In this document: piece after piece, positions 1 through 64,000 of the stretch
Position numbering within the stretch: position 1 is the first letter of the stretch
Layout of the letters: every line of letters starts with the position of its first letter
Assembly: GCA_943787745.1 (NCBI GenBank)
Contig: CALSNJ010000002.1
Span: 1,112,668-1,176,667, forward strand
Source: an uncultured Alphaproteobacteria bacterium
GTDB taxonomy: Bacteria; Pseudomonadota; Alphaproteobacteria; UBA6615
Length of the DNA stretch: 64,000 nucleotides
Reading direction: 5' to 3'
Notes under the pieces: model-generated
Database searches by the model: none
What the model saw: the letters and a program-made list of their open reading frames with translations, nothing else
Told to the model about the DNA's origin: nothing
Made by a program: the position numbers and the translations under genes

Positions 1-1
1 A

Positions 2-1819
2 GTTGATCAGACCGATATTCGGGCCTTCAGGTGTTTCAATCGGGCAGATACGTCCGTAATGGGTCGGATGCACATCGCGCACCTCGAAGCCAGCACGTTC
101 ACGCGTCAGGCCACCCGGCCCAAGCGCTGAAAGACGACGCTTATGCGTGATCTCGGAAAGCGGGTTCGTCTGATCCATAAACTGGCTGAGCTGCGAAGAG
201 CCAAAGAACTCACGCACGGCAGCAGCGGCCGGTTTGGCGTTGATCAGATCGTGCGGCATGACACTGTCGATTTCGACCGTCGACATGCGTTCACGAATTG
301 CACGCTCCATCCGGAGCAGGCCAACGCGATACTGATTTTCCATCAGCTCACCGACCGAACGTACACGGCGGTTGCCGAGGTGATCGATATCGTCGATATC
401 GCCCTGGCCATCCTTCATGTCGACCATCAACTTGACGATGCGCAGGATGTCTTCCTTGCGCAGTGTCCGCTGGGTGTCAGGAGCCTCAAGCTCCAGACGA
501 GCGTTCATCTTCACACGCCCCACAGCCGAAAGGTCATAACGCTCGTTGTCGAAGAACAGGCTCTCGAAAAGATTTTCCGCCGTCTCATAGGTCGGCGGTT
601 CGCCCGGACGCATGACGCGATAGATATCGATCAGCGCATCTTCACGCGAACGGTTTTTGTCGCCGGCAAGCGTGTTGCGGATATACGGTCCAACATTGAT
701 ATGATCGATCGCCAGGGTCGTGAAAGCCTTGATCTTAGATTCCCCGAAGGCTTCGAACATTTCCTCGGTAATTTCATCGCCGGCTTCGAACAGAATTTCG
801 CCCGTTGTCTCATTGATGAGATCTTCGCCCAGATACTGTCCAAGCAATTCTTCATTGCTCACCAGGATATCTTTGACGCCGGCTTCTTCCACCTGACGCA
901 CAACCCGCGGCGTAAACTTGGCTTCGGCTTCCGCCACAACATCGCCGCTCTTGGCATCAACAAGATCGTGGGTCAGCTTCTGGCCGCGCAGCCGCTCAGC
1001 ATCCAGCGCTGTCTGCCAGGCACCCTTGGCCGCCTTGTAGGAAATCTTGTCGTAGAAGACGTCGAGGATTTCCTCATTGGACATGCCAACAGCTTCAAAG
1101 GGCTGCAGTTCCTTGCCTTCTTCCAATCTCTGGGCACGCAGTTCAGCCGTCCGTGCACCATCGAGTGCCATCAGGAAGGTCGTAACCGGCAGTTTGCGAC
1201 GACGGTCAATACGAACATGCACGATGTCCTTGGCGTCGAATTCGAAATCGAGCCAGGAACCGCGATACGGAATGACGCGTGCTGCGAACAGGTACTTGCC
1301 CGAAGAATGGGTTTTGCCGCGATCATGGTCAAAGAAAACGCCCGGCGAGCGGTGCATCTGCGAGACAATCACACGCTCGGTACCGTTGATGACAAATGTG
1401 CCCTTCTCGGTCATGAGCGGCATATCGCCCATGTAGACATCCTGCTCTTTGATGTCGCGGATCGAACGAGAACCGGTGTCCTCATCGACGTCCCAAACGA
1501 CCAGACGCAGGGTCACCTTGAGCGGTGCTGCGTAAGTCATGCCACGCTGCTGGCATTCCTCGACATCGTATTTGGGTTCTTCGAGTTCATATTCCACGAA
1601 CTCAAGCTGGGCTTTCTCTGCAAAATCGCGAATCGGGAAGACCGACTTGAAGACTTCCGTGATCCCCACATCAGCCGGTTCGCCCTCAAGCGTCGTGCTG
1701 TTGAGAAATTGATCGTAAGAACTCATCTGAACCTCAATGAGGTTCGGCATTTGGGCCACTTCGTGGATACGCCCAAAACTCTTACGGATACGTTTGCGAC
1801 CGGTGAACGACTGCGCCAT
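2..1819 (-). CDS. rpoB: RNA polymerase beta subunit, N-terminal part
   Basis: The start codon is at 1819 and the reading frame stays open to the left edge, so about 606 residues are present and the C-terminal half lies outside the window. The product begins [18 protein letters not shown], typical of alphaproteobacterial RpoB. It is the catalytic-core beta subunit of RNA polymerase in the cytoplasm. It is the last gene seen of the leftward rplKAJL-rpoB string and follows rplL after 203 bases that contain a strong hairpin. Identity is certain; only the end is missing. Confidence 0.97.
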
Positions 1820-1969
1820 AAATTGCCTCTCTTTTTCGTCGTGGGTCCAGGCCCACAACAAAACGGGTCACTTCAAATCGAACATCCGGATCGGGCGAGC
1901 CCCATTCCGGCATCGTCGTATCGTCGCTAGCTGCCCATCATACGGACAGTATCGGCGATCCGAGGATGC

Positions 1970-2004
1970 CGGCGGAGGTGGATTTCGATGAACCACCTCC
2001 GCCG
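1970..2004 (-). promoter_or_regulatory. Perfect 12-bp hairpin between rplL and rpoB
   Basis: The arms 1970-1981 and 1993-2004 are exact reverse complements (CGGCGGAGGTGG and CCACCTCCGCCG) around an 11-base loop. No T-run follows on the transcribed strand, so an intrinsic terminator is unlikely. In E. coli the same intergenic position holds an attenuator and an RNase III processing site. By position I infer an RNA processing or attenuation element that sets the rplL to rpoB ratio. Confidence 0.6.
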
Positions 2005-2022
2005 AATCTCGTAACTGGAGAG

Positions 2023-2397
2023 CTACTTGAGCTCGACGGTCGCGCCCGCTTCTTCCAGCTTTGCCTTCAACTCATCAGCTTCGGCCTTGTCGACACCTTC
2101 CTTCACAGGTTTCGGTGCACCTTCGACCAGGTCCTTGGCTTCCTTGAGGCCCAAACCAGTGATGGTCCGGACTTCCTTGATGACGTTGATTTTCTTCTCA
2201 CCAGCGGCTGCAAGGATGACATCAAACTCTGTCTGTTCCTCGGCAGCAGCACCGGCATCACCACCTGCCGCTGCCGCAACTGCGACAGGAGCTGCGGCGC
2301 TGACGCCCCACTTCTCTTCAAGCATTTTCGAAAGCTCGGCTGCTTCGAGAACACTCAGTGCGCTGAGATCTTCAGCAATTTTTTCCAGATCTGCCAT
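2023..2397 (-). CDS. rplL: Ribosomal protein L7/L12
   Basis: A 124-residue acidic protein with the usual layout: an N-terminal dimerisation helix ([15 protein letters not shown]), an Ala/Gly-rich hinge near residues 38-55, and a C-terminal factor-binding domain ending in GATVELK. It forms the multimeric stalk of the 50S subunit that recruits translational GTPases. It lies 60 bases after rplJ, the normal partner order, and is presumably co-transcribed with it. Length and sequence are ordinary for the family. Confidence 0.98.
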
Positions 2398-2457
2398 TTT
2401 GTCTAACTCCTGAGACTTCTAGAGACTTAATATTGGATGTCCGAATATCGGACCGGC

Positions 2458-2976
2458 CTACGCAGCCTCGCCTTGATTGGCATATGCGCCAAGAACGCGT
2501 GCGAGCTGACCTGCAGGTGCCTGAAGAACACCAGCGACTCTCGTCGCGGGTGTGTTCAGCATACCCACCAGCTTGCCGCGCAGCTCGTCGAGTGAAGGAA
2601 GTGACGCGAGCGCCTTAACAGCATTCTCGTCGAGCAGGGTGTCGCCCATGGCGCCCCCAATCACGACAAGCTTGTCGTTTTCCTTCGAATAATTGACAGC
2701 TACACGAGCCGCCGCCACTGGGTCGGCGGAATACGCGATCGCAGTTGGACCGTTGAACAGATCGCTGATCTGTTCATAGGTCGTTCCCGCTAGGGCGAGT
2801 TTCGCGAGCCTGTTTTTGGTCACTCTGTAGCCAGCACCGGCCTCACGCATGCGGGCGCGGAGATCTGTACTCTCCGCAACCGTCATACCAGACTGCTGGG
2901 TCACAACGACAAGCGCTGCATCCCCAAAAGACTGACTGAGTTCGGTTACCAGCTCTTCTTTTCTAGCTCGGTCCAC
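2458..2976 (-). CDS. rplJ: Ribosomal protein L10
   Basis: A 172-residue protein starting at a GTG codon (MDRARKEELVTELSQ). The N-terminal rRNA-binding domain contains TKNRLAKLAL and the C-terminal helix that carries L7/L12 dimers ends in ANQGEAA. L10 anchors the stalk to 23S rRNA and in many bacteria represses its own mRNA by binding the leader. The 273-base gap upstream is the expected leader. The GTG start is supported because no better in-frame start is nearby. Confidence 0.97.
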   Translation of the reverse strand: MDRARKEELVTELSQSFGDAALVVVTQQSGMTVAESTDLRARMREAGAGYRVTKNRLAKLALAGTTYEQISDLFNGPTAIAYSADPVAAARVAVNYSKENDKLVVIGGAMGDTLLDENAVKALASLPSLDELRGKLVGMLNTPATRVAGVLQAPAGQLARVLGAYANQGEAA

Positions 2977-3249
2977 TTACCGTCTCCGCAAACTTGGTGT
3001 GCGCCGAATAGATCGACAATTCACACCGTTGCAATTTAGCCCCGGGTCAGTATTGACCCAGAACCGCTCCTTCCTGTCCCAGGAGCGTCACGAAAATCCC
3101 AGAGGGTTTTCCGCGTCTTCTCCCGTCTATGCAGGTCTGCCCTATCTGGCACTTAAGCCCGCCGGATCAAACTCCGTTGGGCGCCTGCAGTCTCGGACAG
3201 GTACTTTCGCAGCGGCACAACACCGCATACGAAAATCCCGTTCAGCTAC
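2977..3249 (-). promoter_or_regulatory. L10 leader region of rplJ-rplL mRNA
   Basis: A 273-base non-coding stretch between rplA and rplJ. On the transcribed strand it contains the segments ACCTGTCCGAGACTGCAGGC and, further down, ACCTGCATAGACGGGAGAAG, a layout I associate with alphaproteobacterial L10 leaders in which L10 or the L10-L12 complex binds the RNA. The assignment rests on position and on these segments; no covariance model was run. Exact ends of the structured part are not defined here. Confidence 0.65.
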
Positions 3250-3966
3250 CTATTCGGCAGCTTCCTGTGTCGACCCCGTAAGGTCGTTCATATCAAAACG
3301 AACGCCCGGCCCCATGGTCGAGGTCAGCGCGAGTTTTTGAACATATGTTCCTTTGACACCACTCGGCTTGGCCTTGAGGACCGCACCCAGGAAAGCATCA
3401 AGATTCTCGCGAATCTGTCCTTCGCTGAAGCTGGCCTTGCCAATACCTGCATGGATAATTCCAAGCTTTTCAACGCGATACTGCACTTCACCCGACTTGG
3501 CGGCCTCGACAGCAGCACGCACATCGTTGGTGACCGAACCCAATTTCGGGTTTGGCATCAGACCACGCGGGCCAAGCACCTTACCAAGCCGCCCGACGAC
3601 GGGCATCATGTCTGGCGTTGCGATCACCCGATCAAAGTTGATTTCACCACCCTCGATGGCCGCGGCAAGATCATCAGACCCGACGACATCAGCGCCGGCC
3701 TCACGGGCTTCGTCAGCCTTTTCATCTTTCGCAAACACTGCGATCCGAACATCCTTGCCAGTGCCGTTCGGCAGCGCAACAACGCCGCGGACGTTCTGGT
3801 CAGCATGACGAGGATCGACATTCAGGTTGATCGAGATCTCAATGGTCTCATCAAACTTCGCCGTGGCATTTTCCTTAACCACACGAACGGCCTCAGCAAT
3901 CGAGACATGCGTGTTCGGGTCCACCTTCTCGCGCGCCGCGCGCATACGTTTTCCGTTCTTCGCCAT
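3250..3966 (-). CDS. rplA: Ribosomal protein L1
   Basis: A 238-residue protein beginning [16 protein letters not shown] and containing the L1 signature around [14 protein letters not shown] and [16 protein letters not shown]. It binds 23S rRNA at the L1 stalk, which moves with E-site tRNA, and in many bacteria it regulates the rplK-rplA operon by binding its mRNA. It starts two bases after the rplK stop codon, so translational coupling is likely. Length is slightly above the usual 230-235 residues because of a short C-terminal tail. Confidence 0.98.
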
Positions 3967-3968
3967 AG

Positions 3969-4397
3969 CTACCCCACCACCTCAAGGCCCATCGAACGGG
4001 CCGTGCCGGCGATCATCTGCGCACCGGCATCCAGATCGTTGGCGTTCAAATCCACCATTTTCGCTTCTGCGATCTCGCGGCACTGCGCCAAAGTCACGCG
4101 ACCAACCAGTTCTGAACCGGTCTTGCCACTGCCCTTTTTGAGCTTGGCGGCTTTCTTCAGGAAGAAGCTCGCCGGCGGCGTCTTCGTGACGAACGTAAAT
4201 GACTTGTCCTGAAACACAGTGATCACGACCGGAGTCGGTGCACCCTGCTCCATATTCTGCGTGGTGGCATTAAATGCCTTGCAGAATTCCATGATGTTCA
4301 GACCTGCCTGACCGAGTGCCGGGCCCACGGGGGGCGACGGGTTGGCCTGACCAGCCGGAATCTCCAGCTTCACATAACCTTCAATCTTCTTTGCCAT
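3969..4397 (-). CDS. rplK: Ribosomal protein L11
   Basis: A 142-residue protein with the proline-rich N-terminal segment ([17 protein letters not shown]) and a C-terminal RNA-binding domain ending [11 protein letters not shown]11 binds the GTPase-associated centre of 23S rRNA and is needed for the stringent response through RelA/SpoT. It is 109 bases after nusG and immediately before rplA, the conserved order. Nothing unusual. Confidence 0.98.
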
Positions 4398-4506
4398 GTC
4401 CTAGACCTCATTCCTTTCCGAGGTTTCGCGGTACGGCGCCTCATGGGCTTTCCGAGGCCAACCTCCCGCGCACCGCCAAAAAAAGCGGCAAATAAAACGA
4501 CCCGAC

Positions 4507-5037
4507 CTAGACTTTCTCGACCTGACCGTACTCAAGCTCAACCGGTGTAGACCGACCGAAAATAGATACAGATACCTTCACACGTGCACGCTCTTCATCC
4601 ACGTCCTCAACAACGCCGTTGAACGACTGGAACGGCCCATCATTGACACGTACCTCTTCACCAACATCGAAAGTGACAGACGGTTTCGGCCGCTCGACAC
4701 CTTCCTGAACCTGATGAATGATCCGGTCCGCTTCGGCCTGGCTAATCGGAGCCGGCTTGTTGCCTGCCCCCAAAAATCCAGTGACCTTCGGCGTGTTCTT
4801 CACAAGGTGATAAGAATCCTCGTTCAGATCCATGCGCACAAGCACGTAACCCGGGAAGAACTTACGTTCCGAGTTAACTTTCGCACCACGACGCATCTCG
4901 ACCACCTCTTCGGTGGGAACGAGAACGTCTTCAAACATTTCTTCCATGCCCTTGGTCACAGCCTGTTCCTTGATGGACTGTGCGACCTTTCCCTCGAAAC
5001 CCGAGTAGGCGTGGATAACGTACCAATGCATCGCCAT
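4507..5037 (-). CDS. nusG: Transcription elongation/antitermination factor NusG
   Basis: A 176-residue protein with an N-terminal NGN domain (MHWYVIHAYSGFEGKVAQSI) and a C-terminal KOW domain (VGEEVRVNDGPFQSFNGVVE). It binds RNA polymerase, suppresses pausing, couples transcription to translation and contacts Rho. The start could be the first ATG at 5037 or the second ATG two codons later (MHWYVIHAY), which is closer to the usual N-terminus. It lies 7 bases after secE, the usual pair. Confidence 0.97.
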   Translation of the reverse strand: MAMHWYVIHAYSGFEGKVAQSIKEQAVTKGMEEMFEDVLVPTEEVVEMRRGAKVNSERKFFPGYVLVRMDLNEDSYHLVKNTPKVTGFLGAGNKPAPISQAEADRIIHQVQEGVERPKPSVTFDVGEEVRVNDGPFQSFNGVVEDVDEERARVKVSVSIFGRSTPVELEYGQVEKV

Positions 5038-5044
5038 CAGACGA

Positions 5045-5242
5045 TCAACCTCCTACGGAAAGTGCTTGTTGCACCAAAGCTGCCAACCCAAGGTCGACGA
5101 GGAAAAAAAACAAAGCTGCGAACGCAACCATGATAACCACCATCAGGGTCGACTGAATTGTCTCGGTGCGTGTCGGCCATGTGACCTTGTTCACCTCCTG
5201 ACGTACTTGGCGCACAAACTCGCCAATTGATGGTCTTGCCAT
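5045..5242 (-). CDS. secE: Preprotein translocase subunit SecE
   Basis: A short protein with one hydrophobic segment (about residues 30-55, VVIMVAFAALFFFLVDLGLA) after the conserved amphipathic helix EFVRQVRQEVNKVTWPTRTE. SecE stabilises SecY in the inner-membrane translocon. I chose the ATG at 5242 (MARPSIGEF, 65 residues) because it fits the family start; the ATG at 5257 would add MKAER. It sits between tRNA-Trp and nusG, as in many proteobacteria. Confidence 0.95.
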   Translation of the reverse strand: MARPSIGEFVRQVRQEVNKVTWPTRTETIQSTLMVVIMVAFAALFFFLVDLGLAALVQQALSVGG

Positions 5243-5306
5243 ACGTTCTGCTTTCATTGGCTCAGAACTTTCGAGCGCGTACCGGCAATGGCCGGGCTAA
5301 TTCGGT

Positions 5307-5382
5307 TGGCAGGAGCGGAGGGACTCGAACCCACAGCCCCCGGTTTTGGAGACCGGTGCTCTACCAATTGAGCTACACTCCT
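5307..5382 (-). tRNA. tRNA-Trp (anticodon CCA)
   Basis: The transcribed strand reads AGGAGTGTAGCTCAATTGGT at the 5' end and folds into a cloverleaf whose anticodon loop is CTCCAAA, giving anticodon CCA. The 7-bp acceptor stem pairs AGGAGTG with CGCTCCT, the discriminator is G, and the 3' CCA is encoded. It lies between tuf and secE, the classical site for this tRNA. Confidence 0.97.
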
Positions 5383-5428
5383 ATTCACCGAATATATCGC
5401 CGTTATCCTGATCCTGTTCGGGCCTGTC

Positions 5429-6619
<1,191 letters not shown>

Positions 6620-6725
6620 GGTTCTGTCCTGCGTCCTATCGATCGTTGCACCGGTCAATCCCGGTCTTCTAATGGGGCCTCAGCCAGCGCCCGTTTCATT
6701 CTTAGCGCTCTTCGGCCGAAACCTT

Positions 6726-6799
6726 GGAGCGGGTGAGGGGAATCGAACCCCCGTCGTAAGCTTGGAAGGCTTCTGCTCTACCATTGAGCTACACCCGCC
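6726..6799 (-). tRNA. tRNA-Gly (anticodon TCC)
   Basis: The transcribed strand begins GCGGGTGTAGCTCAATGGTA and has anticodon loop CTTCCAA, giving anticodon TCC. The acceptor stem pairs GCGGGTG with CACCCGC, the discriminator is T and the CCA end is encoded. It lies upstream of tuf in the same direction and is probably cut out of the tuf primary transcript. Confidence 0.96.
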
Positions 6800-6867
6800 G
6801 AATTCCTTGTTTTCTTCCTGCTGTTTAGCGTGCAGCTCCGCAATTCATCCGGTCTATCCTTCACGGC

Positions 6868-6952
6868 TGGTGGAGGGGGTTGGATTTGAACCAACGTAGG
6901 CATAGCCAGCGGATTTACAGTCCGCCCCTTTTAACCGCTCAGGCACCCCTCC
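6868..6952 (-). tRNA. tRNA-Tyr (anticodon GTA)
   Basis: An 85-base class II tRNA with a long variable arm. The transcribed strand begins GGAGGGGTGCCTGAGCGGTT, the anticodon loop contains GTA, and the acceptor stem GGAGGGG pairs with CCCCTCC followed by A and an encoded CCA. It is the first gene after the promoter at 7031-7060 and therefore heads the tRNA-tuf transcription unit. Confidence 0.96.
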
Positions 6953-7030
6953 TCGCCGCGTAGCTGCAGACATCCGCCATGCAGCCAACAGCAAACGCGC
7001 CGAACGCCAATAAGCGCCGGCCCGTGCAGC

Positions 7031-7060
7031 GCAATATGTAGATTTCGCCCGTCGTGTCAA
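7031..7060 (-). promoter_or_regulatory. Sigma-70 type promoter for tRNA-Tyr/tRNA-Gly/tuf
   Basis: On the minus strand a perfect -35 box TTGACA (7055-7060) is followed after 18 bases by TATTGC (7031-7036) as -10. Transcription would start about 70 bases upstream of tRNA-Tyr. This is the only clear promoter in the divergent gap between tRNA-Tyr and rlmB. Assigned from sequence match and position only. Confidence 0.6.
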
Positions 7061-7161
7061 CCGCGTTTCAGGCGAAAATGCCAAAAACAACAGCCATCTG
7101 ACTGCATCTTGCCGGGTTGGAACATTGCAGGCAGCAAAAGAATGCCCTATGAGCCGAGGTT

Positions 7162-7968
7162 ATGGCAAGAAAACAGAAATACGGAACCCGTCGCCGCGCC
7201 CGTGGCGATGCGCGCAACCAGAACTCCGGCGCAGCCGCCTCCCCTTGGCTTTACGGGACGCACAGCGTCCTGGCAGCATTGGCAAACCCCGCCCGAACAT
7301 GCGAACGACTTTTGATCGCCGATGACGATCTCGCAGAACTCGCCCATGCAACAGCAGAACCGCTGGGACGGAACGCGCTGATTGAACGCACCGGACATGA
7401 TGACATTTCAGAAATTCTGCCCCTCGGCGCTGTCCATCAGAATATCGCCATGCTGGCAGCACAGCTCGAAGACCCGGGCATTCAGGATGTCATTGATCGC
7501 GCCGGCCCCAACGGACGTCTGGTCATTCTTGATCAGGTGACAGACCCCCACAATGTGGGCGCCATCCTTCGCTCTGCCGCAGCATTCGGCGTAACGGCGC
7601 TGATCATGCAAGATCGCCACGCTCCGCCCGTGACAGGCGTGCTGGCAAAGGCAGCGTCCGGCGCCCTCGAAACCGTCGACCTGGTCCGAGAGACCAATCT
7701 TTCGCGTACACTCGACACCCTCAAACGCAACGATTTCTGGTGCATCGGACTGGATGGCGCAAGCGACCAGACCATCGCGACCGCCGTGGTGGGCGGCCCC
7801 ATGGCCCTTGTTCTGGGCGCTGAGGGCAGCGGCTTACGCCGACTTGTTCGGGAATCCTGTGACACGATCGCCTCTATCCCGCAGACGCGTGCTGTCGAAA
7901 GCCTGAATGTTTCCAACGCCGCAGCCGTTACGCTTTACGAGATCAGTCGGGAGAGCGCGCCTCGGTAG
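7162..7968 (+). CDS. rlmB: 23S rRNA (guanosine-2'-O)-methyltransferase RlmB (SpoU/TrmH family)
   Basis: A 268-residue protein with a SpoU-substrate-binding N-terminal domain (about residues 28-105, starting WLYGTHSVLAAL) and a SPOUT methyltransferase domain. The three SPOUT motifs are visible as DPHNVGAILRSAAAFG, LVLGAEGSGLRRLV and SLNVSNAAAVTLYE. It is expected to methylate G2251 of 23S rRNA with S-adenosylmethionine. A GAGG ribosome site precedes the ATG. Its last 26 bases overlap the convergent membrane-protein gene at 7943. RlmB rather than another TrmH paralogue is inferred from the domain layout. Confidence 0.88.
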   Translation: MARKQKYGTRRRARGDARNQNSGAAASPWLYGTHSVLAALANPARTCERLLIADDDLAELAHATAEPLGRNALIERTGHDDISEILPLGAVHQNIAMLAAQLEDPGIQDVIDRAGPNGRLVILDQVTDPHNVGAILRSAAAFGVTALIMQDRHAPPVTGVLAKAASGALETVDLVRETNLSRTLDTLKRNDFWCIGLDGASDQTIATAVVGGPMALVLGAEGSGLRRLVRESCDTIASIPQTRAVESLNVSNAAAVTLYEISRESAPR

Positions 7969-8536
7969 CAAGGCGACGGTGAAAATTGATCGCATAGGCG
8001 ATCAGAAATACCCCCACGACCTCTTCGAACAACTCATCATAGGTATGTGCGTAGATCAGGAACGGCACAAAATAGATTGCTGATGCTGACGGCATCAACT
8101 CGCCAAGCCCGATCCTGTTCAATCCACGTATCCAGGCTCGACGGTAGATCAGCGATGTCGAGATCAGCAGCGCGACCACCAGACGTATCAACTGATTGTA
8201 CCCAAAAAACATGTTGTGAAGATTGGTTTCCTGTTGTGCGTTGAGTTCCTCAAACTGCGCAGGCGTTGACCATCCAAAAATGCGCTGGCCCCAGCTGATT
8301 TCCTCAAGGAACAACAGCCCACAGAACACGGCCATCAAGACCGCAACCGACCCCAGCCGCCGATCATGTCGCCAGGCACGACCCAACCCGATGACAAACA
8401 GAAGTGCCGCGCAGAACAGCAATGCCAGTGCCGTGGCGGACTCAAACAATCCGTCCTCTTCATAGACAAAATCCGGAAAGGTGAACCACCCGTGTTCGAA
8501 GCCGGTATAGGCCACGCATAACGCCAGCCAAATCAC
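7943..8536 (-). CDS. Conserved multi-pass membrane protein, function unknown
   Basis: A 197-residue protein from a GTG start (no ATG is available in frame), with about five hydrophobic segments. Conserved-looking polar features are EEISWGQRIFGW after the third segment and HTYDELFEEVVGVF near the C-terminus. I do not recognise the family. It is followed by rlmB on the other strand and preceded, in the same frame, by the 74-residue gene at 8564; only 9 sense codons separate the TGA of that gene from this start. Confidence 0.6.
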   Translation of the reverse strand: MIWLALCVAYTGFEHGWFTFPDFVYEEDGLFESATALALLFCAALLFVIGLGRAWRHDRRLGSVAVLMAVFCGLLFLEEISWGQRIFGWSTPAQFEELNAQQETNLHNMFFGYNQLIRLVVALLISTSLIYRRAWIRGLNRIGLGELMPSASAIYFVPFLIYAHTYDELFEEVVGVFLIAYAINFHRRLATEARSPD

Positions 8537-8563
8537 ACCGAGCAGAGCCGGTTGAGGCCGCGG

Positions 8564-8788
8564 TCAGTCCGACACGAGGGGGCGCGCGCGCAACAGTCCT
8601 CGGATGATCACGAGCAGCCAGACGACCAGCACAAAGAACGATATCTGTGCAAAAAATCCGTTCCGACTTGCGCTGACATCATCCATCAGAAAAAGCAGCG
8701 CATTTGGCCACGCGAGCACAGTCAGGGCGTAGACTGCAAGTGCTGCGGCTGAGAGCTTGTAGGAGAGTTTGAGAGTCACTGAACGCAC
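8564..8788 (-). CDS. Small membrane protein, function unknown
   Basis: A 74-residue protein from a GTG start with two hydrophobic segments (AAALAVYALTVLAWPNALLFL and ISFFVLVVWLLVIIRGLL). It lies 16 bases after the RND exporter fragment and just before the 197-residue membrane protein, all in the same direction, so these were probably one operon. The TGA stop at 8564-8566 is in frame with the next gene. Function unknown. Confidence 0.5.
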   Translation of the reverse strand: MRSVTLKLSYKLSAAALAVYALTVLAWPNALLFLMDDVSASRNGFFAQISFFVLVVWLLVIIRGLLRARPLVSD

Positions 8789-8804
8789 ATCCGAATATCT
8801 GAGA

Positions 8805-10376
8805 TCAGGACTTTACCTGATTTTGCACCCGCCATGCGAGTAGCGCGGGCAGCACAATCAATGTGGCGAAAAGGATAAACCCAATCGCAATGGCAAGGAG
8901 CTGCCCCATGCTCGCCATTCCGCGATGAGCGGCAAACGCCAAAGCGACAAATGACATCAATGTGGTCAAACCGCTGACAAGTACCGCCCTGGGGGTCGAC
9001 GACTTATAGACGTCGGCAATCGATCCGGTCTCACGAAACCGGCCGACCACGTGCAAACCGTTATCGACGCCCATCCCGAGCAGAAGCGGCAACACAATCA
9101 CGTTTGCCACATTGAGCGGGATCGACAGCGCCACCATTGCTGCGGCCGTCATCGCGGCCGCCAGCAGCAGCGGGATCATGACCAGAACAGCATCCACAAA
9201 AGAACGGAGCGCCAGCACCAGAACAAGGAAGATGGCAATAGCCGCTGTTGCAAAGGCTTGCCGGAACGCGTCCACGACAATACGCCCGACACCGGCCTCA
9301 AGTGCCGGACGGCCGGTCGCAGTCGGAAACTCAGACTGGACAGCCGTGACAAATTTCCCGAGTGCGGCAAAATCCCGCAAATCATCACGCGGCAGCGCCA
9401 CAACACGCACCTGGCCCGCAACACCCGTTTCCCGGGCAATGATATCCTTCGGCAAATTCTCCAGCGTGATCTGTTCGGCAGACAGTGCGTCGCGCAGCAG
9501 CTCGAGCGAAACGATGAAGTCCTCCGCAATGAGGGCTTCCAATTGCACCACGTCAGACTCACTCAAGGAGCGCAGCGCGCGGGACATTCGCGCAAATGCA
9601 GAATTGCTGTCTGCGCCAGCAAAATCAGTGCCGAAGGACACCAGATCGCGCACTGCGGCCAACCTCGCGTCACTGTCAGGCGCCGGGACAGAACGCCCTA
9701 ACATCACAGCAGGACCAAGCAGAATATTGGCCTCATCCAGAATCTTAAGTCGGGCGGACTGGTTTTCCGGAACAAGGTCACGCAAGGTTTTGACGCGACC
9801 GACTTCGAGAAGTCGCCGAAGCATTTCGGCAATGCGATCGGCCTCTTCCATTCCGTCAGCCGAAATCGTCAGTGTGTAGGGCGTGATGGTTCCATCATCA
9901 TGCAGCGCGATCAGCGTCTCGACCGCTTCGCTTTCGCGGTCCTGAAGGTTGAGGCTGTTGAAATCGAACTTTACCTGCGCCCCGACAACCCCAGCGAGAA
10001 GCAACCCCAGACAGGCCAGGACGGCAATTGGTTTGGCATGGCTGACAATCTGCTCCGCAAAATGAAGCCCACCCGGCAATCTCAATCTCCGCCCCGCATG
10101 GGCTGAGACAGAACCCACGCCCAACAAATCCAGCAGGGCCGGCAAGAGCGTGAACGACATGACAACTGCGATCACCATTCCCATTGCGGAGATCAAACCA
10201 AGTTCGGCCAACCCCCGAAACCCCGTGGGCCAGAACGACAGGAAGGCAATGGCTGTGGTCAGGCCACACAGGAAAATGGTCGGGCCGAGCCCCCGGGCCA
10301 CACGTGGCCAAACCGCATCATTGTCAACTCCGCCTTCGCGCACCCGTCGGAGAATCATGTGCACCGCGAAATCGAT
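8805..10376 (-). pseudogene. RND/MMPL-family exporter, 5'-truncated by an insertion sequence
   Basis: About 524 C-terminal residues of a two-repeat RND transporter remain. The fragment opens inside the fourth-helix motif (IDFAVHMILRRVREGG), continues through a membrane bundle (GPTIFLCGLTTAIAFLSFWP), a large periplasmic loop (about residues 130-370), and the second bundle with LPLLLGMGVDNGLHVVGRFR. RND exporters of this type use the proton gradient to move lipids or hydrophobic molecules. The N-terminal third is replaced by the IS beginning at 10377 and is not found on the other side of that IS, so the locus is rearranged. A hopanoid exporter (HpnN-like) is one possibility, unproven. Confidence 0.85.
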
Positions 10377-10379
10377 TGT

Positions 10380-11198
10380 CTAGCCCCCATGTTCTGGGCC
10401 ATTCCTGATTAGAGTTTCTGGAACAGGAGGGCGCATGTTGAGGGCCTGATGTGGGCGGATGTGATTGTACTGTCTGAGCCACTGGTTGATGACGATCTGG
10501 GCCTGCTTTGTTGTGGTGAACCATTCGGCGTTGAGCACCTCGCGGCGCAGAGTTCCGTTAAATCGTTCGTTGTATCCATTCTCCCAGGGTGACCCGGGAT
10601 AGATCCGGATAGGCTTGATCCCGACCCTTGCCAACCAGTCCTGCATCGCTTCCGCGACGAACTCGGGGCCATTGTCGGAACGGATATATTCTGGAGTGCC
10701 GTGGCGCAGGAGTAGCGGGTAGAGCGCCTCAAGGACATCGTCAGCTCCCATCCTGGTGCGGACCGCGACCGCTAGAGCCTGACGGGTGTACTCGTCGAGA
10801 ACTGTCAGCATCTTGTAACTCCGACCGCTGTCGAGCTTGTCGTGTACAAAGTCGATGCTCCAGACGTGGTTCGGATGGGTCGGCCGCAGCCGTATGATCG
10901 AAGCATCCTTGTGGTAGAGCCGTCGGCGCTTCTTGTGCCGTTGCGGCAGTTGAAGGCCTTCTTCGCGCCAGATCCGCTCAACCTTCTTGTGGTTCACCTT
11001 CCAACCTTCGATGCGCAGCAGTTCGGCTATCTTGCGATAGCCGTAGCGTCCGTATTGCTTGGCCTGCTGGATCAGGGCCAATCGCAGAGCATCATCATCT
11101 CGCCGGGCCGGCTGGTACTGCAGAGAACTTCGCGACAGGCCAATCACCCGGCAGGTCCGCCGCTCCGACGTTGCGAGCTTCTGGCGCGTATGGATCAC
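10380..11198 (-). CDS. IS3-family transposase OrfB (DDE integrase), copy A
   Basis: A 272-residue protein with an HTH_21-like region (RYGYRKIAELLRIEGWKVNH) and an rve integrase core. The catalytic triad is visible as Asp in VWSIDFVHDK, Asp in YIRSDNGPEF and Glu in GYNERFNGTL. The stop codon TAG lies inside the terminal inverted repeat. The frame is open upstream of the GTG start into orfA and is the -1 frame relative to it, so an OrfAB fusion made by frameshifting is expected, as in other IS3 elements. Confidence 0.93.
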   Translation of the reverse strand: MIHTRQKLATSERRTCRVIGLSRSSLQYQPARRDDDALRLALIQQAKQYGRYGYRKIAELLRIEGWKVNHKKVERIWREEGLQLPQRHKKRRRLYHKDASIIRLRPTHPNHVWSIDFVHDKLDSGRSYKMLTVLDEYTRQALAVAVRTRMGADDVLEALYPLLLRHGTPEYIRSDNGPEFVAEAMQDWLARVGIKPIRIYPGSPWENGYNERFNGTLRREVLNAEWFTTTKQAQIVINQWLRQYNHIRPHQALNMRPPVPETLIRNGPEHGG

Positions 11199-11221
11199 GG
11201 CCTGACGAAGCTGTTCGGTCG

Positions 11222-11512
11222 TCAGGCCCTCGGCTTTAGGTGGCTCAGGCTTTCCTTGAGAATGAGCTTGTCCAGTTCGAGTTCCGCGACGATCTTCTTC
11301 AGCCGCACATTCTCTTTCTCAAGAGCGCGAAGTTCCGACAGTTGAGACTTCCCCATCCCGCCAAACCGCTTGCGCCAGTTGTAGTAAGTGGCATCACTAA
11401 TACCCACGCCACGACAGGCCGACGGCACGTCACTGCCAGTCGACAGCTTCACCTCAATCTCACGCAGCAGCTTGAGTATGTCCTCATCCGAATAACGTTT
11501 CCGAGCCATCAC
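11222..11512 (-). CDS. IS3-family transposase OrfA (HTH_Tnp_1), copy A
   Basis: A 96-residue protein with an N-terminal helix-turn-helix (YSDEDILKLLREIEVKLSTG then GISDATYYNWRKRFGG) and a C-terminal leucine-zipper-like stretch (LRALEKENVRLKKIVAELEL). It binds the IS ends and supplies the N-terminus of the OrfAB transposase. The motif GISDATYYNW is typical of the IS407 group. Confidence 0.93.
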   Translation of the reverse strand: MMARKRYSDEDILKLLREIEVKLSTGSDVPSACRGVGISDATYYNWRKRFGGMGKSQLSELRALEKENVRLKKIVAELELDKLILKESLSHLKPRA

Positions 11513-11563
11513 ATCCCCCTTCAGTCTCTAAAAATAGTGGCCCAGTTTTAGGGGGGAAGGACA

Positions 11564-11862
11564 GTTGAAGGGATATTGTCTGTCATGGCGGGTAGTTTCC
11601 CCAGAGCCGCCAATAGATGTAATGCTGCGGAGGACTGCTAACAATAAACAAGCCACGAATGCTTTTCAGAGAGCAAAGCGCCGGTCTGTCGCTCTCAAAA
11701 CCAGTTTTGATCCCGCCCGGATCAGACTGACCATCGACAAACTCCGTAATTCGTAATGATCTTTGCTTTCGGCTTAGGGTGGGGATGCCCAACACACCAG
11801 CTTTGTGATTGCCATGACTGCGGTGTGTAAATGATTAGACAGGGGCCGAGTTGGCGGTTTAG
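11564..11862. repeat. 299-bp direct repeat, copy R1
   Basis: This stretch aligns without gaps to 14914-15212 (constant offset 3350) with roughly 15 scattered differences. It carries the first seven codons of the phage terminase small-subunit gene (minus strand, start codon near 11586) plus about 275 bases upstream of that gene. In this copy the terminase gene is cut by IS copy A directly at 11563. No independent gene is supported inside the repeat. Confidence 0.9.
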
Positions 11863-11906
11863 GAATAAAGATACTTATTACAACCAATTTTGAAAGAAGA
11901 TCAGAT

Positions 11907-12149
11907 ATGACCATCAATCTTACCGAATTGAGAGACGAACCACTGGGAAAGCACCCCATCCAGGCAGCATACTGCTATCCTAATATGTGTTATATTAGCG
12001 GTATTGATGTCGAGCAAGACGTTGTCGCCTCCGACCACGAGAGCAGTTTCACGTTCGACGTAGATGGTCTAGGCGACGAGGCGCTGGACGCAGACGCGCG
12101 GTTTGTTGGCTGTCTTGCCTGCGTAAATGGCTGCTCTGGCCTTTGTTAG
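11907..12149 (+). CDS. Orphan cysteine-rich small protein (peptide-precursor-like)
   Basis: An 80-residue ORF with an AAGAAGA-like ribosome site before ATG. Residues 1-66 are acidic and contain two cysteines (23 and 28); the last 12 residues carry four more in a C-x2-C-x3-C-x3-C pattern (69, 72, 76, 80), ending GCSGLC. There is no signal peptide. An acidic leader with a small neutral Cys/Gly-rich tail is the shape of a ribosomally made, modified peptide precursor, but no maturase, exporter or protease is adjacent. I do not recognise the family. A metal-binding small protein is an alternative. A T8 run follows the stop codon. Confidence 0.45.
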   Translation: MTINLTELRDEPLGKHPIQAAYCYPNMCYISGIDVEQDVVASDHESSFTFDVDGLGDEALDADARFVGCLACVNGCSGLC

Positions 12150-12421
12150 TTTTTTTTCTGATTCGTGTAGCACACACGCTACGCCGCGGCGGCGTAGTGG
12201 CAGCGATGCGAAATCCTATTTGATGCACAGATAATGGCCCGGTGCGGGGCTGGTTCTTAGAACCAGTTTCGATCCCGCCCGGGTCATGATCCCGGGACGG
12301 TTTATCTAATAATTTCTGGTGCCAAATTAAGCCTTAGGGCTTTTGTTACGTACTGCCATGCCCAGATAAAGCTGCTCTCACCGCACCGCAGCAGACTTAA
12401 ACATAGAAAGACTTTGTAAAA
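12150..12421. other. Intergenic region with a perfect 9-bp inverted repeat
   Basis: No gene is supported in these 272 bases. They contain a hairpin at 12179-12197 with arms CTACGCCGC and GCGGCGTAG around one base, and at about 12265-12285 a short near-copy (about 22 bases) of a segment inside repeats R1 and R2. The promoter of the binding-protein gene at 12422 should lie here but I cannot point to clear boxes. Confidence 0.4.
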
Positions 12422-13189
12422 ATGATAAGGACCGCTTTCATTGCTCTGGCCGCTACGCTTCTGTCTCCTACTCTAGTTATGGCACAGCCGGCCTGCACAT
12501 CGATAACCGTCACCGGACATCCCAGCTATCCGCCTATTTCAGAAGCCAAGGATGACACTCTAGTTGGCGCAGCACCAAAGCTTTTCGCCGCCGTCGCCAA
12601 ACGAGTGGGCGTTAAGAACGTCAACGTTAAAAACTATGGCAGCTGGGACAAGGCACAGGCAGCGACCCGCGGCGGTGAGGCCGACGCGATCTTTGGAATC
12701 TATAAGAACGACGAACGGGCCGAGTGGCTCGACTATGTCGAACCGCCCTTCATGATGGACCCAGTTTCTATAATCGTACGCAAGGGCGATGGCTTCCCCT
12801 TCGCCGACTGGGCCGACCTCAAGGGACGTAAAGGCGTGACTAATATCGGCGAGAGCTTCGGCGAGAGCTTCGACGCCTTCATGGCCGCCAGCCTGACCGT
12901 CGCCCGCGCCGAAGGTGTAGACAAAGCATTTGCCGAACTGATAGCCAAAAGTGCCGACTACCTTATCATCGGCATGTATCCGGGCGAGATTGAATCTGAG
13001 AAGCTGGGTCTCAAAGCGAAGGTGGAATTTCTGCCCAAGTCGTTAGATTCATTCGGCATGTATATTGGCTTTTCAAAAGCGTCTAAATGCAGTGCGATGA
13101 AGACTGAGTTCGCCGAGATGCTTACCAAGGAAGTCGAATCCGGCTGGGTAGAAAAACTGATCGAGGAAGCCAAGAAGAAGAGCGACTAG
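12422..13189 (+). CDS. Periplasmic amino-acid-type substrate-binding protein (SBP_bac_3)
   Basis: A 255-residue protein with a signal peptide (cleavage likely after LVMAQ, about residue 22) and the bilobal family-3 fold: lobe 1 starts TSITVTGHPSYPPISE, the hinge region includes GGEADAIFGIYKNDERAEWL, and lobe 2 includes WADLKGRKGVTNIGESFGES. Such proteins bind polar amino acids or related ligands for ABC importers, or act as sensor domains. No ABC permease or ATPase is adjacent, so the partner is unknown. It lies in the island between the IS copies. Confidence 0.8.
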   Translation: MIRTAFIALAATLLSPTLVMAQPACTSITVTGHPSYPPISEAKDDTLVGAAPKLFAAVAKRVGVKNVNVKNYGSWDKAQAATRGGEADAIFGIYKNDERAEWLDYVEPPFMMDPVSIIVRKGDGFPFADWADLKGRKGVTNIGESFGESFDAFMAASLTVARAEGVDKAFAELIAKSADYLIIGMYPGEIESEKLGLKAKVEFLPKSLDSFGMYIGFSKASKCSAMKTEFAEMLTKEVESGWVEKLIEEAKKKSD

Positions 13190-13211
13190 TAAGCCCTGCC
13201 GGGCAGCTCCG

Positions 13212-13441
13212 TCAGGCCGTTATCCATAAGCGCCAGAAGCTCGCGACATCGGAGAGGCGGACCTGCTTGCCGGCATTGCCGCCGCACACCGAGCAGGTGA
13301 ACCGCTGCCGGATGTAGTTGACGTCGGGTCGCCGTCGTCTAGCCATTCGACCGGTACGATATCCGCCCAGCGTCCGCACGGCTGGCAGTGCAGACCAAGC
13401 GTCATGCCTGACCCTGCGAGGTCGGAGATGGCCCAGAACAT
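13212..13441 (-). pseudogene. Frameshifted small zinc-ribbon protein
   Basis: Two overlapping minus-strand frames together make one sensible protein. The first frame reads MFWAISDLAGSGMTLGLHCQ with a CQPC pair and ends sensibly near VEWLDDG; the other frame continues RPDVNYIRQRFTCSVCGGNA with a CSVC pair. Two CxxC knuckles of this kind suggest a small zinc ribbon common in alphaproteobacteria, function unknown. The frame change lies near 13335-13342. Either a one-base deletion inactivated the gene or the base call is wrong. Confidence 0.5.
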
Positions 13442-13453
13442 GGGGGCTTGACA
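13428..13453 (-). mobile_element. Solitary end resembling the IS407-like terminus
   Basis: The minus-strand sequence from 13453 inward, TGTCAAGCCCCCATGTTCTG then GGCCAT, matches 25 of 26 bases of the outer end of IS copies A and B. No transposase follows. It overlaps the first codons of the zinc-ribbon pseudogene. It is either a relic IS end or the sign that the IS terminus was derived from this gene family. Confidence 0.6.
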
Positions 13454-13646
13454 CCAGGTTTTGCAGTCTATCTACCTAATTTTCTATTTCCCTCCGGGTA
13501 GGAGCTAACCAGATGACGGTCTTTAAGCGGTCCTAGAATACGTAGAGTTAGGTACCACCCTGTAAGCCGAAAGCAACAGGCTTATCTAGTTAGTGCCACC
13601 CAAGTGCCTTTCGACCAAACAAGCGAAAACAAAAAAGGGGCGCCTT

Positions 13647-14657
13647 ATGGCGATAGACATGCACCATATTTTAATGCTGATCGGCTTTCTGCTGGCGGCA
13701 TATTCCGTGGTAGCAAACGACGCCATCCAAACGCTTGGCACCTTTTTAAGCTCCAACAGTCACCGGCCCTGGTGGGTACTTTGGTTGTTTGCCTGCACAA
13801 TTTTAGTGGCGGTTTTCGTTTACGGCTGGATCGCTTACGACGGCGACATATCCTACGGTCGACTCGAAAAATTCCCGATGCCAGGCCTATTTACCTGGGC
13901 CTTGATCATGCCGCCTTTAGTGGTCCTATTTCTGACCCGATTCGGCATTCCAGTCAGCACGACTTTTCTAATCTTGACGTCCTTCGCGGCCGCCGCCCTG
14001 CCCAGCATGCTGACTAAGTCTTTGATAGGCTACGGGGCTGCATTTGCCGTTGGGATCGTCGTCTACATCGCAATCGGCCGACTTTTCTACAGCAAGATCC
14101 TCGCCACTAAGGATGAGCCGCCACGGGCCTACTGGATCGCCCTGCAATGGATATCGACAGGGTTCTTGTGGAGTCAGTGGCTTGTTCAGGATTTGGCAAA
14201 CATCTTTGCGTACCTGCCGCGACAGTTGGATGCCTCGCTGCTCATCTTCGCGTTGGTGGTCATGCTGGGGTTGCATGCGATCCTATTCTATCAGCGCGGT
14301 GGGGCTATACAGGGGATCGTGACCTCGAAAACCAATACCCAGGATATCCGTTCGGCGACCCTAATCGATTTTGCCTTCGCCCTGATCCTGATCTTTTTCA
14401 AAGAGTTGTCGAACGTCCCGATGAGCACGACGTGGGTCTTCCTAGGCCTTCTGGCCGGCAGGGAATTCGCACTGGTGATTTCGCTAAATGTTTCCAGCAT
14501 GAGACAGGCAAGCCGCACAGCCTATGTCGACGTAGCCAAGGCCGTCGCGGGATTAGTGATCAGCGTCGCGATCGCGTTTTCTATGCCTTATTTGTCCGCC
14601 TTTGCCGGCGGATACGAGCATGATTCAAACATACCGACGGTGGACTCGCGGGATTGA
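13647..14657 (+). CDS. PiT-like (inorganic phosphate transporter family) permease, divergent
   Basis: A 336-residue membrane protein from the ATG preceded by GGGGCG. About nine hydrophobic segments are visible. PiT-type features occur in both halves: VVANDAIQTLGT (compare GANDVANA) near residue 25, GIPVSTTFLIL near residue 105, and KELSNVPMSTTWVFLGLLAG in the second half. PiT proteins import phosphate or sulfate with cations. The AND-type motifs are degenerate, so the substrate is uncertain. It follows the binding protein on the same strand but a minus-strand pseudogene lies between, so an operon is doubtful. Confidence 0.65.
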   Translation: MAIDMHHILMLIGFLLAAYSVVANDAIQTLGTFLSSNSHRPWWVLWLFACTILVAVFVYGWIAYDGDISYGRLEKFPMPGLFTWALIMPPLVVLFLTRFGIPVSTTFLILTSFAAAALPSMLTKSLIGYGAAFAVGIVVYIAIGRLFYSKILATKDEPPRAYWIALQWISTGFLWSQWLVQDLANIFAYLPRQLDASLLIFALVVMLGLHAILFYQRGGAIQGIVTSKTNTQDIRSATLIDFAFALILIFFKELSNVPMSTTWVFLGLLAGREFALVISLNVSSMRQASRTAYVDVAKAVAGLVISVAIAFSMPYLSAFAGGYEHDSNIPTVDSRD

Positions 14658-14936
14658 TCAGCCGGCGGCCAACTCGCGCCAATCCTCAGCGAAGATCATT
14701 TTCGGCTCGATGACAGCCTGCAGCGCGTCGATCGCCAGGCACGAGACTACACCCCCCCCCCGGACCTTGAGCAAGTCACAGGCCCTCTTGGCGGCGCTGG
14801 TGTGGCTGTATCCGGCCTGTATGGCTGCGGCACGACCATTAGCCCCACAGGCTACATAGGCGTGGGCAAACCGGGTTTGTTTCTCGTTGAGTGCATCGAC
14901 AATCTCCCTGATCGTTGAAGGGATATTGTCTGTCAT
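14658..14936 (-). CDS. Phage terminase small subunit-like protein, possibly truncated
   Basis: A 92-residue protein from MTDNIPSTIREIVDALNEKQ. The core LNEKQTRFAHAYVACGANGR-AAAIQAGYSHTSA is the Terminase_2 signature, a DNA-recognition subunit of phage packaging. The frame crosses a run of ten C (14752-14761), where KVRGGG replaces the more usual DP-containing turn, so a length error is possible. It ends abruptly against the PiT-like gene. The 5' part lies in repeat R2, and the same gene start is cut by IS copy A in repeat R1. No large terminase subunit is nearby. Confidence 0.65.
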   Translation of the reverse strand: MTDNIPSTIREIVDALNEKQTRFAHAYVACGANGRAAAIQAGYSHTSAAKRACDLLKVRGGGVVSCLAIDALQAVIEPKMIFAEDWRELAAG

Positions 14937-15212
14937 GGCGGGTAGTTTCCCCAGAGCCGCCAATAGATGAAATGCTGCGGAGGACTGCTAACAATAAACA
15001 AGCCACGAATGCTTTTCAGAGAGCAAAGCGCCGGTCTGTCGCTCTCAAAACCAGTTTTGATCCCGCACGGGTTGCACTGACCATCGACAAACTCCGTAAT
15101 TCGTAATGATCTTTGCTTTCGGCTCAGCCCGGGGATGCCCAACACACCAGCTTGATGATTGCCTCGTCTGCGGTGTGTAAATGATTAGACAGGGGCCGAG
15201 TTGGCGGTTTAG
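14914..15212. repeat. 299-bp direct repeat, copy R2
   Basis: Ungapped counterpart of 11564-11862. Here the terminase small-subunit gene continues past the repeat instead of being cut by an IS. The right end stops 5 bases before IS copy B; allowing one gap, similarity to the R1 flank (AGGAAT versus AGAAT) runs almost up to the IS, so copy B probably interrupted the repeat. Confidence 0.9.
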
Positions 15213-15220
15213 AATTTTGT

Positions 15221-16039
15221 CTAGCCCCCATGTTCTGGGCCATTCCTGATTAGAGTTTCTGGAACAGGAGGGCGCATGTTGAGGGCCTGATGTGGGCGGA
15301 TGTGATTGTACTGTCTGAGCCACTGGTTGATGACGATCTGGGCCTGCTTTGTTGTGGTGAACCATTCGGCGTTGAGCACCTCGCGGCGCAGAGTTCCGTT
15401 AAATCGTTCGTTGTATCCATTCTCCCAGGGTGACCCGGGATAGATCCGGATAGGCTTGATACCGACCCTTGCCAACCAGTCCTGCATCGCTTCCGCGACG
15501 AACTCGGGGCCATTGTCGGAACGGATATATTCTGGAGTGCCGTGGCGCAGGAGTAGCGGGTAGAGCGCCTCAAGGACATCGTCAGCTCCCATCCTGGTAC
15601 GGACCGCGACCGCTAGAGCCTGACGGGTGTACTCGTCGAGAACTGTCAGCATCTTGTAACTCCGACCGCTGTCGAGCTTGTCGTGTACAAAGTCGATGCT
15701 CCAGACGTGGTTCGGATGGGTCGGCCGCAGCCGTATGATCGAAGCATCCTTGTGGTAGAGCCGTCGGCGCTTCTTGTGCCGTTGCGGCAGTTGAAGGCCT
15801 TCTTCGCGCCAGATCCGCTCAACCTTCTTGTGGTTCACCTTCCAACCTTCGATGCGCAGCAGTTCGGCTATCTTGCGATAGCCGTAGCGTCCGTATTGCT
15901 TGGCCTGCTGGATCAGGGCCAATCGCAGAGCATCATCATCTCGCCGGGCCGGCTGGTACTGCAGAGAACTTCGCGACAGGCCAATCACCCGGCAGGTCCG
16001 CCGCTCCGACGTTGCGAGCTTCTGGCGCGTATGGATCAC
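15221..16039 (-). CDS. IS3-family transposase OrfB (DDE integrase), copy B
   Basis: A 272-residue protein identical to the copy-A OrfB in the residues I compared, with the same DDE triad (VWSIDFVHDK, YIRSDNGPEF, GYNERFNGTL). The two nucleotide differences are silent in this frame. The gene is intact, so both copies may encode active transposase. Confidence 0.93.
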   Translation of the reverse strand: MIHTRQKLATSERRTCRVIGLSRSSLQYQPARRDDDALRLALIQQAKQYGRYGYRKIAELLRIEGWKVNHKKVERIWREEGLQLPQRHKKRRRLYHKDASIIRLRPTHPNHVWSIDFVHDKLDSGRSYKMLTVLDEYTRQALAVAVRTRMGADDVLEALYPLLLRHGTPEYIRSDNGPEFVAEAMQDWLARVGIKPIRIYPGSPWENGYNERFNGTLRREVLNAEWFTTTKQAQIVINQWLRQYNHIRPHQALNMRPPVPETLIRNGPEHGG

Positions 16040-16062
16040 GGCCTGACGAAGCTGTTCGGTCG

Positions 16063-16353
16063 TCAGGCCCTCGGCTTTAGGTGGCTCAGGCTTTCCTTGA
16101 GAATGAGCTTGTCCAGTTCGAGTTCCGCGACGATCTTCTTCAGCCGCACATTCTCTTTCTCAAGAGCGCGAAGTTCCGACAGTTGAGACTTCCCCATCCC
16201 GCCAAACCGCTTGCGCCAGTTGTAGTAAGTGGCATCACTAATACCCACGCCACGACAGGCCGACGGCACGTCACTGCCAGTCGACAGCTTCACCTCAATC
16301 TCACGCAGCAGCTTGAGTATGTCCTCATCCGAATAACGTTTCCGAGCCATCAC
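16063..16353 (-). CDS. IS3-family transposase OrfA, copy B
   Basis: A 96-residue protein identical to the copy-A OrfA, with the GISDATYYNW helix-turn-helix and the leucine-zipper-like tail. The stop codon lies in an overlap zone where the OrfB frame (-1) is already open, consistent with OrfAB synthesis by frameshifting. Confidence 0.93.
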   Translation of the reverse strand: MMARKRYSDEDILKLLREIEVKLSTGSDVPSACRGVGISDATYYNWRKRFGGMGKSQLSELRALEKENVRLKKIVAELELDKLILKESLSHLKPRA

Positions 16354-16646
16354 ATCCCCCTTCAGTCTCTAAAAATAGTGGCCCAGTTTTAGGGGGGAAG
16401 GACAAGCGGGGTCGGTTATATATTTTGGAACGGACGCGAATTTGCCCCCCCCTACCCCCGCATGCCGAAGTGGGATCGGGTATGGCCCAAACCAGTGCTA
16501 GCTTTTCTTTGGATCGCAAATCAGTTAGTGGTGTCGTGCTGCTAGGCAGGACAGGACATGATAGCCAACTTTTGTCGCAAGTATGTCGAAAATTGTTTCG
16601 TCGGGCAGCTATAGATTGGTATTAGTATCAATGTTTTCATTGGGAT

Positions 16647-16722
16647 GCCGGCTTAGCTCAGTTGGTAGAGCGGCTGATTTGTAATCAGTAGGTCGCGGGT
16701 TCGATTCCTGCAGCCGGCACCA
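16647..16722 (+). tRNA. tRNA-Thr (anticodon TGT)
   Basis: Starts GCCGGCTTAGCTCAGTTGGT; the anticodon loop TTTGTAA gives anticodon TGT. The acceptor stem GCCGGC pairs with GCCGGC, the T-arm is GGGTTCGATTCC and CCA is encoded. It stands alone between IS copy B and a decayed phage-like block, so its 3' end is a candidate integration site, but no second copy of the 3' end was seen in the window. Confidence 0.96.
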
Positions 16723-16744
16723 CTTTTCTATTGTTTTTAAACAA

Positions 16745-16782
16745 TAAAAAAGGGATCCAGATTTTGGACCCCTTTTCTGCTT
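16745..16782 (+). terminator. Rho-independent terminator after tRNA-Thr
   Basis: The segment AAAAAAGGGATCCAGATTTT followed by GGACCCCTTTTCT forms a stem of about 11 bp (one mismatch) with an A-rich 5' side and a T-rich 3' side. It lies 23 bases after the tRNA. Because of the A/T symmetry it could also stop transcription arriving from the phage-like genes on the minus strand. Confidence 0.65.
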
Positions 16783-16798
16783 TCTACTGACTTACGTT

Positions 16799-17083
16799 CT
16801 ACTTACGGTCGTAATCACTTTCATCGTTGATCTGCCACAGCTCACATTCGCGAATTGAGCTGCCCGCAGGCGCGTTGTGACGAGGCCGTGGCTTCTTCTG
16901 GCTAATTGTTTTTTGAATATCGCGCTCAATCATCTGCACCACTTCATAGGTGTTGATCCGCTGGCCATCATACTCATGTCCGACTAGAGCGATCTCCAAA
17001 TGCATATGAGCTTTGCCGACAGGCGTTTGTCCAAAGTGCGGGTAGCCCCGAGCAAGCTCAACCTTAGTCTTACTCCTCGCCAT
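16799..17083 (-). CDS. Hypothetical phage-like protein
   Basis: A 94-residue basic protein starting MARSKTKVELARGYPHFGQT and ending DESDYDRK. A longer version from 17164 has an arginine/serine-rich start that looks non-coding. No domain recognised. It is the last gene of the leftward phage-like block and lies between a frameshifted gene and the terminator after tRNA-Thr. Confidence 0.4.
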   Translation of the reverse strand: MARSKTKVELARGYPHFGQTPVGKAHMHLEIALVGHEYDGQRINTYEVVQMIERDIQKTISQKKPRPRHNAPAGSSIRECELWQINDESDYDRK

Positions 17084-17148
17084 CTGACCCCTCCTGCTCG
17101 AACGGCTGCGGCTCCGGGCGCTCAGGATCAGGCTCTGATCGATACGCG

Positions 17149-17558
17149 TCATATTCTTGTGCAAACTTTTTGCTGTCGCCGTCGAAAGTGCGAATACGCC
17201 TCGGGCGCGGTCTCCTCGATTTCGCCGAGGTCAGCTTCAAACGAAGCGAGCGCCTCGTCCTCGGGCACGCCGGACTTCACGTCAACGACAGCATCCGTGA
17301 GGCGAAGAAACTGCTGCGCCTGTGATGAGCTTGCGCCGATACTTTCGGCCACGCTGAACACCGCTGACTCAAATTTATTGTCGCCGGGCAGCCGTTCAGA
17401 AACTCGCCCCACTCATTTGGCGCCTCACCGCTGTCCATCTTGATCGCGTCATCGAGCAGCGACGCATATGTTTTGACGGAAGCGGGCGACACCTCGGCAC
17501 CTAACTCTCTCAACGCCAGCTCAATCATCGCATCAAGCGGGCGGTCGGCATCTGCCAA
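17149..17558 (-). pseudogene. Hypothetical phage-like protein, apparently frameshifted
   Basis: One frame from 17558 reads MADADRPLDAMIELALRELG and is sensible up to about EAPNEWGEF; a second frame takes over with ERLPGDNKFESAVFSVAESI and runs to 17149. Together they would make about 135 residues. The overlap of 136 bases between the two frames is better explained by an indel near 17395-17410 than by two genes. No domain recognised. Confidence 0.4.
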
Positions 17559-17563
17559 GATCT

Positions 17564-18221
17564 CTAAGCGACATGTTCAATGTCCTCGAGGGCGGCCTCG
17601 CGATAACCCTCCTCGGTTAGTTCATCAGGCTGCGGGTTTTTCCACTGCTCGCGCTGGTGGATGAGCGATGAATAAACATGCTCCGGATCAGTTAGCCGCG
17701 TGGCCTTGTTTCCCGTTGGCCAATTGCTTGGTGGAATTTTGGGGACCGAATAATTGTCGCAGACCGCGCCCATGAGCATTGCAAACGGCTTCTCGCCTAG
17801 CGAGCCCCAGCCCCAATCCTTTGGCCAGCCAGACGCCGTTGCGGCCGCAACCCTGAGCGAGCTCTCGAGCTCGTACAGCCTTTCGTAGTGCTTTGCCGCG
17901 CGCTTGATCGCCAGCACGAACGTCTTGCCAGTTTTTTCGAGCTCATCAGTCAGCTCGCAACAGCGCTCACGGTCGGCATCGCGCAGAGCCTTCTCGGCCT
18001 CTGCTTTTTCGGCCTCGTGTCGCCGCTCGGCTTCATGCAGTGCCATCCGCTTTAGTCGCAGTTGCTCGCGAACTGCCACGATCTCGCGTGCCGCGTCGAC
18101 CATGCTGTCGCCGGTCTCAACGCCAGAGATCGGCTGCGGTCCGCGACTTGGTTTCAAGGTCGGCGGTCAGCAGAGCCAAGTCGGCACGCAGACGCTCGAC
18201 GGCTTCGAAGGTGTTGGTCAT
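17564..18221 (-). pseudogene. Coiled-coil phage-like protein with an early frameshift
   Basis: The natural start appears to be MTNTFEAVERLRADLALLTA at 18221, preceded by TTGGAG, but that frame stops at TGA 18117-18119 after 34 codons. The next frame continues DSMVDAAREIVAVREQLRLK and a long charged coiled coil (HEAERRHEAEKAEAEKALRD) before a folded tail (GWPKDWGWGSLGEKPFAMLM). The two pieces fit as one protein of about 220 residues. Function unknown. Alternatively the second part is translated alone from an internal ATG near 18103. Confidence 0.45.
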
Positions 18222-18533
18222 GGAAAACTCCAATAATTTTAAGCGTGGGTGGATCAGATACAAACGGCACCCCCCGGGGGGCGGCGGGTACGCCTCGTGC
18301 ACACGCGACGGCAGGCCGGCGTAAGTACGGCGTAAGCTGAGCGAGGTGATTGCCCGGAAACCGCAGACTTCTGGGCGAAAACGGCTGATAGGGGATCAGT
18401 AGCCCACCCGGGGCTCGAGGCGACGCCGGCCAACGGCACCCCGGGCGGGCGGCTCGGCCGCGGGAGGGAGCGCCGCGGCAGAGTGTTCGAGATTGCGGGA
18501 GCATCCCCCGGACCCCCTGCTTCCTTATGGGGG
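18222..18533. other. GC-rich non-coding stretch with a 12-bp CG palindrome
   Basis: I see no convincing gene here. The stretch contains the palindrome CCCCCCGGGGGG near 18272-18283 and several GC-rich short repeats. It separates the coiled-coil pseudogene from the HTH gene and could be part of a replication-origin or leader region, but nothing in it decides that. Confidence 0.3.
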
Positions 18534-18905
18534 CTACCATCGCCGGGTCCTCGCGCCCCAGCCGATGTCCAACTCTTTGTTGGACGGGAGCGGTTGGTGT
18601 GGATGGTAAAGCAGCTGGTAACGGTTACCGCGCTGGAAAGAGCCGCGCTGGCGCTTGCCCTTTGGAAGCAATATGCGCAGCAGCTCATTTTGATAAAGTT
18701 CCTTCAGCGCGCGCGACACGTCAGCTTGATCTATGCCGCCTGCCAGCTCTCCAATCGTTCGCTGATTTGGATAACAAATACCGTTCGGACTGGCGTAGTG
18801 ACCGAGGGCTGCCAAGACGCGCCACGTATTTCCGCGCTTGATAAGCGGAACAGCGCGAACAGGAATTATCGAGTAGAGCCGGCGGTCGACATTCATGCCA
18901 GCCAC
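18534..18905 (-). CDS. Helix-turn-helix protein of a phage/plasmid replication module
   Basis: A 123-residue protein with a HTH_36-like winged helix: TWRVLAALGHYASPNGICYP, then QRTIGELAGGIDQADVSRAL and KELYQNELLRILLPKGKRQR. This arrangement is typical of small replication initiators or regulators next to RepA-type helicases. The start may be the ATG at 18905 or 18896. It lies directly upstream (in transcription) of the coiled-coil gene and downstream of the RepA-like ATPase. Two inverted repeats sit just before its start codon. This is the only apparently intact gene in the module. Confidence 0.6.
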   Translation of the reverse strand: MAGMNVDRRLYSIIPVRAVPLIKRGNTWRVLAALGHYASPNGICYPNQRTIGELAGGIDQADVSRALKELYQNELLRILLPKGKRQRGSFQRGNRYQLLYHPHQPLPSNKELDIGWGARTRRW

Positions 18906-18915
18906 CTAACGTAAG

Positions 18916-18947
18916 GGGGTACAACCCCTACAAGTTGTACAACTTGT
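18916..18947. promoter_or_regulatory. Operator-like inverted repeats before the HTH gene
   Basis: 18930-18947 is a perfect 18-bp palindrome, ACAAGTTGTACAACTTGT. Directly beside it, 18916-18928 contains GGGGT-ACA-ACCCC. Both lie within 45 bases upstream of the HTH gene start and between it and the RepA-like ATPase gene. A binding site for the HTH protein (autoregulation) is the simplest reading; an origin element is another. Confidence 0.55.
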
Positions 18948-18975
18948 GCAGGTTGTTGTTGTTTAGTGGCTAGCA

Positions 18976-19901
18976 TCAGAACAACTCCTCACCCGAAAGC
19001 TCCCACGGCGCACCGCGACGCTCGCGGCGGATCTTCTTGGCCGCTTCAAGCGCCCTGCACATTCGGCTCAGGTTGCCGGTATCAATGCCCAGATCGGCAC
19101 TCATCTCGACTTGCGTCGCAGGCCCTACCGCCAGCATCTCGAGAATGTCGGCTTGCCTATCCGCCCTGCCCCGAAGTTCGGCACCTGCAGATCCGTCGAT
19201 TTCAAATTGATGCCCGTTCAGTCGAAAGCGCTTCACGCTGGAGGCAACCAACCGCCCCTTGGTGTGCAGAACGGTCTGGCCGCCTTCACTCAGCAGAACC
19301 ATTAGATTGTCGGGAACAGCCGCGAGTGCGGTCGATCCGAGTATGCGGTCGAAAGGGTCCTCGGCGTTGTCGTGAACCGAAGCCTTGCGCGTGTGATGGA
19401 TACAGACGCAGCTGAGATCATGCGCGGCGAACAGCTCCTTGAGTTCAGCCATCGACTCAGTCTCGCCCTCATACCCGCGCTCTGATCCCGGGCGTTTTAC
19501 CTTGGCGAGGGTGTCGATGACCGTCAGCGGCGGCGATAGCCTCTCCAGCAGGCGATTGAGCTGGTCGTACCCGCCAGCGTCCATCTTCGGGAACTGGCCT
19601 TCGTGAAACAGGCGGATATTTAGCTGATCCGACATCCATCCAAAGCGTCCCTGAAGCATCGGCAGCGAGTACTCGAGCGCTAGGTACAGCACCGGGGCGG
19701 TGGCATGCCGACCTCGAACGCCAGCCACTCCATAAACGTGCTTTTGCCCGCTTTCGGCGCGCCAGCCAGCAATGTGAACCCATGCGGCAGGTGCTCATGC
19801 ACCGGGTCAGGTGTTGTGATATCGGTTCGGGAGAGCTGGGCCAGCGTCAAGCCGAGCCCGTCATCGACCGGCTCGGCTGCGCTGGAGCTCGACGCATCAG
19901 G
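18976..19901 (-). pseudogene. RepA-like hexameric helicase ATPase (AAA_25), frameshifted
   Basis: The N-terminal part is read in the frame that follows the TGA at 19902 and contains the Walker A motif in HGFTLLAGAPKAGKSTFMEW. The frame then changes near 19703-19715 and continues APVLYLALEYSLPMLQGRFG, Walker B-like PPLTVIDTLAKVKR, sensor CVCIHHTRKA and a C-terminal winged-helix-like region (ATQVEMSADLGIDTGNLSRM). This is the RecA-like replicative helicase found in phage and plasmid replication modules. As read, the gene is broken by one indel; the N-terminal part shares its frame with the upstream Toprim gene, so the two may once have been one polypeptide. Confidence 0.65.
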
Positions 19902-20247
19902 TCACTGAGGCTGCGTTGCCGCTATGGCCAGCCAGTCCGCGACATCGCCCTTGTCCGGCAGCCCCGGCAGATCGGCAGACCGAAACCGCCCTGGCGTAAT
20001 CGCCCAAGGCGATCGGCAACCTTGCGACAGTGCGCTTCGCCCGCCGTCATCGTTGTCGGGCAGGATCACCACAGTCGCGGCCGGCGAAATGCTCGGCTCA
20101 GCTCGGGCTGCCAATTCCCCGCGCCGCCTGCGTTGCATGTGGCGACCAAGGCCAAGGCGGTTCAGGGCATCCGCGCACTTCTCACCTTCGACCACATAGA
20201 TCGTGGCGTGTCTGACGTCAGCGCCTATGGAACAAACTAGCCGGATT
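19902..20247 (-). pseudogene. Toprim primase domain, cut by an IS and frameshifted
   Basis: The conserved Toprim landmarks are IYVVEGEKCADALNRLGL, VVILPDNDDGG and DLPGLPDKGDVADWLA, which identify a phage/plasmid DNA primase. Between the landmarks the correct residues appear in another frame (VATCNAGGAGNWQPELSRAF and EAHCRKVADRLGRLRQGG), so at least three or four indels have accumulated. The 5' part is missing because the IS at 20250 interrupts the gene. It ends at TGA 19902, in frame with the RepA-like ATPase start. Confidence 0.6.
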
Positions 20248-20295
20248 TCATAAGGGAGGATTTCTGGCTCATCGTAGTGACCGAAGGGAACGAAG

Positions 20296-20670
20296 ATGAG
20301 ACAGAAATCGCAGACCCGCCAGACGGGTGCCGCCAAGGCGATCAAGGACATCCGCCGGGCAACGCGCAAGCAATATTCTGCTGAAGAGAAGATCCGCATT
20401 GTGCTGGACGGATTGCGTGGTGAAGAAACGATCGCGGAGTTATGCCGCCGGGAAGGCATTGCGCAGAGCATTTATTACAAGTGGTCGAAAGAGTTTCTTG
20501 AAGCTGGCAAGCGTCGACTTGCGGGTGATACGGCTCGTGCGGCTTCTACGGGCGAGGTTCAAGCCCTTCGCCGTGAAGCACGTGATTTGAAGGAGGTTGT
20601 TGCTGAGCAGACCCTGGAGCTCAGGTTGCTTAAAAAAAGCATGACCGCGGATGGGGGAGACGACGAATGA
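20296..20670 (+). CDS. IS3-family transposase OrfA
   Basis: A 124-residue protein with helix-turn-helix YSAEEKIRIVLDGLRGEETI then CRREGIAQSIYYKWSKEFLE, and a C-terminal coiled coil (REARDLKEVVAEQTLELRLL). Near its end the sequence has seven A followed by G (20632-20639), an A-AAA-AAG slippery heptamer. The -1 frame from there is open and runs directly into orfB, so an OrfAB fusion is very likely made by programmed frameshifting. Confidence 0.93.
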   Translation: MRQKSQTRQTGAAKAIKDIRRATRKQYSAEEKIRIVLDGLRGEETIAELCRREGIAQSIYYKWSKEFLEAGKRRLAGDTARAASTGEVQALRREARDLKEVVAEQTLELRLLKKSMTADGGDDE

Positions 20671-21647
20671 GATACCCCGCATCTGAGAAACTTGAGATCA
20701 TCCGCCTTGTCGAGCAGTCTCACCTGCCCATCAAGCAGACGCTGGACAAGCTAGGTATCCCCCGCACCACGTTTTATCGCTGGTATGACCGCTATCAGCT
20801 TGGTGGTTCGGAGGCCCTGGAAGATCAATCGCCCAGGCCATCGCGGGTCTGGAACCGCATTCCTGATGACGTTCGCCGGCGGATCATTGCCCTGGCCCTG
20901 GATGTGCCGGAACTGTCTCCTCGCGAACTGGCAGTACGCTTCACTGATACAGAAAGCTACTTTGTCTCAGAGGCTTCCGTCTATCGCCTGCTTAAATCCC
21001 TTGATCTGATTACCAGCCGTGCATTCATCGTCATCAAGGCTGCTGATGAGTTCAAGGAAAAGACGACCGCGATCAATCAACTGTGGCAGACCGACTTCAC
21101 CTATCTGAAGGTCATCGGCTGGGGCTGGATGTACTTATCGACGATCCTTGATGATTACTCTCGCTATATCATTGCCTGGAAGCTGTGCACGACCATGAAG
21201 ACCAGCGATGTGACCGAGACGCTGAACCTCGCCTTGCAGGCATCGGACTGTGATCAGGCCCATGTTGTGCACAAGCCGAGACTGTTATCGGACAATGGCT
21301 CCAGCTACGTCTCTGGTGAGCTGGCGGAATGGCTGGATGAAAAGAAGATGAAGCACGTCAGGGGTGCACCGTATCATCCGCAAACTCAGGGTAAGATCGA
21401 ACGATGGCATCAGACGCTGAAGAACCGCATCCTGCTGGAAAACTACTTCTTCCCGGCAGATCTTGAGGCGCAGATCGAGGCGTTCGTCGATCATTACAAC
21501 CATCAACGCTACCACGAGAGCATCAACAACCTTACCCCTGCAGACGTCTACTTCGGGCGGGGCCAAGCCATTTTACAACAACGGGAAAGGATCAAACGGA
21601 AAACGATGAAGGCCCGGCGCTTGCAATACCGCAAATACGCCGCCTAA
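20667..21647 (+). CDS. IS3-family transposase OrfB (DDE integrase)
   Basis: A 326-residue protein overlapping orfA by ATGA. It has an N-terminal HTH (ASEKLEIIRLVEQSHLPIKQ), an HTH_21-like linker (SVYRLLKSLDLI) and the rve core: Asp in LWQTDFTYLKV, Asp in LLSDNGSSYV, and Glu in GKIERWHQTL. The gene is intact and the element looks recent compared with the decayed gene it interrupts. Confidence 0.94.
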   Translation: MRYPASEKLEIIRLVEQSHLPIKQTLDKLGIPRTTFYRWYDRYQLGGSEALEDQSPRPSRVWNRIPDDVRRRIIALALDVPELSPRELAVRFTDTESYFVSEASVYRLLKSLDLITSRAFIVIKAADEFKEKTTAINQLWQTDFTYLKVIGWGWMYLSTILDDYSRYIIAWKLCTTMKTSDVTETLNLALQASDCDQAHVVHKPRLLSDNGSSYVSGELAEWLDEKKMKHVRGAPYHPQTQGKIERWHQTLKNRILLENYFFPADLEAQIEAFVDHYNHQRYHESINNLTPADVYFGRGQAILQQRERIKRKTMKARRLQYRKYAA

Positions 21648-21767
21648 CATCTTAAACCAGATGAGCCAGATCCTCCCTTGGATCAGCCCGCCAGTTGTTC
21701 CAATTTATATGACGACGGACACACGCTGGTTCATGAAAAATCAGGCGGCAGAACTCGCCGTTTCATC

Positions 21768-22313
21768 TCATATCGCCAACAGAGGTTTGTGCGGCTTAAC
21801 GGGCATTTGCACGTCAATCTCGTCGTCCTTGCGAACAAGGCCGCTTGCGCGCACGACACCCATGACGCCAGCCTTGAAAACAGGCTGACCAGCGCCGTCT
21901 TTGGCTATGAGTGCCTTCAACAAGCCTTTTTGAAAGTTCTCAATTTGCACACACGGAGTCCTGCGGCCGGTCAGTTCGATACGCGCCTCACCAATCTCTA
22001 AAACAGCACCAACCGGAAGACTCAGAAGATCAATTCCACAGGTCGTAATATTCTCCCCAAGGTCACCAGGTTCGAGCGTAAATCCGCCACCAGCAAGCTC
22101 GGTAAACAACTCTGCGTGCATCAGATGGACCTGTCGGAGATTCGGCGCCGCAGCGTCCTTGTTCCTGAGATACAGATGCTGGACGGTTCTGCCGCTGTGG
22201 GCGTCTCCTTCAACACCAAGTCCTTCAACGAGTCTGATTTCATGGACCCCGGGTTTCGAGAACCCGTTCCCGGGAGAACAACAAACCGCAACAACCGTGC
22301 CCGACGCAGCCAT
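21768..22313 (-). CDS. MOSC domain protein
   Basis: A 181-residue protein with MOSC features: GLGVEGDAHSGRTVQHLYLR near the N-terminus, GDLGENITTCGIDL in the middle, and the conserved cysteine in RRTPCVQIENFQKG. MOSC proteins bind or transfer sulfur or molybdenum cofactor derivatives. It is the first apparently undisturbed chromosomal gene to the right of the island. The promoter region is shared with the divergent TRAP transporter and contains strong inverted repeats. Confidence 0.85.
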   Translation of the reverse strand: MAASGTVVAVCCSPGNGFSKPGVHEIRLVEGLGVEGDAHSGRTVQHLYLRNKDAAAPNLRQVHLMHAELFTELAGGGFTLEPGDLGENITTCGIDLLSLPVGAVLEIGEARIELTGRRTPCVQIENFQKGLLKALIAKDGAGQPVFKAGVMGVVRASGLVRKDDEIDVQMPVKPHKPLLAI

Positions 22314-22352
22314 GGACTAGACTCCTTGTTTCTCGCTCATGTTCGTCACGGT

Positions 22353-22405
22353 AATTGTAAACAATTGGTCGCGGTTTGGTGTTCGCAAACCGTACCAATT
22401 TTTTT
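22353..22405 (+). promoter_or_regulatory. Overlapping palindrome and terminator-like hairpin in the dctP leader
   Basis: 22353-22366 is a palindrome (AATTGT-AA-ACAATT). It overlaps the 5' arm of a second hairpin, 22363-22400, with outer arms AATTGGT/ACCAATT and inner arms CGGTTTG/CAAACCG around a 7-base loop, followed by a T7 run ending at 22405. On the plus strand this is a textbook intrinsic terminator, with an alternative upstream hairpin sharing its 5' arm. It lies 175 bases before dctP. It could be a transcription attenuator or an operator for the divergent pair. Confidence 0.55.
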
Positions 22406-22579
22406 CCCATCGCGTTCGATTGTGCTAGCCTTTCGCAGGCCGGGGCGCGTCAAATCCCTATCATAATCGGATAGCCTCGAGCCGAGAGGAAAGTCATCTT
22501 TCCCGACATTTTGCAGTGGAGGATATGCACCCCATCGGGCGTGCGTATTGGGTTTTTAATTTTTGTGGAGGACGTAATC

Positions 22580-23656
22580 ATGAAGAGTAGAATTCTTTCC
22601 AAGACCGCCCTGGGCTTTGCTGCTGTTGCGGCCGGCGCCATGGCAGTCATGTCCACGGCTAACGCCGCGGACTTCAAAATGACCGCAAGCTCGAGCCACC
22701 CGCCGGTGGTGCCCTGGGTGAAAACCATTCAGGACTTTGTCGTTCCGGAATCGGTCAAACGCGCAAAGGCACTGGGCCACAACATCGAGTGGACCGAGGC
22801 TTATGCCGGTGCACTCTATAACTTCAAGAACACCCTTGAGGGTATTGGCGATGGTCTGGGTGATGTGGGCTGGGTTGGCACCCTTTGGGAGCCGAACAAG
22901 CTGCCCCTTCAGAATGTCACCTTTGTCATGCCGTTCGTGACGGAAAACGTGAAGCTCGCGGCTGACCTGCAGAACGCGATGCACAATGATATTCCGGAGA
23001 TGAAGGCTGCGTTTATCAAGAACAATCAGGTCTATCTCGGTCCGCAGACGATTGATGATTACGTCATCGTCTCGAAGACTCCGATCACCAGTCTGGCTGA
23101 TCTCAAGGGCATGAAGTTTTATGCTCCGGGTGCCTCTGCAGCATGGCTGAAGGGTACCGGCGCCATCGGCGTGAACGGTGGCCTTCCCGTCTACTACAAC
23201 GGCATCAAGACCGGCGTAACCGACGGTGCCATTGTGCCGGGAACCGGCATTGTGCCGTTCAAGCTTCATGAAGCTGCACCTTATGTGACCAAAGTCGGCC
23301 TCGGCGGCGGCATCACGGGTGCCTTGACCATGAACAAAAACACCTTCGACAAACTGCCGCCGGAACTGCAGCAGATGTTCCTTGATCTGGGTCAGGAATA
23401 TGGTGAACTCGTTGCGAAACGTGTTGCCGGATTCCACGATGCCAGCTTCAACAAGATCCTGCCCGAAGCCGGAGCAAAGGTTTCCACACTGCCCCTCGAA
23501 GAGCAAAAGAAGTGGGCCGCTGGTCTTCCCGATCTTGCTGGTGAATGGGTTGCCCAGATGAAAGAAAAGGGCCTTCCCGGTGAGCAGGTGATGAGAGCCT
23601 ATATGGAAGGTGTTCGCGCCGCAGGTGAGACACCTGTTCGCAACTGGGACCAGTAG
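22580..23656 (+). CDS. TRAP transporter substrate-binding protein (DctP family)
   Basis: A 358-residue periplasmic protein with a clear signal peptide (MKSRILSKTALGFAAVAAGA to TANAAD) and the DctP fold. Family landmarks include the helix-capping region LGPQTIDDYVIVSKTPI and the ligand-arginine region near DLKGMKFYAPG. A GGAGG ribosome site lies 10 bases before the ATG at 22580; an upstream start would give a nonsense extension. It delivers an organic acid to the fused permease encoded next. The ligand cannot be told from sequence. Confidence 0.93.
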   Translation: MKSRILSKTALGFAAVAAGAMAVMSTANAADFKMTASSSHPPVVPWVKTIQDFVVPESVKRAKALGHNIEWTEAYAGALYNFKNTLEGIGDGLGDVGWVGTLWEPNKLPLQNVTFVMPFVTENVKLAADLQNAMHNDIPEMKAAFIKNNQVYLGPQTIDDYVIVSKTPITSLADLKGMKFYAPGASAAWLKGTGAIGVNGGLPVYYNGIKTGVTDGAIVPGTGIVPFKLHEAAPYVTKVGLGGGITGALTMNKNTFDKLPPELQQMFLDLGQEYGELVAKRVAGFHDASFNKILPEAGAKVSTLPLEEQKKWAAGLPDLAGEWVAQMKEKGLPGEQVMRAYMEGVRAAGETPVRNWDQ

Positions 23657-23657
23657 G

Positions 23658-25625
23658 TTGAGCGAATCCGACAACCCGTCGGCAACAAAGAACGGCGGGG
23701 CTTTGGGCACGTACCAAAGCCTCGTCGGCCTTTTTATAAAACTGACATCGCTCTTCAACAGCGCAGGTTCCGTCTGGATTTTCGGCCTGATGTTTCTGAT
23801 CTGCGCCGACATCATCGCGCGCGCGGGTTTCAACGCCCCGATCCGTGGTGTGACGGAAATCGTCGGATACACGCTGATCGGAGCTGTTTTTCTTCAGCTC
23901 GCGCATTCCCTGCATGTCGGGCGCTTCTCGCGCGCCGAAATGTTTATCGAGCCACTCGCGCGCAAACATCCCGTAACAGCTGCGCTGTTTCAGATGGTGT
24001 TTTCTGCCGGCGGTGTGTTCGTCTTCGGTTTGATCGCGTTCGGCACGACATCGAAATTCGAGGAAGCGTGGCCTGATCTCAAATTCGGCGTCGAAGGCGA
24101 CTTTACGATCCTTGTCTGGCCGCTGCGCCTGATCATCCTGATCGGCGCGACCATGGTGGCCGTAAAATATCTTTCCCTGCTGACCGATTATGCGATCGAC
24201 CTGCGGCAGCATTTGAAAGCCCGCAAATCAGCCGAAAAGAAAGAGCCGCTCGGCCTTTACTACCTGTTCATTCTGGTCGCGCTTTTCGCGGCCGGCTGGT
24301 ACGTGGCGACCGGTGAGTTCACTCGGGTCGAGATCGGGCTGTTTTCACTCGCCGGTATGATCGTGGTCATTTTCATGGGCCTGCATATCGGCATCGGGCT
24401 CATCCTTCTCGGCTTTGCCGGCATCTGGATGATGATGGGGTCGCCCAATATTGCGATCAACACCGTCAAGCTGGCCTCCAACGAGTTCCTGCGAAACTTT
24501 TTCTTCGGCGTGATTCCGCTGTTCGTCCTTATGGGACTTGTGGTGAACGAGTCCGACGTCGGGGGCGACACCTTCGATGTGGCCCGCTGGGCACTGCGAA
24601 AGGTCAAGGGCGGGCTTGGCGTGGCCACCGTGGCGGCGAACGCCGTCTTCGCCGCCATAACAGGATCATCCATCGCGTCGGCAGCTGTCTTCACCAAGCT
24701 GGCGGCCCCCCACATGATCAAGCACGGCTACACGCCCACCTTCGCGGTCGGCACCGTTGCGGGCAGTTCTGTTCTTGGCATGCTCATTCCGCCAAGCCTG
24801 CTGCTCATCATCTATGGCTTTGTTGCCGAGCAATCCGTCGGATTGCTGTTCCTGGCCGCCGTGATCCCGGGAATCATTCTCGCCATCGCCATGGGGCTTT
24901 CCATTGTTGCAATGGCGCATTTCTGGCCGAGTTATGTTGGTCGCCCGAACGAATCCGAACAGGTGAACCTGAAAATCGGTGATGCCGCGCAGATGGTGTT
25001 CCCGATCATCCTTCTGATTGGCGCCGTCATGGGGGGAATTTATGGCGGGCTGTTTACGCCCGTTGAAGCCGGTGCGGTCGGTGCAGCCGGTGCGCTCATC
25101 ATTGCACTGATCAAGCGTCGGCTGACCTGGCCCAAGCTCTGGACGGTGCTGCTCGAAACCGGACACACAACAGTTTCGATCCTGTTCCTGATCATGGCCG
25201 CCAATATCTATGGCCGGATGCTCGCCCTTTCGGGCCTGCCCCAGTTTGCCAGTGAGTTTATCGGCGGGGCCGATCTCGGTTTCTTCTGGTTCATGGTGTT
25301 CTACATCATCCTGGTCATCATCCTGGGTATGTTCCTGGATGCGATCTCGATCATGCTGATCATTCTGCCGCTGGTGCTGCCGATTGTTCAGGCCTTTGGC
25401 GGCGATCTGATCTGGTTCGGAATCGTGACGGTCATCGCCGTGGAGATGGGATTGCTGACGCCCCCACTTGGGATTGCGGTCTATGTGGTGAGATCCACGA
25501 TCTCAGACTCATCGATCACCCTTAATCAGATTTTCAAGGGTGCCTTCCCGTATGTGGTCATCATGCTGGCCGTGACAATCCTGCTGATCGCGTTTCCGCA
25601 ATTGTCGCTTGTTTTGCTCAACTAG
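23658..25625 (+). CDS. TRAP transporter fused permease (DctQ-DctM)
   Basis: A protein of about 655 residues joining a small four-helix DctQ domain (about residues 25-185; SVWIFGLMFLICADIIARAG) to a large DctM domain with some 12 helices (GLHIGIGLILLGFAGIWMMM; ITGSSIASAAVFTKLAAPHM; FTPVEAGAVGAAGALIIALI). It imports the DctP-bound solute with Na+ or H+. The start is uncertain: TTG at 23658 directly after the dctP stop fits best, while GTG at 23610 would overlap dctP. Domain fusion is known but less common than separate genes. Confidence 0.92.
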   Translation: MSESDNPSATKNGGALGTYQSLVGLFIKLTSLFNSAGSVWIFGLMFLICADIIARAGFNAPIRGVTEIVGYTLIGAVFLQLAHSLHVGRFSRAEMFIEPLARKHPVTAALFQMVFSAGGVFVFGLIAFGTTSKFEEAWPDLKFGVEGDFTILVWPLRLIILIGATMVAVKYLSLLTDYAIDLRQHLKARKSAEKKEPLGLYYLFILVALFAAGWYVATGEFTRVEIGLFSLAGMIVVIFMGLHIGIGLILLGFAGIWMMMGSPNIAINTVKLASNEFLRNFFFGVIPLFVLMGLVVNESDVGGDTFDVARWALRKVKGGLGVATVAANAVFAAITGSSIASAAVFTKLAAPHMIKHGYTPTFAVGTVAGSSVLGMLIPPSLLLIIYGFVAEQSVGLLFLAAVIPGIILAIAMGLSIVAMAHFWPSYVGRPNESEQVNLKIGDAAQMVFPIILLIGAVMGGIYGGLFTPVEAGAVGAAGALIIALIKRRLTWPKLWTVLLETGHTTVSILFLIMAANIYGRMLALSGLPQFASEFIGGADLGFFWFMVFYIILVIILGMFLDAISIMLIILPLVLPIVQAFGGDLIWFGIVTVIAVEMGLLTPPLGIAVYVVRSTISDSSITLNQIFKGAFPYVVIMLAVTILLIAFPQLSLVLLN

Positions 25626-25664
25626 GACCTGTCCGTGAATGCACACGGTCGGGCGGGGAATTCC

Positions 25665-26513
25665 ATGTCGCCTGTGATCGCTCCGACGATATCTGCCCAC
25701 GGTGCTGCCATGCCGGCGGTTGGCTATGGCACGATGCTGTTCCCCGAACCCGAACGCGCGGTCGGCCTCGTCCAGCATGCCCTTGCCTGCGGCTATCGCC
25801 ATATCGACACAGCTCGCAAATATGGTTCGGAGCAATGGGTCGGTGAAGGTATCCGGGCTTCAGGCCTTCCCCGCACCGACCTCTGGGTGACCACCAAAGT
25901 GACCGAGGAAAATGCGAAAGCCGATGATTTCGCCCGATCGGTCGAGACAAGTCTGGAAACCCTCGGTCTGGACTATGTTGATCTGCTGTTGATCCACTGG
26001 CCCCAGCCGCGCGTGCCGCTCGAAGAAACACTTGGCGCATTGGCGAGGGCCAAACGCGACGGGCTGGCGCGCAATATCGGCGTGTCAAATTTTACCATTG
26101 CTCTGCTCGACGAGGCTGTCGCCAAATGCCCGGAGCCGCTGTTCACCAACCAGATCGAGTATCACGCCTATCTGCGTCAGGACCGACTGATCGCGGCATG
26201 CCGGAAACACGGCCTGCTGGTCACTTGCTACGCCCCGCTGGCACGCACGGCCGTCATGAAAGACCCGGTGGTCAAGGCCATCGCCGCCGCTCACAGCAAG
26301 ACCCCCGCGCAGATCGCCCTGCGCTGGCTCGTCCAGCAACCCGATGTGGGTATCGTGCCACGCGCGCTGGAATTCGCGGAAATCGAAGAAAACATCGAGC
26401 TGTTCGATTTTGTCCTGACCACACAGGAAATGGACGCCATCGGTGCCCTGCGGGACAACAACCTCCGCGTTGTCAGCCCTGAAGTGCGTCGCCCAGACTG
26501 GGACGAAGGTTAG
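25665..26513 (+). CDS. Aldo/keto reductase
   Basis: A 282-residue NADPH-dependent oxidoreductase of the AKR superfamily. The catalytic tetrad is visible: Asp and Tyr in HIDTARKYGSEQWVGEG, Lys in LWVTTKVTEEN and His in LLLIHWPQP. The NADPH-binding end shows ALRWLVQQPDVGIVPRAL. The ATG at 25665 has a GGGCGGGGAA ribosome site; a GTG at 25635 is less likely. It follows the TRAP permease by 39 bases, so the transported solute may be an oxo-acid or sugar derivative. Confidence 0.9.
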   Translation: MSPVIAPTISAHGAAMPAVGYGTMLFPEPERAVGLVQHALACGYRHIDTARKYGSEQWVGEGIRASGLPRTDLWVTTKVTEENAKADDFARSVETSLETLGLDYVDLLLIHWPQPRVPLEETLGALARAKRDGLARNIGVSNFTIALLDEAVAKCPEPLFTNQIEYHAYLRQDRLIAACRKHGLLVTCYAPLARTAVMKDPVVKAIAAAHSKTPAQIALRWLVQQPDVGIVPRALEFAEIEENIELFDFVLTTQEMDAIGALRDNNLRVVSPEVRRPDWDEG

Positions 26514-26773
26514 GCCCAAGAACGTCGGCAACAACCCGACCTCCAGTGCAAAACACAGCTGCGCCAGCCACCAATGGGCTCATCTGCTGAGGTTTATCGC
26601 GGAATCCACGGGTCAAACAGACCAACAAATCTGCCAACCCACGCAAATGTGATGCACAATCGGGAAGAGAATACCGGTCACGGGATGAACAAACCCGAAC
26701 TCTCAGCTTGTGTTTCCCGGAAAACATCAAGATTGTTGTACCCAATGAGAATGGATATCAGCGCGGCACCGTC

Positions 26774-27277
26774 ATGAATATGGAATCCCCTCAGAATCGA
26801 ACCGGTGAAAATGTTCTCGACAGAGATCCGGGGACGCTCACGCTCGACGATTATGTGACCTACAAGGTCACTGTTCTTGCGCAAATGTTTGGTCGGGAAG
26901 CTGCCCGCATCTACTCTTCAAAGTGGGGCCTGTCACTTCCCCAGTACCGCATCATGACTGTTCTGTCGAAGCTGCCCGGCATGTCGCTTCGCGAGCTGAC
27001 AGATCAGACCCAGATGGATAAGGGACAAATCAGCCGTGTGATCACCCAGATGGAAGCCGATGGTCTGATCACCCGGGAATCGGACGAGAATGACGGACGT
27101 CGTCTTATTCTGACGCTGACCCCATCAGGCGCTCAGCTGTTCCAGCAAACAATCGGTACGGCAGAGTCGCGACAGAAGGCCATCCTGAGCGTCCTCTCAC
27201 GCGAGGAACAGGACAATCTGAATGCAACGCTGTCCAAGCTTTCCAATCATATGCGCGCGCGTCTGAACACAGACTGA
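26774..27277 (+). CDS. MarR-family transcriptional regulator
   Basis: A 167-residue dimeric winged-helix regulator. The DNA-binding part is LSLPQYRIMTVLSKLPGMSL-RELTDQTQMDKGQISRVITQ, and the wing is DENDGRRLILTLTPSG. The start ATG at 26774 is chosen because upstream residues look non-coding. It is separated from the aldo/keto reductase by 260 bases in which I see no gene. It probably regulates the neighbouring TRAP/reductase genes or itself; the target is not shown by sequence. Confidence 0.88.
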   Translation: MNMESPQNRTGENVLDRDPGTLTLDDYVTYKVTVLAQMFGREAARIYSSKWGLSLPQYRIMTVLSKLPGMSLRELTDQTQMDKGQISRVITQMEADGLITRESDENDGRRLILTLTPSGAQLFQQTIGTAESRQKAILSVLSREEQDNLNATLSKLSNHMRARLNTD

Positions 27278-27292
27278 AGCGCGCAGGACGCT

Positions 27293-27484
27293 CTAACGAG
27301 AGCGCCAGACAATGATGGCCGCAGTCGCGGCAACTGCCAGCACAATCAGAAGGTGATCGACGCCCAGCATTGGATGCAGGATGCTCCCGTCATGGGGATG
27401 GGCAACACCCGTCTCATGGGCGAACGCGGGGACCGCAAGGAACATGCCGATAAGCACGGCGAATACTGTCTTGAACATTCTCAT
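27293..27484 (-). CDS. Minimal HupE/UreJ-like membrane protein
   Basis: A 63-residue protein with a signal-like first helix (AVLIGMFLAVPAFAHE), two His-rich stretches (HETGVAHPHDG) and one more helix after HPMLGVDHLLIVLAVAATAA. The HP-x-LG-x-DHLL motif is that of HupE/UreJ nickel permeases, which are about 200 residues long, so only the first third is present. It closes the urease cluster 28 bases after ureG. It may be a trimmed nickel-handling protein or a truncated gene. Confidence 0.6.
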   Translation of the reverse strand: MRMFKTVFAVLIGMFLAVPAFAHETGVAHPHDGSILHPMLGVDHLLIVLAVAATAAIIVWRSR

Positions 27485-27512
27485 TTACTCTCTCCTGTCG
27501 CCTAAGCGCGAC

Positions 27513-28169
27513 CTACTCTGCCGCATCCACGGCCTGAGACATTGTAGCGGTTCCTGACGCGACGTCGACCAGTCCACCCATCACCAGTATGAATTCTACA
27601 ACCTCATCGATTCCGACACCGGCCTTCAAATTCGAGAAAAGATAAGGACGCTCGCCGCGCATTTTGCGGGAATCCCGGTCCATCACATCCAGATCAGCAC
27701 CGACATGGGGTGCCAGATCGATTTTGTTGATGACCAGAAGATCCGATCGTGTGATGCCCGGCCCGCCCTTGCGCGGAATTTTGTCGCCAGCAGAAACATC
27801 AATCACATAGATGGTGATATCAGCCAGTTCTGGCGAAAACGTCGCGGCGAGATTGTCACCACCGGATTCGATCAGCACGATGTCGAGGTCGGGAAATTTG
27901 AGATTCATGTCTGCAATCGCAGCCAGATTTATCGAGGCATCCTCGCGAATCGCCGTATGCGGACAGCCACCCGTCTCCACACCCTTGATCCGATCCGGCG
28001 AGAGGGCCCCCGAACGCGTCAGAAACTGCGCATCTTCCTCGGTATAGATATCGTTGGTGATGGCTGCGATGTCGTAGTTGTCGCGCAGCTTTTTGCACAA
28101 CGCATCCATCAGGGCCGTCTTGCCCGTGCCCACGGGTCCGCCAATACCGACGCGAAAGGGTTTGCTCAT
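27513..28169 (-). CDS. ureG: Urease accessory GTPase UreG
   Basis: A 218-residue SIMIBI GTPase with P-loop GGPVGTGKT, the metal-binding CPH motif in [15 protein letters not shown], and the NKID specificity motif in [14 protein letters not shown]. UreG powers nickel delivery to apo-urease together with UreE and the UreFD complex. Its start overlaps the ureF stop by four bases (ATGA), indicating translational coupling. Confidence 0.97.
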
Positions 28170-28897
28170 GATCTAAACAGCCTTGTGTATTGAGTTTCAT
28201 GACGTGCCGACGCCCAGTCGGCCATTAATGTTCCCGAACCAATATCATCCCGCGTATCAACCATCGCCGCGGTAACTGCTCGTTCAACAACGGGTTCCAG
28301 TTCGGCAATCGTTTGAAGTCCATCGCTTTGCCCCAGCGGGATCAATCGAACGCCCGCCGAAACCAGATTGGCGCCAAACGCATGCAGATAAGCCGTCAGC
28401 GCCGCACGTTCGGGTATCTTGTAAGCCGCCGCTGCGAGGGCGACCGCCACAGGATAGACCGCGGGACGATCCAGTTCCGCCGCAAGTTCACGCAGCCAGT
28501 CATATTCCCGCGCGGGCCAGGGCCCCGCCACCATATCCGTAAAAGCGCGCCCCTGACCTTCAGATTCCACGCCCAGCTCGCGTGTGGCGCGCATGGTGTC
28601 ACCGCGTTCAAGAGCCCAGCCCATCAAATCCCTGTCGCCCTTGAACGTGGCCTCATAGCTCGCACGAAACAGGCAGGCATCGACCCGTCCCGAACCCTGA
28701 CAAACTATCTCCGACGACCATGCAAGCAAGCCATCCCGGTCGGTCACGCGTCCGGCCTCAACGGCATATTCCAGTCCATGGGAATAACTGAACGCCCCAA
28801 CCGGAAAAGATGGGGACAGCCACGCCATAAGCCGTAACAAATCTGCCTCACCAATATCCGCCAGATCAGGCGACTCAATGGTCGTGATCGTGTCCAT
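28166..28897 (-). CDS. ureF: Urease accessory protein UreF
   Basis: About 243 residues from [20 protein letters not shown]. Family features are [17 protein letters not shown] and, near the C-terminus, [20 protein letters not shown]. UreF binds UreD on the urease trimer and recruits UreG. Upstream in-frame ATGs at 28906 and 29026 exist, but the longer form would read through ureE; 28897 already overlaps the ureE 3' end by 23 bases. Confidence 0.95.
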
Positions 28898-29381
28898 GAC
28901 CACCATGTCCGTGAGATGCGCCGTGCGCGTTCGCCTCGGAGGCTTCGGCATAGGCTCCAGGTTCGGGTGAAAACGGCGCTCGCAAACGGGTGACATGTGC
29001 ACCCAGGCGTTCTGCCATTTCAACAATCACATGATCATCACGAATCCGGAGCGTGCCGTCCTCGAGAACTTCAACGGGAATATGACGATTGCCGACATGC
29101 CATGCCATACGCGCTGTTTCGACCAAACCATGACAGCGCAAATCCGCTACGGCCTCCGCGGCAGCGACAACACGCACAAAGCCGCCATTCTCAAGCACCA
29201 GTCCGTCCCCGTCTGAAAGACGTGTTGCGTCATCAAGATCGAGTTGCACGGCCCGGTCATCATCTGTACGCAAGCGAATACGTCGACGATGGCGGTCATC
29301 GTAGTCGAGAGTCACACTCGTGGATGCCTGATCCACCGGCCAGTTGCCGGCCTTCAGAACGCTTGTGGCGCGCCCGACCAT
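28875..29381 (-). CDS. ureE: Urease nickel metallochaperone UreE
   Basis: A 168-residue protein from [14 protein letters not shown], with an N-terminal peptide-binding domain, a ferredoxin-like nickel-binding domain (HVGNRHIPVEVLEDGTLRIR, containing the conserved GNRH) and a C-terminal His-rich tail ([16 protein letters not shown]). The tail is a nickel store. The ATG overlaps the ureC stop as TGATG, so translation is coupled to ureC. Confidence 0.95.
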   Translation of the reverse strand: MVGRATSVLKAGNWPVDQASTSVTLDYDDRHRRRIRLRTDDDRAVQLDLDDATRLSDGDGLVLENGGFVRVVAAAEAVADLRCHGLVETARMAWHVGNRHIPVEVLEDGTLRIRDDHVIVEMAERLGAHVTRLRAPFSPEPGAYAEASEANAHGASHGHGGHGHDHDH

Positions 29382-31090
29382 CAGAACAGGAAATACCGTT
29401 GCGCCATCGGCAACTCGACGGCTGGTTCGCAAGTCAGCAATTCACCATCCGCGCGGACCTCATAGGTTTCCGGATCAACTTCCATGACCGGCGTGGCGCC
29501 ATTATGGATCATGTCGCCTTTCTTGATCGCCCGCGTGCCTGATACGCCCAGCAAAGTCTTCGAAAGCCCAAACTGCTCCCCGATGCCGTTTGCCAGCCCG
29601 GCCTGAGAAACGAAATTCACCGAGCTGGCGGTCAACGAGCGTCCGAAGGCTGCGAACATCGGCCGGTAGTGAACCGGTTGTGGCGTTGGAATGGAGGCAT
29701 TGGGATCACCCATCGCAGCGCCGGCGATGCTGCCACATTTCAGGATCAGGTCAGGCTTCACACCGAAGAACATCGGTTTCCAGATCACCAGGTCCGCAAG
29801 CTTGCCGACCTCGACCGACCCGACATGCTCTGCAATGCCATGACTGAGCGCCGGATTGATCGTGTATTTCGCGATGTAACGACGAACCCGCATGTTGTCA
29901 TTGTCGCCCGTTTCTTCCGGCAACGTGCCCCGCTGCTTTTTCATCTTGTCCGCAGTTTGCCATGTGCGGACGATGACCTCGCCAACCCGCCCCATCGCCT
30001 GGCTGTCCGACGCAATCATCGAAAAGGCGCCAAGGTCATGGAGAATATCCTCGGCCGCGATGGTTTCACGACGAATACGGCTTTCGGCAAAGGCGACATC
30101 TTCAGGGATACGTGAATCGAGATGATGGCAAACCATCAGCATGTCGAGATGCTCGTCGACAGTGTTGATGGTGTAAGGTCGGGTCGGGTTGGTTGAAGAC
30201 GGAAGCACATTGGCTTCCCCGCAGAGCTTGATGATATCGGGCGCGTGCCCGCCCCCCGCTCCTTCTGTATGGAAGGCATGAATCGTACGTCCCTTGAACG
30301 CCGCGACGGTGTTTTCCACAAAGCCAGACTCATTCAACGTGTCGGTGTGGATCGCCACCTGAATATCAAACTCTTCGGCAATCGAAAGGCAGGCATCAAT
30401 GGCCGCCGGCGTCGTGCCCCAGTCTTCATGCAATTTCATGCCGCAAACGCCGGCATTGACCTGCTCAATCAGAGCCGCCGGTTGCGTTGCATTGCCCTTG
30501 CCGAAAAATCCGAGATTCATCGGGAAGGCTTCAGCCGCCTGAAACATGCGCTCGATATGCCAGGGACCCGGTGTGCAGGTCGTTGCATTTGTACCCTCGG
30601 CCGGCCCCGTGCCGCCGCCGAGCATGGTTGTAACGCCCGAATAGAGCGCCTCATCAATTTGCTGCGGGCTGATCCAGTGAATATGCGCATCGATCCCGCC
30701 AGCCGTGATGATCCGCCCCTCACCGGCAATCGCCTCTGTACCCGGCCCGATAATGATATCCACATCGGGTTGCACATCGGGATTACCCGCCTTGCCGATC
30801 GCTGCGATACGACCATCACGGATGCCAATATCGGCCTTCACAATGCCCCAGTGATCAACAATCAGGGCGTTGGTAATGACCGTGTCGACAGCGCCATCGG
30901 CGCGGCTCACCTGGGACTGCCCCATACCGTCACGTATCACCTTGCCGCCGCCGAATTTCACCTCCTCACCATAGGTGGTGTGGTCGCGCTCAACTTCGAT
31001 GAACAGGTCTGTATCTGCCAGACGGACCTTGTCACCCGTGGTCGGGCCAAACATCGTGGCGTAACTGGCGCGATCAATTGAATAAGCCAT
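29381..31090 (-). CDS. ureC: Urease alpha subunit
   Basis: The 569-residue catalytic subunit that hydrolyses urea to ammonia and carbamate. Nickel ligands are visible: H136 and H138 in DAHIHWISP, the lysine that becomes carbamylated at 219 in GMKLHEDWG, and the active-site flap with Cys in MVCHHLD. Length matches the family. It lies between ureB (3 bases) and ureE (overlap). Confidence 0.98.
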
Positions 31091-31093
31091 TCC

Positions 31094-31405
31094 TCAGTCC
31101 TCCAGCACGCCGTTGACGGCCCCATTGAATCCGAACACACGACGATCACCGGCATAGGCGACAAGCGCGACTTCGCGGCTCTGACCCGGCTCAAATCGCA
31201 CCGCTGTTCCGGCTGGTATATCCAGACGAAATCCTTTCGCCGCGTCCCGGTCGAACTCCAGTGCCCCGTTCACTTCGTGGAAATGATAGTGCGACCCAAC
31301 TTGCACCGGCCGATCGCCGGTATTGGCCACAACCAAGTCAAGCGTTTCACGGCCTTCGTTCAGGATGACCTCGCCATCCGCTGTCAGAATTTCACCGGGG
31401 ATCAT
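31094..31405 (-). CDS. ureB: Urease beta subunit
   Basis: A 103-residue structural subunit starting [20 protein letters not shown] and containing the family motif [18 protein letters not shown]. It forms the trimeric urease core with UreA and UreC. It lies 8 bases after ureA. The separate small beta and gamma subunits match the usual bacterial three-gene arrangement. Confidence 0.98.
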
Positions 31406-31413
31406 CTGGCACC

Positions 31414-31716
31414 TCAGCGTATCGGGTTGTGAACGGTGACAAGCTTTGTCCCGTCGGGAAATGTCGCTTCGACCTGAATGTCGTGGATCATCTCGGCGAT
31501 CCCATCCATGACGTCATCACGAGACAGCACACTGGCACCGTCGCGCATGAGGTCCGCCACGCTTCGACCATCGCGTGCGCCTTCCACGACAAAATCGGAG
31601 ATCAGGGCAATCGCTTCGGGATAGTTCAGCTTAACCCCACGCGCATGTCGTTTGCGCGCAACTTCTGCGGCCATCGCAACCAGCAGTTTATCCTTTTCAC
31701 GGGGTGTGAGATTCAT
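31414..31716 (-). CDS. ureA: Urease gamma subunit
   Basis: A 100-residue protein from [20 protein letters not shown] with the typical [20 protein letters not shown] and [18 protein letters not shown] longer reading from 31863 would overlap ureD and is not supported. It lies 25 bases after ureD and starts the structural gene set ureABC. Confidence 0.98.
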
Positions 31717-31741
31717 CTTCGGCTCATCTTCGTTGCATGCA

Positions 31742-32560
31742 TCACATATTCCACAAGCGCGGCATCTGTGCCGGGTACCCGGCAATCCGACTTCGAAAGC
31801 CGCACCAAAAATCACCATAGGCATTGCGCAACGACAGACTGTTGGCGCCAAGCCACCGCACAATCAGGACGTCTCCGACACATGTCGCGGCGGCATACAG
31901 ACCTTGTTCAGGTTCGCCCAACAGATCGCGTGCCGTGTCGATAGAATCGGGGGCGTCATCACCGACATAAATCATGCTCGCATAGGCAGAGGCACCACCC
32001 AGGCCTGCGGCAGAGTTCAGCGTTGCATTCAATTCCGTATCGAGGTGCAGCGCATCCGACCAGACAAGCCGACCTTCACGGCGCACCTCCCAAGAATCAC
32101 GCACAAGACCCTGAGTCATGGTCTCCCCCATGGCCGTGCGGCCGAAGACGATCATCTCACCTGCCATCATGCGTGCACCAGCTCCAACATCAGCGAGCGT
32201 CGCGCGCCGCATGCGGGCGTTTTCGAACAGAATGGTTTCCTGTGGCAGCCATTCCAGCCAGGCACCATCCGAAGCATCAAGTTTGACCTCGATTGTCACA
32301 TCGGCGCCCAGCGAACGGTACACCTTCTCGGCGGCCTGCCCGACGATTCTAGATGCTGTACCCGCAGCGCCATGCACGACAATGCCGAGACTGTCCCCAC
32401 CGACCAATCCGCCAGACGTCGTCACGAGCGCACCGGTGAATGGTTCATCATCCGCGACATCAGGAAACAAAATGCGCAAGGGGTCGGACTGGTCGAGATG
32501 GGCCAGCCGCGTGCGACCGCCGTCATACGTAAATTCGATTTCCGCCCGTCCCGTCGCCAC
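31742..32560 (-). CDS. ureD: Urease accessory protein UreD
   Basis: A 272-residue protein from a GTG start preceded by AGGAG. It shows the family pattern [22 protein letters not shown] and [20 protein letters not shown]. UreD scaffolds UreF and UreG on the urease apoprotein for nickel insertion. It lies nine bases after urtE, so transporter and enzyme genes form one continuous transcription unit. Confidence 0.95.
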
Positions 32561-32569
32561 GATTTTCTC

Positions 32570-33265
32570 CTAAACCGTAAGGTGACGCCGAATCTCGGAT
32601 TCGGCCAAATCTTTGATCGGACCCGACAGAACTATTTCACCGCGGTCCATCACCGCGACATCATCAGCGAGATCCCGGGCGAACTCGTAATACTGCTCCA
32701 CAAGCAGGATCGCCATATCCCCGCGGTCGGCCAGCAGACGGATCACCCGTTCGATGTCCTTGATGATTGAAGGCTGAATACCCTCCGTCGGCTCGTCGAG
32801 AACCAGCAGCTGCGGTTTGGTCACCAGCGCCCGGCCGATCGCCAGTTGTTGCTGCTGACCGCCCGAAAGATCACCACCCCGGCGCCCAAGCATGTCGGCC
32901 AGAACCGGAAACAATTCGAACACCTCATCGGGTATTCTGGCTTCGCGACGCGGCAGGCAGGCAAACCCTGTCATCAGGTTTTCTTCAACAGAGAGTTGCC
33001 CGAATACATCTCGGCCCTGAGGCACGTAGCCGATACCCCGACGCGCGCGTGCGTGGGGAGCCATGCGAACGATGTTTTCACCGTCCCATGTCACGGTGCC
33101 GCTCCGGATCGGGGTATGGCCAGTCAGACCACGCAACATCGATGTCTTCCCGACACCGTTACGTCCCAACAAACAGGTAATGCGACCACGTTCCGCTGAG
33201 ACATCGGCACCACGAAGGATGTGACTGGCGCCGTAATAAAGATTGATATCCTTGGCTTCGAGCAT
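32570..33265 (-). CDS. urtE: Urea ABC transporter ATP-binding protein UrtE
   Basis: A 231-residue ABC ATPase of the branched-chain amino-acid/LivF class: Walker A GRNGVGKT, Q-loop YVPQGRDVFG, signature LSGGQQQQLAIGRAL, Walker B LLVLDEPTEG and the H-loop-equivalent VEQYYEFA. The urea-type UrtE replaces LivF in urtABCDE. It starts three bases after urtD. Confidence 0.95.
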   Translation of the reverse strand: MLEAKDINLYYGASHILRGADVSAERGRITCLLGRNGVGKTSMLRGLTGHTPIRSGTVTWDGENIVRMAPHARARRGIGYVPQGRDVFGQLSVEENLMTGFACLPRREARIPDEVFELFPVLADMLGRRGGDLSGGQQQQLAIGRALVTKPQLLVLDEPTEGIQPSIIKDIERVIRLLADRGDMAILLVEQYYEFARDLADDVAVMDRGEIVLSGPIKDLAESEIRRHLTV

Positions 33266-33268
33266 GGT

Positions 33269-34036
33269 TCAGCGCCCCAGATAGACTTCGATAACGCGCG
33301 GATCGACCTGCACACTGTCCATGGATCCCTCCGCGATCACGCTGCCCTCATGAAGAACAGACACCACGCAATCCAGGTCCCGAACGAATTCCATGTCGTG
33401 CTCCACAACAACCAGTGAGCGATCCTTGGAAATCTCTTCCAGCAGGATTGCCGTCTGCTCGGTCTCGGCATCGCTCATACCTGCGACGGGTTCGTCGAGC
33501 AGCATCAGTTCGGGCTCTTGCGCCAGCAACATTCCGATTTCCAACCACTGCTTCTGGCCATGACTCAAATCACCCGCCAGATCATCGCGCCGTTCGGTGA
33601 GACGAATGGTTTTCAATGTGGCATCGATCCGGTCGTTTTGCTCTCCGCGCAGACGCGCAAACAGTGTTTCACGAATGCTCCGGTCAGATTTGAGAGAGAG
33701 ATAGAGGTTTTCGAACACGGTCAGACTTTCAAAGACCGTGGGTTTCTGAAACTTGCGGCCAATCCCGAGATTGGCGATGTCAGCTTCGTCGAGATGGGTC
33801 AGGTCCACGTCTTCACCAAACAGAACACGACCTGTATCGGGTCGCGTCTTGCCGGTTACGATATCCATCATCGTGGTCTTTCCCGCCCCATTGGGACCGA
33901 TGATCGCGCGCATCTCGCCACGGCGAATGATCAGGTTGAGACTGTTGAGGGCTTTGAACCCGTCAAAGCTGACGGAAACGCCTTCGAGATAGAGGATTGA
34001 TTCCGCCAGTGCGGCAGAGTTTGTTGGCTCAGACAT
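33269..34036 (-). CDS. urtD: Urea ABC transporter ATP-binding protein UrtD
   Basis: A 255-residue ABC ATPase of the LivG class from MSEPTNSAALAESILYLEGV. Walker A is GPNGAGKT, the signature is LSHGQKQWLEIGML, Walker B is LMLLDEPVAGM, and the switch His follows in VVVEHDMEF. The start at 34036 overlaps the urtC 3' end by eight bases; a longer form from 34183 would run back into urtC. Confidence 0.95.
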   Translation of the reverse strand: MSEPTNSAALAESILYLEGVSVSFDGFKALNSLNLIIRRGEMRAIIGPNGAGKTTMMDIVTGKTRPDTGRVLFGEDVDLTHLDEADIANLGIGRKFQKPTVFESLTVFENLYLSLKSDRSIRETLFARLRGEQNDRIDATLKTIRLTERRDDLAGDLSHGQKQWLEIGMLLAQEPELMLLDEPVAGMSDAETEQTAILLEEISKDRSLVVVEHDMEFVRDLDCVVSVLHEGSVIAEGSMDSVQVDPRVIEVYLGR

Positions 34037-35171
34037 CGACACGGCGGATCCTCCTGAGAATGGCGTCACGCATTTCGCCCGAACGGATGGAGCGATAAAC
34101 GCCGACCAGTCCCTTCGGCATAACGAGGGTGACAAGAATGAACAGCGCGCCCAGGAAGAACAGCCAGATTTCAGGTGCAGCACCGGTAAAGTAGGTCCGT
34201 GCGCCGTTCACGGTGAAAGCCCCAACAATGGCGCCGAACAGCGTTCCACGCCCACCGACTGCGACCCAGATCGCCATCTCGATAGATTTGGCCGGTGAAA
34301 ACTCGCCGGGATTGATAATCCCGACCTGCGGCACATAAAGCGCACCCGCAATACCCGCAAGCATCGCAGACAGGGTGAAGACAAAGAGCTTTGCATTGGT
34401 CACGGAATAGCCCAGGAAACGGACCCGGCTCTCGGCATCACGCACTGCGATGAGCAGGCGGCCAAGTTTTGAAGACACCACCGCGCGACAGATCAGGTAG
34501 ACGAGGACAAGCGCAATGGCAGAGACGACATAGAGGCCAATCTTCGTCGTATCCCGCGACAGATCGAAGCCAAGAATATCCTTGAAGTCAGTCAGGCCAT
34601 TGTTGCCGCCAAACCCCATCTCGTTCCGGAAAAACGCCAGCATGAAGGCAAACACCATTGCCTGGCTGATGATGGAAAAATAGACGCCGGTAATACGCGA
34701 ACGAAATGCCAGCCAACCAAACACAAAAGCCAGCAACCCCGGAACGAGCACCACCATCAGAGCCGCAAACCAGAACTGGTCAAATCCGAACCAGTACCAG
34801 GGCAGCGAGTCCCAATTGAGAAACACCATAAAATCCGGAAGGTCCGGGTTGCCATAGACACTCCGGTCCCCGATCTGGCGCATCATGTACATACCCATGG
34901 CGTAGCCGCCGAGGCCAAAGAACGCCCCATGCCCAAGACTGAGAATACCCGCATAACCCCAGATGAGATCGAGGGCGAGAGCGAGAATCGCAAAGCACAG
35001 ATATTTGCCAAGTGTTGCGACCCAGAAGGTCGAGATGTGGAAGAACGAACCCTCCGGCACCGCGAGATTGAGGAACGGCACAACGAACAGTCCCACAACC
35101 ATCAGGACGGCGATGGCGGCCCAGCCCTTGCGCGATTCAAGCGCGAAAAGACGACGTGAAATCGGCCCCAT
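34029..35171 (-). CDS. urtC: Urea ABC transporter permease UrtC
   Basis: A 380-residue LivM-type permease with about ten membrane segments. Visible landmarks are IWGYAGILSLGHGAFFGLGG and, in the EAA-like region, RVRFLGYSVTNAKLFVFTLS followed by IAGALYVPQVGIINPGEFSP. It pairs with UrtB in the inner membrane. It starts 14 bases after urtB. Confidence 0.95.
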   Translation of the reverse strand: MGPISRRLFALESRKGWAAIAVLMVVGLFVVPFLNLAVPEGSFFHISTFWVATLGKYLCFAILALALDLIWGYAGILSLGHGAFFGLGGYAMGMYMMRQIGDRSVYGNPDLPDFMVFLNWDSLPWYWFGFDQFWFAALMVVLVPGLLAFVFGWLAFRSRITGVYFSIISQAMVFAFMLAFFRNEMGFGGNNGLTDFKDILGFDLSRDTTKIGLYVVSAIALVLVYLICRAVVSSKLGRLLIAVRDAESRVRFLGYSVTNAKLFVFTLSAMLAGIAGALYVPQVGIINPGEFSPAKSIEMAIWVAVGGRGTLFGAIVGAFTVNGARTYFTGAAPEIWLFFLGALFILVTLVMPKGLVGVYRSIRSGEMRDAILRRIRRVDV

Positions 35172-35185
35172 AATCGTCTCCCCGC

Positions 35186-36868
35186 TCAGCCTTCAGCCGC
35201 TCGCCCTTTGAGGGCGAACAGACCGCGTGGCCGTTTTTGAATGAATAGAATGATGATGACGAGGACAACGACCTTGCCAAGGATCGCTCCCGACACCGGT
35301 TCCAGGAATTTGTTGACGATGCCAAGTCCGAAGGCCCCGACAATTGTCCCCCAAAGACTGCCAACTCCGCCGAAGACAACCACCATGAAGCTATCCACGA
35401 TGAAGTTCTGACCAAGGTTTGGGCTGACATTCGAAATCTGGCTGAGAGCCACTCCGGCCACACCGGCGATTCCAGAACCCAACGCAAATGTCAGCGCATC
35501 GACCTGCCCTGTTCGAATACCCATCGACGACGCCATACCGCGGTTTTGAGTCACCGCGCGCATCTGCAGACCAAACCGGCTGTAGCGGATAAACGCAGCA
35601 AGTGCAGCGACCACCACAAGAGCGAACACCACGATATAGACGCGGTTGACGGTCACCGAGACACCACCCCCGATAGAGATCGCACCTGAGATCCAGTCCG
35701 GATTGGCAACCTCACGGTTGTTGGCCCCAAAGATCGACCGCACCATCTGCTGCAGGATCAGACTGACACCCCAGGTCGCGAGCAGCGTCTCCAGAGGCCG
35801 GCCATACAGAAACCGAATGCAGCCCCGTTCAATAAGAATGCCGAAGGCTGCCGCGACAACGAAAGCCGCTGGAATGGAGGCCAGCAGGTAAAACCCGAAG
35901 GCTTCTGCAGGCATCGTCGCTCGAAATATCTCCTGCACCACGAATGTCGTGTAGGCCCCAAGCATGATCATCTCGCCATGGGCCATATTGATGACGCCCA
36001 TCACACCGAAGGTGATTGCAAGGCCTATCGCGGCAAGCAGAAGGACAGACCCGAGGCTGATTCCGAAGATCAGATCTTCAGCCAGACCAAACAGTGCAAG
36101 CCGGTCATTGATGTCGTCGACGGCGTCCTGAACTGCGGCCCGCAGCGCATCATCGGGCTCAACAAATGATCCATCCGAATTTTTCAGGAGACGTCGTTCC
36201 AGCAACGACTTGATCTCGGGATCATTGCCGTCGGCCAGACGACTGACGGCAGCCCGACGCAAGGTAATATCGTCTGCGCCGAGCTCAAGGGTTGCGATCC
36301 CGGTTTCCAGCTTGGCGCGAATGCCAACATCTGTTTCCCGGTCACGTGCGCGCTTGAGAAGCGCGAGCGAGCCATCTGTCGGGCTGGCAATCACGTTCTC
36401 AACAGCCGCAAGACGCAGACCAGGGTCCGAACTCGAAAGCGCCAGTTGCCCGAGGACTCCCCGGATAATCCCGCGGAGCTTGTTGTTTGCGACGATCTTC
36501 TTGATATCGCGGCTGCCAGCTTCACCCAAAGCGGCGCCTGACACAGGATCGGTCAATTTATAAATTCGGTCGTCTCGATCGGCGATCACAACGGTCTGGT
36601 CGGATTTCCGTCCATAGAGACGGCCTTCGGTGAGGGCTTCCAGCGCTACGACGGCGCGGGCATCTCCGAGCTCCCCGAGAGCGACAACAGCAGCCGTCTT
36701 ATCTTTGAAGCTACGGACATTAAGTCCTGCAAGAGCTTGCTGAAGCGCGGCATCGTTTTGCTGGGCCTGTAAAGCTTCGCCCGGCGCGATAATCGCGAGC
36801 AGGGCCAATAGAATGGAAAAGATGACGACCCGACAACGCGGAGCGACGTGTTTTTTGGTGACTGACAT
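35186..36868 (-). CDS. urtB: Urea ABC transporter permease UrtB
   Basis: A 560-residue protein: signal-like first helix (VVIFSILLALLAIIAPGEAL), a HEAT-like periplasmic domain (about residues 40-255, e.g. KTAAVVALGELGDARAVVAL), then a LivH-type permease starting ISLGSVLLLAAIGLAITFGV with GMASSMGIRTGQVDALTFAL. The large N-terminal extension is characteristic of UrtB. It follows urtA after a 93-base gap that contains a strong hairpin. Confidence 0.95.
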   Translation of the reverse strand: MSVTKKHVAPRCRVVIFSILLALLAIIAPGEALQAQQNDAALQQALAGLNVRSFKDKTAAVVALGELGDARAVVALEALTEGRLYGRKSDQTVVIADRDDRIYKLTDPVSGAALGEAGSRDIKKIVANNKLRGIIRGVLGQLALSSSDPGLRLAAVENVIASPTDGSLALLKRARDRETDVGIRAKLETGIATLELGADDITLRRAAVSRLADGNDPEIKSLLERRLLKNSDGSFVEPDDALRAAVQDAVDDINDRLALFGLAEDLIFGISLGSVLLLAAIGLAITFGVMGVINMAHGEMIMLGAYTTFVVQEIFRATMPAEAFGFYLLASIPAAFVVAAAFGILIERGCIRFLYGRPLETLLATWGVSLILQQMVRSIFGANNREVANPDWISGAISIGGGVSVTVNRVYIVVFALVVVAALAAFIRYSRFGLQMRAVTQNRGMASSMGIRTGQVDALTFALGSGIAGVAGVALSQISNVSPNLGQNFIVDSFMVVVFGGVGSLWGTIVGAFGLGIVNKFLEPVSGAILGKVVVLVIIILFIQKRPRGLFALKGRAAEG

Positions 36869-36918
36869 GGCGTATCGGTCCTGAAACTTAGTTAGCGGTT
36901 ATTCTTATTTGTTGATTG

Positions 36919-36948
36919 CCCCCGCCGACTCCGAAGAGACGGCGGGGG
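36919..36948 (-). other. Intercistronic hairpin between urtA and urtB
   Basis: Arms 36919-36927 and 36940-36948 (CCCCCGCCG and CGGCGGGGG) pair perfectly over 9 bp. There is no T-run, so it is not an intrinsic terminator. Hairpins at this place often protect the abundant binding-protein mRNA from 3' decay and so raise UrtA above the membrane components; that role is inferred. Confidence 0.55.
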
Positions 36949-36961
36949 AAACCGCATACGC

Positions 36962-38245
<1,284 letters not shown>

Positions 38246-38290
38246 TTGAAAGCCTCCGTTAGAGGGCGTTATTGCACCGCAACATCCATC

Positions 38291-38305
38291 GCAAGCGTCG
38301 TGCCA
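38291..38305 (-). promoter_or_regulatory. Sigma-54 promoter of urtA
   Basis: The minus strand reads TGGCAC-GACGC-TTGC, an exact match to the -24/-12 consensus TGGCACN5TTGC. Transcription would start near 38279, about 34 bases before the urtA start codon. Sigma-54 with NtrC is the usual control of urea transport in proteobacteria, so nitrogen limitation probably switches on the whole urea block. Confidence 0.8.
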
Positions 38306-38402
38306 AAACCTCATAGGTTCGTAAGCAGCTGTTTTATGGGTAACTTTTCTCTTGCCGCTCAAAATTTGCACAGGGACAGCCGAACAGACTGCACATTTAT
38401 TA

Positions 38403-38422
38403 TGCGCATCACTTTTTGTGCA
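38403..38422. promoter_or_regulatory. Candidate NtrC binding site upstream of urtA
   Basis: TGCGCA, eight bases, TGTGCA: a near-perfect dyad of the NtrC type (TGC...GCA) about 100 bases upstream of the sigma-54 promoter, the normal distance for an enhancer. Several other TGCAC/GTGCA half sites lie within 38360-38460. The assignment is inference from motif and spacing. Confidence 0.45.
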
Positions 38423-38530
38423 CATTTTTTGCCCACTCTCAGCATGTGAACAAGTGCGCGTTGTGCTTTTCCGTTGATGGGAATCCGGGTTACGATCCGG
38501 CATCTTCCAATTCTGAGAGTGAGCAAGACG

Positions 38531-39568
38531 ATGTCCACTGCCGAAGTCATTCTTCCTGACGAACTTTCCGACGAAGAAATTCCGATCCTTGATCTTGGCC
38601 CGTTTCTGGCCGGCGAAGATGGCGCACTTGAGCGCCTCGCGTCTGAATTGCGTTACGCGCAGGAAAACATCGGCTTCTATTTCATCGTGAATCACGGTGT
38701 TCCGCAGGAGCTGCTGGACCGCACCACAGACAATCTCATTCGGTTCTTTGATCTGCCTGACGAAACAAAGCGCAGCTTTCCGAATTACGTGCCGCCACTT
38801 TCAACGATCTATGTCTCGTCAACGGTGAACGAGAACACAAAACCGGATCTCAACGAGATGCTGCGCATGGTGCGCGAGCGCCCGGACGATCATCCCGCCA
38901 TCAAGGCCGGCCTGACATCCCACGGGCCAAATCACTGGCCCGCTGAAGACCTGCTTCCCGGCTGGAAAAGCCAGATGCTCGAATATTACGACGCGATGGA
39001 AAACCTCGGCAGCCGGATGCTGCCGCTTTATGCCACCGCACTCGACATGCCCGCCGACTATTTCGACGGCCTGTTTGATGACCCGGTCTGGACAACCCGT
39101 AATCAGCACTACGCCGCCGTTGAAGCCGAGGAGAATCAATTCGGCATCGCGCCGCATCGCGACCATGGGTTCCTGACCCTGTTGCCCGTCGCAGCAGAAG
39201 CCGGCCTCCAGATCGGCACGGCCTCGGGTCAATGGATTCCGGTTTCGAATATCGAAGGTGCCATCATCGTCAACACCGGTGAATTCCTGAACCGCTGGAC
39301 CAATGGTCGCTTCATGGCGACACCGCATCGGGTGATCCCGCCAAAGAACGACCGGTATTCGCTGGCCTTTTTCTACAATCCGACTTGGGACACCGTGGCC
39401 GATCCTCTGCCGACCTGCGTCAGCGCGGACAATCCGGCACAGTTCAAGCCGGTCCGCTTCCAGGATTATCGGGACTGGTATCTGAACGTGAATTACCTGA
39501 CCGAACTCGACAAGGCGACGCCGGAACCCCCGAGCGTCGAAGAGAGCACGCTTCCGCGCTCTCTCTAG
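38531..39568 (+). CDS. 2-oxoglutarate/Fe(II)-dependent oxygenase (isopenicillin N synthase-like)
   Basis: A 345-residue protein with the DIOX_N region (IPILDLGPFLAGEDGALERL, then NIGFYFIVNHGVPQELLDRT) and the 2OG-FeII_Oxy core. Iron ligands are His and Asp in APHRDHGFLT and the distal His in MATPHRVIPP; Arg in DRYSLAFF should bind 2-oxoglutarate. The start ATG at 38531 is preferred over 38474 by sequence. It faces away from urtA. Its substrate is unknown; family members oxidise amino acids, sterols and other small molecules. Confidence 0.85.
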   Translation: MSTAEVILPDELSDEEIPILDLGPFLAGEDGALERLASELRYAQENIGFYFIVNHGVPQELLDRTTDNLIRFFDLPDETKRSFPNYVPPLSTIYVSSTVNENTKPDLNEMLRMVRERPDDHPAIKAGLTSHGPNHWPAEDLLPGWKSQMLEYYDAMENLGSRMLPLYATALDMPADYFDGLFDDPVWTTRNQHYAAVEAEENQFGIAPHRDHGFLTLLPVAAEAGLQIGTASGQWIPVSNIEGAIIVNTGEFLNRWTNGRFMATPHRVIPPKNDRYSLAFFYNPTWDTVADPLPTCVSADNPAQFKPVRFQDYRDWYLNVNYLTELDKATPEPPSVEESTLPRSL

Positions 39569-39575
39569 CTGCGCT

Positions 39576-40124
39576 TCAGGGTAACGGGTCGGGCTCACCA
39601 TTCTTGGTCGGCATCCTGTAGGCAACCATTGTCAGGCAGACCGAGGTGTAGAGGCCAATCAGGCCGAGCACCTCGTTGATGCCCACTTCGCCGATGGTGT
39701 TGTCCGCGCGTGACCAGAGCGCATCATCGAGCCCCTGTCCATTCGCCAGAGCCGACGTGACGTCATAGCAAACCGCCTCATCTTCATTTTCGAAGTCAGG
39801 CGTCCGGCCCATGCGGATGGCCTCAACGATGGCAGGGTCCACACCGGCCTTTTCGGCTGCGGGCCCATGCGACGTCCAGACATACTGCGCCCGCCAGTGC
39901 TTTGCGATCACCAGCACAACAACCTCGACCAGGCGTTCTTCGAGCGAGACCCCATGGCGCAGGAACTCCTCAACCGGCTCAATGCGATCCGAGAACCCCG
40001 GTGAAGCGAGCCAGAACTGATAAGGCCCGGGAACATACCCGCGTTCCTTCAAAATGCGGTCATAGACCATCCGCGCATCCGGACTCAGATTGTCGGGGTC
40101 AAACGGCGGAAACCGGGACGGCAT
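39576..40124 (-). CDS. Carboxymuconolactone decarboxylase (CMD/AhpD)-like protein
   Basis: A 182-residue helical protein starting MPSRFPPFDPDNLSPDARMV. The CMD region is SLEERLVEVVVLVIAKHWRA-QYVWTSHGPAAEKAGVDPAI, but the CxxC of AhpD peroxidases is absent (it reads YVWTSH), so it is more like gamma-carboxymuconolactone decarboxylases or related enzymes of unknown substrate. Its ATG overlaps the stop of the FAH-family gene (TGATG), so the two are translated together. Confidence 0.75.
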   Translation of the reverse strand: MPSRFPPFDPDNLSPDARMVYDRILKERGYVPGPYQFWLASPGFSDRIEPVEEFLRHGVSLEERLVEVVVLVIAKHWRAQYVWTSHGPAAEKAGVDPAIVEAIRMGRTPDFENEDEAVCYDVTSALANGQGLDDALWSRADNTIGEVGINEVLGLIGLYTSVCLTMVAYRMPTKNGEPDPLP

Positions 40125-40900
40125 CAGTTCAAATCCTCATAGGTGTTCGACAAGGTTCCAATGCCATCAATGATCACATCAATCGTCGCCCCCGGCTTCA
40201 TGGGCAGCGCGCCGGGGCCTGTACCACAGGCAATCAGATCGCCCGGATGCAGGGTCATTGATTCCGACAGTCGTGCCACGATTTCAGCGGGCTGCATGAA
40301 CAGATCGCTGACAGGATAGTTCTGGCGTTCGCGCCCGTTCAACTCGGCCCGGATAGAACTCCCAGACAAATCCGCACCAGTGACGATGGCCGGACCAAAC
40401 GCCCCAAACGTGTCGAAGCCCTTGGCACGGGCCCATTGGGGAAAGGACGGATCGGCATCGAGCAGTTGCATCGCTGTGACGTCGTTGACGCAAGTGTAGC
40501 CAAATATCGCCTTCTCGGCAGTTGCCACATCAGCATTGGCGCAGACATCACCGATCACAATGCCAAGCTCGGCCTCATAAATCACACGACCATCATAGGC
40601 GGCGGGCTTGCAGATCACCCCATCGGGCGCGAGATAACAGGAAGATGGCTTGAGAAAAAACAGAGGATACTCCGGCTTCTCCAGTCCCTGTTTCTCTGCC
40701 GAGGATTTTGAATTGTTCCAGAGCGCGATCATCTTGCCCGGCTCGCATGGCGTCAGCAGCGCGACATCACCCGCAGCGACTGTCTTACCTGTCGAAGCTG
40801 GGGTGGAGAACATATCTCCTTCATAGACTTCAATTTGTGAATTCTCGAGCGTGCCGAAACCAACCTGCCCGTCCTGTTCGTACCTGACCCAATGCGTCAC
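40124..40900 (-). CDS. Fumarylacetoacetate hydrolase (FAH) family protein
   Basis: A 258-residue protein from a GTG start (VTHWVRYEQDGQVGFGTLEN). FAH landmarks: FFLKPSSCYLAPDGVICKPA, the metal-binding acidic cluster VIYEAELGIVIGDV, GYTCVNDVTAM, and GDLIACGTGPGALPMKPGAT. Members hydrolyse or decarboxylate acylpyruvate-like compounds in catabolic pathways. Coupled to the CMD-like gene, suggesting a shared route for an organic acid. The exact reaction is unknown. Confidence 0.88.
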   Translation of the reverse strand: MTHWVRYEQDGQVGFGTLENSQIEVYEGDMFSTPASTGKTVAAGDVALLTPCEPGKMIALWNNSKSSAEKQGLEKPEYPLFFLKPSSCYLAPDGVICKPAAYDGRVIYEAELGIVIGDVCANADVATAEKAIFGYTCVNDVTAMQLLDADPSFPQWARAKGFDTFGAFGPAIVTGADLSGSSIRAELNGRERQNYPVSDLFMQPAEIVARLSESMTLHPGDLIACGTGPGALPMKPGATIDVIIDGIGTLSNTYEDLN

Positions 40901-41049
40901 CGTTTGCCCCCGGATGCGGTTTTCAATAGGTCGTGATACTGCCCGCAGGAAACGACGACGACAACCACGCGACAGCATTGATCTTGATCATGGCGCGCCC
41001 TCGAAGAGCAGGTATAGTTTGCACTGAACACTTTAAAGGAATTCGAGAT

Positions 41050-41583
41050 ATGGCCGCACAAACCGGATCAACCATCGTTGCTACGTTCAAAAGTTCAAAG
41101 CCGTTTCTCACCGCGCTGGAGACCTTGCTCGACAACGGTGTCGGAAGCGATCAGATCAGTGTGCTCAGCGATCACGACACGATATCGGATCGCTTTGGGT
41201 TTGTACCTCCCACAGCAGAACTGGCCGAACGCGCCGACACGCCCCGGGAATCACTCGACGCCAGAAGCAGCGTTGATCATGCCATCGACCTTATAAGTGA
41301 AACGGTCGCCGTGCTGACCGCCATCGGCACAGCCACGGCAGCCCTTGCCGTAGGTGGGCCTGTTGGCGTAGCGACCGGCGCAGCGGCGGCGACTCAACTT
41401 TCGGTGGATGAAATCCTGAGCGAGCATATCGACGAAGAATGGCGCGAACAGCTGCAGCAGAGCGTGCAGGATGGTGGCATCATTCTCTGGATTCACACCA
41501 ACAATGATGAAGACAAAGCCAAGGCGGAGGCCATCCTTCAGGCAACAGGCGGGCAGCACGTGCACGAGCCAGCCGGGCGCTAG
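41050..41583 (+). CDS. YflT-like general stress domain protein
   Basis: A 177-residue protein from MAAQTGSTIVATFKSSKPFL. The first part resembles the alpha/beta fold of heat-induced stress protein YflT (a flipping-sequence beta strand followed by LETLLDNGVGSDQISVLSDH). A glycine/alanine-rich helical hairpin follows (LTAIGTATAALAVGGPVGVA), then a charged tail. Function is not known; a membrane-associated stress protein is possible. It is transcribed alone between the FAH gene and NIPSNAP. Confidence 0.55.
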   Translation: MAAQTGSTIVATFKSSKPFLTALETLLDNGVGSDQISVLSDHDTISDRFGFVPPTAELAERADTPRESLDARSSVDHAIDLISETVAVLTAIGTATAALAVGGPVGVATGAAAATQLSVDEILSEHIDEEWREQLQQSVQDGGIILWIHTNNDEDKAKAEAILQATGGQHVHEPAGR

Positions 41584-41687
41584 AATCGTCTCACCTGACG
41601 TCGCCCCACCCAACGGCCCCTTGCACAGCGCGCCTGAAAACAGCACCCTGACATCAAGCAACAACAGATGCGTCTCAGGGGGACAAA

Positions 41688-42323
41688 ATGCTTCACGAAC
41701 TACGAACCTACACCGCACTTCCAGGTGCCATTCCCGAAGTCCTGAAAGCCAATGAAGAAGTCGGCCGCAAGGTTCGCGGCGACGACTACGGCGTTCTGGA
41801 AGGTTACTGGTACACCGAGATGGGGCCGCTCAATCAGGTGATGCACCTATGGCGCTATGACAGCTTTGAAGAGCGCGCGCGTCTGCGCGGCGAGCTCGGT
41901 AAGGTCGAAGGCTGGACCAAGGAATATGTGCCGCGCCTGCGCCCGTTGCTAACCCAGCAATCCACGCGTTTCCTGATCAACACCAAACCGATCACAGCGC
42001 CAGAGAAGGACGGAAATTTCTATGAGTTCCGCAACTACCGTGTGAAGCCGGGTGCCGGCAAAGCGTGGATGGATGCATTCCTCGCGGTTATGCCGACACG
42101 TGAGAAATACTCGAAGAACGTGGCAGCCTGGATGACGGAAGGGCCCAACCCGAACGAGGTTTGTCACCTTTGGGCCTATCAAAGTCTTGAGGACCGCACC
42201 GCGGCCCGCGCCGGTGTCGCACAGGAACCGGCCTGGCAGGAATTCGCCAAAACGGCCGGTGCGCATCTGGAAGAAATGACCTCCACGATGATCATGCCGT
42301 CGAGCTTCTCGCCGCTGAAGTAG
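41688..42323 (+). CDS. NIPSNAP-family protein (two ferredoxin-like domains)
   Basis: A 211-residue protein with two copies of the NIPSNAP/dimeric alpha-beta barrel domain. The first starts MLHELRTYTALPGAIPEVLK with LNQVMHLWRYDSFEERARLR; the second starts FYEFRNYRVKPGAGKAWMDA with EVCHLWAYQSLEDRTAARAG. The repeated HLWxYxSxEdR motif shows internal duplication. The biochemical role in bacteria is not established. Confidence 0.85.
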   Translation: MLHELRTYTALPGAIPEVLKANEEVGRKVRGDDYGVLEGYWYTEMGPLNQVMHLWRYDSFEERARLRGELGKVEGWTKEYVPRLRPLLTQQSTRFLINTKPITAPEKDGNFYEFRNYRVKPGAGKAWMDAFLAVMPTREKYSKNVAAWMTEGPNPNEVCHLWAYQSLEDRTAARAGVAQEPAWQEFAKTAGAHLEEMTSTMIMPSSFSPLK

Positions 42324-42332
42324 CCGGGCTCA

Positions 42333-42580
42333 TCACTCGGGCGGGAGAATTTCCTGCACACAGATCTGATCCACAAGATGGGCGCGTCCGATATCATCGA
42401 GATGCGCCCTTTTGTGTTCATTGGCCAGATTGGCACCCAGCCCCTGGGTCATCGCCTGCACCACCGAACGGTCGCTCATATCCAGCCAGAATGAGCGCCG
42501 CACAAGCTTGCCGTCGGCGTCCCGCGCGAACGCGTCTTCCGGGTTCATACCAAGGTCAGGCATATAAAAATCTGGCACGT
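42333..42580 (-). CDS. Small protein of unknown function
   Basis: About 82 residues from a GTG at 42580 preceded by GAGGAATGATGAC (VPDFYMPDLGMNPEDAFARD). It contains a basic/aromatic patch KLVRRSFWLDMSDRSVVQAM and ends VQEILPPE. A longer form with a Cys-rich start (MPNAFVSWRDACICGL, from 42683) is possible. I do not recognise the family. It is divergent from the secreted protein gene at 42721. Confidence 0.4.
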
Positions 42581-42720
42581 CATCATTCCTCAAGCGTTGT
42601 GGCCCGCAGCATAGGGGTGCGCCACCACGCTCGACCAGTCCACAGATGCACGCGTCTCGCCAAGATACGAACGCATTGGGCATAATCTCGCGATAAAGTT
42701 GTTTCGAAACGGAGAGCCCA

Positions 42721-43293
42721 ATGATCGAGAGTTCCCAAACATTATCTGCCATCGCGGCAGCCTGTTTGATTCTTTCTGCCAGCGTGCAAGGCGCTGTTGC
42801 GCAGCAAAGCAAAACCCTTGGCGGACGCATCATCGGCGAAGCCGAGTGGCAACGCATTACCCCGGCGGCCAGCGAATTCGACGTCACCAGTCCCCACCAC
42901 TTTATGGTCCGGAAGAAGGTCTTTTCCCAGCGCTACCAGGAACGGTGGACAGATCAACGCAGCACGCGCGATGGCGCACGACTTGCTGTCTTCTACGAAC
43001 GACTGAACGTTGGCAGCTTCACCACAAGTTCCTACGAACAAACTTTCGAGCGGCTGGCCGTAGGCCTGGCCGGGCATTTCGGGACAGATGTGGATGACAT
43101 CCGATACGAGAAACTGAGCCGCGCGTTCCGGCTCGCCTATCTCCCGCACGGCGCGAATCATTGCGCCATGGGTATGCGCATCTTCGGCGTTTCGCAGGGC
43201 GGGCACACATCGTTCAATGGGGACCGAAATATACGCGTGACTGTCTGCAAACAGGGTGCCCCCGATGACCCGCTCCTCAAGACATCTCATTAG
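42721..43293 (+). CDS. Secreted hypothetical protein
   Basis: A 190-residue protein with a signal peptide (SAIAAACLILSASVQGAVAQ, cleavage near residue 28). The mature part has two cysteines (GANHCAMGMRIF and RVTVCKQGAP) that may form a disulfide. No known domain. It is flanked by a divergent small gene and a 621-base stretch without supported genes. Confidence 0.55.
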   Translation: MIESSQTLSAIAAACLILSASVQGAVAQQSKTLGGRIIGEAEWQRITPAASEFDVTSPHHFMVRKKVFSQRYQERWTDQRSTRDGARLAVFYERLNVGSFTTSSYEQTFERLAVGLAGHFGTDVDDIRYEKLSRAFRLAYLPHGANHCAMGMRIFGVSQGGHTSFNGDRNIRVTVCKQGAPDDPLLKTSH

Positions 43294-43914
43294 CGCCGAC
43301 GGCCCTCGGGTCGATGTCTGGCCTTCAGCGAGACGGTAAACGTCTAACCAATCCAGGCGCGCCAAAGACACAATCTGGTCACGAGGCTTCAACAAGTCCT
43401 ATTTCGTACTAGCTCTCAGCCGAGCGACAGTTCAGCTCTCGGCATCAACCGATCGCAAGCCAACTGGCAGACACCGCGCCCCTTGCGATGTCGATGGCAG
43501 GGTAGGTCCGAGCTTGTCGGGACAGGTCGAAATCGACTGGGCAGGGAAACCAACCGCACCGGAAAACCGGAACGATTTTTCTGCGCCACGATCAAACCCG
43601 CGAAGCCGGATGCTGATCACCGGTCGAAGGTGCATTCCGATCAGCGTAACGGTGCGGGTACGAACAGGGATCATGGGCCGATAGCCGGCGCCAATGCATT
43701 GACAGCCACGGGGCGTTTACTGCACCGATGGGGCAGGCAATGGTTCGTCACGGGGACCTGGTACGGCAACAGCCGCGGAAATGGCATCCAGTTCACGATT
43801 GGTGGCAGCGTAGCAGAGGCAACAACCCAATCGACCGCGACGCGGCAATCCGGTTTCAGCGATGGCCCCGAGTTAGGCTAGGCTCAGATCCGCAAATATC
43901 CCGGGAGAGAGACA
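43294..43914. other. 621 bases without a supported gene
   Basis: Stops occur often in most frames. One plus-strand frame (43483-43881) stays open and ends with a sensible-looking stretch, WFVTGTWYGNSRGNGIQFTI, but its first half is arginine-rich and unlike a protein, and no ribosome site precedes it. It may be the degenerate 3' part of a lost gene. The cupin promoter should lie near 43880. Confidence 0.35.
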
Positions 43915-44502
43915 ATGAAAGCCGTAAACCTGAATTCACCAGACATGTCCAATCGCGTGGCGCGGTTCAAGGACCTCGTTCCTTACAAGCAGTCAATCAT
44001 GGACGGAACCGGCATTCCCGCCGAAGCCGTTGAGGTTGTCTCGGCCAAATCCGTCTATCCGATCATGTCACCCGAAGGCTGGGAAGGACGTTCTGCCGTG
44101 GCACCCGTCAAGGGCATGGATGGCCTGACCGTCACCATCGCCGAGTGCCCGCCGGGCAACCATCCGGGCCTGCACAGCCATTCGCACACTGTTGAGAACT
44201 TCTTCTGCCTGAACGGCAAGTTCCGCGTGTCCTGGGGAGAGAACGCCGAAAACTCCGTTGAGCTCGAACCGATGGATTTCGTTTCGGTTCCCGCCGGCGT
44301 TTATCGCGACTTTCACAACATCTCGGATGAAACCGCGCGCCTGCTGGTGATGATCCAGAATGTCAAAGGTGACACGAAGGACGAAGTTGTCTTCCACCCG
44401 GAAGTCGGGCAGGAAATCCTGGAGAAATTCGGCGAAGACACGGTTGTGGCCATGGACAAGGTCGGCTTCCGGTTTGCCGACCGTATTCAGGCTGCCGAGT
44501 AG
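43915..44502 (+). CDS. Cupin domain protein
   Basis: A 195-residue protein with a single cupin_2 barrel. Motif 1 is visible as PPGNHPGLHSHSHTVENFFC (metal-type His residues and Glu) and motif 2 as EPMDFVSVPAGVYRDFHNIS. A GAGAGA ribosome site precedes the ATG. It lies head-to-head in convergence with the racemase-family genes. It could be a dioxygenase, isomerase or sugar/organic-acid binding protein; the substrate is not evident. Confidence 0.8.
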   Translation: MKAVNLNSPDMSNRVARFKDLVPYKQSIMDGTGIPAEAVEVVSAKSVYPIMSPEGWEGRSAVAPVKGMDGLTVTIAECPPGNHPGLHSHSHTVENFFCLNGKFRVSWGENAENSVELEPMDFVSVPAGVYRDFHNISDETARLLVMIQNVKGDTKDEVVFHPEVGQEILEKFGEDTVVAMDKVGFRFADRIQAAE

Positions 44503-44506
44503 GCCC

Positions 44507-45229
44507 TTATTCGACGATCTCGGTCTCCAGCAGGAGTTTTCCGAAGCCGGGGATCGGATCGTTGATGCCCATCTTGCGTAGCGCATACCAGTAGGTTGCC
44601 GCGTTGACAGACAGGACCGGCTTGCCGAACTTGTCCTCTAGCTCCTGTACAAGCGGAACGATACCCAGCGATCCACCGACATGGAGCAGTGTGTCGATGT
44701 CGGGGCCATCGACCTCCTCGAAGGCTTCGATCACGCGCTCCATGGGCACGTTCACCGCATTGACCGGGTGATCCACGAGAAGCGCGGTTGCCGCACCAAT
44801 CTCGAAACCCATCGCTGTTTAGTAGTCGACGGCACTCTTTGAATTCTCAACTGAGAGCGGCGACATCATCCCGACTCGCTTGGCACCAACTGTGCGCAAG
44901 GCGGCAATCACAGCGTCGGTTGCCAGAGCAAAGGGCTTGCCCTCGCTGCGCTTGGCAAACTCGTCCGTGTACCAGGCCTGCTTGTCGACCGACCAATCGC
45001 GCATCTCGAGCGAATTGCCACCAATGATCATGTCCGGCCAGCATTTCAGGGTGTGGGGCACCACCTCCAGCACCGCTTCACCCACCGTATCGGGGCTTGT
45101 GATGTTGAAGCGGTACATCTGATTGCTTATGCCCTCAGGGCGCATCATTTCGTATTCCGGCTGCATGTTGGAATTCTGCACCGGAATGAGAACGGCGACG
45201 ACGCCGCGGGGTCCAAAACGATCTGGCAT
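44507..45229 (-). pseudogene. Asp/Glu racemase-superfamily gene with an in-frame stop
   Basis: The frame runs from MPDRFGPRGVVAVLIPVQNS to FGKLLLETEIVE over 241 codons but is broken by TAA at 44819-44821. The tandem paralogue has Tyr at this place (DYYEALGY versus DY-stop-TAMGF), so a single TAC-to-TAA change explains it. The fold is that of arylmalonate decarboxylase/maleate isomerase enzymes, but the first catalytic-cysteine position reads GGNSLEM and the second VNAATYWY, so Cys-dependent chemistry is doubtful. Two separate peptides are the alternative reading. Confidence 0.8.
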
Positions 45230-45265
45230 GGGTCTGGGCTTTCTGGTTGTTAAGGCATTAAGCGG

Positions 45266-45988
45266 TCAGGCGGCCACGTCCCTGTTCATCAGGAGTTGGC
45301 CGAAGCCGGGCATCGGGTCGTTCACACCGATCTGGCGCAGCGCGTACCAGTAGGTCGCCGCATTGACCGACACGATCGGCTTCCGGAAATGGTCTTCAAG
45401 TTCCGCGATCATCGACACAATACCCAGCGCACCACCGACATGGACGAGGGTGTCGATGTCTGGCTTGTTGATCTCCTCGAACGCCGCGATCACCTGATCG
45501 CGTTGCACCTTGATGATGTCTTCGGATTTTTCGACCTTCAGCGAAACGGCATAGGGAACCGCGTAGCCAAGCGCCTCGTAGTAGTCCTGAACACTTCTGG
45601 AATGCGCCGAGGACATCGGGGAAATCACACCGAACCGCTTCGCACCCAGTGTCTGGAGCGCCGCGGCCGTGGCATCTGTCGCCAGAACCGTCTTCACACC
45701 ATCGGCTGCATCGGCAAAGGCGGTCCGAAATTCTAACTGGCGCATCTGCGACCAATCATGCATCTCCAGAGACATGCCGCCAATGATCACATCGGGCCAG
45801 CACAGCCGGGTATCCGGCACGACATCGAGAATGGCCTCGCTTGCCCGGTTATGGTTGGCAAGGTTGAACCGATACATCTGGTTGCTGACACCGTCGGGGC
45901 GCATGGATTCATATTCGGGCTGCATATTGGAGTTCTGAACGGGAATCAGTACAGCAACGACACCACGAGGGCCAAATCTGTCAGGTAT
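45266..45988 (-). pseudogene. Tandem Asp/Glu racemase-superfamily paralogue with ATG-to-ATA start
   Basis: The coding sequence from PDRFGPRGVVAVLIPVQNSN onward matches the neighbouring paralogue, but the codon where that gene has its ATG is ATA here (45986-45988), and no ATG, GTG or TTG occurs in frame between the upstream stop and the internal Met at 45925 (MQPEYESMRPDG). Translation from 45925 would give 219 residues without the first beta strand and its conserved Asn. It may be inactive, or start at a non-standard codon. The residues replacing catalytic cysteines read GGMSLEM and VNAATYWY. Confidence 0.65.
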
Positions 45989-46105
45989 GCAGGTCTCCGA
46001 AGGCGATCCGCGTTGATCTCGCCGACGAGCCTAGTCGATCCAAAGCTCTTCTATAAGACAAATCCGGGTCACGACGCTTGTGACGAATGCGAACCCGAAA
46101 TCAGA

Positions 46106-46495
46106 TCACACGGGCCGGTTCCCGGCATGGGAGGAGGTGATCTTGATCGACCAGCCATCCGGGCCTGGCACGTAGAAGGAACTGTGCACCGATCCTGTCG
46201 TGATCTTCGAAGGCTTGAGCTTCTTCGTCTTGCAATAGGCGCGCATGGCTTTCACGTCATCGACCATCAGATCCACAGGTGCAACGGCACCTTCTCTGAT
46301 CTTCTTGCGCGACTTGTTGAGAATCAGATGTGTCCCGCCGCGCAATTCGAGAACCGCAAAAGTCTGCTTCTCATTCTCGAAGACATGACGAAGGCCAAGC
46401 GTTTGCATGAACGCACTGGCAGCAGGCACGTCTTTCACATGCAACGAGACATGCCCAACCGCAACGGGTGGACGTTTGTCAGCTTTTTTGGCCAT
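46106..46495 (-). CDS. VOC/glyoxalase-family protein
   Basis: A 129-residue protein with the paired beta-alpha-beta-beta-beta units of the vicinal-oxygen-chelate fold: VGHVSLHVKDVPAASAFMQT, then VDLMVDDVKAMRAYCKTK and the terminal SSFYVPGPDGWSIKITSS. A basic leader MAKKADKRPP precedes. Members include glyoxalases, dioxygenases and resistance proteins; the function here is not determined. It follows a short gap after the racemase pair. Confidence 0.78.
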   Translation of the reverse strand: MAKKADKRPPVAVGHVSLHVKDVPAASAFMQTLGLRHVFENEKQTFAVLELRGGTHLILNKSRKKIREGAVAPVDLMVDDVKAMRAYCKTKKLKPSKITTGSVHSSFYVPGPDGWSIKITSSHAGNRPV

Positions 46496-46610
46496 GGGGA
46501 TTCCTCATTTGGGTCAAAATACAGCTCTGTGTGTGCAGCATGACATAAAAGGCAATACACTCGGGTCAACCGATGACAGATAATTTGGCACACAATGCGG
46601 GGACGCCATC

Positions 46611-47405
46611 ATGGCCTATGAAGACATTCTTTATGACATCTCGGACGGCGTCGCGACGATCACGATCAACCGGCCAGACAAGCTCAACGCATTTCGGGGT
46701 CAGACAGTCGAAGAGATGATTGACGCTCTGCAGGATGCGGGGTGGAACAAGACCATCGGAGTTGTGGTGATTACAGGGGCGGGAGTTCGCGCATTTTCGT
46801 CGGGTGGCGACCAGTCACTCGACAACAAATCCACCGAAGGATACGGCAGTCGGCGGGGGACGATCGGCATCCCCATCGAGGAACTTCAGGGTCTGATCCG
46901 GGATATCCCCAAACCTGTCATCGCAAAGGTACGCGGCTACGCCATCGGCGGCGGCAATGTCATCGCGACGGTCTGCGATCTGACAATTGCCAGTGAAAAC
47001 GCGATCTTCGGCCAAGTTGGCCCAAGCATGGGATCTGTCGACCCTGGCTACGGCACCGCCTATCTGGCGCGGATTGTCGGAGAGAAGAAAGCCCGCGAAA
47101 TCTGGTATATGTGCCGCCAATACACGGCGCGCGAAGCACTGGACATGGGACTGGCCAACGCCGTTGTACCGGACCGGGAGCTCGACGCCGAAGTCGCACG
47201 CTGGTGTTCCGATCTCATGGACCGCAGCCCAACCGCCCTCGCCATCGCCAAACGCTCTTTCAATATCGACACTGACCACATCAAGGGGATTGGCGCGATG
47301 GGCTTTGAAGCCCTGAAGTTGTATTACGCAACCGAAGAATCCAAGGAAGGCGCTCGCGCCTTCCAGGAACGTCGCAAGCCGGAGTTCCGGAAGCATCAAA
47401 CCTAG
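46611..47405 (+). CDS. Crotonase-family hydrolase, BadI-like (2-ketocyclohexanecarboxyl-CoA hydrolase)
   Basis: A 264-residue crotonase. Oxyanion-hole regions are RAFSSGGDQS and RGYAIGGGNVIATVCD; the stretch SVDPGYGTAYLARIVGEKKA followed by REIWYMC and the tail RKPEFRK match what I remember of BadI of Rhodopseudomonas palustris closely, more so than MenB. BadI opens the ring of 2-ketocyclohexanecarboxyl-CoA in alicyclic acid degradation. No other bad genes are in the window, so the pathway role is inferred from sequence only. Confidence 0.75.
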   Translation: MAYEDILYDISDGVATITINRPDKLNAFRGQTVEEMIDALQDAGWNKTIGVVVITGAGVRAFSSGGDQSLDNKSTEGYGSRRGTIGIPIEELQGLIRDIPKPVIAKVRGYAIGGGNVIATVCDLTIASENAIFGQVGPSMGSVDPGYGTAYLARIVGEKKAREIWYMCRQYTAREALDMGLANAVVPDRELDAEVARWCSDLMDRSPTALAIAKRSFNIDTDHIKGIGAMGFEALKLYYATEESKEGARAFQERRKPEFRKHQT

Positions 47406-47431
47406 TCAGAAAAGTCGTGCAGGACCCACAC

Positions 47432-48406
47432 ATGGACACCAACGCAAAGATATACATCGCCGGACACCGCGGACTGGTCGGACAGGCGCTGATCCGCCAG
47501 CTCAATGCACAGGGATACGAAAACATCGTGTCCCGCACGCGGCAGGAACTGGATTTGACCAATCAGGCCGCCGTGCGTGAATTCTTCGCAACCGAGAAGC
47601 CCGAATATGTTTTCGATGCCGCCGCGGTTGTCGGCGGCATTCAGGCCAACGATCAATACCCTGCTGACTTCATTGGTGGGAACCTGATGATCCAGACAAA
47701 CCTGATCGATACCGCCTATCGTTCGGGCGTCAGCAAGTTTCTGTTCCTGGGATCGACCTGCATCATGCCGCGCGAAGCACCGCAGCCGATGAAGGAAGAG
47801 TATATGCTGACCGGACCGCTGGAAGAGACCAACCAGTGGTACGCCGTTGCGAAGATCGCCGGCATCAAGATGTGCCAGGCCTATCGTCGCCAGCATGGGT
47901 TCGATGCCATCAGCGTCCAGCCCACCAACCTGTTCGGGATTGGCGACAATTTCGACTACGAGACATCACATATGCCGGCGGCTCTGATCCGCAAAATGCA
48001 TGATGCCAAGGTCAGTGGCGCAGATGATGTGGTCATCTGGGGCACCGGTACACCGCGACGCGAGATCATGTATGTCGACGACATGGCCAATGCCTGCGTC
48101 TACCTGATGCAGAACTATTCCGGAGAGGATTTTGTGAATATCGGAGTTGGCGACGATATTTCGATCAGGGAATTTGCAGAAATGATCGCCGAAGTTGTCG
48201 GCTTCCAGGGACGGTTTACCTATGACACCTCCAAGCCGGACGGCACGCCGCGAAAGCTGGTCGATGTGACGCGGCTGAACGGTCTTGGCTGGACATCGCA
48301 GATCAGCCTGCGCGAAGGGGTTGAAAGAACTTATGCATGGTTTCTGGACAACAATGCCAGCCTGCGCACCCTGAGCGCGGAAAGCTTTGCCGAGAAAACC
48401 GGCTAA
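47432..48406 (+). CDS. fcl: GDP-L-fucose synthase
   Basis: A 324-residue extended SDR enzyme: NAD(P)-binding GHRGLVGQALIRQL, catalytic Ser in FLGSTCIMPREAP, Tyr-x3-Lys in WYAVAKIAG, and the sugar-binding region PTNLFGIGDNFDYETSHMPA. It epimerises and reduces GDP-4-keto-6-deoxymannose to GDP-fucose for surface polysaccharides. The partner gmd is not in the window. The ATG at 47432 fits the family better than 47417. Its stop abuts the convergent DUF1223 gene. Confidence 0.93.
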   Translation: MDTNAKIYIAGHRGLVGQALIRQLNAQGYENIVSRTRQELDLTNQAAVREFFATEKPEYVFDAAAVVGGIQANDQYPADFIGGNLMIQTNLIDTAYRSGVSKFLFLGSTCIMPREAPQPMKEEYMLTGPLEETNQWYAVAKIAGIKMCQAYRRQHGFDAISVQPTNLFGIGDNFDYETSHMPAALIRKMHDAKVSGADDVVIWGTGTPRREIMYVDDMANACVYLMQNYSGEDFVNIGVGDDISIREFAEMIAEVVGFQGRFTYDTSKPDGTPRKLVDVTRLNGLGWTSQISLREGVERTYAWFLDNNASLRTLSAESFAEKTG

Positions 48407-49174
48407 CTAGGACGACACACCAACATTGTCCGGACAATACGCGGCACCGAGCACCGGCCCGGGTCGCTCATCCTGAACCAGGATGGCACACCCCTGTCCG
48501 TCCTCAAGCGCAAGTTCGTCTTTGGAAACTTCAAAGGATGCTGTCGTCCCGTTCCATTCCCCGACGTGACGCACCTTCCGCACAATGTTGTGGCTGGTCA
48601 GCGTCTTGCCATGATTCTCGCCACGCACGACCTCGGTGGTGACCTCACGGATGAAGGTTACAAGCCAGATATCGGCTCCGTCTTTGTGCATATCGGGCAG
48701 TGCAATGTTGATCCCCCCACCAATAGTCTCAGACACATCAACAGACACACGCGCCTGATTGTCCTTGCGGACCTTTCTCACAAGATTCTGCACCTCGCGG
48801 CGACGTGACCCGACTGTCTCTTCACGACCGTCGATCACCATCTGCGGTGTGTACACGCTTCCCGTGTCACGGATCGCGACATTGTAGGAACGCTGGCGCT
48901 GGGTCATTTCCGGGGTTGAGAACTCGTCTACCCACCGACCATGCCGGCCATAGTTGATGCGGTTCCAGTAATCGACGTGATATTCGAGAGCGACGATGTC
49001 CTTCTCTTCGGAGAGTTCACCAAGATAAGCTTCAGCGGGCGGACAGGAGTAACAACTCTGGGATGTAAAGAGTTCAATCACGGTGATCGGCTTTTCAGCC
49101 GTGTCGGCCAACGCATGACTGCCGTAAATTCCCGCAAGGGCCAAACCTGTGAATGCGACTCGCAGCACGTTCAT
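48407..49174 (-). CDS. DUF1223 secreted thioredoxin-like protein
   Basis: A 255-residue protein with a signal peptide (VAFTGLALAGIYGSHALADT). The thioredoxin-like core carries a CxxC (FTSQSCYSCPPAE) near residue 40 and the DUF1223 features VDYWNRINYGR and YTPQMVIDGREETVGSRR. Periplasmic redox function is likely but not established. The convergent fcl stop is directly adjacent, without a terminator in between. Confidence 0.88.
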   Translation of the reverse strand: MNVLRVAFTGLALAGIYGSHALADTAEKPITVIELFTSQSCYSCPPAEAYLGELSEEKDIVALEYHVDYWNRINYGRHGRWVDEFSTPEMTQRQRSYNVAIRDTGSVYTPQMVIDGREETVGSRRREVQNLVRKVRKDNQARVSVDVSETIGGGINIALPDMHKDGADIWLVTFIREVTTEVVRGENHGKTLTSHNIVRKVRHVGEWNGTTASFEVSKDELALEDGQGCAILVQDERPGPVLGAAYCPDNVGVSS

Positions 49175-49401
49175 GAACCGTCTCCATTCAATTCCAAAAA
49201 GAAATACACGTGCACGTTAACAGTCTCGAAGACGGTTTATTCCCGATTTCACGAAGCCGTGTTTCCTTTTTCCACTTTCATTCACGTTTCTGTGATCCAG
49301 CCAATTTTTTGATGGAAAACCAGAGTGTTAATAGGCTCCATAAGGTCAGGTGTGGCAGGCTGTCACATCACCCGGCAGCTCGGGTAACAGGGAGACTAAA
49401 A

Positions 49402-49878
49402 ATGTATTCGGTTCGCAATACCCTCCGCATCGGCCTCATCGCAGCGACGACCTTCGCTGTTGCCGCCGCATTCGGAACCTTCAGCAGCGATGTCGCTTCG
49501 GCTGATGGACATCACTACAAAGAACGCAACGCAGCAATGAAATCGCTGGGTGGCAATATGAAAAAGCTCGGTGGTGCCGTCGCTGGCGGAAACGCAGCAG
49601 ACGCAGAAGCCGCAGCAAAGGCCATCAGCGCCGTGGCGGCAAAGATGCCGGAATTGTTCAAGGACAAGGAAATCCCGGCTGAATCACGCGCCAAGCCTGA
49701 AATCTGGGACAATATGGCTGACTTCAATGCCAAGGCCGCCGCAATGGGCACCGCGGCAGACAAGGTTGCGGCCAGCGCCTCGGCAGGAACGCTGGGCAGT
49801 GACCCCAAGGCTGTCGTTGGCAGTATCGGTGCGACTTGTGGCACATGTCACAAGGTCTATCGTGGACCCAAAGTCTGA
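49402..49878 (+). CDS. Cytochrome c'
   Basis: A 158-residue periplasmic four-helix cytochrome with a signal peptide (GLIAATTFAVAAAFGTF...SADG) and a single C-terminal heme site CGTCHK (Cys146, Cys149, His150). Cytochromes c' bind NO or CO at a five-coordinate heme and are linked to nitrosative-stress protection. The ATG at 49402 follows GGGAGA. A strong terminator ends the gene. Confidence 0.9.
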   Translation: MYSVRNTLRIGLIAATTFAVAAAFGTFSSDVASADGHHYKERNAAMKSLGGNMKKLGGAVAGGNAADAEAAAKAISAVAAKMPELFKDKEIPAESRAKPEIWDNMADFNAKAAAMGTAADKVAASASAGTLGSDPKAVVGSIGATCGTCHKVYRGPKV

Positions 49879-49902
49879 AAACCATCTGATACACAGATGA
49901 GT

Positions 49903-49933
49903 AAATCGCCCGGCTTTGCCGGGCGATTTTTTT
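49903..49933 (+). terminator. Rho-independent terminator after cytochrome c'
   Basis: AAATCGCCCGGC, loop TTT, GCCGGGCGATTTTTTT: a 10-bp perfect GC-rich stem followed by seven T. It separates the cytochrome c' gene from the di-heme cytochrome gene, so the two are transcribed independently. Confidence 0.9.
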
Positions 49934-49947
49934 GCTAGGATACTCCC

Positions 49948-50814
49948 ATGAGAACACTCCTCAGAATTCTCCTGCCTTTCACCGTCATCTGCATGGCCAC
50001 CCTCGCGCAGGCCCAAACCGGTGACGCCAAGCGTGGCGAATATGTCCTGGCAACCGGCGGCTGTGTCGCCTGCCATACAGCCGAAAAGGGCGGCGCGCCT
50101 CTCGCAGGCGGGCGGGAGCTGAAGACGGATTTCGGCTCTTTCTTTACGCCCAACATCACGCCGGACCCCGAAACAGGCATCGGCAACTGGAGCGATGAGG
50201 ACTTTCTCAAGGCGTTGCGTGACGGCGTATCTCCGTCGGGCGGGCATTACTATCCGAGCTTCCCATACACCTCATACACGCGCATGACCGAAGCAGATGT
50301 ACTCGACCTGAAGGCCTATCTGGATTCGATTCCTGCGGTGAAAAACGTTGTCCCCGATCATGACCTTCCCTTTCCGTTCAACATTCGCATGAGCATGATC
50401 GGCTGGCGGCTGCTGTTCTTTGATGACTCCCCGTTTGAGCCCGACCCCACCAAATCGGCCGAATGGAATCGTGGGGCCTATCTGGTGACCGGTCCGGGCC
50501 ATTGCGGAGAGTGTCATACCCCACGGAATATCCTCGGTGGTCTCAACACAGATCTCGCTCTGTCAGGCAACAAGAACGGTCCCGAAGGTGATTCAGTGCC
50601 AAATATCACGCCCGACCCCGGTGGTATCGGAGACTGGAGCAAGGACGACATCGTATCCGCACTGGAAATTGGACTGTTGCCCGATGGTGACTTCCTCGGT
50701 GGCGCGATGACGGACGTCATCGAAGACAACACAGGCAAACTGACACCCGAAGACCGCGACGCCATCGCCACCTATTTGACGTCGTTGAAGCCAATCGCTA
50801 GCAACGACCGCTGA
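49948..50814 (+). CDS. Di-heme c-type cytochrome
   Basis: A 288-residue secreted protein (signal peptide ending near TLAQAQ) with two heme motifs, CVACH (Cys39, Cys42, His43) and CGECH near residue 190, each in a similar cytochrome c domain (FTPNITPDPETGIGNWSDED and VPNITPDPGGIGDWSKDD). It resembles the cytochrome subunit of alcohol/aldehyde dehydrogenases but with two hemes instead of three. A periplasmic electron carrier; its donor is not in the window. Confidence 0.88.
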   Translation: MRTLLRILLPFTVICMATLAQAQTGDAKRGEYVLATGGCVACHTAEKGGAPLAGGRELKTDFGSFFTPNITPDPETGIGNWSDEDFLKALRDGVSPSGGHYYPSFPYTSYTRMTEADVLDLKAYLDSIPAVKNVVPDHDLPFPFNIRMSMIGWRLLFFDDSPFEPDPTKSAEWNRGAYLVTGPGHCGECHTPRNILGGLNTDLALSGNKNGPEGDSVPNITPDPGGIGDWSKDDIVSALEIGLLPDGDFLGGAMTDVIEDNTGKLTPEDRDAIATYLTSLKPIASNDR

Positions 50815-50863
50815 CGGGCGCATTCGCGTCCTCTTCTGCCCTCAATCAATGTGAGAAATTGCC

Positions 50864-51172
50864 ATGCCCGCCTACTGGCTTGCCCGCTCAAAGATCAACG
50901 ACCCCGTCGCCTACAAAAAATATACCGATGAAGTCCCCGGTATTCTCAAAAAATACGGCGGTCGCCCGTTTGCCCGCGGTGGCGAATTCAAGGTGCTGGA
51001 AGGCGAAACACCCTATGAGCGCTTCATCGTGGTCGAATTCGATTCGATGGCGGATGCCGAAGCCTGTTTCAACTCACCGGAATATGTCGAAGCTGCTGCG
51101 CACCGCCGGGTGGCAGGGGTTGCGACCAATGAGCTTGTGATTGTTGAAGGTGGCGACGCCACGCCGCGCTAG
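50864..51172 (+). CDS. DUF1330 protein
   Basis: A 102-residue protein of the dimeric alpha-beta barrel superfamily: [57 protein letters not shown]. Function unknown. The last four bases overlap the convergent mtnA gene. Confidence 0.88.
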
Positions 51173-52263
51173 GCGTATTCGGGAAACAGTCCGGCGAGAC
51201 CATCATGGCTTGCCGGACAAATCCCGCGCTCGGTGATCAACCCGGTCACGAGGCGCGCGGGTGTGACATCAAAAGCGAAGTTGCCGGCCGGGGATCCATC
51301 CGGTGTCAGTTGCACCGACACCACGTCACCATTTTTCGCTTTGCCCGATATATGGGTGACCTCTTCCTGATCCCGCTCCTCGATGGGGATATCACGGACC
51401 CCGTCCGACAGGGTCCAGTCGATTGTCGGAGACGGCAGACCAACATAGAACGGAATGTCATTGTCCCGGGCCGCGAGCGCCTTGAGGTAGGTGCCGATCT
51501 TGTTCGCGACGTCGCCCGAAGCGGCAGTCCGGTCGGTACCGGTAATGCAAAGGTCGACCATGCCGTGCTGCATCAGGTGCCCCCCCGCATTGTCAGCGAT
51601 GACGGCATGCGGCACGCCGTGTTGCCCCAGCTCCCAGGCTGTGAGAGCCGCCCCCTGGTTTCGCGGCCGCGTTTCATCCGCCCAGACATGCACCGGGATT
51701 CCCAAATTATGTGCCTTGTATATTGGCGCGAGTGCCGTCCCCCAATCGACCGTGGCCAGCCACCCGGCGTTACAATGGGTCAGGATGTTGACCGGGCCAT
51801 TTCCCGACGAGGCCTCATGGATGGCTCGAATAACTTCCAGTCCATGATCTCCTATCGCACTGTTGATCTCGACATCCTCGTCACTCACCGCAGCGGCGCG
51901 GGCATAAGCGATTGCAGCCCGACTGTCTTGTGCCTGATCGCGCAAACGTTTGCGCATATCATCAAGCGCCCAACGCAAATTGACTGCTGTGGGCCGCGTG
52001 GAATTGAGGACTGTGTAGGCATTGGCCAGACCTGCATCTGATGCATCTTCGCGCATCGCCAAGGCCATGCCGTAAGCCGCCGTGGCACCAATCAGCGGCG
52101 CACCACGAACCAGCATCGCGCGGATCGCGTGTGCCGCGTCGTCAAGCGAGCGCAAGGCAACAACTTCAAAAACATGAGGCAGCCGGGTCTGATCAATGAT
52201 CTCGACTGTCCAGCCATCATCCCCGAGCCAGATGGTGCGATAGGGTTGTCCGCTGATATTCAT
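51169..52263 (-). CDS. mtnA: S-methyl-5-thioribose-1-phosphate isomerase
   Basis: A 364-residue isomerase of the eIF-2B-related family that converts methylthioribose-1-phosphate to methylthioribulose-1-phosphate in methionine salvage. Catalytic Cys lies in [14 protein letters not shown] and Asp in [16 protein letters not shown]; the substrate loop is [16 protein letters not shown]. The start overlaps the tusA-like stop (ATGA). No other mtn genes are present, so the pathway continues elsewhere or the enzyme serves another 5'-thio/deoxyribose salvage route. Confidence 0.93.
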
Positions 52264-52514
52264 GCATCACCTGCTTTGCGAATAACAAAGGTCAGAACGC
52301 CGTCCCTGTTGTCAGAGACCAGCAGCGAATCTCCACTCGCATCACAGAAATGTGCAAAATCACGAACGGCGCCAGGATCGGTTGCAATCACTTTCAGCGT
52401 TGTGCCGCTGTCCATCGCTTTCAGGGCCTTCTTGGCCTTCAGGACGGGAAGCGGACATTTCAGACCGCTCGTGTCGAGCACCTCGTCCGGGGTGATTTCT
52501 GAGATATCTTTCAT
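52260..52514 (-). CDS. TusA-family sulfur carrier protein
   Basis: An 84-residue protein from [20 protein letters not shown]. The sulfur-carrying Cys is in the canonical [14 protein letters not shown] (Cys20, CPxP). TusA proteins receive persulfide sulfur and pass it to tRNA thiolation or to sulfur-oxidation pathways. Position next to a BigR-type regulator, rhodanese and sulfite oxidation genes favours a sulfur-trafficking role. It is divergent from the regulator and coupled to mtnA. Confidence 0.88.
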
Positions 52515-52526
52515 GCGCACACATTG

Positions 52527-52556
52527 ACCAATTTACTAATATACCAATACACTAAT
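52527..52556. promoter_or_regulatory. Direct-repeat operator candidate for the BigR-type repressor
   Basis: ACCAATTTACTAAT (52527-52540) and ACCAATACACTAAT (52543-52556) match at 12 of 14 positions with a 16-base period. They fill the 46-base AT-rich gap between the divergent tusA-like and bigR-like genes, within 5 bases of the latter's start. Binding there would repress both directions. Confidence 0.55.
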
Positions 52557-52560
52557 TCTC

Positions 52561-52872
52561 ATGGACCCGTCAGAACTCGAAGATAAAGCAGAACAAGCCA
52601 GCAGGCTGCTGAAATCGCTCGCCAACGAACGACGGCTGCTCATTCTGTGTCATCTCATACAGGGCGAAAAGTCTGTCGGTGAGCTGGAGCGACTGGTTGA
52701 CCTCAGCCAGTCTGCCCTGTCACAGCACCTCGCGCGCCTGCGCAAGGAAGCTTTGGTCACGACACGCCGGGAAGCCCAGACCATTTTCTATTCGGTTGCC
52801 AGCGAGGACGCAAAAGCCGTGCTGGCGACACTCTACGAAATATATTGTGCAGACGAACCGGCTTCGGTCTGA
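52561..52872 (+). CDS. ArsR-family persulfide-responsive repressor, BigR/SqrR type
   Basis: A 103-residue winged-helix protein: LLKSLANERRLLILCHLIQG, recognition helix VDLSQSALSQHLARLRKEAL and wing TTRREAQTIFYSV. Two cysteines, Cys30 and Cys96, are 66 residues apart, the same spacing I remember for Cys42 and Cys108 of BigR, which form a tetrasulfide or disulfide on exposure to sulfide-derived persulfides. It heads the rhodanese-TauE-soeABC string, which it probably represses until reactive sulfur appears. Confidence 0.82.
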   Translation: MDPSELEDKAEQASRLLKSLANERRLLILCHLIQGEKSVGELERLVDLSQSALSQHLARLRKEALVTTRREAQTIFYSVASEDAKAVLATLYEIYCADEPASV

Positions 52873-52898
52873 CAATCCGCGTCATGTAAGGATTCCTG

Positions 52899-53252
52899 AT
52901 GGAACCAATCGACCAAAACGGTGTTGAAGTCCTGATGCTCGACCCTCGGGAAGTGCACGAGCGCATCGAAAATGGGACGGCCTATGTGGTCGATGTTCGT
53001 GAACCGAACGAACACGAAGAAGCCCGTATCACCGGTTCGGCGCTGAACCCGCTCTCCATGTTTGACCCTGACAAAATTCAGACACCGGACGGAAAAGATC
53101 TGATCCTGCATTGTCGCAGTGCAAGACGTTGCGGTATTGCGGCAGAACACCTGATTGCAACCGGATTCACAGGACAAATTCACCGTATGGCGGGCGGCAT
53201 GATCGCCTGGGCCGCCGATGGCCTGCCGATGGAGACAGGCCCCTTAGATTGA
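52899..53252 (+). CDS. Rhodanese-domain sulfurtransferase
   Basis: A 117-residue single-domain rhodanese. The active-site loop is HCRSARR (Cys72), preceded by VVDVREPNEHEEARITGSAL and followed by IHRMAGGMIAWAADGLP. It moves sulfane sulfur between thiols, for instance from glutathione persulfide to sulfite or to TusA. AAGGA lies before the ATG. It is 26 bases after the repressor gene. Confidence 0.92.
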   Translation: MEPIDQNGVEVLMLDPREVHERIENGTAYVVDVREPNEHEEARITGSALNPLSMFDPDKIQTPDGKDLILHCRSARRCGIAAEHLIATGFTGQIHRMAGGMIAWAADGLPMETGPLD

Positions 53253-53305
53253 GCGTATAACGCGGTCACCACGTCTGACCCTCGCATTCGACGTGCCGGA
53301 GACAA

Positions 53306-54232
53306 ATGAGCATTTACCTTCCCATTGCCGAGATGTCGGTCGACGTCTTTTTGATCCTGCTGATGGGCGGGGGGGTTGGATTTCTGTCCGGGTTGTTTGG
53401 TGTTGGCGGCGGGTTCCTGATGACCCCGCTCCTGATTTTCATTGGGATATCACCGGCTGTGGCCGTTGCCACCGAAGCCAACCAGATCGTTGCCGCCTCT
53501 GTCTCGGGTGTCCTGGCCCATACGCGCCGGCGCAATGTCGATTTCAAGATGGGAATCGTCCTCACAATCGGCGGATTCGCGGGTTCGAGTGTCGGCGTTG
53601 TCTTGTTCACGTTCCTGCGTGAGATCGGTCAGGTCGATCTGCTGGTTCGGCTTTGTTATGTGGTCTTCCTCGGTATTGTTGGCTCGCTCATGCTCTTCGA
53701 GAGCGGCCGCGCCATTCTTCGGCGGCAAAGCGGTACAGCCTCACGCGGAAAACTGCACCAGCACACCTGGTTCCACGGTTTGCCTTTCAAGATGCGGTTC
53801 CGCCGGTCTCGCCTCTATATCAGCGCGTTGCTTCCGATCGGAATCGGGTTTTTCGTCGGCATTCTGGCTGCGATCATGGGTGTTGGCGGCGGGTTCCTGA
53901 TGGTTCCGGCGATGATCTACCTGCTGGGGATGCCGACCTCCGTGGTCGTCGGCACCTCCCTGTTCCAGATTATCTTCGTGACCGCCAACGTCACCTTCCT
54001 GCAGGCCGTCAACAATCAAACGGTGGATATCGTTCTGGCCCTGTTGCTTCTGACCGGAGCCGTCATCGGTGCACAACTCGGCACCAAGGCCAGCGGAAAA
54101 TTGCGCGGAGAAGAACTACGAGGCCTGCTGGCCCTTATGGTACTTGGCGTTTGCGCCAAGATCGGCATCGAACTTGTGGCCAAACCAGACGATGTCTACT
54201 CGATCAACGAAATCGATGGCTTCGGACTATGA
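53306..54232 (+). CDS. Sulfite exporter TauE/SafE family permease
   Basis: A 308-residue membrane protein with about eight helices and a duplicated signature, GLFGVGGGFLMTPLL and IMGVGGGFLMVPAMI, one at the start of each half. TauE/SafE proteins move sulfite, sulfoacetate or other small anions across the inner membrane. Next to soeABC and a rhodanese, removal or uptake of sulfite is the natural role. Its stop overlaps the next start (ATGA). Confidence 0.9.
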   Translation: MSIYLPIAEMSVDVFLILLMGGGVGFLSGLFGVGGGFLMTPLLIFIGISPAVAVATEANQIVAASVSGVLAHTRRRNVDFKMGIVLTIGGFAGSSVGVVLFTFLREIGQVDLLVRLCYVVFLGIVGSLMLFESGRAILRRQSGTASRGKLHQHTWFHGLPFKMRFRRSRLYISALLPIGIGFFVGILAAIMGVGGGFLMVPAMIYLLGMPTSVVVGTSLFQIIFVTANVTFLQAVNNQTVDIVLALLLLTGAVIGAQLGTKASGKLRGEELRGLLALMVLGVCAKIGIELVAKPDDVYSINEIDGFGL

Positions 54233-55002
54233 TCAGCCTACGCTCCTCATTCCCATGGTTGCGGATGCCACTCTTCGCTCTCGCCGTGTTTGCCATTTTG
54301 CAAATTCCGGCCGATGCCGCACGCGACAATGCCCTTGTCGTTGACCTCAGTGATGATCTGATCGGGATCAGCACCGGCTTTACCGGAGCAAATGTACTTC
54401 TGTTTGGCGCTACAGACGGTGAAGGAGACGTCATCGTTCTGGTGCGCTCCCCCGACAGTCGTGTCGTTGTCCGGCGCAAATCACGGGTCGCCGGCATCTG
54501 GATCAACACAGACGAACTCACTTTCGATGACGCACCGGGCTTCTATCAAGTCGCCGCGTCGGGTCCGGTCGCAGATATCCTGCCCGCGCGCCTGCTTGAG
54601 GCCAATCAGATTGGCGTCGACAACATTGTTTTCAAGCCCCACGAGTTTCTAAGCCCCTCCGAAGAACAGGTTTTCCGGGAAGCACTGGTCCGAAACAAAC
54701 AGCGCAGTGGTCTGTACGGAGAATCTGTGGGCGATGTAAGCATCCAGGGGGGACGCCTGTTCCGCACGCGCCTTGAACTTCCCGCCAATGTTCCGACCGG
54801 CGAATACACGGTAACGGTCCTGCTGGTCGACAACCGCGAAGTTGTCAGTCGCTCCACCCGCCAATTGTCGGTCCGCAAGGTCGGCATCGAAGCCAAGGTG
54901 ACCGAATTCGCCTTCGAGCAATCCCTCTGGTATGGCATTCTTGCCGTGCTGATCGCGTTGATTGCCGGGTGGTTCGCCGGCTTCGTGTTCCGTAAGGTTT
55001 GA
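54229..55002 (+). CDS. TIGR02186-type membrane protein
   Basis: A 257-residue protein with a signal-like N-terminal helix (MPLFALAVFAILQIPADAAR), a beta-rich periplasmic domain (VVDLSDDLIGISTGFTGANV ... VVRRKSRVAGIWINTDELTF) and a C-terminal membrane anchor (YGILAVLIALIAGWFAGFVF). In alphaproteobacteria this family regularly follows a TauE-type permease, as here, and may be its periplasmic partner. Function unproven. Confidence 0.8.
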   Translation: MISLRSSFPWLRMPLFALAVFAILQIPADAARDNALVVDLSDDLIGISTGFTGANVLLFGATDGEGDVIVLVRSPDSRVVVRRKSRVAGIWINTDELTFDDAPGFYQVAASGPVADILPARLLEANQIGVDNIVFKPHEFLSPSEEQVFREALVRNKQRSGLYGESVGDVSIQGGRLFRTRLELPANVPTGEYTVTVLLVDNREVVSRSTRQLSVRKVGIEAKVTEFAFEQSLWYGILAVLIALIAGWFAGFVFRKV

Positions 55003-55007
55003 TTGAG

Positions 55008-55526
55008 ATGACTGATTCGACCGCCCCAGATTCAACCCTTGGATACCGTGCAGCGCCGGGTGACCGGCCGGCGGTATTCCTTGTGGTCGTCGATAACAGC
55101 CCGGAAATGCGTGTCGCACTTCGCTGGGCAAGCCTTCGTGCGCGACGGACCGGCGGGCGCGTCGGGTTGTTACGTGTTATTCGCCCGTCGGATTTTCAGC
55201 ACTGGGCCGCTGTCGGAAACCTGATGAGCGTCGAGGCCCGCGAGGAAGCCGAGCAGTTGCTTCAGGAACACGCAGCAGAAGTCTTTCAATTGTATGGCGG
55301 TATGCCCGTCCTTTATCTCCACGAAGGAGATGTAAAGTCTGCGATCATCGACCTGATCGATGAAGACGACGACATCCGCATTCTGGTGCTCGCTGCATCC
55401 ACCGGACGACGGGGCCCCGGCCCTCTGATCACTTATCTGACCAAGAAGGCCATCGGCCTGCTCCGTATTCCCGTCACGATCGTTCCCGGCGGGCTGACCG
55501 ACGAGCAAATCGACCGCCTGGTTTAA
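55008..55526 (+). CDS. Universal stress protein (UspA) family
   Basis: A 172-residue protein with a single Usp fold: FLVVVDNSPEMRVALRWASL at the first strand and LVLAASTGRRGPGPLITYLT near the nucleotide-binding site, where the usual GxxG-x9-G(S/T) is altered. Followed by soeA after nine bases. In several alphaproteobacteria a Usp gene sits between the TauE-type cluster and soeABC; its role is unknown. Confidence 0.82.
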   Translation: MTDSTAPDSTLGYRAAPGDRPAVFLVVVDNSPEMRVALRWASLRARRTGGRVGLLRVIRPSDFQHWAAVGNLMSVEAREEAEQLLQEHAAEVFQLYGGMPVLYLHEGDVKSAIIDLIDEDDDIRILVLAASTGRRGPGPLITYLTKKAIGLLRIPVTIVPGGLTDEQIDRLV

Positions 55527-55535
55527 CGAGGAATT

Positions 55536-58472
55536 ATGCCCGACGACATCAAACCTGATGACCGCTACGAAGTGGTCGATCTCTCGCCCACGGTTTCAGA
55601 CGAAATCAAGAGCACCACGTGCTACATGTGTGCCTGTCGATGCGGGATCAACGTGCATCTTAAAGACGGTGCAATCCGCTATATTGAGGGCAACCGCAAT
55701 CATCCGGTGAACAAGGGCGTGCTGTGCGCCAAGGGTTCAGCGGGAATCATGCAGCACTATTCGCCCGCCCGCCTCTCCCAGCCTCTCCGGCGGGTCGGTC
55801 CACGCGGTTCGGGTGAGTTCGAAGCCATTTCGTGGGAAGAAGCCCTTGCGACCGCCGGAGGTTGGCTGTCAGACATTCGCCAGAAAGACCCGCGCAAGCT
55901 TGCCTTCTTCACCGGACGCGACCAAAGCCAGTCTCTCACGGGCTTCTGGGCCAGTCAGTTCGGCACGCCCAACCACGCCGCCCATGGCGGATTCTGCTCG
56001 GTTAATATGGCCGCCGCGGGCATCTACACTATTGGTGGGTCGTTCTGGGAATTCGGGGAGCCGGACTGGGACAACACGCGCTACTTCCTGATGTTCGGCG
56101 TTGCCGAAGACCATGATTCCAACCCCATCAAAATGGGTCTGGGCAAACTGAAGACCAAGGGGCAGGCCAAGTTCGTATCGGTCAATCCGGTGCGTACAGG
56201 ATATTCCGCAATCGCTGATGAATGGGTGGGTATTCGCCCGGGCAGCGACGGCTTGTTCGTCATGGCGCTGATCCATGAGTTGTTGCATGCGGGTAAGGTC
56301 GATCTGGAGTTCCTCGTCCGCTACACCAATGCCCATTGGCTGGTCCGGCGCGCCCCGGGCACCGCAGAGGACGGCTTGTTCGTGAGAGGGCAAGACGGTC
56401 AACCGCTCGCCTATGACCGCAAGAGCGGACAAATCACAGATGCGAGCCGGATCGATATAGACCCGGCCATGCGTGGCAACTTCCCGCTCGACGAATCCAT
56501 CACTGGTGAAAGCGGCACCGACGCAGAGGCGGTTCCGGCTTTTGAATTGCTGCTCGAACGCTATCTCGACCCACGCTACAGCCCGGATGCCGTCGCACCA
56601 CAGACCGGAATTGATGCCGACACCATTCGCCGGATTGCCGGCGAATTGGCCCATGCCGCTTTTGAGCAGGAAATCACCCTTGATGTGCCCTGGACCGACT
56701 GGGCCGGGCGCAAGCATGACAAGATGATCGGACGACCGGTTTCCATGCATGCCATGCGTGGAATTTCTGCCCATTCGAACGGCTTCCAGACGTGCCGGGC
56801 CATCCATCTGTTGCAGATGCTGCTTGGCAGCATCGATTGCCCCGGTGGGTTCCGCTACAAGCCCCCCTTCCCACGCCCGGCGCCTCCGGGACCAAAGCCT
56901 GCGGGCAAGCCAGATCAGGTTTCTCCCGGAAACCCGATGGCCGGTCCACCACTGGGATTCGTGACCGCACCCGACGATCTGCTGGTTGACGATAACGGCA
57001 AGCCCCTGCGCATCGACAAGGCCTATTCCTGGGATGCACCGATCGCGGCCCACGGAATGATGCACACGGTCATTCGCAATGCGTGGGCCGGTGACCCCTA
57101 CAACATTGATGTCCTGTTCATGTTCATGGCGAATATGAGCTGGAATTCGTCGATGAACACGACCGAAACCATCAAGATGCTCACCGATACCGATCCGGAG
57201 ACCGGCGAGTACAAAATTCCAAAGATCATTTACTCAGATGCCTTCCAGTCAGAAATGGTGGCTTATGCCGACCTGATCCTTCCTGACACCACATATCTGG
57301 AACGGTGGGATTGCATCAGCCTGCTCGACCGCCCGATCAGCGATGCTGATGGTCCAGCTGATGCCATCCGGCAACCGGTCATCGCACCGGACCGTGACGT
57401 CCGCCCGTTCCAGGACGTGCTGATAGAACTTGGCGTCCGGCTCGGACTGCCCGCGTTCGTGAACGATGACGGCGGCGCCAAGTATCCCGGCGGCTATCCC
57501 GATTACCTCGCCAACCACGAGCGTACACCCGGTGTGGGACCCCTCGCAGGCTGGCGTGGAGAGAATGAAGATTCTCACGGAAACGGCGCGCCAAACCCAA
57601 ACCAGCTCGACCGGTATATTGAGAATGGTTGCTTCTGGAAGGGTGAGTTCACCCCCAGTCAGCGCTATTACAAACACGCCAACCGGGACTATCTCGACCA
57701 CGCGGCAGAGATGGGCTGGATTCCTTCTGCAGATCAGATCGTCCTGCAACTCTACAGCGAACCGATGCAGCGTTTCAAACTGGCAGGACTGGGCTTTGGC
57801 GAGACCTTGCCGCCAGAGGGTCACCGCAAGCGTATTGCCGAGACATTTGATCCGCTGCCAATCTGGTATGCACCATTTGAAGACAGCCATTCCGATCCGG
57901 CGGCCTACCCCATCCATGCGCTGACCCAGCGCCCGATGGCGATGTACCATTCGTGGGGATCACAGAACACGTGGCTGCGGCAGATTCATGGCTGGAACAA
58001 GCTCTACATGAACCGCAAGACCGGCGAGGCGCAGGGTCTTGTTGATGGCGACAAGGTGCGTGTCGAAAGCCCCTATGGATCGATCGGCGCAATCATTTCT
58101 CTGATGGAGGGCTGCAACACCGACACGGTGTGGACGTGGAATGCCATCGGCAAGAAAAAGGGTGCCTGGAACCTCTCCAAGGACGCCCCGGAATCCAACA
58201 AAGGCTTCCTGCTCAATCATCTGATCACCGACCTCCTGCCACCCAGAGATGGTTATCGGTTTGCCAACACCGACCCCATCACCGGGCAGGCAGCCTGGTT
58301 TGATCTCCGTGTACGCGTCATCAAGGACGACACCGTGGAACTGGGCGACGGCAGCAAACAATCTCTTCCCCGGCCACCGGGCATCGAACCGGCCAAAAAG
58401 CGTTCTCGCTATGGCGCGCAGTTCCTGCCCAGCGGCAACTGGCGGCGAAACCGGAAAGGAGGCGAATCATGA
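55536..58472 (+). CDS. soeA: Sulfite dehydrogenase (quinone), molybdopterin subunit SoeA
   Basis: A 978-residue molybdopterin oxidoreductase of the DMSO-reductase/polysulfide-reductase branch. The N-terminal [4Fe-4S] site is Cys29-x2-Cys32-x3-Cys36-x27-Cys64 (TTCYMCACRC ... GVLCAKG). The C-terminal molydopterin-dinucleotide-binding domain includes YPIHALTQRPMAMYHSWGSQ. No Tat signal is present, matching the cytoplasmic SoeABC that oxidises sulfite to sulfate and passes electrons to quinone. The soeABC order and the TauE/rhodanese context support the assignment over thiosulfate or tetrathionate reductases. Confidence 0.88.
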   Translation: MPDDIKPDDRYEVVDLSPTVSDEIKSTTCYMCACRCGINVHLKDGAIRYIEGNRNHPVNKGVLCAKGSAGIMQHYSPARLSQPLRRVGPRGSGEFEAISWEEALATAGGWLSDIRQKDPRKLAFFTGRDQSQSLTGFWASQFGTPNHAAHGGFCSVNMAAAGIYTIGGSFWEFGEPDWDNTRYFLMFGVAEDHDSNPIKMGLGKLKTKGQAKFVSVNPVRTGYSAIADEWVGIRPGSDGLFVMALIHELLHAGKVDLEFLVRYTNAHWLVRRAPGTAEDGLFVRGQDGQPLAYDRKSGQITDASRIDIDPAMRGNFPLDESITGESGTDAEAVPAFELLLERYLDPRYSPDAVAPQTGIDADTIRRIAGELAHAAFEQEITLDVPWTDWAGRKHDKMIGRPVSMHAMRGISAHSNGFQTCRAIHLLQMLLGSIDCPGGFRYKPPFPRPAPPGPKPAGKPDQVSPGNPMAGPPLGFVTAPDDLLVDDNGKPLRIDKAYSWDAPIAAHGMMHTVIRNAWAGDPYNIDVLFMFMANMSWNSSMNTTETIKMLTDTDPETGEYKIPKIIYSDAFQSEMVAYADLILPDTTYLERWDCISLLDRPISDADGPADAIRQPVIAPDRDVRPFQDVLIELGVRLGLPAFVNDDGGAKYPGGYPDYLANHERTPGVGPLAGWRGENEDSHGNGAPNPNQLDRYIENGCFWKGEFTPSQRYYKHANRDYLDHAAEMGWIPSADQIVLQLYSEPMQRFKLAGLGFGETLPPEGHRKRIAETFDPLPIWYAPFEDSHSDPAAYPIHALTQRPMAMYHSWGSQNTWLRQIHGWNKLYMNRKTGEAQGLVDGDKVRVESPYGSIGAIISLMEGCNTDTVWTWNAIGKKKGAWNLSKDAPESNKGFLLNHLITDLLPPRDGYRFANTDPITGQAAWFDLRVRVIKDDTVELGDGSKQSLPRPPGIEPAKKRSRYGAQFLPSGNWRRNRKGGES

Positions 58473-59218
58473 CCAGCCTTCCCAAGCAAGCCAGTGACCA
58501 GAAACTGGGTCTCGTCATCGATCTGGACATCTGCGTGGGGTGCCATGCGTGCGCCGTAAACTGCAAGGAATGGAACACCGGAGGTCATTCCGCGCCACTG
58601 ACCGATGAAGACCCTTATGGTGCAGACCCGCTCGGTGTCTGGTTCAATCGCATCCACACCTACGAAGCCGGCGACGGCCCGGATGGACAGACGGTTCATT
58701 TCCCGCGAAGCTGCCTGCACTGTGAAGAACCGGCCTGCGTCACGGTTTGCCCCACCGGTGCCAGCTACAAGCGCGAATCGGATGGCATTGTTCTGGTCAA
58801 CGCAGACACCTGCATCGGCTGCAAGCTCTGCTCTTGGGCCTGCCCCTACGGTGCACGTGAATATGACCACTCAGATGGCGTGATGAAGAAGTGCACCCTC
58901 TGCATCGATCGGATCGAAAACCAGAACCTTCCGGAGATCGATCGTGTCCCGGCCTGCGTATCAACCTGCCCCGCTTCGGCCCGCCATTTTGGTGATCTCG
59001 GAGACCCCAATTCCGAAGTCAGCCAGATCGTCGCCGAGCGCGGTGGCTATGACCTGATGCCGGAAATGGACATGAAACCAACGAACAAATACCTGCCCCC
59101 CCGCGCCCGCCCGGTCTCCACGGCACCGACACCCGAGAACACCCCCATTCGCGCAGCGGAAAGCGGTGGCACGGGCAGTCGGTTTCTTGACTGGGTCGAT
59201 CAGACCCTGTCGCGTTAG
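58469..59218 (+). CDS. soeB: Sulfite dehydrogenase iron-sulfur subunit SoeB
   Basis: A 249-residue protein with four ferredoxin-type [4Fe-4S] clusters: DICVGCHACAVNCKEWN, SCLHCEEPACVTVCPTGA, ADTCIGCKLCSWACPYGA and KKCTLCIDRI with VPACVSTCPASA. It wires SoeA to the membrane subunit. ATGA overlap with soeA. The C-terminal 50 residues are a proline-rich tail without cysteines. Confidence 0.9.
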   Translation: MTSLPKQASDQKLGLVIDLDICVGCHACAVNCKEWNTGGHSAPLTDEDPYGADPLGVWFNRIHTYEAGDGPDGQTVHFPRSCLHCEEPACVTVCPTGASYKRESDGIVLVNADTCIGCKLCSWACPYGAREYDHSDGVMKKCTLCIDRIENQNLPEIDRVPACVSTCPASARHFGDLGDPNSEVSQIVAERGGYDLMPEMDMKPTNKYLPPRARPVSTAPTPENTPIRAAESGGTGSRFLDWVDQTLSR

Positions 59219-59238
59219 CCAATCGAAGCAGTTACGCC

Positions 59239-60186
59239 ATGCATCCAGCTTATTCCGTCATATTCTTCACAACCGCCTCCGGCGCCGGCTACGGCATGCT
59301 GGTCTGGCTCGCGGCACTCGCGGCTTTGGGTGATCCCAACCCCGGCTTGGTCGGCGGGCTTATTCTTTTTGCATTGGCGCTGGGGCTCGTGACCGCGGGC
59401 CTTCTCTCTTCAACCTTCCATCTTGGCCATCCTGAACGCGCCTGGCGCGCCCTGTCCCAGTGGCGTTCGTCATGGCTGTCGCGTGAAGGCGTTGCAGCCA
59501 TCATCACCTATGGTCCGGCATTGCTGTTTGCGCTGGGATGGGTTGTCTTCACCTCAGTTGAAGGCATCTGGATGATAGTTGGTCTCGTGGCCGCATTCAT
59601 GGCGCTCGTCACCGTCGCCTGCACGGGCATGATCTACGCCAGTCTCAAGGCCATCCCGCGCTGGACGGATATCACCGTTGTACCGGTCTATTTGGCATTC
59701 GCCTTGTCGACGGGTGGCGCGTTGGCCCTTGCAACTCTGGCCGTGATTTCGCCCCTGCCTTCCCTTTGGGCGTGGCTCGTGACACTGGCGATCGCTCTGT
59801 CCTGGGGCCTCAAGCTTGTTTATTGGAACCGGATCGACAACGCAGCCCCCGTGGCGACCGCCGAAACCGCGACCGGCCTTGGCCATATCGGGCCAGTCTC
59901 CCTGTTCGAAGCGCCTCACACCGGTGAGAACTACATCATGCGTGAAATGGGCTTTCAGATCGCGCGCAAGCACGCCGCGCGACTGCGGATAATCGCCCTT
60001 GTGCTGGGCGGCGCAGTTCCCCTGCTCGCCTTCGCCACGGCCGCCTTGAGCGTAGGCCCTGTCATGGTTGCCGCGTGCATCGTTGGAGTGGCCGGGGTTG
60101 GCATTGGTGTCTTGCTCGAACGCTGGCTGTTTTTCGCCGAAGCACAACACGCGGCCATGCTCTATTACGGCGCGAAGGCTGTTTGA
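59239..60186 (+). CDS. soeC: Sulfite dehydrogenase membrane anchor SoeC (DmsC-like)
   Basis: A 315-residue DmsC-type membrane protein with about eight helices, starting MHPAYSVIFFTTASGAGYGM and containing LLSSTFHLGHPERAWRALSQ-WRSSWLSREG, the conserved first-loop motif of the family. It anchors SoeAB to the cytoplasmic face and reduces quinone without heme. 20 bases after soeB. Confidence 0.88.
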   Translation: MHPAYSVIFFTTASGAGYGMLVWLAALAALGDPNPGLVGGLILFALALGLVTAGLLSSTFHLGHPERAWRALSQWRSSWLSREGVAAIITYGPALLFALGWVVFTSVEGIWMIVGLVAAFMALVTVACTGMIYASLKAIPRWTDITVVPVYLAFALSTGGALALATLAVISPLPSLWAWLVTLAIALSWGLKLVYWNRIDNAAPVATAETATGLGHIGPVSLFEAPHTGENYIMREMGFQIARKHAARLRIIALVLGGAVPLLAFATAALSVGPVMVAACIVGVAGVGIGVLLERWLFFAEAQHAAMLYYGAKAV

Positions 60187-60193
60187 GGGTCTG

Positions 60194-61105
60194 ATGGCCG
60201 AAGTCATTTGCATCGGCGTCGCCTTTCTCGACAACGTCTTCGAGGCAGATCTGCCTGTAAGTGATGACAGCAAAACTTTTGCGCGGAACTATCAACAATC
60301 CGGAGGCGGCATGGCGGCCACCGCCAGTGTTGCTGTTGTAACTCTTGGCGGGCGGGCATCGCTCTGGGGACGTATCGGCAACGATGAGGCCGGAGAGCGC
60401 ATCCGCGAGGGTCTCCATCGACGCGGTGTGATGACCGATACCATCCGCCGAATAGACGGGGCGCAGTCCCCGGTGTCATCGGTGGTGATCGGCCACAAGG
60501 GCGCACGACAGGCCATTGTCTTTCCGGGCCGTAATCTGGATAGCGATCCCGACTGGCTCCCCCTTGAGCGCATTGCCGAGGTCAGCGCCATTCTGGTTGA
60601 CCCGCGTTGGCCAGAGGCAGCGATGGTGACCCTGACCCACGCGCGCGAAAACAACATCCCCGCAATTCTTGATGCGGATATTGGCCCTTACCCGGTGCCA
60701 CACGAACTGGTCGAACTGGCGAGCCACGCCATCTTTTCACTTCCCGGTTTGGCGCAGTACACCGACACATCCGATATACCGACAGGCCTTCGCAAGGCGA
60801 GCGAAGCGACAGAAGCGCTGGTCGGCGTCACAGCGGGCAGCGAAGGATTTTACTGGCTGGCCGAAGATCACAGCGAGATACACCATATTCCCGGCCTGAC
60901 TATTGAAGCCGTGGACACACTGGGCGCCGGTGACGTCTTCCACGGCGCATTTGCGCTCGCCATCGGCGAAGGAAAGTCGATCGACGAGGCCGCACAGTTC
61001 GCAAACACCGCAGCGGGGCTCAAATGCGCCCGCAGTGGCGGACGTGACGCCATCCCGTCACGGGCTGAGGTTTGGGTCGTGCTGGGGAAACCTGAGGCCG
61101 CTTAG
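60194..61105 (+). CDS. PfkB-family sugar kinase, YihV (sulfofructose kinase)-like
   Basis: A 303-residue ribokinase-fold enzyme. The N-terminal substrate region reads SDDSKTFARNYQQSGGGMAA, the nucleotide region DTLGAGDVFHGAFALAIGEG holds the catalytic Asp, and the end reads LKCARSGGRDAIPSR. Compared from memory with E. coli YihV, the overall pattern is collinear and the residues at positions 27 (Lys) and 138 (Arg), linked to sulfonate binding, are kept, whereas position 109 is Val rather than Asn. It follows soeC by seven bases, so a link to sulfosugar use is tempting but unproven; a plain sugar kinase is possible. Confidence 0.7.
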   Translation: MAEVICIGVAFLDNVFEADLPVSDDSKTFARNYQQSGGGMAATASVAVVTLGGRASLWGRIGNDEAGERIREGLHRRGVMTDTIRRIDGAQSPVSSVVIGHKGARQAIVFPGRNLDSDPDWLPLERIAEVSAILVDPRWPEAAMVTLTHARENNIPAILDADIGPYPVPHELVELASHAIFSLPGLAQYTDTSDIPTGLRKASEATEALVGVTAGSEGFYWLAEDHSEIHHIPGLTIEAVDTLGAGDVFHGAFALAIGEGKSIDEAAQFANTAAGLKCARSGGRDAIPSRAEVWVVLGKPEAA

Positions 61106-61884
61106 CCTACCAGCTTCGGCATTTCGATCGGGCCTTCGACAGACTGGGTCACGAACTGGCGGACATAGGCGTTGTCGGTTGCATCCAGTTCGGCAATCGC
61201 GTCATTCCAGACAACCTTGCCCTCATGCAGCATGAGGACGCTGTCGGCAATGTTGCGCACGACAGCAAGGTCACTGACGATGGAGATCACCGTCGCGCCA
61301 AGGTCATCGACGCGTTCGTTGATCAACTCGCTGATGATGTTGCTCATAATCGGATCAAGACCGGCGGTAGGTTCGTCGAGAAACAGGATTTCTGGATCCG
61401 TCGCGAAAGCACGGGCCAGCCCAACGCGCTTTTGCATGCCACCGGAGACTTCGGAGGGATAGAGGTCTGCTGTTTCGGGTGCGAGTCCAACTTGCCGCAG
61501 GCGCTCGATGGCGCGCTCCCGGGCCTCGGTTGGATTGATACCCGCTTCATGGGTCAACCGAAACGCGATGTTTTCCCAGATCAACATGCTGTCGAACAGA
61601 CCCTGACGCTGGAACAGAACGCCAAAGCGCTGCATCCATGTCATCCGCTCGTTTTCCGGCATGCCGATGGTCTCAACACCATCGACCTTGATGCTCCCGG
61701 AATCCGGCGTGATCAGACCAAGAATGCATTTGAGCAGGAGAGACTTCCCGCTGCCCGAACCGCCGATCAGAACAAGGGACTGGCGCGGGGCCAGCGTCAG
61801 ATCCACGCTATCCAGCGCACGCACGTTGTCAAAGGCGTGCGTCACGCCGGAAAGCTGGATTTTCGGCTGATCCGCGCCGGTCAT
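61102..61884 (-). CDS. MlaF-like ABC transporter ATP-binding protein
   Basis: A 260-residue ABC ATPase: Walker A GGSGSGKSLLL, Q-loop VLFQRQGLFDSM, signature EVSGGMQKRVGLARA and Walker B ILFLDEPTAGLDP. The Q-loop and DPIMSN stretch are those of the Mla/Mce (phospholipid transport) class. The expected permease (MlaE) and MCE protein are not next to it; it lies 13 bases after mmsA. Convergent with the kinase gene, overlapping by four bases. Confidence 0.82.
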   Translation of the reverse strand: MTGADQPKIQLSGVTHAFDNVRALDSVDLTLAPRQSLVLIGGSGSGKSLLLKCILGLITPDSGSIKVDGVETIGMPENERMTWMQRFGVLFQRQGLFDSMLIWENIAFRLTHEAGINPTEARERAIERLRQVGLAPETADLYPSEVSGGMQKRVGLARAFATDPEILFLDEPTAGLDPIMSNIISELINERVDDLGATVISIVSDLAVVRNIADSVLMLHEGKVVWNDAIAELDATDNAYVRQFVTQSVEGPIEMPKLVG

Positions 61885-61897
61885 GGCAGCCTCAGTG

Positions 61898-63397
61898 CTA
61901 CTGCATTGTTGGCATGGTCAGGCTGTGGCCTTCACGGACACCGGATTTGGGCCAGCGGGAGGTGACGGCCTTCTGACGGGTGTAGAAACGAACACCTTCC
62001 ATGCCATGCATATGCATGTCACCGAAGAGCGAACGTTTCCAGCCGCCAAAGCTGTGATAGGCCACCGGCACCGGGATCGGCACATTGATCCCGACCATGC
62101 CGATCTGGATTCGCTCGGCGAAGTCACGCGCGGCATCACCATCCTTGGTGAAGATCGCAGTGCCGTTGCCGTATTCATTGCGGTTCACCATGTCGACGGC
62201 GGTTTCGTAGTCATCGGCACGGACCACAACCAGAACCGGCCCGAAGACCTCTTCCTTGTAGACCGCCATATCCTCAGTGACGTTGTCGAACAGCGAGCCG
62301 CCCATGAAATAACCGTTTTCATAGCCCTGAAGCTTGAGCCCGCGCCCGTCGACCACCAGGGTGGCACCTTCATCCACGCCCTTGTCGATCAGATTCAGGA
62401 TGCGCTCATGAGCCTGCTTGGTCACAACCGGACCCATTTCGATATCATCGGCATGACCGGGGCCGATCTTCAGTTCTTCGATCTTCGGCTTCAGCCGTGA
62501 AACCAGGGCATCCCCGGTCTCGTCGCCAACCGCGACGGCCACGGAAACGGCCATGCAACGCTGCCCGGCCGAGCCGTAACCGGCGCTGATCAAGGCGTCT
62601 GTTGCCTGATCCATATCCGCATCGGGCATCACCACCATGTGGTTCTTGGCTCCGCCCAGCGCCTGCACACGCTTGCCGTGTTCGGCGGCGGTTGAGTAGA
62701 TGTAGGAGGCCACCGGCGTGGAGCCAACAAAGGACACAGCGTCGACCCCATCATGGGTCAGGATCGCATCAACGGCTTCCTTGTCACCATTGACCAGATT
62801 GATAACGCCCTCGGGCACACCGGCTTCATGGGCCAGTTCGACCAGACGAGCCGGACAGGACGGTGCGCGTTCAGACGGCTTCAGGATGAAGGTGTTGCCG
62901 CAGGCAATCGACAGCGGGAACATCCACAGCGGGATCATCGCCGGGAAATTGAACGGGGTAATGCCCGCACAAACGCCAACCGGCTGACGGATGGTATAGG
63001 CATCAACACCGGTGCCAACGTCTTCGGTGAAATCACCACGCAGCAAATGCGGGATACCACAGGCGAACTCCACAACTTCACGACCACGCAGGATATCGCC
63101 CTTGGCGTCCTCAATCGTCTTGCCATGCTCGGTGGTAATCATCTCGGCGAGCTGCTCCTCGTTTTTCAGGATCAGCTCGTTGAAGCGGAACATGACCCGC
63201 GCGCGGCGCAGGGGCGGCATTGCCGACCATGCAGGCAGGGCAGCCTGAGCTGCTGCGACGGCGGCATCAACGTCGGCCTTGTTGGCCAGCGCGACTGTTG
63301 CGACCTGTTCGCCGGTTGCCGGATTGAAAACAGGCCCAGTGCGCCCGGAAGTTCCCGCCGTGGCTTCGCCGTTAATTCGATGGTTCAAGGTGTACAT
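61898..63397 (-). CDS. mmsA: Methylmalonate-semialdehyde dehydrogenase (acylating)
   Basis: A 499-residue aldehyde dehydrogenase from MYTLNHRINGEATAG, with GGAGGAG before the ATG. Catalytic Cys is in YGSAGQRCMAVSVAV; the family-specific VGSTPVASYIYSTAAEHGKR-VQALGGAKNHMVVMPDAD and FNFPAMIPLWMFPL fit the CoA-acylating MMSDH branch. It converts methylmalonate semialdehyde to propionyl-CoA in valine and inositol breakdown. The usual partner mmsB is not within the window. Confidence 0.93.
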   Translation of the reverse strand: MYTLNHRINGEATAGTSGRTGPVFNPATGEQVATVALANKADVDAAVAAAQAALPAWSAMPPLRRARVMFRFNELILKNEEQLAEMITTEHGKTIEDAKGDILRGREVVEFACGIPHLLRGDFTEDVGTGVDAYTIRQPVGVCAGITPFNFPAMIPLWMFPLSIACGNTFILKPSERAPSCPARLVELAHEAGVPEGVINLVNGDKEAVDAILTHDGVDAVSFVGSTPVASYIYSTAAEHGKRVQALGGAKNHMVVMPDADMDQATDALISAGYGSAGQRCMAVSVAVAVGDETGDALVSRLKPKIEELKIGPGHADDIEMGPVVTKQAHERILNLIDKGVDEGATLVVDGRGLKLQGYENGYFMGGSLFDNVTEDMAVYKEEVFGPVLVVVRADDYETAVDMVNRNEYGNGTAIFTKDGDAARDFAERIQIGMVGINVPIPVPVAYHSFGGWKRSLFGDMHMHGMEGVRFYTRQKAVTSRWPKSGVREGHSLTMPTMQ

Positions 63398-63533
63398 ATC
63401 GTCAATTCTCCTCCAAGGGCACAGGCACGGATGCGTGTTCATCCGGGCAATATTTGGCCGGACTATACCTGTCTCAGGGAACTGAACGAAAGGCCCGCAG
63501 GCACTTTCCGGTGAAGAAAAGTGCCCGCCCGGA

Positions 63534-64000
63534 CTATTTTGCTTCCGGCTCTGCAAGCTTCCCAAGCTGACCACGGAAGAAGGTCAGTGGTTCGCCTTCA
63601 TTTGTCTCATAGCGTTCGACTTCGCCAACGATGATCATGTGGTCACCACCTTCATGATGAACGACATTCTTGCACTCAAAACGGGCCAGACATCCATCGA
63701 GTAGCGGCGCACCGCCCAGCCCCTCGGTGTAGTCCACCGAACCGAACTTATCGGTCCCAGACTTCGCGAAGGCCATGCACTCTTCCCCCTGATGTTCATT
63801 GAGGATGTGCACACAGAAATGGCCGGAATCCTCGAGGATTTTCAGGCTGGGAGAGCTCTTGTCGATGCTCCAAAGCACAAGTGGGGGATCAAGGGAGACA
63901 GAATTAAAAGAATTGGCCGTCACTCCGACGAGTTCACCATTGGGGCCTTTGGCGGTGATAATCGTGACCCCTGTGGCAAAATTTCCAAGGGCGTTCCGGA
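63534..64000 (-). CDS. Flavin reductase-like FMN-binding protein, C-terminal part
   Basis: The frame is open to the right edge, so the N-terminus is outside the window. About 155 residues are present: RNALGNFATGVTIITAKGPN at the edge, VTANSFNSVSLDPPLVLWSI, and the C-terminal HHEGGDHMIIVGEVERYE, typical of the flavin_reduct domain (NAD(P)H:FMN oxidoreductases serving two-component monooxygenases). An internal ACG codon follows VGV, so the gene does not start at 63923. Confidence 0.9.
   Translation of the reverse strand, partial: RNALGNFATGVTIITAKGPNGELVGVTANSFNSVSLDPPLVLWSIDKSSPSLKILEDSGHFCVHILNEHQGEECMAFAKSGTDKFGSVDYTEGLGGAPLLDGCLARFECKNVVHHEGGDHMIIVGEVERYETNEGEPLTFFRGQLGKLAEPEAK

Follow-up and report, generated by a model that had tools for sequence, protein, structure and literature searches.

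A YihV-clade kinase gene behind soeABC in one alphaproteobacterial family: probably a dispensable, lineage-specific sugar kinase

Three residues of the Escherichia coli kinase YihV, Lys27, Asn109 and Arg138, are presumably its sulfonate-binding positions. The end products of the sulfo-EMP pathway are DHPS or sulfolactate, not sulfite (PMC12890257), so that finding a kinase beside sulfite oxidation genes is not enough to define a pathway. Sulfite oxidation is represented by the SoeABC sulfite dehydrogenase operon of Ruegeria pomeroyi (SPO3557-3559), which is annotated beside pta and near tauR, a setting that fits sulfite derived from sulfonates, and for which no kinase is named (PMC4334477). 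PfkB-type proteins can also have a non-metabolic role, as do the plant proteins FLN1 and FLN2, which belong to the plastid RNA polymerase complex (PMC3409070).

The window analysed here, a stretch of 64,000 nucleotides from an uncultured alphaproteobacterium, carries an operon of the SoeABC type as judged by subunit composition, with a cytoplasmic-type molybdenum cofactor subunit, a 4Fe-4S subunit and a DmsC-type anchor. The SoeA-like molybdopterin catalytic subunit (55536..58472, plus strand, 978 aa) has no twin-arginine signal that could be seen at its N-terminus, and is followed on the same strand by a SoeB-like 4Fe-4S subunit of 249 aa (58469..59218) and a SoeC-like membrane anchor (59239..60186). 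Upstream, also on the plus strand, lie an ArsR-family regulator that is BigR-like but scores under the BigR cut-off (52561..52872), a rhodanese-domain protein (52899..53252), a TauE/SafE-family permease resembling sulfite exporters and kept in relatives (53306..54232), a PF09608 (Alph_Pro_TM) membrane protein (54229..55002) and a universal stress protein (Usp) family member (54999..55526), the last two being part of the conserved operon. The sequence-only reading had placed a YihV-like kinase (60194..61105, plus strand) directly behind soeABC, and so it is: the kinase ATG is 7 bp downstream of the soeC stop, and a GAGGG Shine-Dalgarno-like stretch overlaps that stop. At its other end the kinase converges with a 4-nt overlap on an MlaF-like ABC ATPase gene (61102..61884, minus strand), with a methylmalonate-semialdehyde dehydrogenase next in the conserved order. 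The whole order, from the BigR-like gene through rhodanese, TauE, PF09608, Usp, soeA, soeB and soeC to the kinase, is found again in nine more genomes from this family, short contigs showing part of it only. Because the order is kept in nine genomes, and decayed remnants of the kinase sit in the same place in two more, a chance neighbourhood of soeC and kinase was rejected.

The kinase gene is real and intact, and encodes a 303-aa relative of YihV. Its single full-length Pfam match is PfkB (PF00294, E 8e-39, 134 bits against a cut-off of 25.8), the DTLGAGDVFHG motif is intact, and PROSITE signature 2 is present as DTLGAGDVFHGAFA at residue 241, including the GAGD anion hole and the catalytic Asp. 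The window copy thus does not show the combination taken to mark a pseudokinase, in which the anion-hole motif is lost while constraint is kept. A phmmer search of PDB sequences ranked YihV first (7ag6, 1.5e-57), closely followed by 2rbc (3e-56), with the best ribokinase at 1.8e-28. Foldseek gave a similar ranking for the AlphaFold model (YihV entries, then 2RBC, then ribokinases), but the model has a mean pLDDT of 66.7 and residues 9-62 and 87-113 are mostly below 50, so it is no guide to the site around K27 and V109. That site is better read from the alignment with YihV, which bears out the collinearity claimed from the sequence alone, along with each of the residues named there: Lys27 and Arg138 are present, and position 109 (YihV numbering) is Val.

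The sequence-only reading had accepted that nesting within a ribokinase or fructokinase clade would count against its proposal. In a maximum-likelihood tree of 51 kinases, the window kinase falls inside a YihV-like clade (45 rows, support 99/98), away from RbsK, FrlD, KdgK and YdjH and from the other PfkB proteins of its own genome. Scores against the ribokinase equivalog TIGR02152 (121.5, cut-off 299.65) and the fructokinase equivalog NF006957 (61.6, cut-off 450) are far below threshold, and on these models and the tree placement a ribokinase or fructokinase identity was rejected. A looser version of the same idea, that this is a broad-specificity or housekeeping ketose kinase for fructose or ribose, unrelated to sulfur and carried behind soeC by chance, draws on the fact that the best NCBIfam matches, though under cut-off, are ribokinase models, and that some kinases of the clade are encoded near ordinary sugar ABC importers. 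However, the tree places the kinase outside the group of ribokinase, FrlD and KdgK, and the gene has been kept behind soeC across two genera; we regard this explanation as improbable.

Within the YihV-like clade, the soe-linked kinases form a group of their own (100/100) on a long stem, outside the subclade that unites YihV with a Zymomonas kinase (100/92). Lys27 is invariant in the 35 clade members outside the soe-linked group and Arg138 is found in nearly all, including rhizobial kinases encoded beside plain sugar importers with no sulfoglycolysis neighbours. Because the two residues run almost clade-wide through such varied neighbourhoods, they are not diagnostic, and sulfosugar kinases should not be called from K27 and R138 alone. 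Position 109 behaves differently, being Val, Ile or Met across the soe-linked clade, and a LacD/YihT-type or class II aldolase is encoded near 12 of the 14 kinases with Asn109 as against 4 of the 26 without it. Several of the Asn109 kinases also have as neighbours an epimerase, a semialdehyde dehydrogenase and a protein that resembles, under the family cut-off, the sulfoquinovose isomerase SftI. The association with aldolases (Fisher test, p ~2e-5) is suggestive and not statistical proof, because Asn109 changes only twice on the tree; even so, position 109 read together with a neighbouring aldolase says more than K27 and R138 do. The window kinase, with Val at 109, lacks the full triad of YihV proper.

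The presence of the kinase beside sulfite oxidation genes had suggested a sulfosugar kinase whose pathway releases sulfite, and this would require unlinked genes that import or make a sulfo-ketose, with downstream C-S cleavage supplying sulfite to SoeABC. YihV is the nearest solved relative, K27 and R138 are kept, the location behind soeC fits, and several clade members sit in sulfo-EMP-like clusters with an SftI-like isomerase and a LacD-type aldolase. Against this, Asn109 is replaced throughout the soe-linked clade, K27 itself is lost in five relatives (G005 and four genomes of genus g5), sulfo-EMP yields no sulfite, and the linkage is narrow and decaying. The partners are missing as well. 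As the sequence-only reading had observed, no sulfoquinovosidase, isomerase, aldolase or sulfolactaldehyde reductase adjoins the kinase, and the search of the genome, which is 97.9% complete, found no GH31 sulfoquinovosidase, no SftI-like isomerase, no LacD/YihT-type aldolase and no Xsc above cut-off. YihS was used as its own query, since the PF07221 profile found no match in the E. coli control, and gave no match at E 1e-3; the only DeoC-family aldolase of the genome is a class I fructose-bisphosphate aldolase. A sulfo-EMP pathway encoded elsewhere in the genome was rejected on these absences, for a partner set of GH31 sulfoquinovosidase, SftI-like and YihS-like isomerases and LacD/YihT-type aldolase; sulfonate mono- and dioxygenases (oxygenolytic desulfonation) and GH188-type NAD-dependent sulfoquinovosidases lie beyond that set, NAD-dependent sulfoquinovosidases being the subject of PMC10755693. 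Thus, of the sulfosugar proposal the clade placement stands, while the residues first put forward for it are undiagnostic and the third, with the pathway partners, is absent; such a kinase is possible, at low probability. The doubt already voiced about the substrate was right, and the alternative offered with it, another sugar or a sulfonate, may apply. As a side observation, one relative (G004) has a LacD-like aldolase on a 3.2 kb contig (L154, G004:C97) that may be contamination, the gene being absent from the other searched genomes of the genus.

Only in two genera of a single alphaproteobacterial family is the kinase linked to soeABC. Six genomes of the same family have soeABC without a kinase behind soeC: in genera g7 and g9 the next gene after soeC is MlaF, and soeABC is likewise present and the kinase absent in G007, G012 and G016. 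Elsewhere in the class a soeC homologue occurs in 94 of 386 sampled genomes, and among the 26 best-scoring of these loci, with flanks of up to 1.5 kb each, none has a kinase beside soeC, for which reason the association is regarded as narrow. The survey that had been proposed of how often this kinase follows soeC thus finds it to do so in two genera and to be missing from six relatives and from 26 of 26 loci in the rest of the class. A linkage so young, restricted and repeatedly lost is a poor fit with a step that a sulfite-releasing pathway could not do without, and that part of the original proposal is not supported. The public records of seven of the kinase loci are metagenome-assembled genomes, labelled Alphaproteobacteria, Rhodospirillaceae (two) or Proteobacteria, and a scan of genome contigs gave only seven close relatives, all already in the set, and one distant match. 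A match on a 2.7 kb record of a phage collection, labelled Escherichia phage (OR845403.1), is ~40% identical to the window kinase, as are Salmonella YihV genes, and the record resembles host DNA.

The fate of the kinase can be followed through the 12 genomes in which it or its remains lie behind soeC: five copies are intact, four are open frames with eroded motifs, one has a C-terminal deletion and two are remnants. The intact copies are those of the window, G001, G003, G004 and G005, the last with K27T, and the G004/G001 pair is under purifying selection (dN/dS ~0.06). In G021 (L040) the C-terminus has been lost, and in G002 and G022 remnants with frameshifts and stops lie between soeC and mlaF (L048:3393-3839 and L080:10360-10578). 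Beside the decayed kinases soeB and soeC are still conserved, as is soeA on those contigs that reach it. Because the soe genes remain intact where the kinase has decayed or is absent, the kinase is dispensable for sulfite oxidation.

What stands out most is the form under constraint in genus g5 (G009, G015, G019 and G023; loci L041, L042, L043 and L039), in which GAGD has become GARD and FHG has become FLG, with K27L and M40T; three of the four also have DT changed to DK, and that of G009 has R138C. PROSITE signature 2 finds no match in these four kinases, and the GARD, K27L and H-to-L substitutions affect residues that vary little or not at all in the rest of the clade. Yet the reading frames are open, differences at codon positions 1/2/3 number ~35/13/120, and pairwise dN/dS is ~0.05-0.13, close to the values for SoeC and MlaF, hinting at a maintained pseudokinase; from these substitutions the copies may be either a pseudokinase with a kept role or an enzyme with a changed ATP site. 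This pattern, with the precedent of FLN1 and FLN2, gives some weight to a structural or regulatory role in the soe operon, such as sugar or nucleotide sensing or binding to SoeABC or a regulator, with a pseudokinase in g5. The window copy has all the catalytic motifs, however, three genomes with intact soeABC have a truncated or decayed kinase, no partner is known, and GARD might still bind ATP, so such a role appears rather unlikely. Somewhat less probable again is its more specific form, in which the g5 protein would be a selectively maintained, non-catalytic PfkB pseudokinase of the soe operon and the window copy the still-active ancestral type.

On the evidence, this is more likely an ordinary keto-sugar kinase from a clade already known, probably active, that became part of the soe operon in a single lineage. 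Because the key residue Asn109 and the rest of the sulfo-EMP pathway are missing, the gene probably encodes a sugar kinase that is lineage-specific and dispensable. The fuller account, to which we give about an even chance, is of a catalytically competent, ATP-dependent, ketose-type kinase of the YihV clade, with a keto-sugar other than sulfofructose as substrate, that is an optional and eroding passenger of the operon. The ancestor of the two genera would have acquired it, or retained it, between soeC and mlaF, and it would be translated as the last gene of the soe operon. Its substrate would most likely be a small keto-sugar, possibly with an acidic tail near K27 and R138, and not the 6-deoxy-6-sulfofructose of the sulfo-EMP pathway, and it would have no functional tie to sulfite. 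The intact PfkB signature and catalytic Asp, the placement in the YihV-like clade but in a separate soe-linked group, Val109, the absent partner genes, the soeC loci with no kinase behind them and the losses with soeABC intact all count for this account; the tight spacing behind soeC and the purifying selection on the intact pair count against it, being more in keeping with a used function tied to operon expression. A partner gene may also have been missed, the genome being about 98% complete. At this locus one can trace how a sugar kinase joins a sulfite-oxidation operon and is then eroded, truncated or deleted, with a copy that looks dead being kept under selection in one lineage.

Among known systems, the window kinase is most like E. 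coli YihV (b3883; PDB 7ag6, 7agh, 7agk), with which it shares the PfkB clade, collinearity, K27, R138-W139, the GGG motif and DTxGAGDVFHG, but it differs in having Val109, in lying outside the YihV subclade and in being encoded behind soeC and not in a yih-type cluster. Agrobacterium 2RBC and its rhizobial plasmid relatives, the latter ~38-42% identical to the window kinase, share the clade, K27, R138 and the lack of Asn109. They differ in having AEGMASS where the window kinase has GGGMAAT and Pro at position 109, and the neighbours of the rhizobial kinases are sugar ABC importers, GntR and DapA-family proteins. Kinases of the same wider clade in the sulfo-EMP-like clusters of G045, G136, G234, G403 and a Shinella plasmid, and on a Variovorax plasmid (39-47% identity), differ in keeping Asn109 and having an adjacent LacD-type aldolase, several of these clusters adding an SftI-like isomerase, an epimerase and a semialdehyde dehydrogenase.

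Some of these clusters merit description in their own right. Around the kinases of G045, G234 and G136 (L047, L133 and L134) is a conserved alphaproteobacterial cluster of a DeoR-type regulator, TRAP importer, YihV-clade kinase, LacD-type aldolase, SftI-like isomerase, Gfo/Idh protein, epimerase, semialdehyde dehydrogenase and 2-hydroxyacid dehydrogenase, plus a MauG-like protein in G045. Plasmids of Cereibacter sphaeroides (L049) and Shinella sp. HZN7 (L053) encode YihV-clade kinases 45% and 42% identical to that of the window, together with a sugar ABC importer, LacD-like aldolase and semialdehyde dehydrogenase, and in Shinella also a TSUP transporter; both are candidate sulfosugar pathways. 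On a plasmid of Zymomonas mobilis CP4 (L138, 1297-8007), a kinase 60% identical to YihV neighbours an SftI-like isomerase, an epimerase, a class II aldolase and a Gfo/Idh protein, in what looks like a hybrid of sulfo-EMP and sulfo-EMP2 clusters.

The precedent of FLN1 and FLN2, which is from a plant transcription complex, applies to the eroded g5 copies only and not to the window copy. The window operon itself is the same kind of sulfite dehydrogenase operon as SoeABC of Ruegeria pomeroyi, from which it differs in the BigR-like, rhodanese, TauE and Usp genes that lie upstream.
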